A stretch of DNA of 32,649 bases, from the NCBI GenBank assembly GCA_035528575.1, contig DATKYK010000042.1:1-32649 (forward strand), written 5' to 3'. Each line of letters opens with the position of its first letter. Within the stretch, counting starts at the first letter, position 1. The translations under genes were made by a program, and so were the position numbers. A model generated the notes under the pieces. It did no database searches. It was not told the DNA's origin and saw only the letters and a program-made list of their open reading frames with translations. The stretch comes from Dehalococcoidia bacterium. Its GTDB lineage: Bacteria > Chloroflexota > Dehalococcoidia > E44-bin15. Below are positions 1 through 32,649 of this stretch, one piece after another.

Positions 1-1991
1 CTGAACTCCATCTGGAAGCTGCCCCGACCCTGGGTCATGGAGCGCAGGTCAATGGCATAGCGCTGAACCTCAGGGAGGGGCGCCTGAGCCTCAACCACGT
101 TCCACCCACCCTGCGGGTTCATGCCCATTACCTTGCCCCGCTTGCTGTTGAGATCACCGATAATATCGCCAATGTAGCTCTCGGGCACGGTGATTTTCAT
201 GTTCACTATTGGCTCAAGTAAAACCGGCTGCCCATCAGAAAGACCCTTCCTCACGGCGTGGGAACCAGCGATCTTGAAGGCCATATCCGAGGAATCGACG
301 GCGTGATAACTACCATCGTAGAGCGTTACTTTTATGTCAACCACAGGATATCTCGCCAGCACTCCCTCCTGAAGTCCCTCAGAAACCCCCTTCCCCACGG
401 CTGGGATGTAGTTCTTGGGCACCGCCCCGCCCACGATGCGGTTGCTGAACTCATAGCCCGCTCCCCGGGGCAGTGGCTCCACCTCCAAGAAGACATGCGC
501 ATACTGACCATGCCCGCCCGTTTGCTTCTTATGCTTGTATTCCGCCCTTGTCGAACTGGTGACTGTTTCTTTGTAGGGAACCCTGGGGGTCTCTATCCTG
601 ACCGATACCCCGAACTTGCGCTGCATCTTATCCGCTACCACCTCCAGGTGGGTCTCGCCCATGCCGGAGAGGATGGTCTCCGAGGTATCTGCCTCACGTC
701 GAACCCGCAGGGAGGGGTCCTCTTCAGCGATCCTGGAGAGTGATGAACCCAGCTTATCCAGGTCTTCCTTGGTCTTGGGGTGTACCGCCACGCTCATGGA
801 GGGTAGGGGAAATTCAATAGCGGGCAGGATCAGGGGATGGTCTTTCCCGGATAGGGTATCACCGGTGCTGGTCTCCGCCAACTTGGCTACCGCCCCGACA
901 TCCCCCGCCACCAGGTGAGGCACCGGCTCCTGAGCCTTACCCCGAAGCATAAAGATCTGCCCGATGCGCTCCTGGCAATCCCTGGTGGCATTCCAGACGG
1001 TGGAGTCGCTGTAGAGGGTGCCGGAGTAGACCCTGAAGCAGGTAAGCTTGCCTACATAGGGGTCTGCGCTGGTCTTGAATACCAGCGCAGACAGGGGAGC
1101 GGTTGCATCGGGGTCGATGGTTTCTTCCTGCTTTGACTTGGGGTCTGTCGCCGAGATTTGCCCTCTATCTTTGGGGGAGGGCAGGTAATGGCAAATGGCA
1201 TCCAAAAGCCCGGTAGTGCCCATGTTCTCCTGCGCCGCGCCCACCAGAACCGGTACTACCTGCCCACCAAGGGTGGCCACGCGCAGACCCTGGCGGATCT
1301 CCTCCTCGGTCAGCGCCTCGCCCTCCAGGTATTTGGTAATAAGGTTATCGTCTGTTTCCGCCACCGTCTCTACCAGCTTCTCACGAAATTCTTCAGCCTC
1401 ACTCTTCAGGGAATCGGGGATCTCCCCCTCCTTATCCTTCAAATAAGCCTTCATGGTAACGAGGTCGACCACCCCCTCGAAATTCTCCTGAGCACCGATG
1501 GGGAGCTGTATGGGTAGACACTGCTTCCCCAAACTCCCCTGAATCCCCTCTAAAACCTTGAGGAAGTCGGCATTCTCCCTATCGATCTTGTTAATAAATA
1601 CCAGACGGGGGATGTTTCGCTCCTCGGCATAGCCCCAGACCAGCTCGGTCCCCACCTCCACGCCGGATGAGGCACATACCACGATGACCGCCCCATCGGC
1701 AACGCGCACCGCAGCCCTGACCTCGCCCACGAAGTCGGCGTAGCCCGGGGTGTCAAAGAGATTCACCTTGAGCCCCTGCCACTGGCAGGGAATTAGTGAG
1801 AGGTAGATGCTAATCTTGCGCTTGACCTCATCAGGGTCGTAGTCCGAGGTAGTGTTCCCCTGTTCCACCCTGCCCAAGCGGGTGATCGCCCCTGAGCTAT
1901 AGAGCATCGCCTCGGAGAGCGAGGTCTTGCCAGCACCCGAGTGGGAAAGCAGCACCACGTTGCGCATCTGCTCAGTGGTATATTGCGGCAT
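1..1991 (-). CDS. Elongation factor G-like GTPase (EF-G2 type), 3' end cut by window edge
   Basis: Translational GTPase of the EF-G family; about 663 codons are present and perhaps 30 C-terminal residues lie outside the window. Read on the minus strand from ATG at 1989-1991 (MPQYTTEQMRNVVLLSHSG...), preceded by an AAGGGGGAT ribosome site. G1 is SHSGAGKT (residues 16-23), G3 is DTPGY (80-84) and G4 is NKID (134-137). The visible C-terminal end reads YAIDLRSMTQGRGSFQMEF, the conserved EF-G domain V end. Switch I reads DEVKRKISI instead of the canonical RGITI, so the usual Thr is replaced by Ser. Together with the GRVEQGNTTSDYDP stretch, this matches EF-G2 paralogues (as in Thermus) better than canonical FusA. 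The biological role of EF-G2 is poorly settled; ribosome-dependent GTPase activity is the family expectation. It is transcribed divergently from gatC. Confidence 0.93.
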   Translation of the reverse strand, partial: MPQYTTEQMRNVVLLSHSGAGKTSLSEAMLYSSGAITRLGRVEQGNTTSDYDPDEVKRKISIYLSLIPCQWQGLKVNLFDTPGYADFVGEVRAAVRVADGAVIVVCASSGVEVGTELVWGYAEERNIPRLVFINKIDRENADFLKVLEGIQGSLGKQCLPIQLPIGAQENFEGVVDLVTMKAYLKDKEGEIPDSLKSEAEEFREKLVETVAETDDNLITKYLEGEALTEEEIRQGLRVATLGGQVVPVLVGAAQENMGTTGLLDAICHYLPSPKDRGQISATDPKSKQEETIDPDATAPLSALVFKTSADPYVGKLTCFRVYSGTLYSDSTVWNATRDCQERIGQIFMLRGKAQEPVPHLVAGDVGAVAKLAETSTGDTLSGKDHPLILPAIEFPLPSMSVAVHPKTKEDLDKLGSSLSRIAEEDPSLRVRREADTSETILSGMGETHLEVVADKMQRKFGVSVRIETPRVPYKETVTSSTRAEYKHKKQTGGHGQYAHVFLEVEPLPRGAGYEFSNRIVGGAVPKNYIPAVGKGVSEGLQEGVLARYPVVDIKVTLYDGSYHAVDSSDMAFKIAGSHAVRKGLSDGQPVLLEPIVNMKITVPESYIGDIIGDLNSKRGKVMGMNPQGGWNVVEAQAPLPEVQRYAIDLRSMTQGRGSFQMEF

Positions 1992-2373
1992 CGACTATCC
2001 CCCTTCCCTCAATGCGGATATCTGTTCTGCCCTCTTCCTGGGCCTCATCCCGCCCATTATAACCCTTTTGGGGAATAGCTGACAATGCTGATACCGCTGA
2101 GGCTCACCGGCGACCCGTCACCATCTTCCTATTGGAACTGTCATTGCCACAAAAATAGAGCTACGTTCCATGTCATTCAGAACCTGTTTCGGAATCTCAA
2201 GGTTAATACGGGGATGCTGAAACAAGTTCAGCATGACAACATAGAAGAAACCAACGGCCATCAACTATCCCCAATCTACTAATCACCAATTCCCCCTTCT
2301 CCAGCACAGGTGTTGCTCATTCCAATGGTTAGGTGCTATAATCAGCTACACTGCAGCTAATTGAGTGGGGAAA
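1992..2373. other. Intergenic region between divergent EF-G-like gene and gatC
   Basis: No convincing gene lies in this stretch. It must hold the divergent promoters. The recognisable structure is the imperfect inverted repeat listed at 2171-2238. The short open frame at 2085-2282 crosses that repeat and resembles no family I know, so I do not call it. Confidence 0.5.
2171..2238. repeat. Imperfect inverted repeat, 26-bp arms
   Basis: The left arm 2171-2196 begins TGTCATTCAGAACCTGTTTC. The reverse complement of the right arm 2213-2238 begins TGTCATGCTGAACTTGTTTC. By hand, 21 of 26 positions match, around a 16-base loop. This resembles dispersed REP-like palindromes found in many genomes. No second copy of this motif was seen in the window. 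Confidence 0.7.
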
Positions 2374-2664
2374 ATGAAGCTAAGTCGTGAAGAGGTATTG
2401 CGCCTTGCCACCCTTTGCCGGTTGAGCCTCTCCGAGGAGGAGATGGAGAGATTCCAGGAGCAGCTTTCCCATATCCTGGAGAACTTCGAGGTTATGCAGC
2501 AGGTCGATACCAGCGATGTCCCCCCTACAGCATACCCCATCCCGCTGGAGAACGTGGTTGGGGAGGACGAGGTAGCACCCTCACTCCCCCAGAGCGATAT
2601 TCTCGCCAACGCCCCTCATCAGGAGGAGGGTTACTTCAGGGTGAAGGCAGTGCTGGAGCAATGA
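2374..2664 (+). CDS. gatC: Asp-tRNA(Asn)/Glu-tRNA(Gln) amidotransferase subunit C
   Basis: Small subunit of the GatCAB amidotransferase, which converts Glu-tRNA(Gln) and Asp-tRNA(Asn) to the correct amidated forms; GatC acts as a belt stabilising GatA and GatB. The protein (about 96 aa, normal for the family) begins MKLSREEVLRLATLCRLSLS and contains the family pattern LSEEEMERFQEQLSHILENF, then DVPPTAYPIPLENV and a C-terminal GYFRVKAVLE. I chose ATG 2374 because GAGTGGGG lies just upstream. An in-frame GTG at 2365 overlaps that ribosome site and is less likely. gatA follows 72 bases later on the same strand. gatB is not in the window. Confidence 0.94.
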   Translation: MKLSREEVLRLATLCRLSLSEEEMERFQEQLSHILENFEVMQQVDTSDVPPTAYPIPLENVVGEDEVAPSLPQSDILANAPHQEEGYFRVKAVLEQ

Positions 2665-2736
2665 GAACCGCGATCACAAAAATCAGCAGGTAATAGAGGA
2701 GTTGACTATCGCGCAGGTCGAAAAAAGGGGAGTAAC

Positions 2737-4230
2737 TTGAACCGCTACGACCTTACCATTCACCAGGCTCACCAGCTTCTCAAGAAAAGAGAGCTCTCCT
2801 CTCTGGAGCTAACCAGGGCAGTGCTGGAGCGCATAGCCCGGGTGGAAAAAAGGGTTCATGCCTTCGTTACCGTGACCGAGGACGAGGCGCTTCACCAGGC
2901 AGCGCAGGCAGATGAGCGAATCAAGAGGGGGGAGCTAACCCCCCTGACCGGTGTCCCGGTGCTCATCAAGGATAATATGTGCACCAAGGCAGTCGTCACC
3001 ACCTGCTCATCGAGGATGCTGGAGAATTTCGTCCCCCCTTATGACGCCACGGTGGTTGAGAAGCTGAGGGATGCCGGCATGGTGATGGTGGGCAAGGGAA
3101 ATATGGACGAGTTCGCCATGGGCTCATCCAACGAGCACTCTGCGTTCTTCCCCACCTGTAACCCGTGGGACCTGGAGCGGGTCCCCGGTGGCTCGAGCGG
3201 GGGGCCGGCGGTAGCGGTAGCCACCGGTGAGGCGGTCTACGCCATAGGCTCCGATACCGGGGGAAGCATTCGCCAGCCAGCCGGATTCTGCAACGTGGTG
3301 GGCCTAAAGCCCACCTACGGCCGGGTCTCCAGATACGGCCTGGTGGCCTTCGCCAGCTCCCTGGACCAGATAGGACCGCTTACCAGGGATGTTACCGACT
3401 CGGCGCTGGTGATGAATGCTATCGCCGGGTACGACCCCAGGGATTCGACCTCGGCAAACTATCCCGTCCCTGACTACACGAGAGCTCTCATACCCGATCT
3501 CAAGGGGCTTAATCTGGGCGTCCCCAGGGAGTACTTCCTTGAGGGGATGCAAAGGGGGGTGGAGGAGGCAATGCGCACCGCCATCGCCGCGCTGGAGGAG
3601 CTGGGGGCAACGGTGGATTGGGAGGTGTCGCTGCCCCATACCAAATACGGCCTGGCCGCTTACTACATTATCGCCCCCTCGGAGGCGATGGCCAACCTCG
3701 CCCGCTACGATGGGGTGAAGTACGGATTCTCATATGACGGCGAGAGCATGTGGGATGATATGGAGAAGACAAGGGGCTATGGCTTTGGCCCCGAGGTGAA
3801 ACGGCGCATCATACTGGGCACCTATGCCCTCTCCGCCGGCTACTACGATGCCTACTACCTAAAGGCGCAAAAGGTGCGCACCCTGATCAGGCGGGAGTTC
3901 GAGCAGGCCTTTGAGCGCTACGATGCGCTGATAACCCCCACCTCGCCCACGGTGCCCTTCAAGATCGGGGAGAAGGTGGATGACCCGCTCCAGATGTACC
4001 TGAGCGATGTCTGTACCCTGCCCATAAACATCGCCGGCATACCCGGCCTTTCCGTCCCCGCCGGCTTCTGCGATGGGCTGCCGGTTGGGATGCAGATTCT
4101 GGGCAAGCCCTTCAGCGAGGAGATGCTCCTCCGCATCGGCTTCGCCTACGAACAGGCAACCGGGTGGTGGGAGCGGCGGCCGCAGCTTGAAAAAGGGGGT
4201 GCGGTGGCTGGAAATTTGAAAGGGGGATAA
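2737..4230 (+). CDS. gatA: Asp-tRNA(Asn)/Glu-tRNA(Gln) amidotransferase subunit A
   Basis: Catalytic amidase subunit of GatCAB, hydrolysing glutamine to supply ammonia for tRNA-dependent amidation. The 497-aa protein has the full amidase-signature Ser-cisSer-Lys triad: Lys78 in VLIKDN, cis-Ser153 in PGGSSGGPA and nucleophile Ser177 in [24 protein letters not shown] follows as in typical GatA. Length is within the usual 480-500 aa. The start is TTG at 2737, supported by AAAAGGGGAG just upstream; no better ATG precedes it. It forms an operon with gatC. Its last codons carry an AAAGGGGG stretch that probably serves as ribosome site for the 24-aa peptide that follows. Confidence 0.97.
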
Positions 4231-4236
4231 GTATCC

Positions 4237-4311
4237 ATGTGGTTATATCTGGTGATATTCCTGGTGGTTACTGCCATTTTCATCCTTGACACCGGAGAGG
4301 AGGGAAAGTAA
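4237..4311 (+). CDS. Putative 24-aa single-pass membrane peptide
   Basis: The frame opens at ATG 4237, six bases after the gatA stop, and reads MWLYLVIFLVVTAIFILD then TGEEGK. It is an almost uninterrupted hydrophobic helix of about 18 residues with a short charged tail. The upstream AAAGGGGGATAAGTATCC supplies a ribosome site at good spacing. The stop TAA (4309-4311) shares its last A with the ATG of the next gene, a classic translational-coupling arrangement. I do not recognise a family. It may be a real small membrane protein or a leader that couples translation of the downstream anchored protein. It is too short for standard gene callers. Confidence 0.5.
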   Translation: MWLYLVIFLVVTAIFILDTGEEGK

Positions 4312-4673
4312 TGGAATGGAAATACTGGCCAATTATCGGGCACTTCTCCATACTTCTTCTCGGCGTCCTGTTGCTTGTGGGGTTTATCCGTTATGAAGGT
4401 TCAGCAGCGGGACCCACACCAACAGCATCGCCGACACCGCCGCCAACAGTGGTGCTGTCGTGCCAGCAAGCAAACGATGCCATTCAGGACGCCGTCAGTG
4501 ATTATCACAATAATACAAGAAAGTGGCCTACCTCTGACGGCCGGCCAGGAGATATTCTGTGGACACAGCTTGTTCCCAAATATATGGATAGCGTCCCCGG
4601 CATCGATAGCAGGTGCGACTGGTGGGTGAACAGCGAACCGGAGGGGGAGGTTTGCATCAGGAACCGGTGCTGA
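4311..4673 (+). CDS. Membrane-anchored protein with pilin-like extracellular C-terminus
   Basis: Not assigned to a named family. The 120-aa protein has an N-terminal membrane helix (about residues 8-25, IGHFSILLLGVLLLVGFI), then a Thr/Pro-rich linker (about 33-46) and an outside domain. That domain contains QQANDAIQDAVSDYHNN, KWPTSDGRPGDILWTQLVP and a Cys-containing end (CDWWVN...CIRNRC). The helical AI..AV..Y segment followed by WPT...GDI...LVPKY.DS resembles C-terminal modules of pseudopilin-like Chloroflexota proteins; that comparison is from memory. Three cysteines in the last third could form a disulfide. Its ATG overlaps the stop of the 24-aa peptide by one base. Confidence 0.7.
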   Translation: MEWKYWPIIGHFSILLLGVLLLVGFIRYEGSAAGPTPTASPTPPPTVVLSCQQANDAIQDAVSDYHNNTRKWPTSDGRPGDILWTQLVPKYMDSVPGIDSRCDWWVNSEPEGEVCIRNRC

Positions 4674-4850
4674 GGGTGCACATGTGGCACGTCGTGCTCA
4701 CAAGACTAGGATAAAAAGGGAAAGTCAGTTGCTATGCCCTACGAGCAGGCGACTCGCTGCGGCGAGCGGGGGACACCAAATTACAAAGGGCGTGATGTAC
4801 AGTAAAAATCCAGTTCATAATCGGCAAAGCCAAAGCAAAGGAGGTACATA

Positions 4851-5687
4851 ATGAGGATCACAAAGGTTGTCTTATCATTGCTCCTGGGCACCCTGCTGGT
4901 GTCCGCATTCGCCTGCTCCCAGGAACCGAGTCCAACACCCACGCCGACACCAGTCCCCACCATCGCTTACAATGATATGAATACCGGCGGAGACGCCGGT
5001 AACAACATGGAGACTGCCGCTAGAATTTCTCTTACCGCCAGTGGCACCGGTTACCTCAATGAAGTCCCCGGGGACAATCAGGACTACTATACCTTCAATA
5101 TCTCCGCGCCGGGCACCATAAATGTCTCCATGACACCATCATTTGGTGCTAACTTCAACCTGTGCCTGAAGAACCCTACTGGTACCACCGTGGCCAGCTC
5201 CAACAGGTCCGGCTATGAAAAGGAGTCGATCTCTTACCAGGTGGCGGAAACTGAATACTGGTTTGTAGGGGTAGACCAGGAGGCGGGAAGCGGCAACTAC
5301 TCCCTTAGCATATCATTTAACCCTATATTCCAGAACGATATGAACACAGGAGGCGATGCCGGTAACACCCCAGAGACCGCTGCCAGCATCGCCCTTCCTG
5401 CTACCGGAACCGGTTACCTCGATGAGGCTATTGTTGACAGTTGGGACTACTATACCTTCCTTATTACTGCACCCGGCACCATCAATGTTTCCATGACACC
5501 ATCATTTGGTGCCAACTTCGATCTCTACCTTGAGGACCCTTACGGGACAACCCGGGCCAGTTCCACCAAGGCCGGTTATCAACCGGATACTATCTCCTAT
5601 AATAATTCAACGACTGGATACTGGTTTGTTAGGGTAGAGCAGGAGGCAGGAAGCGGCAATTACTCCTTGAGCATATCTTTCGAATGA
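4851..5687 (+). CDS. Lipoprotein with two tandem PPC-type beta domains
   Basis: Exported protein of 278 aa. A Lys/Arg n-region and hydrophobic core end at SAFAC, giving a probable lipidation Cys22 (the lipobox is imperfect, with Phe at -2). A Thr/Pro linker (about 26-38) precedes two repeats of about 120 residues starting near 41 and 162, each opening NDMNTGGDAGN. Each repeat contains YYTF...APGTINVSMTPSFGANF, YWFV and a terminal GSGNYSLSISF, the pattern of bacterial pre-peptidase C-terminal (PPC) beta-sandwich domains. No protease domain is attached, so an adhesive or structural surface role is inferred. The repeats are also near identical in DNA over short stretches, indicating recent internal duplication. 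A strong AAAGGAGG site precedes ATG 4851. Confidence 0.82.
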   Translation: MRITKVVLSLLLGTLLVSAFACSQEPSPTPTPTPVPTIAYNDMNTGGDAGNNMETAARISLTASGTGYLNEVPGDNQDYYTFNISAPGTINVSMTPSFGANFNLCLKNPTGTTVASSNRSGYEKESISYQVAETEYWFVGVDQEAGSGNYSLSISFNPIFQNDMNTGGDAGNTPETAASIALPATGTGYLDEAIVDSWDYYTFLITAPGTINVSMTPSFGANFDLYLEDPYGTTRASSTKAGYQPDTISYNNSTTGYWFVRVEQEAGSGNYSLSISFE

Positions 5688-5842
5688 GCCAGCCGCACGG
5701 CAGTTCCATGAAAAGCGTTTCTAAGGCCGGAGATTGGATGCCGCCAGCGACAGCGCCAGTTTCAACAAGCACCTCTCCGCTGAAGAACGCTTTCCCTGAT
5801 TTAACCAGGAGATAGTACGAGATCTCTTCCGGTGGCAATTTT

Positions 5843-6094
5843 ATGTTTGAAATAGATGCTCACCGACCAATCCAGGTCACCTGCTACTCCGGGCGCAGCT
5901 ATGCCGACCGCCCCGCTTCGTTCGTTTGGCGGGGTAAGCAGTATGAAGTGAATGAAATAGAAAAAGAATGGCTTGAACCGCGACAAAAACACTTCATAGT
6001 GCGAGCTACGGGCGAAAAGGGCGAAAAAGGTGAGAAGCGGTTCGATATTTACTATGATGAGCGGGAGGATTCGTGGTCGCTATGCGAGGTTTAG
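5843..6094 (+). CDS. DUF6504 family protein
   Basis: An 83-aa basic/acidic protein of unknown function. It has the family-like pattern RPASFVWRGKQYEVNEIEKEWLE, followed by a KGEKGEKRFDIYYDEREDSWSL ending, which I match to DUF6504 from memory. It is predicted cytoplasmic with no signal or membrane helix. The ribosome site is weak (CCGGTGG). Its 3' end overlaps the start of the downstream methyltransferase gene by about 20 bases, suggesting co-transcription and coupling. Confidence 0.72.
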   Translation: MFEIDAHRPIQVTCYSGRSYADRPASFVWRGKQYEVNEIEKEWLEPRQKHFIVRATGEKGEKGEKRFDIYYDEREDSWSLCEV

Positions 6095-6867
6095 TGAATA
6101 CCTTCATCGATAAGAGGGAGCTGGCACTGCTTGCCAGGGAGACCAGCGAGATAACGGCTTTTGACTCATATCTGAAAAACCGCCTTTCCGATAGCGCCAT
6201 CGATGGGCTCAAGGCATGGGAATATGGCAAGCTAGTGAGCTTCATCGGCGACTTCGGCGGGCTTCAGGTGCTCGATGTGGGACCGGGGGATAGCACCTTC
6301 TGCCTCTTTCTAGCGAAAAAAGGGGCATCGGTCGCCACCATCGACTACCCCCAGCCGATGGCGCCGGATAAGGAGGGCTTCAGAAGAAGCTGCCGAGAAA
6401 ACAGCGTCGCCGTCCACTGCGGCACCATGCTACAGATGCCATATAAGAATGAAAAATTCGACCTGGTAACCTGTATTTCTACCATCGAGCATCTGGATGT
6501 AACCCCAAATTGGAAGCCCATTCCGTACCTGGATTTCATCGCACTAACCCGTACAGCCCTTGCCGAGATGGGGCGGGTGCTCAAGGAGGGCGGATATCTA
6601 TACATTACCTCGGACGCCTATGAGCCGCGGCGTCAGAAGACGGATAACTGGAGTCTGGGGACGATATACGATGGCATCGGCGCTGCCTACAGCATCCATG
6701 ACATCGAGGAGATATTCGTAAACACCATCAGGCAGGCTGGCCTTGCCCTGGTGAATGGCTATGACTACCGGCCAGGCCTGGTGCTCCATGACCCCCAGAG
6801 GTGTAACTACCGTGGCAGATACTTCACTACCTTCGGCGTCCTGGCGCAAAAGGGATGTGGACGATGA
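6073..6867 (+). CDS. Class I SAM-dependent methyltransferase
   Basis: Predicted cytoplasmic methyltransferase of about 264 aa. Motif I is LQVLDVGPGDSTFCLFLA, motif II the acidic VATIDYP, and the post-motif region FDLVTCISTIEHL is the usual Rossmann strand 4 with the IEHL signature. A further strand GRVLKEGGYLYITSDAYEP completes the fold. The substrate cannot be told from sequence. The start is uncertain: GTG 6073 lies 4 bases after GGGAGG, and ATG 6082 lies 13 bases after it. The 5' end overlaps the DUF6504 gene and the 3' end overlaps the SDR gene by ATGA, so the three are probably one coupled transcript. Confidence 0.88.
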   Translation: MVAMRGLVNTFIDKRELALLARETSEITAFDSYLKNRLSDSAIDGLKAWEYGKLVSFIGDFGGLQVLDVGPGDSTFCLFLAKKGASVATIDYPQPMAPDKEGFRRSCRENSVAVHCGTMLQMPYKNEKFDLVTCISTIEHLDVTPNWKPIPYLDFIALTRTALAEMGRVLKEGGYLYITSDAYEPRRQKTDNWSLGTIYDGIGAAYSIHDIEEIFVNTIRQAGLALVNGYDYRPGLVLHDPQRCNYRGRYFTTFGVLAQKGCGR

Positions 6868-7784
6868 TCCTGGTTAGCGGTGGAACCGGCTTTGTGGGCA
6901 GCTACCTCATCCCCAGGCTGGCAAGTGGCGAAAAAGGCCATGGGAAGATAAAATGCCTGGTGAGAAATCCCGAAAAGTCCAGGGCGCAGGCGCTGCGGGA
7001 GCAGGGGGTAGAGCTGGCACCGGGAGATGTGACCCGGCCTCAAAGCCTGAGAGAGGCAATGCAGGGCGCGGACACCGTCATCCACCTGGTGGCGATAATC
7101 AGGGAGAGTAAAGCGGCCACTTTCCACGGGGTTAACGCTCAGGGAACAGGGAATATGGTAGAGGCTGCCCTGGCCTCAGGCGTTAAGCGGTTCATCCATG
7201 TAAGTGCCCTGGGTGCCAGTCCTGATCCCGGGTACCGCTATACCTATTCCAAGTGGCAGGGGGAGGAGGCACTGCGAAGCAGCAACCTGGACTATACCAT
7301 CTTCAGGCCATCGGTCATCTTTGGCCAGGGCTACGGCTACAGCTTCGTTGACAGCATGATACGGTCGCTCAACATGTTGCCCTTGATCGCTCCCCTACCC
7401 GGCGGGGGGAAGACTCGCTTCCAGCCTATCTGGGTGGAGGATGTGGTATCCTGCATAATTGGGGCACTACATGATAGAGGTAAGGGCTGTGAGAACGGAA
7501 AAACCTATGATATAGGTGGGCCGGAGCACCTCACCTACCGGGAGATGCTGGATGCTGTTATTCATGCCCTGGGCGCCCGGCGTGTCAGGGTTAACATCCC
7601 CATCACCTTGATGCGACTGGTGGTGCCGGCGATGGAAAGAGCCATGAGCAACCCGCCGATAACCTCAGTAGAGCTTAAACAAATGGACCTGGACAATACC
7701 ACCGACCTTGATTCGGTGGAGCGCCACTTCGGATTCAAGCCGGCGGCACTGAGCCAGAAGCTGAGCTATATCATGCCATCATGA
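6864..7784 (+). CDS. NAD(P)-binding atypical SDR of the NDUFA9/complex I type
   Basis: Rossmann-fold protein of 306 aa. The N-terminus MILVSGGTGFVGSYL carries the GxxGxxG nucleotide site. DVTRPQSLREAMQGADTVIHLVA and VKRFIHVSALGA follow, and the YTYSKWQGEEAL segment holds the YxxxK-like pair. This matches atypical SDRs related to the mitochondrial NDUFA9 subunit; family members often act on quinone, sugar or steroid substrates or serve structural roles. I chose ATG 6864 because it overlaps the preceding TGA (ATGA) and gives the canonical short N-terminus; ATG 6855 is an alternative adding three residues. A MITE-like repeat lies immediately downstream. Confidence 0.87.
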   Translation: MILVSGGTGFVGSYLIPRLASGEKGHGKIKCLVRNPEKSRAQALREQGVELAPGDVTRPQSLREAMQGADTVIHLVAIIRESKAATFHGVNAQGTGNMVEAALASGVKRFIHVSALGASPDPGYRYTYSKWQGEEALRSSNLDYTIFRPSVIFGQGYGYSFVDSMIRSLNMLPLIAPLPGGGKTRFQPIWVEDVVSCIIGALHDRGKGCENGKTYDIGGPEHLTYREMLDAVIHALGARRVRVNIPITLMRLVVPAMERAMSNPPITSVELKQMDLDNTTDLDSVERHFGFKPAALSQKLSYIMPS

Positions 7785-7803
7785 TCAGTTTTACGTACTA
7801 TAA

Positions 7804-7932
7804 GAGACTGCTGAAAAAGAGGTGCCCCGATATAATCGGGGCCGGGGGTCTCCCCGATGTATCGGGGCAGCTTTAATAAGTCCCCCAAGATTGGGGGATT
7901 TGGGGGTTGATTGAGACTATTTCAGCAATCTC
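7804..7932. mobile_element. MITE-like element, copy 1 (129 bp)
   Basis: The termini are GAGACTGCTGAAA and the complement of GAGATTGCTGAAA, giving 13-bp terminal inverted repeats with one mismatch. Inside are three perfect or near-perfect hairpins: CCCCGAT..ATCGGGG twice and CCCCCAA..TTGGGGG. A second 129-bp copy lies at 14282-14410 with about 120 of 129 bases identical by hand. There is no coding capacity and no clear target-site duplication. It sits between the SDR gene and the Lrp/AsnC gene. Confidence 0.75.
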
Positions 7933-7985
7933 CTTTAGAGAAATCGTTTGAGAAAGAGCGAATAAAACGCAAGAGGGAGGATAAT

Positions 7986-8465
7986 ATGAATGAGATCTTT
8001 CAAATCCTGGAAGAGGACGCTCGCAAGAGCCCCCAGCGTATCGCCACCATGACCGGTATCCCCCTCGCTAAAGTGAAAGCGGCGATCAAGCAGGCAGAGC
8101 GCGACCACACCATCATTAAATACAAGGCGATAGTCAACTGGGATAGGCTGGGCGAGGGGCAGGTGGTAGCCCTGGTTGAGGTGAGGCTGGTACCCCAGCG
8201 CGATGTCGGGTTCGACGCCATCGCCGAGCGGATCTATCGATTCCCCGAGGCGCGCTCGGTATACCTGATGTCAGGCACTTATGACCTCGCCGTGCTGGTA
8301 GCAGGTAAGACAATGCAGGAGGTCGCTTCCTTCGTCACCCAGAAACTCGCCCCCCTTGAAGGGGTACAGGGTACGGTGACCCATTTCCTGCTCAAGCGCT
8401 ATAAGGAGGACGGCGAGGTGCTGGAAGGTGAGGAGCGGCTGAAGCGCGTGCCCATCATGCCTTAG
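7986..8465 (+). CDS. Lrp/AsnC family transcriptional regulator
   Basis: DNA-binding regulator of 159 aa. An N-terminal winged helix (MNEIFQILEEDARKSPQRIATMTGIPLAKVKAAI, about residues 1-40) is followed by an RAM/AsnC ligand-binding domain (about 65-140). The latter has the alternating strands VVALVEVRLVP, ARSVYLMSGTYDLAVLVAG and GVQGTVTHFLLKRYK. I chose ATG 7986 because GGGAGG precedes it; the longer open frame from 7911 starts inside the MITE. Family members sense amino acids, and this one lies directly upstream of an aminotransferase gene on the same strand, so local regulation of amino-acid metabolism is a reasonable inference. Confidence 0.92.
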   Translation: MNEIFQILEEDARKSPQRIATMTGIPLAKVKAAIKQAERDHTIIKYKAIVNWDRLGEGQVVALVEVRLVPQRDVGFDAIAERIYRFPEARSVYLMSGTYDLAVLVAGKTMQEVASFVTQKLAPLEGVQGTVTHFLLKRYKEDGEVLEGEERLKRVPIMP

Positions 8466-8547
8466 CAATATTACGATGGGTGCTACTGAATAGACGGTAA
8501 ATCCTAAAATTGCATGATGATTGCCTTACAGTGTGAAAGGGCAAAAA

Positions 8548-9717
8548 ATGAAAAAGCGAAATGTGATCTCCAAAAGGGTGAGGGACATATCGCCATCGGG
8601 GATCAGGAGGTTCTTCGACATCCTGGCCTCGCTGGAGGGGGTCATCTCCCTGGGCGTCGGCGAGCCTGACTTCGTCACCCCCTGGCACATCCGCGAGTCG
8701 GGGATATACTCACTGGAGCAGGGATATACCTCCTACACCTCTAACTACGGTCTGCTGGAGCTGCGGGAGGAGATCGCCCGCTATCTAAATGGCCGCTACG
8801 GGCTGGTCTACGACCCCCAAAAGGAGATACTAATCACCGTGGGCGTCAGCGAGGGGCTTGACCTGGCGATGCGTGCTGTCATCGACCCCGGGGATGAGGT
8901 TATCGGCCACCAGCCGAGCTATGTATCCTACATGCCCTGCGCCATGCTGGCCGGGGGGAGGTTCGTCCCGGTTCCCACCTATGTCGAGAACGAGTTCAAG
9001 GTAAGCGCGGACGATATCGAGAAGCGGGTTACCCCCAGAACCAAGGCACTCATGCTGGGCTACCCCAGCAACCCCACCGGCGGGGTGATGGACCGCGCCG
9101 GACTAAAAAAGGTGGCAGATGTTGCCCAGCGACACGACCTTATAGTGATCTCAGATGAGGTCTACGAGCGACTGGTTTACGGGGTAGAGCACACCTGCTT
9201 CGCCTCCCTGCCCGGAATGCAGGAGCGCACCATTCACCTCGGCGGCTTCTCCAAGGCGTATGCCATGACCGGCTGGCGCATCGGGTATGCCGCGGCACGG
9301 GAGGCTATCATCGAGGCTATGATGAAGATTCACCAGTACACCATTCTATGCGCCCCGATAATGGCCCAGAAGGCGGCGATCGAGGCGCTCCGCGGTGGGG
9401 AGCCCCAGGTCGAGGAGATGGTTGCGGAGTATGACCAGCGCCGCCGAGTAATGGTCGAAGGATTCAACAGCATAGGGCTTGCCTGCTTCGAGCCACGGGG
9501 GGCGTTCTACGCCTTCCCCTCGATAAAGGGCACCGGGCTTTCATCTGAGGACTTTGCCGAGAGGCTGCTTCTCGAGGGGCATGTGGCCGTGGTCCCCGGC
9601 GATGCCTTCGGCGAGTGCGGCGAGGGCTACGTCCGCTGCTGCTACGCCACATCAATGGAGGAGATCGAGGAGGCACTGGAGCGGATGGGACGCTTCGTCA
9701 GAAGCCACCGCACGTGA
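8548..9717 (+). CDS. PLP-dependent class I/II aminotransferase
   Basis: Fold-type I aminotransferase of 389 aa, similar to AspC/AlaA-type enzymes. The PLP lysine is Lys236 in GGFSKAYAMTGWRIGY. Asp203 in ISDEVYERL binds the pyridine nitrogen, Asn175 in YPSNPTGG is conserved, and a C-terminal GYVRCCYA holds the substrate-carboxylate Arg. The N-terminal SLGVGEPDFVTPWHI is the usual substrate-recognition segment. The exact amino donor is not evident. ATG 8548 is preferred over TTG 8521 because AAAGGG lies just upstream. The TGA stop overlaps the ATG of the next gene, suggesting coupling with the PP-loop ATPases. Confidence 0.93.
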   Translation: MKKRNVISKRVRDISPSGIRRFFDILASLEGVISLGVGEPDFVTPWHIRESGIYSLEQGYTSYTSNYGLLELREEIARYLNGRYGLVYDPQKEILITVGVSEGLDLAMRAVIDPGDEVIGHQPSYVSYMPCAMLAGGRFVPVPTYVENEFKVSADDIEKRVTPRTKALMLGYPSNPTGGVMDRAGLKKVADVAQRHDLIVISDEVYERLVYGVEHTCFASLPGMQERTIHLGGFSKAYAMTGWRIGYAAAREAIIEAMMKIHQYTILCAPIMAQKAAIEALRGGEPQVEEMVAEYDQRRRVMVEGFNSIGLACFEPRGAFYAFPSIKGTGLSSEDFAERLLLEGHVAVVPGDAFGECGEGYVRCCYATSMEEIEEALERMGRFVRSHRT

Positions 9718-10397
9718 TGAACCGAGGGCTAAAGGTTGCCGTATCGTGGAGCGGTGGCAAGGACAGCGCACTTTCGCTCTTCCGCGCTATCAGGAGCGGT
9801 CTCCACATCCACTGCCTCTTGAACCTCATCAACCGCGATGCCTCAAGGAGCATGTCCCATGGCCTTGACCCAAGGTTGATAGCGGCCCAGGCCGAGGCCC
9901 TTGAGATACCCATCGTGCAGCGGAAAACCACGTGGGAGACATACGAGGATGAGTTCAAGCGGGCGGTAGTGGATCTGAAGCAGCACGGGGTAAGCGCAGT
10001 GGTATTCGGAGACATCGACGCCGGCATCGAGGAGCATAGGGACTGGATAGAGCGGGTCTCGGCTGAGCTTGAGGTGAGGCCCATATCGCCGCTGGGGGGC
10101 GGTACGCCGCAAGGGCTCCTCACCGAGTTTATCGACGCCGGCTTCGAGGCGATCGTGGTGTGTGCCAAGGCGGAGCTCTTCGGCGAAGAGTGGCTCGGCC
10201 GGAAGATGGATGAGGGTTTTATACAAGAGCTTCAGAGTAAAGATTTCCACCCCTGCGGGGAGATGGGGGAGTACCATACCCTTGTCACCAACGGCCCCAT
10301 CTTCAAGCGGCGGATAGATATAATCGATAGCGAGAAGGTGTTAAGGGAGGGATACCGGTTTCTGGATATCTCCTCTTTCGCCCTTTCACCACGATGA
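9717..10397 (+). CDS. PP-loop ATP-pyrophosphatase, diphthine-ammonia ligase-like (DUF71), copy 1
   Basis: A 226-aa adenine-nucleotide alpha-hydrolase of the Dph6/DUF71 family. The PP-loop SGGKDS sits in VAVSWSGGKDSALSLFRA at the N-terminus. A conserved NAVVFGD-like segment (SAVVFGDIDAGIEEHRDW), the PLGG segment and GEMGEYHTLVTNGPIFK near the end are family hallmarks. In archaea and eukaryotes this family makes diphthamide on EF2. Bacteria lack that modification, so the bacterial substrate is unknown. ATG 9717 overlaps the aminotransferase stop (TGATG). A much longer open frame starting at 9615 is an out-of-frame extension over the aminotransferase and is rejected. Confidence 0.88.
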   Translation: MNRGLKVAVSWSGGKDSALSLFRAIRSGLHIHCLLNLINRDASRSMSHGLDPRLIAAQAEALEIPIVQRKTTWETYEDEFKRAVVDLKQHGVSAVVFGDIDAGIEEHRDWIERVSAELEVRPISPLGGGTPQGLLTEFIDAGFEAIVVCAKAELFGEEWLGRKMDEGFIQELQSKDFHPCGEMGEYHTLVTNGPIFKRRIDIIDSEKVLREGYRFLDISSFALSPR

Positions 10398-11053
10398 TGC
10401 GCGAAAAAGTACTGCTCTCATGGAGCGGGGGCAAGGACAGCGCGCTGGCCCTCCACGCGATCAGCCAGGACCAGCGATATGAAATCGTGGGTCTGCTTAC
10501 CACGGTAACCGAGGACTATCACCGCATCAGCATGCACGGCGTGCGGGAAGCCTTACTGGAACAGCAAGCCGGCGCCATAGGTCTGCCCATCTCCAAGGTG
10601 TTAATATCTAAAAATGGCTCCTACGAGGAATATGAATCTCAAATGAAAGAGGTGCTACTCCAGTTTCAGCAATCGGGCGTTAATGCCGTGGTGTTTGGCG
10701 ATATATTCCTGGAAGACATCAGGAAATACCGCGAGGAGAACCTGGCAAGGGTAGGGATGAAAGGCGTTTTCCCCCTCTGGGGAAAAGATAATCTCCCACA
10801 AGCGTTTATCGATTCTGGCTTCAAGGCTATCGTCACCTGTGTTGATACGAAAGCTCTGGATAAAAAATTTGTGGGGAGATTGTTCGATGGAGAGTTCCTG
10901 GCTGAACTGCCGGCCATCGTCGATCCCAATGGAGAAAACGGCGAGTTCCACTCCTTTGTATACGAAGGACCCATATTCCGGAAAAAGATATCATATAGAA
11001 TCGGCGAGGTGGTCAAAAGGGATTCGTTTTACTACTGTGATCTAGAGCCGTGA
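10394..11053 (+). CDS. PP-loop ATP-pyrophosphatase, diphthine-ammonia ligase-like (DUF71), copy 2
   Basis: A 219-aa paralogue of the preceding gene. The PP-loop is LLSWSGGKDSALALHA, followed by RISMHGVREALLEQQA, NAVVFGDIFLEDIRKYRE, FPLWGKD and GENGEFHSFVYEGPIF. Its middle region is closer to the widespread bacterial form of the family, whereas copy 1 has NRDASRSMSHGLDPRL in the equivalent place. The two may therefore recognise different substrates or form a heteromer. ATG 10394 overlaps the stop of copy 1 (ATGA), so translation is probably coupled. Predicted cytoplasmic. Chemistry (ATP to AMP plus PPi, amide formation) is inferred from the fold only. Confidence 0.88.
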   Translation: MMREKVLLSWSGGKDSALALHAISQDQRYEIVGLLTTVTEDYHRISMHGVREALLEQQAGAIGLPISKVLISKNGSYEEYESQMKEVLLQFQQSGVNAVVFGDIFLEDIRKYREENLARVGMKGVFPLWGKDNLPQAFIDSGFKAIVTCVDTKALDKKFVGRLFDGEFLAELPAIVDPNGENGEFHSFVYEGPIFRKKISYRIGEVVKRDSFYYCDLEP

Positions 11054-11068
11054 AGCATAACCTAATGG

Positions 11069-11872
11069 CTAGCCCCTGGACCGACCCATGAAGTCCTGAT
11101 GGATCTTCCTGTTGGTGGCGATGACACTCTTGCTTTGAATGCCGACCGGCTGCCCGTCAAGCTCGGTGACCACTCCCCCCGCCTCGCTCACCAGGAGGAT
11201 GCCGCTCGCCAGGTCCCAGGGGTATAGGGCAAGGTGAATGTACAGATCAAGGCGACCGCAGGCGGTATAGGCCAACCCCAGCGCCGCCGAGCCCATCACC
11301 CTCACGCTCACCACCCCGGGCCAGAGGGCACTCGCAACCCCCAGAATCTCCTGCCCTATCTCAGCATCGTATCCCATGTCGAAGCCGACGAGGGATTCCC
11401 CAAGCGATGTTCTGGTAGATACGGCGATGGGGGAATCGTTTAAGAAAGCCCCCTGCCCTTTCTCCGCCCTGAATAGCTCCTTCCTCACCGGGTCGTAGCT
11501 GATACCCAGAAGAAGCTCCTCTCCCCGCGCCAGGGCGAGGGCTACGCAGAAGTGGGGGATGCCATAGGCATAGTTACGGGTGCCGTCAATGGGATCGATG
11601 ATCCAGGTATAGGACGAATCGCCGGCGATGTCCGCAGATTCCTCGGTCATTATGCTAAAGTGGGGGTATTCGTATTGAAGGAGCGCCGAAATCTTCTCCT
11701 CCGCCAGCACATCGACATCGGTGACGATGTTGCTCCTCCCCTCTTTATAGGAAATGCGCTTCTCGCCGTGGAAGTGGGCCATAATGATGTCTCCCGCCTC
11801 CCTCACCGCCTGAACTGCCACCTCATAAGCCCCCCTGCCGCTCCTGCCTAATGGCAAATCGCCCATTGTCAT
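11069..11872 (-). CDS. Inositol monophosphatase family protein
   Basis: Mg-dependent sugar-phosphate phosphatase of 267 aa. Conserved metal-binding motifs are present: TEES (first Glu), WIIDPIDGTRNYAYG and YPWDLASGILLVSEAGG, in the order and spacing of IMPase/SuhB/FBPase-type enzymes. SNIVTDVDVLAEE is the usual upstream helix. Substrate could be inositol phosphate, fructose 1,6-bisphosphate or 3'-phosphoadenosine phosphate; the sequence does not decide. The ATG at 11872 follows the trpS stop after one base, so the gene is probably co-transcribed downstream of trpS. It converges with the PP-loop gene, with 15 bases between stops. Confidence 0.92.
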   Translation of the reverse strand: MTMGDLPLGRSGRGAYEVAVQAVREAGDIIMAHFHGEKRISYKEGRSNIVTDVDVLAEEKISALLQYEYPHFSIMTEESADIAGDSSYTWIIDPIDGTRNYAYGIPHFCVALALARGEELLLGISYDPVRKELFRAEKGQGAFLNDSPIAVSTRTSLGESLVGFDMGYDAEIGQEILGVASALWPGVVSVRVMGSAALGLAYTACGRLDLYIHLALYPWDLASGILLVSEAGGVVTELDGQPVGIQSKSVIATNRKIHQDFMGRSRG

Positions 11873-11873
11873 C

Positions 11874-12860
11874 CTAGATAAGCCCCATCCTCTCTTTGAC
11901 CTCTCTCAGTGTCTCGGCGGCGATGGCATGGGCGCGGAGGGCACCATCTGCAATCACCTCCTCGACGTACTGGGGATCTGCGGCAAGCGCAGCGCGCCGC
12001 TCGCGGAAGGACTTAAAATACTTATTTATATTATCAGCGAGGAATTTCTTGCACTCAACGCAACCTATTTTCGCCCCCTGGCAGTCATCGAATATGTTCC
12101 TAATTTGAGTGTCATACAAGGGGCGAGTAATAAATCGATGCAGGTTATATATATTGCATACCTGAGGATGCCCCGGGTCGCGGCGATATTTGCGGGCGGG
12201 GTCGGTGAAGGCACCCATCACCCGCTCCCGCGTCTCCTCGGGCGAGGCGGCTAGCTCGATCTCGTTGTTAAGGCTCTTGCTCATCTTGCTTGCACCGTCC
12301 AGCCCCACGATAATGGGAGCATCGGTTAGCTTTGCCTGGGGCTCAGGGAAGGTGGGTCCGAAGATATAATTAAAGCGGCGCACGATCTCCCGCGCCAGCT
12401 CCAGATGTGGCAACTGGTCCTCACCCACGGGGACGGTTTGCGCCTTGTATAAGACAATGTCTGCGGTCATCAGCACCGGGTAGCCCACCAGCCCATAGTT
12501 TATGTTCTCCGGCTGCATCCTGGCCTTCTCCTTAAAGGTAGCCACACGGGTGAGCCAGCCAAGCGGTGTGACCATGCTGAGCAGGGTGTGAAGCTCCATC
12601 ACCTGGGGCACATGCGACTGGACAAACAGGATGCTCTTCTGGGGATCGAGACCTGCCGCCAGCCAGTCCAGCATCATCTCGCGAATGTTCCCCTGGAGCT
12701 TATCGGTATCCTCCAGGGTGGTCAGGGCGTGGATATCAACGATGCAATAGATGCACTCGTAATCCTGCTGAAGCTTGACGTAGTTCTGAATTGCCCCCAG
12801 GTAATTGCCGATGTGCTGCCTTCCCGTCGGCCTGGCTCCAGAAAAGACGCGTCCCTTCAT
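11874..12860 (-). CDS. trpS: Tryptophan-tRNA ligase
   Basis: Class Ic aminoacyl-tRNA synthetase, 328 aa, normal for bacterial TrpRS. The HIGH-type motif appears as PTGRQHIGNYLGAI, with Gln where Leu is usual, and KMSKS as GLDGASKMSKSLNN. MVTPLGWLTRVATFKEKA, YPVLMTADIVLYKA and VPVGEDQLPHLELARE are family-diagnostic. The C-terminal part has an IGCVECKKFLADNI segment common in TrpRS. It starts at ATG 12860 (MKGRVFSGARPTG), preceded by GGAGG. It appears to be the first gene of a two-gene transcript with the IMPase-like gene. No T-box leader was recognised upstream; that region is occupied by a palindromic repeat. Confidence 0.97.
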   Translation of the reverse strand: MKGRVFSGARPTGRQHIGNYLGAIQNYVKLQQDYECIYCIVDIHALTTLEDTDKLQGNIREMMLDWLAAGLDPQKSILFVQSHVPQVMELHTLLSMVTPLGWLTRVATFKEKARMQPENINYGLVGYPVLMTADIVLYKAQTVPVGEDQLPHLELAREIVRRFNYIFGPTFPEPQAKLTDAPIIVGLDGASKMSKSLNNEIELAASPEETRERVMGAFTDPARKYRRDPGHPQVCNIYNLHRFITRPLYDTQIRNIFDDCQGAKIGCVECKKFLADNINKYFKSFRERRAALAADPQYVEEVIADGALRAHAIAAETLREVKERMGLI

Positions 12861-13246
12861 TCTGCCTCCTCAATCGTAGAAGTTTAACACAAACGGAGGT
12901 CAGGGACAAGCTGACGTACTCGTCCAGTACACTGGTGGCATATCACCGTTCACCAGCTTTTACCCGTCATTGCGAGGACCCCGATTTATCGGGGGACGTG
13001 GCAATCTCCGGGTTAGTATGCCAATGTGGGGATTGCCGTGCCCCGACCCCGATATAGGCCGAAGTGTCGGCCGACCTGTCGACCTCGGGGGACAATTCGG
13101 CCTAACTTGGGGCTCGCAATGATGAGTGAAACGAAACCCACGATACCGGGTATCAACTATCTATCTGAACGAGATCACCTGACCCTCACTTGAACATCGC
13201 TGACTATTACGCTATGCTATACTGTGGCCCAGTCAAGGGGGTGATA
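12861..13246. other. Intergenic region between divergent trpS and the first carbonic anhydrase gene
   Basis: No gene is supported here. The stretch must contain both promoters. Most of it is the large palindromic repeat at 12967-13122. Open frames across it give compositionally biased translations. Confidence 0.5.
12967..13122. repeat. Long nested palindromic intergenic repeat
   Basis: The outer arms TCATTGCGAG (12967-12976) and CTCGCAATGA (13113-13122) are perfect complements. Inside, GTGGCAATCTCC (12998-13009) pairs with GGGGATTGCCGTG (13028-13040), and further GC-rich hairpins such as GGCCGAAGTGTCGGCC lie at about 13058-13073. This is the pattern of dispersed REP/ERIC-like elements with the CGTCATTGCGAG signature. 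No other full copy was seen in the window. Confidence 0.65.
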
Positions 13247-13753
13247 GTGATAAAATCCTTCAGGGGAAATACTCCCAAGATACATGAGACGGCGTTTGTC
13301 AGCAAAGAAGCATACATAGTGGGAGATGTGGAGATAGGCGAAGGCTCGGGCATATGGCCGGGGACGGTTATAAGGGGCGATAGCGCAAAAATAACAATAG
13401 GGAAAAACACCCAGATCGAGGACAACTGCACGGTGCACAGCGGCGTGCCGATGACCATAGGCGAAAATGTGCTCATCGGGCACAATGTGGTAGTGCACTG
13501 CGCCCGTATAGGCGACAACGTGCTCGTGGGAAACAACGCCACACTGCTGGACAATGCGGAGATAGGTAGCTATTGCATTGTGGGCGCCAACGCGCTGGTC
13601 AATATGGGCATGAAGATCCCGGAGAGGACATTCGCCATCGGCGTGCCCGCCAGGATCAAGGGCGAGGTTCCTCAGGAGAGGACTGACATAATTAGTCTAG
13701 CGTTGCTCTTTAACATAGTGCTGGCCAAAGAATACAAAGAGCACGGACTCTAA
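13247..13753 (+). CDS. Gamma-carbonic anhydrase family protein, copy 1
   Basis: Left-handed beta-helix (hexapeptide repeat) protein of 168 aa in the CamH/YrdA group. The three Zn-ligand histidines are in place: His64 in TVHSG, His79 in IGHN and His84 in VVVHC. Family function is CO2/bicarbonate interconversion, though many bacterial members have little measured activity. I chose GTG 13247 because AAGGGG lies six bases upstream and because the resulting protein aligns end to end (168 aa each) with the next gene. An upstream TTG at 13190 would add an unrelated extension. The C-terminal helix (about 143-168) is the most divergent part of the pair. Confidence 0.9.
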   Translation: MIKSFRGNTPKIHETAFVSKEAYIVGDVEIGEGSGIWPGTVIRGDSAKITIGKNTQIEDNCTVHSGVPMTIGENVLIGHNVVVHCARIGDNVLVGNNATLLDNAEIGSYCIVGANALVNMGMKIPERTFAIGVPARIKGEVPQERTDIISLALLFNIVLAKEYKEHGL

Positions 13754-13769
13754 ATCCAGAGCTTTTAAC

Positions 13770-14276
13770 ATGATAAGGACCTTTAACGGTAAGACACCGA
13801 AGATACACCAGACAGCATTTATAAGTGAAGCGGCCTATGTAGTCGGGGATGTGGAGATAGGCGAGAACTCCAGTGTCTGGCCGGGGACAGTGATCCGGGG
13901 AGACCACGCCCCGATAGTTATCGGCAAGAACACCCAGATCGAGGACAACGGCCTTGTGCACACCGGAACTCCGATGTCTATCGGCGATAACGTACACATC
14001 GGGCATAACGTCGTAGTCCACTGCAGCCGCATCGGGGACACCACGCTAATCGGCAACCACGCCACCCTATCGGAGTATGCCGAGATAGGAGATTTCTGCG
14101 TAGTCGGTGCCGGCGCGCTGGTAACACCGGGGATGAAGGTACCCGACCGCACCTTCGTGGTCGGCGTGCCCGCCAAAGCCAAAGGTGAGGTGTCAGAGGA
14201 TAGGATCGCTATCACCAGGCAGAGCGTAGAGATCTATATAAAGATGTCGAGGGAATACAAAGAACAGGGACTATAA
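13770..14276 (+). CDS. Gamma-carbonic anhydrase family protein, copy 2
   Basis: Tandem paralogue of the preceding gene, also 168 aa, starting MIRTFNGKTPKIHQTAF at ATG 13770, 16 bases after the stop of copy 1. Zn-ligand positions His64 (LVHTG), His79 (IGHN) and His84 (VVVHC) are conserved. It has GNHATLSEY where copy 1 has GNNATLLDN. Hexapeptide repeats (VGDVEIGENSSVWPGTVIRG and onward) run through about residue 135, then a C-terminal helix ends EYKEQGL. The pair could form a mixed trimer. The ribosome site is weak, so translation may depend on coupling to copy 1. A MITE-like element starts five bases after the stop. Confidence 0.91.
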   Translation: MIRTFNGKTPKIHQTAFISEAAYVVGDVEIGENSSVWPGTVIRGDHAPIVIGKNTQIEDNGLVHTGTPMSIGDNVHIGHNVVVHCSRIGDTTLIGNHATLSEYAEIGDFCVVGAGALVTPGMKVPDRTFVVGVPAKAKGEVSEDRIAITRQSVEIYIKMSREYKEQGL

Positions 14277-14281
14277 ACCCA

Positions 14282-14410
14282 GAGACCGCTGAAAAAGAGG
14301 TGCCCCGATATAATCGGGGCTGGGGGTCTCCCCGATGTATCGGGTTAGATTTAAAATGTCCCCCAAGATTGGGGGATTAGGGGGTTGATTGAGACTATTT
14401 CAGCATTCTC
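14282..14410. mobile_element. MITE-like element, copy 2 (129 bp)
   Basis: Same orientation and same length as the element at 7804-7932, with nine differences by hand count. The ends are GAGACCGCTGAAA and the complement of GAGAATGCTGAAA; the TIRs therefore carry more mismatches than in copy 1. The same internal hairpins are present, though the second has lost part of one arm (ATCGGGTTAG instead of ATCGGGGCAG). It lies between the second carbonic anhydrase gene and the SDR gene. Confidence 0.75.
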
Positions 14411-14509
14411 ATCCAATACAGTAAGTTATTCCGTTAACTGGTGGTTGCTTGGACTCGATTGAGCCAAGCAGGCTAACTAAAGAAAGGGTTTAAAAAGGAG
14501 GTTTTTATA

Positions 14510-15310
14510 ATGGGCCTGAGCAAGATACAGGAGTTGCTGGACTTCACCGGGAAGGTAGCCATCGTTACCGGTGGCGGCAGGGGCATTGGCCCGGCCATCG
14601 CACTGGGGTTTGCCGATGCGGGCGCCGACGTGGTGGTCACCAGCCGCACCAAGGCCGAAATAGACAAGGTAGTCAAGGACATCGAGGCAACGGGTAGGAA
14701 GGGCCTGGCGGTTACCGCCGATGTCGGCAAGGCCACTGATGTCCAGAAGGTGGTCGATGCGACCGTAGATAAGTTCGGCAAGATAGATATCCTGGTGAAC
14801 AATGCCGGCTTCTTTCCGTACAGTCTTTTCCTCGATATAACCGAAGAGGAATGGGACCGGGTGCAGGATACCAACATCAAGGGACAATTTCTCTGCGCAC
14901 AGGCGGTGGCCAGACAGATGGTAAAGCAGGGTAAAGGGGGGAAGATCGTCAACACCGCCTCCATCGAAGGGGAGTTCCCCATCACCGCCGGGCGCACCCA
15001 CTACCATGCATCCAAGGGCGCGGTAATCAACTTCACCAGGGGCCTGGCCAAGGAGCTTTCCCAATACAAGATAAATGTCAATGCAATTGCTCCCGGATTG
15101 ACCGATACCCCGGGTGCGCGGGAACTGACCGGAGGCTACAGCCTCGATTCTTTCGGTGACAGGATACCGATGGGCCGTCTGGGGAAGCCGGAGGATATTG
15201 CATGGGCAGTTCTCTTCCTGGCCTCGGATGCTGCCGAGTACATAGCAGGGTTTACGCTCTTCGTCGATGGGGGTCTACTTCTCGGCCGCGGCTGGAAGCG
15301 TATAGGGTAA
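14510..15310 (+). CDS. Classical short-chain dehydrogenase/reductase
   Basis: NAD(P)-dependent oxidoreductase of 266 aa with the full classical SDR set: TGGGRGIG cofactor loop (about residues 20-27), NNAG, Ser in NTASIEGEF, and the YHASK catalytic Tyr/Lys pair. INVNAIAPGLTDTPG and the C-terminal [10 protein letters not shown] follow. It resembles glucose-dehydrogenase/FabG-like enzymes; the substrate is unknown. A strong AAAAAGGAGG precedes ATG 14510, and a strong hairpin terminator follows. The 3' end of this gene, with the terminator, is repeated twice downstream (20751 and 22845), which is unusual. Confidence 0.94.
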   Translation: MGLSKIQELLDFTGKVAIVTGGGRGIGPAIALGFADAGADVVVTSRTKAEIDKVVKDIEATGRKGLAVTADVGKATDVQKVVDATVDKFGKIDILVNNAGFFPYSLFLDITEEEWDRVQDTNIKGQFLCAQAVARQMVKQGKGGKIVNTASIEGEFPITAGRTHYHASKGAVINFTRGLAKELSQYKINVNAIAPGLTDTPGARELTGGYSLDSFGDRIPMGRLGKPEDIAWAVLFLASDAAEYIAGFTLFVDGGLLLGRGWKRIG

Positions 15311-15328
15311 GGTTAGTAGTAAGTAACG

Positions 15329-15356
15329 AAAGGGGAGGCAATGGCCTCCCCTTTTT
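15329..15356 (+). terminator. Rho-independent terminator of the SDR gene
   Basis: An 11-bp stem AAAGGGGAGGC/GCCTCCCCTTT with an AATG loop is followed by a T-run. It lies 18 bases after the SDR stop. Near-identical hairpins follow both SDR-tail remnants downstream. Confidence 0.9.
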
Positions 15357-15991
15357 ATATCCAATATTACTATATCAGACATTTCATCATATTGTGCAGT
15401 CTAGAGGTCAGTCAGGTTGGTGAGAGAAGAAAGGGTGAGTTATTTTTATCAGGATACCAATAATCGCTGATTAACCTTTATTGAGTAAGGTCTCAGCTTT
15501 ACGAGGTGAAACACTCTTTATTTTGCTGGCTCATCCACTTAGACTCAAATGCCCACTTTTATATGACTCGCTGTTTCTTTCTCTCTTCAATTTTTAACTA
15601 TACTTCGATTCAGAGGCCTATGATTACAACACGCGCAGACACTTTAGTTGGTTAGGTTTGCTTTGTCAAGAATTTCAGTTGACAATCTGATGGTTTGTTA
15701 ATGTTACCTGGTGCTTATATCGCCCCAATGCAACACTTATTGACAATGAGAGAGCTGCGGAGTACTATACTCGCACGCGACACACGACTGCCAATCACCT
15801 GAAGCGTGAAGCTAAGAACCTAATGTATGATTTTGAGAAAGGCAAACCGTGAGCAATCGCGGGGCACAAAGCTACAGGTCCTATTATAAAAGAATATACA
15901 GGATGGCTGGGTTGCCAAAGACCAATCCTTCTTAAGTCTTTCTGGGGTGAGAAAGGCTTTTGTTCGCCTGAGGTAAGGAGGGCTAGTACAA
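15357..15991. other. AT-rich gap before the redox cassette, possible gene remnant
   Basis: No intact gene is supported. An open stretch on the plus strand, ending at the TGA near 15851, translates to NERAAEYYTRTRHTTANHL then KREAKNLMYDFEKGKP. It has no start codon and no upstream continuation, so it may be the tail of a lost gene. About 40 bases just after the terminator (to about 15400) also resemble the sequences following the two other SDR-tail copies. Confidence 0.4.
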
Positions 15992-16123
15992 ATGAAGACA
16001 AAATCAGTCAGTGTTGCTGTGGTGTCGTTCACGCTCCTCGTAGTCACCATCACCGCTGGTTGTTATGTGAAGCCCCCGTTAGGATACCTGGCAGCAGCCG
16101 CCTGCTTGTCACCGAAGTATTAG
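15992..16123 (+). CDS. Small putative lipoprotein (43 aa)
   Basis: The frame opens at ATG 15992, ten bases after a clear AAGGAGG (15975-15981), and ends at TAG 16121-16123. The peptide has a basic start (MKTKSVSV), a hydrophobic core (AVVSFTLLVVTIT) and the sequence TAGC, a good lipobox with Cys24 as lipid site. The remaining 19 residues are short and non-polar (YVKPPLGYLAAAACLSPKY). No family is recognised. It lies 37 bases upstream of the Fe-S fusion gene and may share its transcript. The combination of ribosome site and complete lipoprotein signal makes chance unlikely, but the mature part is very short, so it could also be a truncated lipoprotein. Confidence 0.55.
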   Translation: MKTKSVSVAVVSFTLLVVTITAGCYVKPPLGYLAAAACLSPKY

Positions 16124-16160
16124 AGGAAACAAGGGGCCCGACTGAGTCACGGATGGTCAC

Positions 16161-18209
16161 ATGAATGATATTCCACCTATATGGGTTATGGAGCCATCAG
16201 CAAGCGGGAAGAGGCGTCAGTTTTCAGAGACCCTGATAGGTAAAGATAGTCAGCCCGACTTGAAAGCTATCAAATCGCGCTTGAGTGAAATCCGCGAGTA
16301 CTCTCTGCGTGAGCACGGGTCGCTCTTGGAAAAATTTAGGGATAACATAACAAGGTGTCCGGGCATACAATTTAAATCAGCATATGATGCTGAGGAGGCT
16401 GCGGACTATATCAAGGAAGTTGCTCGCGGGACAGAGAACATAATAGTAAATAGGTCGAGCCTCGTCATGAATGAGCTAAAGCCGAGATTGGAGAGGCGTG
16501 GTTTCCGTGTTGATGAGCCATACTATAGCGAGTTCGACTGTTTCGAGAGCAGGATAAGGGATTATTGGGACCTTCCGAATCTGCTAGGGAAGGGCCTCGT
16601 AATGAATTTCGAGGTCTCTAACAACTCAACAGACCTGTGTCTGCCGCCTGGCCATGGAAAAACGGTAAAGGATTGCGTCGCTGTGCTAGGCGTAAATGCA
16701 GCCTCCGGGGAAGACGGCTCCATATTCTTCCTACAGCACATGTCCAACATATCCAAGAGCCTGGAGCAAGCCGGACAGGTTATACTTATCATCGGGCTCA
16801 ACAAAGTAGTGAAGGACAAAGAGGAGGCAGATTTTCAGACAAGGTGTATGGGAATATTTGGTATGGAAGGCATGCTCCTGAACCTCAGGCCAAGGCAAGC
16901 TGAGCCCGTTGATATAGATAGCCTGCCAGGTTTCCCGGTACTTGAAGACAGGTCGATGCACATCATCCTCCTCGATAACGGTAGAAGCAGAATCTTAGGG
17001 AGCAGCTTCAGAGAGCTACTTCTCTGTATTGGTTGCAAGGCATGTATTAAGCAGTGCCCCATTAGTCGCTTTATGAGCCAGAACGGCGCTATCTGGAGCC
17101 CCGAAGACTACCTGTTCATGTTCCTTTTAGGCGAGAATCGATCGATGGATACATGCCTTCACTGTGAGGCATGTCGTGTTGAATGTCCTTTAGACATTGA
17201 TATCCCGAAGTTGATGTGGATGGCTCAGGCCGATCATGCTGCCAAGCATGGACGAACCCTCCGTGACCGCGTGCTTGGGAATCCCGAATTGCTTGCCAGA
17301 GCCGGGAGCATGGCCTCCCCTGTTTCCAATGTCGTCACGAACATCGAGCCGGGCAAGACGATAATCGAGGAGGCTTTAGGCCTGGACAGAAAGAGGAGAC
17401 TGCCCAGCTTTCGCCGCGAGACCTTCAAGGGGTGGTTCGCAAAGAGGGATGGTGGAAACGGGGAAGCAAGCCCTGGCAGGAAGGTAGCCTATTATGTCGG
17501 GTGTTTTGCCAATCACTACGATCCTGGGGTGGCCAAGGCTTTAGTCAATGTCTTGGAGAGAAATGGATTTGAGGTTGTGGTTCCTGACCAGAAGTGCTGT
17601 GGCATGCCAATGATTGCCAGTAAAAATATGAGCGGTGCTCGCAAGAATGCAACGTATAACATCGAATCTCTGGCTGCAGTGGCGGCAGAGGGGTATGACA
17701 TCATTACCACCTGCCCCAGTTGCAGCTTGATGATAAAGCGAGAATATCTGAATTTATATAACAGCGATGAGGCGAAGCTGGTCTCGGAGCACTTACATTA
17801 TGTGGACGAGTACTTGGTGTTGCTGCATAGGCAGGGCGCCTTGAATACGGACCTGGCTGAGATTTCCGAATCGATATTCTACCATGCCCCCTGCCACTTG
17901 AAGGTCCAGGACATGGTGGGAGACTCCCTTGAACTGCTGTGCCTGATACCGGGGTTGTCGATAGAGAAAGTTAACACCACTTGCTGTGGGATGGCTGGAT
18001 ACCATGGCTATAAGAAGGCGCATTCCGGTCTATCTATGGAGATCGGCGCCAGATTGTTCCAGGAGAGCGATCTGCTGGCCCGGACAGGCAAAGTGGCAAC
18101 AAGCTGCGGGGCATGTAAGTTGCAAATAGAAGCGGGTACCGGGGCTCAGGTGATACACCCTATTGTATTATTGCAGGAAGCGTATGGCATCGGGCGTTAT
18201 GCATTATGA
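16161..18209 (+). CDS. LUD-domain / [4Fe-4S] / double-CCG fusion oxidoreductase (LutB-HdrD-like)
   Basis: A 682-aa predicted cytoplasmic electron-transfer protein. Residues about 70-275 resemble the LUD (LutB) domain. A bacterial-ferredoxin pair follows: CxxCxxCxxxCP at Cys289/292/295/299 and Cys332/335/338/342. Two cysteine-rich CCG domains complete it: Cys448, CysCys479-480 and Cys518/521, then Cys578, CysCys608-609 and Cys649/652. In HdrB/HdrD, CCG domains bind non-cubane clusters that reduce disulfides. In LutA/GlpC-like proteins they serve lactate or glycerol-3-phosphate oxidation. This order equals a LutB fused to a LutA/HdrD module. It begins at ATG 16161 (weak ribosome site; an in-frame stop lies just upstream). 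With the AOR-family enzyme and ferredoxin downstream it probably shuttles electrons for that enzyme; the acceptor is unknown. Confidence 0.85.
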   Translation: MNDIPPIWVMEPSASGKRRQFSETLIGKDSQPDLKAIKSRLSEIREYSLREHGSLLEKFRDNITRCPGIQFKSAYDAEEAADYIKEVARGTENIIVNRSSLVMNELKPRLERRGFRVDEPYYSEFDCFESRIRDYWDLPNLLGKGLVMNFEVSNNSTDLCLPPGHGKTVKDCVAVLGVNAASGEDGSIFFLQHMSNISKSLEQAGQVILIIGLNKVVKDKEEADFQTRCMGIFGMEGMLLNLRPRQAEPVDIDSLPGFPVLEDRSMHIILLDNGRSRILGSSFRELLLCIGCKACIKQCPISRFMSQNGAIWSPEDYLFMFLLGENRSMDTCLHCEACRVECPLDIDIPKLMWMAQADHAAKHGRTLRDRVLGNPELLARAGSMASPVSNVVTNIEPGKTIIEEALGLDRKRRLPSFRRETFKGWFAKRDGGNGEASPGRKVAYYVGCFANHYDPGVAKALVNVLERNGFEVVVPDQKCCGMPMIASKNMSGARKNATYNIESLAAVAAEGYDIITTCPSCSLMIKREYLNLYNSDEAKLVSEHLHYVDEYLVLLHRQGALNTDLAEISESIFYHAPCHLKVQDMVGDSLELLCLIPGLSIEKVNTTCCGMAGYHGYKKAHSGLSMEIGARLFQESDLLARTGKVATSCGACKLQIEAGTGAQVIHPIVLLQEAYGIGRYAL

Positions 18210-18304
18210 TGTGCTATATTATGGTCTGATGTGTAAGAATCGTAGGTGACGAACTCCGGGTCGTCCCGAAATCTCCAGGAGGCTCAAGAACGTAGGAGGG
18301 TAGA

Positions 18305-20191
18305 ATGCAAGAACGGAAGATAGCCTACATTGATCTGTCAACAGGAGAGGTTAGAAAAGAGCTGATTCCGCATAAGATGCGGGAAATGTATCTCGGTGGC
18401 AGAGGCATAGATATGTATCTGCTATACAATCATATTTCACCTGGCATCGATCCGTTGGGTCCCGAAAACGTGCTGGCAGTCAGCGCAGGTCTACTCGTAG
18501 GCACCCTGGCTCCATCCAGTGGAAGATGTGATCTGGCGGCTAAGTCTCCGCTAACAGGCTTTATAGGCAACAGTAATATGGGAGGCTTTTTCGCTCCTGA
18601 GCTCAGGTTTGCTGGATTCGATCATCTGGTGATCAAGGGGAAGGCCGAAAAGCCCGTTTATCTCTGGATACATGATGGGGAGATCCAGATTCGAGATGCC
18701 GCTCACCTCTGGGGGAAGGACACCAGTGAAACCCCTGCCATTATCAGAACAGAGCATGGAGACGAAGACATAAAGGTAATGTGTATCGGCGAGGCGGGAG
18801 AAAACCTGGTCAGGTTCGCCATCATCCTCGGCGGGATTAAGAACAGCGGGGGCCGAACGGGGTTGGGCTGTGTCATGGGCTCGAAGAAACTGAAAGCCAT
18901 TGCCGTCAGAGGTACTCAGGGTTTGGCCATCACGTATAGCGAGGAGGCTCTGGGGTATCTTGATTATCTTATGGGGCTAATAAGGGATAACTCGGTGTTT
19001 AAAGAATTCTCCAAATGGGGCACCCCAATGTTCCACAGCTCATCGGACTTGGTGGGCCGGATAAGGAACAGAAACTTCCAGCTCAATAAGGTTCCCAACG
19101 GCGAGGTTTTGTATGCTGAGAACCTGGGCAAATACTCGATAGGGATGGCTGCCTGCTTCGGTTGTCCGATCCACTGTCGCCATAGATACGTGGTACCGGA
19201 AGGGCCTGGCAAGGGTAGCTACGTTGAAGGTCCAGAATGGAGTACGCTGTCTGCCCTGACCGCAGAGGTTGATTGCATAAGAATGGAAGCTGCCCTCGTT
19301 GGCAACTACCTGGTCAATAAGTATGGTATCGACTCCCTGGAGTTTGGCAGCATGGTCTCTTGGGCAATGGAGCTCTATGAGAAAGGGATCATCGATGACA
19401 AGGTTACCGAAGGTCTGAGGCTGGAGTGGGGCAACGAGGAAGCGATGTACGAAATGGTGCGCAGGATTGCCAAAAGGGAGGGAGTACTGGGAGACATATT
19501 GGCTGATGGGCCCCTTAGAGCTATAGAGAAGCTAGGGGAGGAATCACGCTACTACAACCTCCACATAAAGGGCATGAGTTGTCTACACACGGATGAGAGG
19601 CCTACTCCTAGCCATGCATTGGGCATAGCTACATCTACCAGGGGCGCTGATCACCTGAGAAGTCGCCCTGGTGTGGATGCTCACCTGTTGCCCCCAGAGA
19701 CCAGGGACAAGTTGTTCGGCTTCCCCACGCCTGACATGGTCTCCTATGAAGGGAGTGCTAAGCTGGTCTGGTGGCATGAGCTTATATACGCTATTTCAGA
19801 CGCCCTGGGGACGTGTAAGTTCCAGCCTCTTCTCATGAGTCCCTCCATTTTCGGTTACGATGACTATTGCAAGCTGACTCACTACATCACAGGCCTTGAT
19901 CTGTCAGTGTCAGAGATGATGGAGATAGGGGAAAGAATCTATACTCTGGAAAGGATGTTTAATAATCGAGAAGGGGGGTCGAGGGAAGACGATACCCTGC
20001 CTGAGCGTTACTTTGTAGAGCCGACCCCTGCTGGTATTCCCGGCTTCAAGGATAAGACCATAGACAGGGAGAAGTTTAACCAGTTGCTAGACGAGTACTA
20101 TGAGGCACATGGCTGGGATAAGGATGGGGTGCCCATGGCAGAGACGTTGGCAAGGTTGGGCTTGGATAATGAGCCTTCCCACGTAATTTAG
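18305..20191 (+). CDS. Aldehyde ferredoxin oxidoreductase family tungstoenzyme
   Basis: A 628-aa member of the AOR family (AOR, FOR, WOR, BamB, YdhV), normal length. N-terminal KIAYIDLSTGEVRKE and YLGGRGIDMYLLY match the pyranopterin-binding N-domain. The [4Fe-4S] ligands are Cys284, Cys287 and Cys291 (CFGCPIHC) plus Cys504 in DALGTCKF, as in Pyrococcus AOR. GGRTGLGCVMGSKKLKAIAV is also conserved. Family chemistry is reversible aldehyde-to-carboxylate oxidation, or aromatic-ring reduction in the BamB branch; which applies is not decidable here. A strong TAGGAGGG precedes ATG 18305. The next gene encodes a four-cluster ferredoxin like AorA/YdhY/BamC, so a two-subunit enzyme is expected, with the upstream Fe-S fusion as electron partner. 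Tungsten use is inferred from the family. Confidence 0.93.
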   Translation: MQERKIAYIDLSTGEVRKELIPHKMREMYLGGRGIDMYLLYNHISPGIDPLGPENVLAVSAGLLVGTLAPSSGRCDLAAKSPLTGFIGNSNMGGFFAPELRFAGFDHLVIKGKAEKPVYLWIHDGEIQIRDAAHLWGKDTSETPAIIRTEHGDEDIKVMCIGEAGENLVRFAIILGGIKNSGGRTGLGCVMGSKKLKAIAVRGTQGLAITYSEEALGYLDYLMGLIRDNSVFKEFSKWGTPMFHSSSDLVGRIRNRNFQLNKVPNGEVLYAENLGKYSIGMAACFGCPIHCRHRYVVPEGPGKGSYVEGPEWSTLSALTAEVDCIRMEAALVGNYLVNKYGIDSLEFGSMVSWAMELYEKGIIDDKVTEGLRLEWGNEEAMYEMVRRIAKREGVLGDILADGPLRAIEKLGEESRYYNLHIKGMSCLHTDERPTPSHALGIATSTRGADHLRSRPGVDAHLLPPETRDKLFGFPTPDMVSYEGSAKLVWWHELIYAISDALGTCKFQPLLMSPSIFGYDDYCKLTHYITGLDLSVSEMMEIGERIYTLERMFNNREGGSREDDTLPERYFVEPTPAGIPGFKDKTIDREKFNQLLDEYYEAHGWDKDGVPMAETLARLGLDNEPSHVI

Positions 20192-20224
20192 CCACGCCGG
20201 CAGTTTGATAGGAGGCAGCAAGCC

Positions 20225-20707
20225 ATGATGAAGATGCTGATTGTGGACCACTCTAAGTGTACTGGCTGTAGGCTATGTGAGGTAGTCTGCTCGGCCAAGA
20301 AGAACGGGGCGGTAAACCCTACCAAGGCAAGGATCACCGTCATCAGATGGGAATCTATTTGCGTTGATACCCCAATGCTGTGCCAGCAGTGTGAGTCGGC
20401 ACCCTGTATGGCCGTGTGTCCGGTAGTAGCTCTGGCTAGAGATGAAGACATAGGGAGGGTGACTATAAATTATGACCTTTGTATCGGGTGCAAGTTTTGC
20501 GTGGCGGCTTGTCCCTTTGGCACTATGAAGTTCGATCCTGTTGCCAGGAAGGTGATTAAGTGCGATCTCTGTGATGGCGACCCGACATGCGTCAAGTTCT
20601 GCGAAACAAAAGCGCTACGATATGTGGATGCCAGCACTGTGAACATAGCAAAGATGAGAGAGGCAGCAGAAAAGCTCTCTGAGCTGATCAGGAAGTCTGC
20701 TGCTTGA
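20225..20707 (+). CDS. Four-cluster ferredoxin subunit (AorA/YdhY/BamC-like)
   Basis: A 160-aa iron-sulfur protein with 16 cysteines in four blocks: CTGCRLCEVVC, CQQCESAPCMAVCP, CIGCKFCVAACP and CDLCDGDPTCVKFC. This is the DMSO-reductase-type electron-transfer subunit pattern, predicted to bind four [4Fe-4S] clusters. No signal peptide or Tat motif is present, so it should be cytoplasmic. ATG 20225 lies nine bases after GGAGG, and the gene starts 33 bases after the AOR stop, in one transcript. In AorAB and BamBC enzymes this subunit links the tungsten subunit to the electron acceptor, and the same role is inferred here. An SDR-tail remnant with a terminator follows and may end the transcript. 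Confidence 0.92.
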   Translation: MMKMLIVDHSKCTGCRLCEVVCSAKKNGAVNPTKARITVIRWESICVDTPMLCQQCESAPCMAVCPVVALARDEDIGRVTINYDLCIGCKFCVAACPFGTMKFDPVARKVIKCDLCDGDPTCVKFCETKALRYVDASTVNIAKMREAAEKLSELIRKSAA

Positions 20708-20750
20708 TATTTCCTTGCCTTACTCAAAACTGAGCAGCTTGAGTCATTGA

Positions 20751-20816
20751 GCAGGGTTTACGCTCTTCGTCGATGGGGGTCTGCTTCTCGGCCGCGGCTG
20801 GAAGCATTTAGGGTAA
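20751..20816 (+). pseudogene. SDR 3'-end remnant (22 codons), copy 2
   Basis: The frame reads [21 protein letters not shown] then TAA, nearly identical in DNA to the last 22 codons of the SDR gene at 14510-15310. Nothing of the upstream SDR sequence is present: homology stops at GCAGGG, just after a sequence ending the ferredoxin region. The similarity continues through the stop and the following terminator. It is a fragment, not a working gene. Confidence 0.85.
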
Positions 20817-20833
20817 GGTTAGCATTAGCGTAT

Positions 20834-20865
20834 AAAGAAGGGAGGCCAGTGCCTCCCTTCTTTTA
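20834..20865 (+). terminator. Hairpin terminator after SDR remnant copy 2
   Basis: AAAGAAGGGAGGC pairs with GCCTCCCTTCTTT around a CAGT loop, followed by T residues. It is related to the terminators at 15329 and 23044 but has compensating changes that keep the stem (AGAAGGGAGG with CCTCCCTTCT). It probably ends the redox-cassette transcript. Confidence 0.82.
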
Positions 20866-21017
20866 TATCAATGAAATTATACATTTGGTCATAATGTGTA
20901 GCATGACAGTAAACCCTGACCCTATTCCGCTTGAGGATTGACAGAGTCTCTATACCACGGTCAATGTTTTAGAGATTATAGTCGGTAAGAGTTAGAATCT
21001 TGCCCAGTGAGCCAGAC

Positions 21018-21779
21018 TCATGCCCATCTCCCTTTGCTTGATAGGATTATCCTTTCCTTGGTGAGGGTGCGGGAGAGGTAAAAGGCAATCATTCCAAGAA
21101 GGGCAGCACCGGCTAAGTTATATAAGGCGTAGTCCCACGAGGGTAAAAGCCACCAAAACCGCCCTCCAACCTGCCCTACCACCTGCAGCAGAAGTACCCC
21201 AACAGTTATAATAATGGTCTGACCAATAGACGGGTTGGTAATCAGGCTGAAAAGAACCCCCGACAAGATTAGGGCAAACATGAGCGAGGGAAGAAAGAGA
21301 AAGCTGGTAAGTGCTTCCGGCAGCGGGAGGACAAAATGACCTGTAGCCGGGAGGATAGAAGCGAGGTTCATCGTCAGAATGACTATCAGCGTAGCGATAA
21401 GCCCGATGATGTAGGCAGTCAGGAAGATGGATAGGCTTTTTCCTATCCAAACCGCTCTGGCGGTTAAAGGTGTAGCCAGCAGAGACTCTATAGGCCCCTT
21501 GCCCTTTTCCTTAGCAATGGGTTCAGTAGCCCAAGTTGCCATGCAGGTAAACAGGATTATGAGCGGCACGTAGTTAACTGCTAGCCCCATGAAGAGTTCT
21601 AACAGGGGCTTCGCATCCTCCCAAGCTAATCCAGTGGCTAACCACCAGTTGAGAGCGATAGGTAAACCTACTGCTGTCCCCACGGTAATGATACCCATGA
21701 TAACAGCAACGATCAGAAATCCCTTGCTATGCAGGATATCCCTTACATCATTTTGCAGAACAACAAGCATTCCCTTCAT
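21018..21779 (-). CDS. ABC-2 type transporter permease
   Basis: A 253-aa integral membrane protein with about six predicted helices. After a short cytoplasmic start (MKGMLVVLQNDVRDILHSKG) come FLIVAVIMGIITVGTAVGLP, YVPLIILFTCMATWA, a cytoplasmic EPIAKEKGKGPIESLLATPLTARAV loop typical of ABC-2 permeases, and further helices to the C-terminus. The start ATG overlaps the end of the ATPase gene (21776-21779), so the two are translationally coupled as an export system. The exported substrate is unknown. The loop with E-K-G and SLLATPLT corresponds to the coupling region of the ABC-2/NatB group. Confidence 0.88.
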   Translation of the reverse strand: MKGMLVVLQNDVRDILHSKGFLIVAVIMGIITVGTAVGLPIALNWWLATGLAWEDAKPLLELFMGLAVNYVPLIILFTCMATWATEPIAKEKGKGPIESLLATPLTARAVWIGKSLSIFLTAYIIGLIATLIVILTMNLASILPATGHFVLPLPEALTSFLFLPSLMFALILSGVLFSLITNPSIGQTIIITVGVLLLQVVGQVGGRFWWLLPSWDYALYNLAGAALLGMIAFYLSRTLTKERIILSSKGRWA

Positions 21780-22702
21780 GATGGCTCCACTTCTTTGAGT
21801 ATGGCGGAGTAGATTTCCTCGAGGGAGGCTTCCTTTTTGCTTACTTCCTCAATCGCTACCCCTCGCCCAACGAGAAGACTCACTATATCAGGGGTCCTTA
21901 CCCCTTCTTGGGGAACGAAAGTGAGGACCTTGTCTTTCCTATCTCGTAATCCCAGATGGGAGAGGCTCTTGAGTTCAGCAAAGAGAGGCTCGGCGATAGC
22001 TTCAGTTGTCTCAATCTCCACCTCATTTCCGCTCATCTCTCGCTGTAGCTGCTCCAGCTCACCGTAGAGCTTTATCTCACCACGGTCGATTAGAGCGATG
22101 CGGTTGCAGATTCTCTGCACTTCGTCCAGATTGTGAGAGCTTAGGAAGATGGTCCTTCCCTCCTTATAAGCCATGTTAAGGATAACCTCTCTCACCTCTA
22201 TCTGACCTGAGGGGTCAACTCCGGCAGTGGGCTCATCCAGAACCAGAAGCTCGGGGTTATGTGTCATAGCCCGGGCCAAAGCCAACCTTTGCCTCATCCC
22301 CTTGGAATAGGTACCCACCTTGTCTTTGGCTCTATCCCGAAGCTCTACCAGATTCAAAACCCTATCAATACTCTCTGCGGGTTCAGCCATTCCATAAATT
22401 CGGGCGAAATACCACAGGTTCTCCTCAGCGGTCTTATTGTCATAGAGACCATCGCTCTCTAAGACGAAGCCCACCGTTCTTCTAGCCTCATCTCTGGAGA
22501 CATCCTCTCCCAAGATAGTAGCCTTGCCTGAGGTGAGTTTAAGCAAGCCAAGAAGAATTCTAATAGTGGTAGTCTTCCCGGCTCCGTTGGGGCCCAGGTA
22601 ACCGAAGACATCTCCCTGTTTTACAGTGAAGCTTACATCCCTGAGGATTTCTCGTTTCCCCAGCTGCTTAGAGATACCTTCAAGCCTTATGGCGTCGCTC
22701 AT
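21776..22702 (-). CDS. ABC transporter ATP-binding protein
   Basis: A 308-aa ATPase with all ABC motifs: Walker A GPNGAGKTT, Q-loop region VGFVLESDGLYDNKTAEENL (degenerate around the usual Gln), signature YSKGMRQRLALARA, Walker B LLVLDEPTAGVD and H-switch SSHNLDEV. The C-terminal 90 residues form the DUF4162-like accessory domain common in drug or sodium exporters. It starts MSDAIRLEGISKQLG. A TATAAT-like -10 candidate lies on the minus strand at 22755-22760 about 55 bases upstream, without a clear -35. It is followed directly by the permease gene. Confidence 0.93.
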   Translation of the reverse strand: MSDAIRLEGISKQLGKREILRDVSFTVKQGDVFGYLGPNGAGKTTTIRILLGLLKLTSGKATILGEDVSRDEARRTVGFVLESDGLYDNKTAEENLWYFARIYGMAEPAESIDRVLNLVELRDRAKDKVGTYSKGMRQRLALARAMTHNPELLVLDEPTAGVDPSGQIEVREVILNMAYKEGRTIFLSSHNLDEVQRICNRIALIDRGEIKLYGELEQLQREMSGNEVEIETTEAIAEPLFAELKSLSHLGLRDRKDKVLTFVPQEGVRTPDIVSLLVGRGVAIEEVSKKEASLEEIYSAILKEVEPS

Positions 22703-22844
22703 TCCATGTCCTCATCATCGATTTGAGGCTAATTTTGGGCAAAATGCTAGAACCATTATAATCTAGAATCTAGGGCTAAGAAAAGGGCGTGATGGGGCTG
22801 AAGTTAAACCGTTCACGATTGCACAAAAAGCCAGACTGTTCATT

Positions 22845-23024
22845 GGAGGCTACATCCTCGATTCTTTCGGTGAGAGGATACCGGTGGGTCGTCTGGGGAA
22901 GCCGGAGGATATTGCATGGGCAGTGCTCTTCCTGGCCTCGGATGCTACCGAGTACATCGCTGGGTTTACACTCTTCGTCGATGGGGACATGCTTCTCGGC
23001 CGCGGATGGAAGCATTTAGGGTAA
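22845..23024 (+). pseudogene. SDR 3'-end remnant (about 59 codons), copy 3
   Basis: The frame reads [18 protein letters not shown] and continues to [21 protein letters not shown] and TAA. It is about 90% identical in DNA to the corresponding end of the SDR gene at 14510 (roughly 17 differences in 186 bases by hand). The catalytic region is absent: upstream sequence ([15 protein letters not shown] in frame) does not match the SDR. The remaining frame is intact and free of stops, so truncation may be recent or by recombination. It is transcribed away from the divergent ABC genes. Confidence 0.85.
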
Positions 23025-23043
23025 GGTTAAGCAGTAAGTAACG

Positions 23044-23070
23044 AAAGGGGAGGCGTTGCCTCCCCTTTTT
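23044..23070 (+). terminator. Hairpin terminator after SDR remnant copy 3
   Basis: AAAGGGGAGGC and GCCTCCCCTTT pair around a short GTT loop, ending in a T-run. It is nearly identical to the terminator of the intact SDR gene, including the AAGTAACG lead-in. Confidence 0.88.
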
Positions 23071-23100
23071 AACATCACGATATTATACATTTCGTCATTT

Positions 23101-23188
23101 TGTGCAATAACTTGTCTGTGGATGTCGGTTACAAAGTGACTAGTATGCTTTTTGTAGCTAAGGCGGTATTGAGGTAGGTTGCATGGGG
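23101..23188. repeat. Dispersed intergenic repeat R, copy A
   Basis: The core reads GTGGATGTCGGTTACAAAGT then GACTAGTATGCTTTTTGTAGC, and continues to AGGTAGGTTGCATGGGGG. Related copies lie at 26674 and 28804. It begins where the SDR-tail homology of copy 3 ends (TGTGCAATAAC). Confidence 0.8.
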
Positions 23189-23195
23189 GACATAA

Positions 23196-23230
23196 GAAGA
23201 GGGGCCACCCACTCTCTGGTAGCCCCCCGT
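23196..23230. terminator. Hairpin with GGGGCCACC / GGTAGCCCC arms
   Basis: GGGGCCACC (23201-23209) pairs imperfectly with GGTAGCCCC (23218-23226). A closely related hairpin with similar flanks (AAGAGA... and AAACCA...ATT.GGTA) occurs at 25511-25550. It could act as a terminator or be part of a dispersed repeat; no strong T-run follows. Confidence 0.4.
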
Positions 23231-23365
23231 AAACCATCATGATTCATGGTATAATTTTACAGTTCATATAATAACTAGTTGGGCGGAAGATCGCGAGGGT
23301 GAGCACGAGATGTGGGAGAGTACAAGTGATTGCTTGCCACTGACTCACACAAAAAGGGGGGAAGT

Positions 23366-23518
23366 ATGGAAAGTGTAATTGTACGGAACCTGCAACCAGA
23401 ATATTCGCCAGTGGCAGTGGTCTGGAGTAATACCATTCCTGATGATGCACTTCACCCTCGATATAATGCGTCTGCAATGGGCAAAGTTGGTAAAGCCTTT
23501 GGGGTTCGCTCGTTGTAA
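23366..23518 (+). pseudogene. Truncated DUF169-like protein (50 aa)
   Basis: ATG 23366 is preceded by AAAAAGGGGGGAAGT, a strong ribosome site. The peptide starts MESVIVRNLQPEYSPVAVVW and runs to SNTIPDDALHP. This resembles the N-terminus of DUF169 (COG2043) proteins, whose PVAV..s...PdDAL motif is recognised from memory. Full DUF169 proteins exceed 200 aa. Here the frame ends 19 residues after the motif (RYNASAMGKVGKAFGVRSL), so the rest is missing. It is either a remnant or a short unrelated gene. RNase D starts nine bases later. Confidence 0.45.
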
Positions 23519-23526
23519 GGCTAGTT

Positions 23527-24684
23527 ATGAGGCGGTATACTAGACTTATGGCAGTCTCGCTACCGCTTCCCATCGAAATCGTTAGTCAGTCTTTTCAACT
23601 CGGCGTCGCTGTCAAGGCGATGCTCGGCTCTCGATACATCGCCCTCGATACCGAGTCCAACAGCCTCCACCACTATCCCGAGCAGCTCTGCCTCATTCAG
23701 ATCGCCACCCGCTACAGAGTCTACATCATCGATACGATCGTCTTGAAGGAGCTTGATTCCCTCAGAGAAGTCTTAGGAGACGACTCCACCAAGAAAGTCG
23801 TTCATGGCGCGGACTACGACATCCGTAGCCTCGACCAGCATTGCGGATTTCATATCCGCAACCTGTACGATACTAACATTGCTGCCCGCTTTGCCGGCAT
23901 GACACGCGTTAGCTTGGCAGCCCTCATCGAGGACCTACTGGGCGTAACTATCCCCAAGAGCAAGCGACTCCAGCGAGCCGACTGGGGGCATCGTCCGCTC
24001 TCCACGGAGGCCCTCGACTACGCCGCTACCGATGTCAGCTACCTCCTCGCTCTGCAAGAGACTCTTAACCCACGACTCCGGACCCTGGGTCGTACGGAAT
24101 GGGTTGCCGAAGAGTGTGCTCGGCTCGAAGAGGTGAGATATACCGCACCAGATTCAGAGACGGCATACCTCTCTGTCAAAGGGGCTAAGAACCTAGACGG
24201 ACGCGGCCTGGCGATTATGCAAAGTCTTTTTCGATTTCGGGAAGAAGAAGCCCGACGCCAGCACCGGCCACCCTTCTTTGTAATACCCGATGCTGCCCTC
24301 ATATTTCTCGCCACTACTCCCACAGCCACAATCTCGAAGGTTCCCGGTCTTGGACAAACTGGGTTGAAACGGTTCGGGCAGGGCCTGCAGCAGGCACTAC
24401 ACAACGGCATGACTGCGCCACTGATACACCGGCAACATCCTATTAAGGCCGAACGAGCCAGCAAAAAGCAGGTGCAGCGTCTGAGTCGCCTTAAAGAGTG
24501 GCGCACATCGCTAGGCTCCAGTCTTTCCCTTGATCCTTCGCTCCTCTGGCCCTTAACCAGCCTGGAACGGCTTGCCAAAGCGCCTGATACTCTAAAAGTC
24601 GAGCTTACCTACGATAACATCCGTCGGTGGCAGCGCAATGTGGTTGCCTCCTCTCTCCAAACCTGTCTGGAATCATTGCCATGA
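23527..24684 (+). CDS. rnd: Ribonuclease D-type 3'-5' exonuclease with HRDC domain
   Basis: A 385-aa DEDDy exonuclease. Exo I motif is YIALDTESNSL (Asp/Glu metal ligands), Exo II is VVHGADYDIRSLDQHCG, and Exo III is LDYAATDVSYLLAL with the catalytic Tyr four residues before Asp. An HRDC nucleic-acid-binding domain follows (about residues 215-305, LDGRGLAIMQSLFRFREEEARR and IFLATTPTATISKVPGLGQ). Family role is tRNA 3' maturation and structured RNA trimming. ATG 23527 has only a poor ribosome site, and ATG 23548 is an alternative. Codon use is GC-rich compared with the GIY-YIG gene that follows, so these two neighbours probably differ in history. Confidence 0.9.
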   Translation: MRRYTRLMAVSLPLPIEIVSQSFQLGVAVKAMLGSRYIALDTESNSLHHYPEQLCLIQIATRYRVYIIDTIVLKELDSLREVLGDDSTKKVVHGADYDIRSLDQHCGFHIRNLYDTNIAARFAGMTRVSLAALIEDLLGVTIPKSKRLQRADWGHRPLSTEALDYAATDVSYLLALQETLNPRLRTLGRTEWVAEECARLEEVRYTAPDSETAYLSVKGAKNLDGRGLAIMQSLFRFREEEARRQHRPPFFVIPDAALIFLATTPTATISKVPGLGQTGLKRFGQGLQQALHNGMTAPLIHRQHPIKAERASKKQVQRLSRLKEWRTSLGSSLSLDPSLLWPLTSLERLAKAPDTLKVELTYDNIRRWQRNVVASSLQTCLESLP

Positions 24685-24729
24685 TACGAACTTGGCGCCG
24701 TGAGAGAATACTGAAAGTAAATCACCACA

Positions 24730-25020
24730 ATGTCTGACTGGTATTTGTATCTGTTAAGATGTAGCGATGGAAGTTTGTATACTGGAATTACGACTAATGT
24801 TGCCCGCAGGTTTGCTGAGCATCGGGAAAATAGTGGTACAGGAGCAAAGTACCTGCGAGGTAGGAGGCCTCTGATGTTAGTTTTCCAAAAGAAATTGGGG
24901 AGTAGAAGCTTGGCACTTGCTGTGGAAAGTAAGGTCAAGAGACTGTCAAAGAAGAGGAAAGAAGACCTGATAAGAACCAATGAACATATTGAAGTAATAA
25001 TCAAAAAGGTCGAGGTGTAA
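24730..25020 (+). CDS. GIY-YIG nuclease superfamily protein (YhbQ/UPF0213-like)
   Basis: A 96-aa protein consisting of a lone GIY-YIG domain: [20 protein letters not shown] carries the two Tyr motifs, followed by [24 protein letters not shown] (catalytic Arg region) and a conserved Glu in [19 protein letters not shown]. This matches the small YhbQ/UPF0213 group. A nuclease fold is certain; the biological role is not, although DNA repair has been proposed for relatives. ATG 24730 follows a weak ribosome site. It is convergent with the DUF3820 gene, with 26 bases between stops. Confidence 0.9.
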
Positions 25021-25046
25021 ATAACCTTTTCAGTTTTCCGCCTGCA

Positions 25047-25316
25047 TCACGGCTTTTTCCTGATTGGCTTCAGAAGATATTCCAATCCGTTAAGTTTGAT
25101 TTCATAAAGAGCAGCCAAGAGCATGCCCATTTTCCCCTGAGGAAAACCGTTCCGGTGAAACCATACTAGATAAGGGTCAGGCAGATCACAAAGGATGCGA
25201 TCTTTGTATTTACCGAAAGGCATTCGTAGAGATACCAATTCATCCAGCATTTGAGTATTGATAGGGGTGGTGTCCTTATTTTGATCCACTTTTTTCCCTC
25301 TCCTGCCCTTCATCAT
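25047..25316 (-). CDS. DUF3820 family protein
   Basis: An 89-aa protein with the DUF3820 signature MPFGKYKDRILCDLPDPYLVW, then FHRNGFPQGKMGMLLAALYEI and KLNGLEYLLKPI. Family members are short proteins sometimes called quorum-sensing-regulated virulence factors; the fold resembles a nucleic-acid-associated module and the function is not established. The N-terminal 30 residues (MMKGRRGKKVDQNKDTTPINT) are basic and probably disordered. The start could be either of the two adjacent ATGs at 25316 or 25313. Confidence 0.88.
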   Translation of the reverse strand: MMKGRRGKKVDQNKDTTPINTQMLDELVSLRMPFGKYKDRILCDLPDPYLVWFHRNGFPQGKMGMLLAALYEIKLNGLEYLLKPIRKKP

Positions 25317-25644
25317 ACACTAAACGCGTTGAAAGGTGTAAACCAATAAGCAAAAGCCATCGTGTCATATATTCACTATGAAACGATAGCGTCTGTTTCG
25401 CCGTAAAAACCTTTCCTCTGTTTTTTCGCTCATCGTGGTAAGGGTTATATGGCAGTCCTTATTTTTTGTAGAACGCGCTTCCTCACTTGGGGCTTCGGTA
25501 TGGTGCAAATAAGAGAAGGGGCCACCCATTATTGGGTAGCCCTCAAACCACGATTATTGGTAAAATAATGTAGTCTATTTAGTAGCTCGTTATATGAATA
25601 GGAATATTTCATAATTGAAGGAGAGTTGAATAAGGAGAAAATGG
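25317..25644. other. Intergenic region before the MaoC-like gene
   Basis: No gene is supported. A hairpin of the same class as the one at 23196 lies here: GGGGCCACCC (25518-25527) with GGGTAGCCC (25534-25542), flanked by AAGAGA and AAACCACGATTATTGGTA. The rest is AT-rich and must contain the divergent promoters. Confidence 0.5.
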
Positions 25645-26097
25645 ATGTATTATCTCGAAGACTTCAAAGTCGGGAAATCATATAAACCCAAAGGGCGGTA
25701 CATAATAACAGAAGATGAAATTATGGAAATTGGACAACGTTGGGACCCACAACCATTTCATATAGACCATGAGGCTGCATCAAATTCGGTATTTGGTGGC
25801 CTTATTGCTTGCTCAATACATTTGTTTGCAATAGTATGCTGGTTTTCGCATCAACTAGACGAATCTGTGGCGGCTGTGGCTGGGCTTGGATGGGATAAGG
25901 TCCGGATGCATACGCCTGTGAAGGCGGGTGACGAAATTTCCTGTAAGGTTAAAATCTTAGAAGCAAGACTGTCTAATAGCCGACCTGATTGTGGTGTGAT
26001 TACTGTTCAGAATGATTTGTTTAGTCAACGGAATGAGTTAGTTTATTCAGCGCAGAATTCGTTCTTAATACTGCGCCGTCCAAGTGAGTCTAGTTAG
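25645..26097 (+). CDS. MaoC-like hot-dog dehydratase
   Basis: A 150-aa single hot-dog domain protein. YLEDFKVGKSYKPKGRYIIT and EIMEIGQRWDPQPFHIDHEAA carry the Asp and His pair (DPQPFHID) of R-hydratases. SVFGGLIACSIHLFAI supplies the hydratase Gly/Ser turn, and a later strand reads RMHTPVKAGDEISCKVKIL. Family activity is hydration of trans-2-enoyl-CoA, or dehydration in beta-oxidation or lipid synthesis. AAGGAG lies seven bases before ATG 25645. Followed by a GGCTGCCC hairpin and convergent with the NTF2-like gene. Confidence 0.92.
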   Translation: MYYLEDFKVGKSYKPKGRYIITEDEIMEIGQRWDPQPFHIDHEAASNSVFGGLIACSIHLFAIVCWFSHQLDESVAAVAGLGWDKVRMHTPVKAGDEISCKVKILEARLSNSRPDCGVITVQNDLFSQRNELVYSAQNSFLILRRPSESS

Positions 26098-26126
26098 AAG
26101 AATATAGGCAATAGTAGCTGCACAGA

Positions 26127-26148
26127 TGGGGGTTCATGAAGTAGTTAC
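26127..26148. repeat. Partial copy of dispersed repeat R (3' motif only)
   Basis: GATGGGGGTTCATGAAGTAG followed by TTA matches the end portion of repeat R copies B (26767 onward) and C (28898 onward). The central ACTAGTATGC portion is absent here. Confidence 0.65.
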
Positions 26149-26183
26149 AACTATACATCGTGAGGTTGTGCTAGTATGATAAA

Positions 26184-26213
26184 GGGCTGCCCGTAACAGG
26201 TAGCCCCTAATCA
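26184..26213. terminator. Hairpin between convergent MaoC and NTF2-like genes
   Basis: GGGCTGCCCGTAACAGGTAGCCCC forms an imperfect stem (GGGCTGCC with GGTAGCCC) between converging genes, followed by TAATCATTATTTATT. Position and AT tail fit a bidirectional terminator. Its right arm GGTAGCCCC matches those of the hairpins at 23196 and 25518. Confidence 0.55.
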
Positions 26214-26597
26214 TTATTTATTGTTGAATAGAGACATTCGGTCGAAATAAACCTCGTTTCGGCAAAGCCTTTCTCCACTTATCATAACGAGGTCCATTCC
26301 ATTTATCTCGAAAGTCTTTCCCCCAGATGCTGGTGTTATCTGTGCATGCCATAGAAACGCACCACCATCCCCATCAGAAAATAAGAAAAACTCTCGTAGT
26401 GACCAATGCATCTTCCATTCTTGGAATAACCGCCTTAAGTATCTACGAAAAGCATCATGCCCTTTTACAGGCCCCCGTGTATTAGGGTCTTGATAAATGC
26501 AATCTTCTGTATAGCATGATATTACACTCTCCACATCTTGTGTATTCCAGGCTAAAAGAATTTTATTGGCAAGTTCAACAGCTTTTTCTGTATTCAT
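26214..26597 (-). CDS. SnoaL/NTF2-like polyketide-cyclase-type protein
   Basis: A 127-aa small alpha-beta barrel protein: MNTEKAVELANKILLAWNTQDVES is the N-terminal helix, then the CYTEDCIYQDPNTRGPVKGHDA strand-turn typical of SnoaL-like proteins, FRRYLRRLFQEW, and strands ending GMDLVMISGERLCRNEVYFDR. The usual ketosteroid-isomerase-like pocket is expected; the substrate is unknown. The open frame extends to 26690, but that end runs into repeat R. ATG 26597 has GGGGGA at good spacing, so I chose it. Confidence 0.88.
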   Translation of the reverse strand: MNTEKAVELANKILLAWNTQDVESVISCYTEDCIYQDPNTRGPVKGHDAFRRYLRRLFQEWKMHWSLREFFLFSDGDGGAFLWHAQITPASGGKTFEINGMDLVMISGERLCRNEVYFDRMSLFNNK

Positions 26598-26929
26598 ACT
26601 ATCAATCCCCCATTTTTCTGGTGAAGACATCGTAGACGATGGCGTGGCCGTTGTCAATGGAAGGGGGTTCATGTGTGCAACAATCGCCATGTGGATGGCG
26701 GTTACGAAGTGACTAGTATGCTTTTTATAGCTAAGGTAGCATTAAGGTAGGTTACAAGGGGGAGCGTAGGGGATTCATGAAGTAGTTACAAAGATGAAAG
26801 GAGATGTTGTGTTAACAAGGAATTAAACGGGGAACTTCTGCTAAGGGATTTGGTTCTTGGCAGAAGGGAGGGTAACAATCCGAACTTTGGTTAAGTGATT
26901 GAACAGAATAGAAGTTTGTGTAATTCTTC
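26598..26929. other. Intergenic region containing repeat R copy B
   Basis: No gene is supported. About one third is repeat R. Near 26628-26660 the sequence GACATCGTAGACGATGGCGT and the following GGCCGTTGTCAATGG is closely related to 30588-30623, indicating another shared intergenic segment. Confidence 0.5.
26674..26790. repeat. Dispersed intergenic repeat R, copy B
   Basis: TGTGCAACAATCGCCATGTG leads into GGATGGCGGTTACGAAGTGA, CTAGTATGCTTTTTATAGCT and ends GGATTCATGAAGTAGTTACA. It matches copy A (23101) in the first two thirds and copy C (28804) over its whole length. Confidence 0.8.
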
Positions 26930-27619
26930 CTAGGATAAATCAGGGTTTCCCTTCAGTACCTCATATCTTAACAATACAAGTTCCTTTTCAACATCTTCGC
27001 ATGCCAAAAGCTTCAGGTTAATGTTTGTGCTCCCATTATTAAGATGAGCAAGTAACTTATCTGATTTGCCTCCGACCAGGATGGGAGACACTAATAGACT
27101 TATTTCATCTATAAGGCCTTTACTAAGCAATACTCCGTTTAGCGTGGGGCCTGAATCTATTAGAATCGTCTTTATCCCATACTTTGTACTCAAAGCACTG
27201 AGTGCTTTCTCAAAGTCTATATGTTCATTCCCGCATACCAAATAGTCGTAATTTCTATCTTTGAGATAATTCATATAGTCTTCGTTCGTCTGCTGTGAGA
27301 TTAATACAATCACGTCTTTGCAGAATTCAAAACTTCTACATGTGTGTAGCAGGCCTTGGGTAATACCCTTTGTGTCTGCAATAACCCAGTAAGGTAAAGC
27401 TACACTTCTGTCTGGTTTGGTGAGGTCCCCTTCATTCTCTAGCGGTATTTCTCCGCTGTAAATTTCAATTCCTGTTTTAATTGTATTAGAGCCGATTAGG
27501 TTTGCATCTGCCTTGTACGTACTTGCTATTTGATAGTGTAGGCCCATATTGACTTCGAAGTCTGTGAAGGAGCCATCCAGGCTTATGGAATTGTGCATAA
27601 TTACCTTGGTCATTGCCAT
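26930..27619 (-). CDS. RibD C-terminal / dihydrofolate-reductase-like protein
   Basis: A 229-aa NADPH-dependent reductase-fold protein. VIMHNSISLDGSFTDFE is the N-terminal strand and nucleotide region, DANLIGSNTIKTG the following loop, and GIKTILIDSGPTLNGVLLSKG with LIDEISLLVSPILVGG the conserved C-terminal RibD/DHFR pattern. RibD proteins reduce a riboflavin precursor; stand-alone relatives often have unknown substrates. ATG 27619 has AGAGGGGG eight bases upstream. The longer GTG start at 27628 overlaps that ribosome site. AT-rich codon use compared with the left half of the window. Confidence 0.9.
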   Translation of the reverse strand: MAMTKVIMHNSISLDGSFTDFEVNMGLHYQIASTYKADANLIGSNTIKTGIEIYSGEIPLENEGDLTKPDRSVALPYWVIADTKGITQGLLHTCRSFEFCKDVIVLISQQTNEDYMNYLKDRNYDYLVCGNEHIDFEKALSALSTKYGIKTILIDSGPTLNGVLLSKGLIDEISLLVSPILVGGKSDKLLAHLNNGSTNINLKLLACEDVEKELVLLRYEVLKGNPDLS

Positions 27620-27818
27620 TTTCAACACCCCCTCTAGCTATCATCCATATTTAGTGGTTGATTTATTTTGATATTTTACTCCGTGAATTGTTGGGAAACA
27701 AATAATTGCTTGAGTCATTCCCTTTTGAGAAGGGTAAATACCAATGAAGAGGATAAATCAGGGTGTCCTGTCTACGCGGTAGAGTTACCTCTTTTCCTTG
27801 GGGATCGCTGGGTAATCT

Positions 27819-28111
27819 CTAATCGCCAGAAGTAAGCCCACGGACAATATCGGCAGCCGAACTATATGGACCGAATACTGCCATAACGTCATCGGTAAAA
27901 TCACACATTCTGAGTTTTCGTGCAACAAACTGCAAGAATGTACAACCAATCAAACTTGCAAAGACGAGTGCTATTCTAGGCCTGACATGAACCAGCCTCG
28001 TCAGGCTGTCTACCTGCTTGCAATCGTCCTCACAAGCTGGTCAGAAGTGAACATTTCCGGATCGACAGCATCGGGAATAACGTTGCCACCCCGCGCTCGA
28101 CCACCGCCAAT
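27819..28111 (-). pseudogene. Broken regulator remnant, TetR ligand-domain-like
   Basis: Two open segments on the minus strand in different frames appear to be one interrupted gene. The first (28111 to 28010) reads GGNVIPDAVDPEMFTSDQLV then RTIASR and a stop. The second (28040 to 27819) continues VDSLTRLVHVRPRIALVFAS and LIGCTFLQFVARKL, ending AADIVRGLTSGD. The second segment resembles C-terminal ligand domains of TetR regulators, where a similar hydrophobic helix pair is followed by an L/F-x-P-x-x..YL end. No HTH is found upstream, where the membrane-protein gene sits. The family match is by eye and modest. Confidence 0.35.
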
Positions 28112-28178
28112 CTATTCTGGGGGAAACTGAAAGTAAGGTTGCCGACCGCCCAGGCCTCGACAAAGATGTCCGTAGATG

Positions 28179-28580
28179 CTAGAGCCTTCCCTTCCGCCAG
28201 GATACCACATATAGAAGAGCAGGGACCACGTATATTAATCCAATAGCAGCTGCCCATTTCTCCGTATCACCGCCCGGGATTAGTATAAAGATAAAAGGTA
28301 TAGCCAGAATCAGCATGATTATCGCCCCGACAAGAGGCTTTTTCTCAGCAACAAATCTGGCGATTAAGAGAGGACCTCCTATGAGTAGCCCTAGCAATAG
28401 CTGACCATTAAAAGCCATTCTAATATCCAACCACGTTAAGCCGTGAGGCGGAAGAGCATAATATTTAGCAATTAATAGACGGATAGTAAAGCCTAGAAAT
28501 AACAGAATAGGTGCGATCCCGAGAATTAGCGAGGTAATTCGTGCGGCCCGTTGTATGCTTCCAATGCTTGGCTCAGACAT
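28179..28580 (-). CDS. Small four-helix membrane protein of unknown function
   Basis: A 133-aa predicted membrane protein with four hydrophobic segments: ITSLILGIAPILLFLGFTI, GQLLLGLLIGGPLLIARFVA, GAIIMLILAIPFIFILIP and AAIGLIYVVPALLYVVSW. Short hydrophilic links separate them, and the tail is basic (WRKGRL). Helices 3 and 4 are separated by GGDTEKW. I do not recognise a family. Start ATG 28580 has no strong ribosome site. Its stop falls next to the TetR-like remnant, and its hydrophobic pattern makes a real gene likely. Confidence 0.72.
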   Translation of the reverse strand: MSEPSIGSIQRAARITSLILGIAPILLFLGFTIRLLIAKYYALPPHGLTWLDIRMAFNGQLLLGLLIGGPLLIARFVAEKKPLVGAIIMLILAIPFIFILIPGGDTEKWAAAIGLIYVVPALLYVVSWRKGRL

Positions 28581-28952
28581 TGAAACTGTATCCGTTCAGT
28601 CGTTTTCAGACCAACCGATCATGGTAAAATGCTACAACCCTGCTCAATTCTTGTCAATCTACTAGAATCACCGGGATACTGACTGAACAAAACGACCTTC
28701 CGCTGGGCATATTGGATTGAACATAACCGAGTTTTGTTTAGCTGCGCTTGATCAGCGCTCTCTGGAAGGTCAATGAGCTTCCTCATTGCACGAATCGTCA
28801 GTTTGTGCAATAACTAGTCTGTGGATGTCGGTTACAAAGTGACTAGTATGCTTTTTGTAGCGAAGGCAGAATTAAGGTAGATTACATATGGAAGCGGTGG
28901 GGGTTCATGAAGTAGTTGAAAGATTTGGAAAGGGAGATTCTCCGTAAGGCTA
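28581..28952. other. Intergenic region containing repeat R copy C
   Basis: No gene is supported. Repeat R occupies 28804-28919. The open frame on the minus strand at 28619-28810 gives a low-complexity translation and is not called. Confidence 0.5.
28804..28919. repeat. Dispersed intergenic repeat R, copy C
   Basis: TGTGCAATAACTAGTCTGTG leads into GATGTCGGTTACAAAGTGAC and TAGTATGCTTTTTGTAGC, then TAAGGTAGATTACATATGG and GGGGTTCATGAAGTAGTTGA. The first 60 bases are almost identical to copy A at 23101. Confidence 0.8.
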
Positions 28953-30536
28953 TTACTCTCTTAGCTTGTCTCCGTATCCTTCTTTTTCTGCTCTTCTGAA
29001 GACAGTTTCCTTTATGTCATCGGGCATTAAGCCAAGTTCTCTGGCTATCTCCTCACCGAAACTTTTACCAAACGCACCCGTTTGAACTTTATATGTGTAT
29101 GTTATTTCCTTGCCATCGTACATGCACTCAACAGAGAGGTTTTTTGCTGCTGGATATCTGCCACTATCAATTTCTTTGGTCAGTAAATGCATATGAGTAG
29201 TAAAGTAGGTTGTGGGGCCCAGTCTATGAAATCCGTCAACTAAAGCTAGGGATTGTCGTTGACCTTCTTCATAACTCGTCCCACCACAAGGTTCATCCAA
29301 TATCACCAGGCTGTATGGCGTTGCTCTTTCAAATATTTCTTTTATCCTTCTCAACTCATTTCTATATCTTCCTTCTCCTTTTGTTATGTCATCCGGAGAA
29401 ATAAAATGCGTGTAAATTCCATCAACAAAACTCACGTCTGCAGATTTTGCAGGAACGAATAGCCCCTTCTGGCTCAGTAGCTGGATTAGGCCAATAGTTT
29501 TTACATAAGTTGTTTTCCCTCCATTATTTGGACCTGTTATTATGAACATGTTCTCGTCAGCATTACTTGCGATATCATTCGGAACAATCTTTCTGCTGCT
29601 AAACTTGGCTTCGACCAGAAGGGGATTTCTTGCGTTTCTTACTATTATTCTCCTTTCCTCCATTGGTAGGAGTGTTGGCCTGCAAATATCAAAACCCCTT
29701 CTCTTTAAATTTAAAAAATAATCTGCAAAACCGGCATAAAAATCTAATGGCTCCAAAAGCCTTGTGGCTTCTTTGATCTGATCAGTATATTTATTAATAG
29801 CGGGAATAAATTGCTTATCCATATACTCTTGGATAATTTCTCCCAATTTATTCAATCCACTATAATCTTTGAGGCTTTGTCCTTCCCCCCTCTTTCCTAT
29901 TCCTAGCAGCCGTTGAAGAAGCGTCGGTACTTTTTTGCTGTCAGGCTTTTTCTCAGCTAATTCCATAGCAGACATCTTATTTGGACTGCCATCCCCATCC
30001 AGAAAAACTCGAAAATCTACTCCATCCAGGTTCTCAAATCTCTCGACTAATTCGCACAGATTTGAGAACTCGTCCGATTCCCTTATACTGCGAAAATACA
30101 AGTTGACATCTTTCAAAACCATTGAATTAGCACTGCTTATATCAGGAAGGTTATTAATGGAATCTCTATATTTTCTTAACAGATTAAAACCTTTTGTCAT
30201 GGTGGGTTTTCTTGTCGGACTAGGACCACCCTTATAAATACTGACTTTATCCTGTATTTCACTTAAGTCCATGATGCATTTTTGAACATTCGTTCTCAGA
30301 TTAGCATCTGAAATCAGGTCATTGAACACCTCCTGCCTGTATCCAACTGTATCCATATTGGATCCCAAATCGACCAAAATCTCTATTGCTAATTGTCTGG
30401 TGTCTTGTGAGTAAAATGGGACTGGATCTAGAAATGTCTCTATACCTAGATCATTAACAAATGCCATATCCTTAGAGCTATCTATATCTAGTCGATACGG
30501 ATTGATGATTTCTGGGTGTTGCAATATCTCTTCCAT
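28953..30536 (-). CDS. MutS-family ATPase lacking the mismatch-recognition domain
   Basis: A 527-aa MutS core-plus-ATPase protein. About residues 35-300 form a helical core (RQEVFNDLISDANLR is the clamp-type segment). The ATPase begins near 300 with RNPLLVEAKF. Walker A is GPNNGGKTT (335-343), where most MutS proteins have GPNMGGKS. Walker B is LVILDEPCGGTSYEEG (410-425) and the signature region ISPDDITKGEGRYRNELRRI. No N-terminal mismatch-binding Phe-x-Glu domain and no C-terminal Smr nuclease domain are present, so it belongs with MutS-like proteins of unclear role rather than MutS1 or MutS2. The ribosome site before ATG 30536 is weak. Confidence 0.9.
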   Translation of the reverse strand: MEEILQHPEIINPYRLDIDSSKDMAFVNDLGIETFLDPVPFYSQDTRQLAIEILVDLGSNMDTVGYRQEVFNDLISDANLRTNVQKCIMDLSEIQDKVSIYKGGPSPTRKPTMTKGFNLLRKYRDSINNLPDISSANSMVLKDVNLYFRSIRESDEFSNLCELVERFENLDGVDFRVFLDGDGSPNKMSAMELAEKKPDSKKVPTLLQRLLGIGKRGEGQSLKDYSGLNKLGEIIQEYMDKQFIPAINKYTDQIKEATRLLEPLDFYAGFADYFLNLKRRGFDICRPTLLPMEERRIIVRNARNPLLVEAKFSSRKIVPNDIASNADENMFIITGPNNGGKTTYVKTIGLIQLLSQKGLFVPAKSADVSFVDGIYTHFISPDDITKGEGRYRNELRRIKEIFERATPYSLVILDEPCGGTSYEEGQRQSLALVDGFHRLGPTTYFTTHMHLLTKEIDSGRYPAAKNLSVECMYDGKEITYTYKVQTGAFGKSFGEEIARELGLMPDDIKETVFRRAEKEGYGDKLRE

Positions 30537-30939
30537 TCAATTCACCGTATAAGAAGAAAAATTAAGCCGAGGATAGCAATTTGGTGTGCACATCGTAAAC
30601 GAACGCGTGGGCTATTGTCAATGGCTGTCCATAAGTGGCGATAATACGCATGCGTATGCCCGAGATGGCAATGAAATGAGAAGCCCCCAAATTGTGGCGA
30701 TCATTTATAGGAGAGCCTATCTTCATTCCTAGGAGCAAGTAGTTGATGCCTTCAAGACGATGGCCTCTGTTGCTGAAGCTTACCAAGCAATGCACAAAAA
30801 GCCATTTTGTATACCTAAGCGCCACCAAGTGACGCCTGTTCGAACGTGGAGTAATAGCTGCTTTTAACCTTATAACTCCAACCGAAGGCAAGTCCAACAT
30901 TTTACCTGGACCAGTTTTTTGGGGGGACAGGTTATATTC
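30537..30939. other. Intergenic region; no supported gene
   Basis: A 112-aa open frame on the minus strand (30562-30900) translates to a sequence with no recognisable family, and its start has only a weak ribosome site. Part of it (30588-30623) matches an intergenic segment near 26628-26660, which argues that it is non-coding. Confidence 0.45.
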
Positions 30940-31959
30940 TTAGAATTTTTGAGTTTTTAACCACTCGAGAGTGATTTCGAAGGCTTCCTCGGCGGAAAAA
31001 ATCGGCTTGTAGCCGAAGTCCCGTGTCGCACGGTCGTGGACAAAGGTATGATCCAAGCAGAGACAATAGACGGAGAACCTGTTGAAGTTGGACTTGGGGC
31101 TGAATTTCTCACTGAACCATGCGAGAACGTTTGCTAGACCATAGGGTATAGATCTCTTGGGTACAGATATACGCAGTTGTTCTAAAAAAGGATTCATAAA
31201 ATCGAAAAAATTCCCGGTGTGGTGATCAGTGATGAAATAAATCTGCCCTGCCACCGGCGAATTCGGCGCCAAATGTTCGGTAGCCAGTATATGTGCGTAC
31301 GCAGCGTTCCCCGAAAATATGTGGCTAAATTGAGCCTTCCCGTTTCCCAGCCGGATATTAATACCGCTCTTAGCGTTTTTTATGACATTAGGCAGGTGAT
31401 ACTTATCGCCAGGACCATACATACCCACGAGGCGCAAAGCACATGTCGAGAAGGTTGGCCCGTTTGCCTTGATAACAGCCTGTTCGCCCAGCATCTTGCT
31501 ATAAGCGTACCGGTTCATTTTCCTATAGTCGGCGGGGTAAGGCAGTGACTCATCGGCAAGACGCTGGCCATGCGTACCATCCATGATGACATCCATAGTG
31601 CTGGTATAGACAAGTCGGGGGATCCCGAGCTGGATGCACGTGTCAATTATCAGCTGCGTACCCACCACATTGGTCTCATCATATATCGTCAAGGGCAGTT
31701 CGGCATCCCAGACAGCCGCTGCTGCATGTATGACAGTATCCACACCCGCGCAGGCTTTTCTGACATCCGCAGCATCCCGGATATCACCCACGATTATCTC
31801 GGCGCGGTCATCTTTTGCAGGCTCGATATCTATGACGCGGACTGTTTTCCCCTGCTCCACGAGTTGGGAGACAATCGCGCGCCCCAGCATCCCTGCGCCT
31901 CCCGTAACGAGATATATTTTCTGTTGCCCCGAACGAGATACGTCTATTTCACTCACCAT
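30940..31959 (-). CDS. NAD-dependent epimerase / 3beta-HSD-like SDR
   Basis: A 339-aa extended SDR. N-terminal KIYLVTGGAGMLGRAIV carries the GxxGxxG site, then VRVIDIEP (NAD-binding acidic end of strand 2), GDIRDAADVRKACAGVDTVIH and the catalytic YAYSKMLGE. TSTMDVIMDG supplies the Ser/Thr position. Domain order fits 3beta-hydroxysteroid dehydrogenase/isomerase and NSDHL-like enzymes, acting on sterol, sugar or isoprenoid alcohols; the substrate is unknown. ATG 31959 is preceded by GGGGGGTGT. It is the last intact gene before the broken right edge. Confidence 0.9.
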   Translation of the reverse strand: MVSEIDVSRSGQQKIYLVTGGAGMLGRAIVSQLVEQGKTVRVIDIEPAKDDRAEIIVGDIRDAADVRKACAGVDTVIHAAAAVWDAELPLTIYDETNVVGTQLIIDTCIQLGIPRLVYTSTMDVIMDGTHGQRLADESLPYPADYRKMNRYAYSKMLGEQAVIKANGPTFSTCALRLVGMYGPGDKYHLPNVIKNAKSGINIRLGNGKAQFSHIFSGNAAYAHILATEHLAPNSPVAGQIYFITDHHTGNFFDFMNPFLEQLRISVPKRSIPYGLANVLAWFSEKFSPKSNFNRFSVYCLCLDHTFVHDRATRDFGYKPIFSAEEAFEITLEWLKTQKF

Positions 31960-32265
31960 ACACCCCCCAGTTTATTAGTTATAACGAGTGTTACCGAGAA
32001 CCTTTAAAACGCCTGACCATATTCTCGCTTCTACCAAGTTATAATAAATTCGTTTCGGCAGACGAAAGTCGTTTGTCAGTAAAAACCAGTGACCTACCCT
32101 AAGTAATTGTACCACTTATACGGTGGGGTAATCGTCACAGGAAAAGCTTAATTTGATCTGCTAGCCAATTGGCTATTGGTGCCCCCAAAATTAATTGAAT
32201 AATTCGTAATGTGTATTTAAACACTATGAAAGAAGATGTCCTATTTGAGAAGACTCGCTCCCTCG
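31960..32265. other. AT-rich region between the epimerase gene and the argS remnant
   Basis: No gene or strong structure is seen. It includes the upstream region of the epimerase gene on the minus strand. The stretch is low in GC compared with the fragments at the right edge. Confidence 0.45.
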
Positions 32266-32376
32266 CTACATCTTCTCAGGGGCGCTCATACCCATTAGAC
32301 TAAGGGTGCGAGCGAGAACGATCCGGGCAGCCGCCACCAGCTTGAGGCGCGCGTGGGAACAGGTCTTCAAGGCCAT
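32266..32376 (-). pseudogene. argS: argS 3'-end remnant
   Basis: Read on the minus strand the frame ends SHARLKLVAAARIVLARTLS then LMGMSAPEKM and TAG. This is the conserved C-terminus of arginyl-tRNA synthetase (ARLKLVAA..VL...L.LMG.SAPE.M). Only about 30 codons are present. Upstream of them the sequence switches abruptly to a trpB2 N-terminus in a different frame. A full argS would be about 560 codons, so this copy is not functional. Confidence 0.7.
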
Positions 32377-32503
32377 GCGGCCCTACTGGATAACCTGTCC
32401 GGGGGCCTGTGGCCGGTGGCAACGAGAATGGAAGGTCGGGTATGATGTTGTACCACTCGGTCGGTATCTCTTTCTCGCTAAGGATAATCTTGCTGTCCCC
32501 AAT
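32354..32503 (-). pseudogene. TrpB2-type tryptophan synthase beta N-terminal remnant
   Basis: Minus-strand frame begins GDSKIILSEKEIPTEWYNII, then PDLPFSLPPATGPRTGYP and VGPHGLEDLFP. This is the distinctive N-terminus of TrpB2-type tryptophan synthase beta chains (SE.E.PT.WYNI.PDLP.PLPP). AAGGAGGT lies at 32507-32514, but the in-frame codon at the expected start is ATT rather than ATG. Homology stops after about 50 codons, exactly where argS sequence begins. The catalytic domain is absent. Confidence 0.7.
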
Positions 32504-32544
32504 AGCACCTCCTTATGGTTGTGCGTCACCTCAATACATTTTGC

Positions 32545-32649
32545 TCACAGGTGGGGCCGCTTTTCTATGTGGCCGATGTAATGGATGAGCTTCTCCGGCT
32601 CCACCGCAAATGGTCTGCTGAGCCGGCTGACCCGCCGCCGACCCCAGGT
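32545..32649 (-). CDS. C-terminal fragment of an unidentified protein, cut by window edge
   Basis: The open frame enters from the right edge and reads SRPFAVEPEKLIHYIGHIEK then RPHL and TGA. Regular charged/hydrophobic spacing suggests a real protein C-terminus. I do not recognise the family. It lies 30 bases upstream of the trpB2 ribosome site, so the two may once have been in one operon. It could be an intact gene end or another remnant. Confidence 0.35.
   Translation of the reverse strand, partial: TWGRRRVSRLSRPFAVEPEKLIHYIGHIEKRPHL

Follow-up and report, generated by a model that had tools for sequence, protein, structure and literature searches.

The window is the whole 32,649-nucleotide stretch that was analysed, positions 1-32,649 of contig DATKYK010000042.1 (assembly GCA_035528575.1) from an anaerobic Dehalococcoidia bacterium. 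It carries a three-gene operon at 16161-20707, with open reading frames at 16161-18209, 18305-20191 and 20225-20707, where the original prediction had put them. Gaps of 95 and 33 bases precede the AOR gene and the ferredoxin gene, respectively, and both genes have AGGAGG-type ribosome-binding sites upstream. The features are the following.

15992-16123, + strand: 43-residue open reading frame with a lipobox-like TAGC, probably outside the unit (tblastn)
16161-18209, + strand: LutB-LutA-type fusion protein of 682 residues, with LUD, two [4Fe-4S] sites and two CCG domains (Pfam, profile comparison, fold)
16161-17000, + strand: N-terminal LUD-like domain, about residues 1-280 (Pfam below cut-off, hhalign to YkgF, Foldseek to LutB and 2g40)
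17025-17186, + strand: two CxxCxxCxxxCP [4Fe-4S] motifs, Cys 289-299 and 332-342 (motif; Pfam Fer4_8)
17502-17723, + strand: first CCG domain motif, residues 448-521 (Pfam, motif)
17892-18116, + strand: second CCG domain motif, residues 578-652 (Pfam, motif)
18305-20191, + strand: AOR-family catalytic subunit (WorL-like), 628 residues, in a clade with Ser/Thr replacing Glu313 (Pfam, tree, alignment)
19154-19177, + strand: CxxCxxxC of the AOR [4Fe-4S] cluster (C284, C287, C291), with the fourth ligand C504 at 19814-19816; invariant in the clade
19241-19243, + strand: Ser313, at the catalytic Glu313 position of P. furiosus AOR (alignment; Thr in 48 and Ser in 8 of 56)
19265-19267, + strand: Glu321, invariant in the clade and Asn in P. 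furiosus AOR (alignment)
19586-19591, + strand: His428-Thr429, at Ala426-Tyr427 of P. furiosus AOR, motif LH[ST]DER (alignment)
19652-19654, + strand: His450, the retained equivalent of His448 (alignment)
20225-20707, + strand: four-cluster ferredoxin (WorS/AorA-like), 160 residues, 16 cluster cysteines, no evident Tat signal (Pfam, PDB matches, Cys motifs)

On the 5′ side the WorL gene adjoins the LUD-CCG gene, and on its 3′ side the WorS gene faces a convergent ABC permease. Other genes near the operon in the window encode an SDR, hexapeptide proteins and an ABC transporter. A small lipoprotein gene had been noted ahead of the operon. Its membership of the unit is rejected, as the 43-residue frame is unconserved and finds only itself by tblastn against all retrieved loci. 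The operon encodes no membrane subunit. It also lacks a flavin bifurcation subunit of the HdrA or NuoF type, which makes flavin-based bifurcation within the operon unlikely.

The catalytic subunit matches AFOR_N (3e-78) and AFOR_C (1.5e-108) and carries the four cluster cysteines of the AOR/WOR (WorL) family. Among solved structures, P. furiosus AOR is nearest (1e-114). The ferredoxin contains 16 cluster cysteines and C46, and its best PDB matches are 9mqx_E and AorA (8c0z_C), in keeping with a WorS with four [4Fe-4S] clusters; this subunit marks WOR class II, together with ferredoxin as electron carrier. Both assignments are unambiguous. By eye there is no Tat motif in WorS, which starts MMKMLIVDHSKC; class V is marked by a Tat signal or a membrane subunit. 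Pfam, the PDB matches and the coordinates thus bear out the predicted gene order, in which an AOR-family subunit and then an AorA-like ferredoxin directly follow the fusion gene.

Clade and active site of the catalytic subunit

The original prediction had called for a phylogeny of the subunit among AOR, WOR, BamB and YdhV, and this places it in a distinct clade. In a tree of 53 rows the window AOR belongs to a 100/100 clade of 24 rows, apart from 1AOR (P. furiosus AOR), 8C0Z (AorB), 9MQX, WOR83, BamB and YdhV; the reference rows for AOR, AorB, 9MQX, WOR83 and BamB are from the PDB, transcribed from printed alignments, that for YdhV is from E. coli, and FOR, GAPOR and WOR5 are not among them. 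The window's genome has eight further full-length AORs, all of them outside the clade. A grouping with AOR sensu stricto does not hold, the clade being separate at 100/100, and membership of BamB or YdhV is rejected both by the tree and by the Cys ligand column.

The active site was compared across an alignment of 56 clade members with P. furiosus AOR, whose numbering is used. Glu313 is replaced by Thr (48) or Ser (8), Tyr427 by Ser (46) or Thr (10) and Arg182 by Asn (49) or Asp (7). Every member has Glu at Asn321 and Arg at Tyr452, and 55 of 56 have His at Ala426. Thr243, Glu311, His448, Asn93, Arg76 and the four cluster cysteines are retained. Thr243, Glu313, Tyr427 and His448 are named as the residues of aldehyde oxidation in the reviews PMC12096430 and PMC13328260. 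According to the same sources, BamB and YdhV lack these residues and have an extra Cys ligand. The window AOR has Thr240 and His450 but Ser313 for Glu313 and Thr429 for Tyr427, leaving the aldehyde-oxidising set incomplete, and the metal-ligand Cys of BamB/YdhV (Tyr312 column; Cys322) is found in none of the 56, which have Trp or Tyr instead. Judged by alignment, the clade fits neither pattern. Six other AORs of the window's genome keep Glu313 and His448, so the loss is specific.

The "aldehyde or acid redox chemistry" first suggested for the operon becomes doubtful with these replacements. Because Glu313 and Tyr427 are missing, a carboxylate, acyl-CoA or aromatic compound is the more likely substrate, rather than a simple aldehyde. 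As a counterpoint, Glu321 could act as a substitute. GAPOR oxidizes an aldehyde although its usual Tyr/His region is missing (PMC12096430), so that the loss of second-shell residues alone does not exclude aldehydes. The clade might be one of ordinary aldehyde oxidoreductases that act on aromatic or other aldehydes (or on acids, reductively), in which Glu321 and His448 form the acid/base pair and the LUD-CCG protein merely relays electrons. The retention of T243, E311, H448 and all cofactor ligands speaks for this, as does the P. furiosus AOR as nearest solved relative, and the characterized AOR/WOR clades that lack a Cys ligand are all variations on an aldehyde-oxidizing enzyme (PMC12096430). 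It is nevertheless unlikely, given replacement of both Glu313 and Tyr427 in 56/56 members, with Tyr452 and Arg182 replaced too, and the canonical E313/H448 in six other AORs of the window's genome.

At E <= 1e-180, the clade turns up in 22 of 393 genomes from the window's class and in 36 of 257 from the other phylum surveyed, with some weaker outliers included. A ferredoxin gene is present in 41 of the 56 AOR loci. LUD or CCG genes lie near 24 and are missing from 32, which rules out an obligate partnership. The enzyme must therefore be capable of working with some other partner, the module being optional. A small protein of 84-108 residues with four cysteines is encoded directly upstream of the AOR in 42 of 56 loci. 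It has no Pfam family at cut-off, its AlphaFold2 model (pLDDT 66.5) has no significant Foldseek match, and the genome to which the window belongs lacks it (best E 0.014). It was considered as a possible missing subunit.

In Desulfobacterota-type genomes, the cassettes of several clade members lie near aromatic-catabolism genes. For example, locus L044 has a true bamB alongside (1014 bits to 4z3w), a neighbouring gene in L127 groups with the BamB clade in the tree, and L213 has a CoA ligase and, above cut-off, phenylphosphate carboxylase beta. PaaK-like ligase genes occur in four loci, IclR regulators are frequent in the cassette (11 loci), and L224 encodes a PadI-like 2-oxoacid oxidoreductase subunit (430 bits, below cut-off). 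Literature on AOR with phenylphosphate carboxylase yielded only aromatic-degradation papers (BamB, benzene). This context would suit an enzyme that reduces aromatic rings or aryl-CoA, with the LUD-CCG protein feeding the W site as BamD-I feed BamB. A further point in its favour is another AOR group linked to LUD-CCG (L080, L081, L082), which has Cys in the column of the BamB ligand and groups near BamB; of the other linked AORs, those of L055, L083 and L134 retain Glu313 and His448. Such a reductase is unlikely, slightly more so than the aldehyde enzyme: the window clade has no Cys322 ligand, the window operon is devoid of HdrA- or NuoF-type subunits, and none of its neighbours (SDR, hexapeptide proteins, ABC transporter) is an aromatic-pathway gene. 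Extending the aromatic link to the window organism is a guess.

The LUD-CCG protein and its linkage to AOR genes

In the 682-residue protein the CCG domain is detected by Pfam in two copies (1.3e-20), both with the full C-x(n)-CCG-x(n)-C-x2-C motif of CCG proteins such as HdrB/D and LutA. A Pfam search with the full-length protein does not detect LUD, and the N-terminal 280 residues alone score just under the cut-off (2e-4, 21.6 bits vs 22.6). The hhalign match between the family profile and E. coli YkgF (LutB) spans both the LUD and the cluster regions (Prob 99.6, E 4.7e-24). A Foldseek search with an AlphaFold2 model of moderate confidence (pLDDT 68.5) returns LutB (9a6l_B, E 6.5e-16), LutA (9a6l_A, TMt 0.83) and HdrB as top PDB folds, with the LUD structure 2g40 lower in the ranking. 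These two tests are independent and decide for LUD, and profile and predicted fold support LutB homology of the N-terminal half with its LUD and two [4Fe-4S] sites. Pfam and motifs, hhalign and Foldseek agree with the predicted union of LUD, two [4Fe-4S] sites and two complete CCG domains in one protein, the LUD signal being weak. The family retains the LutB motif LDNGR just after the LUD domain, ahead of the clusters, and in the alignment to YkgF the LutB stretch TNEGNxR (EGNxR) is replaced by LQHxSNI (QHxSNI).

Membership of the LutB or LdhH equivalogs fails. The protein scores 204 bits against a cut-off of 800 for LdhH (NF045670) and 88 against 445 for LutB (TIGR00273), and in the tree it lies outside that lineage. 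The C-terminal 390 residues exceed the cut-off of the GlpC model NF008369 (349 vs 278). In contrast to GlpC/HdrD-type CCG proteins, the window protein has an extra LUD domain and does not reach the stricter GlpC model TIGR03379, and no GlpA or GlpB gene adjoins it.

In a scan of the genome collection, 13 relatives came up, all in MAGs assigned to Chloroflexi/Dehalococcoidia, Deltaproteobacteria, Syntrophorhabdaceae and Syntrophobacterales. With profile searches (E <= 1e-40), the LUD half was detected in 14/393 genomes of the window's class, 4/400 of its phylum, 10/46 of the Syntrophorhabdaceae-type class and 11/395 of the phylum of genome G394. All relatives are MAG or genome sequences, with contamination of up to 9% in some. 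Within the window's own family, none of 13 further genomes has the LUD half, so that horizontal acquisition is likely.

The original prediction would have failed had the neighbours differed in all relatives. Most relatives instead have the same neighbours: an AOR gene lies within 3 kb of the LUD-CCG gene in 30 of 36 loci from Chloroflexota and Desulfobacterota-type genomes, compared with none of eight canonical LUD control loci (LdhH-like fusions and LutB) of the same class. The coupling of an AOR to a LutB-LutA or HdrD-like module is thereby well supported as a genomic fact. Among the six loci without an AOR, three (L077, L086, L124) end at contig edges and L087 adjoins a broken AOR, leaving L045 and L079 as the only true absences. 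The LUD and CCG halves are separate genes in 24 of the 36 loci and fused in 12. Fusion is thus a local feature and not the defining trait, and the AOR association does not need it.

A maximum-likelihood tree separates the AOR-linked LUD regions from the eight class controls and YkgF by a 100/100 branch present in 100% of bootstraps; the AOR-linked set was picked by similarity to the window family, so some compactness is expected, and AOR linkage was not a criterion. The LUD-CCG protein is a lineage of its own, separate from canonical LutB/LdhH. The LUD and AOR trees disagree in places. The LUDs of L052 and L055 are sisters while their AORs belong to different clades, the L076 LUD falls with the L047 set and its AOR elsewhere, and L133 has an AOR of the window clade and a LUD that groups with L134. 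These mismatches suggest an exchangeable LUD-CCG module that has passed between AOR clades. The C-terminal half in L052 and L055 is a different, HdrD-like CCG region.

It is very improbable that the LUD-CCG protein oxidizes lactate or another 2-hydroxyacid, as a LutAB/LdhH-type dehydrogenase merely co-operonic with the AOR, since its LdhH domain order and closest folds (LutB and LutA) are outweighed by family scores far under the cut-offs, a separate lineage, the lost EGNxR stretch, the lack of an adjoining LutC-type gene and the AOR linkage in 30/36 loci.

A putative WorLS complex with a LutB-LutA conduit

The reading that we prefer, at about an even chance of being correct, is a cytoplasmic WorLS tungsten-type oxidoreductase, possibly with a non-aldehyde substrate, that has a dedicated LutB-LutA electron-transfer protein. 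Gene content, motifs, clade membership, the conserved linkage and the residue replacements can be read directly from sequence. From these we infer that WorL, WorS and the LUD-CCG protein form one physical complex, with tungsten favoured over molybdenum at the metallopterin. Gene adjacency is in itself no proof of a complex. Electrons would move between the WorL metallopterin with its [4Fe-4S] cluster and the four WorS clusters, and onward between these, the two [4Fe-4S] clusters in the LUD half and the pair of CCG sites. At the CCG end they would pass to (or, in the opposite direction, from) a partner. Analogy with HdrB/D, GlpC and LdhH makes menaquinone or a thiol/disulfide the likeliest one. 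The window's genome encodes two prenyltransferases with MenA as best match, below the cut-off, which bears on menaquinone. At the active site, Glu321 or His428 may now do acid/base duty, or the enzyme may catalyse a different reaction.

Five WOR classes (I-V) have been defined by their subunits from 4,064 WorL neighbourhoods (Putumbaka et al. 2026, PMC13328260). As these are set out in the main text, the window operon matches none of the five. It shares with class II WorLS a WorL with AFOR_N/C and a WorS with four [4Fe-4S] clusters, to which it adds the LutBA module. It is devoid of the WorN of class III, the WorABC or Bam subunits (BamDEFGHI) of class IV and the Tat or membrane parts of class V. 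The terms LUD, CCG and heterodisulfide are absent from the main text of the survey, supplements aside, and literature pairing AOR with the LUD domain, LutB or Syntrophorhabdus yielded nothing relevant.

The ferredoxin is closest to those of 9MQX and Aromatoleum AorABC (8C0Z), as noted above. Compared with AorABC and A. mobile WOR1, however, the operon has an iron-sulfur LutBA protein in place of the AorC/WorABC flavoprotein, and its AOR belongs to a different clade with a different active site. The class II benzoyl-CoA reductase BamBCDE likewise combines an AOR-family subunit, a ferredoxin and a CCG-type electron carrier, and relatives' genes adjoin bam genes in L044 and L127; the window AOR lies outside the BamB clade and lacks the Cys ligand, and no HdrA-like flavoprotein is encoded in the operon. 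LutAB/LdhH proteins have the same order of LUD, two [4Fe-4S] sites and two CCG domains and, in the predicted model, the LutB and LutA folds, whereas the window protein is AOR-linked and of a separate lineage far under their cut-offs. The parts are thus of known kinds, and it is their combination and the active-site pattern that appear undescribed, pointing to a tungsten enzyme complex of a type not yet described. More tentatively, and with somewhat less than an even chance, the clade may represent a third AOR/WOR active-site type (Ser/Thr313, Glu321, His448, no Cys ligand) that acts on something other than an aldehyde, perhaps an aromatic acid or acyl-CoA, and, together with its exchangeable LutB-LutA conduit, a sixth WOR subunit class.

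Of the 92 WOR clades, no more than five have been given a defined physiological role, and the sole known WOR activity that is not aldehyde-linked is benzoyl-CoA reduction (PMC13328260). The operon adds a subunit type that is unnamed in the main text of the five-class scheme, and a clade, at least 56 sequences strong, whose second shell is invariant and different. This clade offers a simple test of the requirement for Glu313 in AOR chemistry. Its hosts are uncultured Dehalococcoidia and Desulfobacterota-type genomes with aromatic-catabolism genes, in which few tungsten-enzyme roles are assigned. The operon also suggests that the poorly understood LutAB proteins are a general electron-transfer module, with a role beyond lactate enzymes.

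Proteins encoded beside the cassette

Directly upstream of the AOR gene, 42 of the 56 loci of the window AOR's own clade encode a conserved protein of 84-108 aa with four cysteines and the motif RCxN..C..R...KCPxCxxEWRI.W..P.FPR[IV][RK]GPVW. A Pfam search assigned this small protein to no family, fold comparison gave no match, and the window's genome does not carry it. It probably represents a subunit, or else a maturation factor, that has not been described before. A second protein, of ~435-449 aa with a weak Radical_SAM match, recurs close to the cassette in Desulfobacterota-type genomes; an NCBIfam search of two copies (L051, L202) returned no name.

Recurrent neighbours (positions by locus)
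Small four-Cys protein: L044 4052-4378; L046 2037-2297; L050 7216-7494; 39 further loci
Protein with weak Radical_SAM match: L202 5096-6445; L051 7549-8865; L054 10685-11992; L121 11304-12623

Other features of the window

The long gap 5′ of the operon contains a degenerate reading frame (...YRPNATLIDNERAAEYYTRTRHTTANHLKREAKNLMYDFEKGKP; 15700-15850, + strand), read by eye, that is perhaps a mobile-element remnant. Two tandem paralogue pairs also occur: Dph6/diphthine-ammonia-ligase-like genes (9615-10397 and 10394-11053) in this bacterial host, and hexapeptide-repeat transferases (13190-13753 and 13770-14276) with an SDR gene downstream.

AOR-family genes and another LUD-CCG-linked group

The window's 2.3 Mb genome has nine full-length AOR-family genes, among them a close pair (L091 and L092) and two representatives of the YdhV group (L095 and L096). 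In relatives, three LUD-CCG-linked AORs fall near BamB in a clade other than the window's and have a cysteine in the alignment column of the BamB/YdhV metal ligand.

LUD-CCG-linked AORs with this Cys (positions by locus)
L080 8743-10800
L081 8603-10528
L082 3949-5925

These AORs possibly represent a second non-aldehyde group using the same LUD-CCG module.
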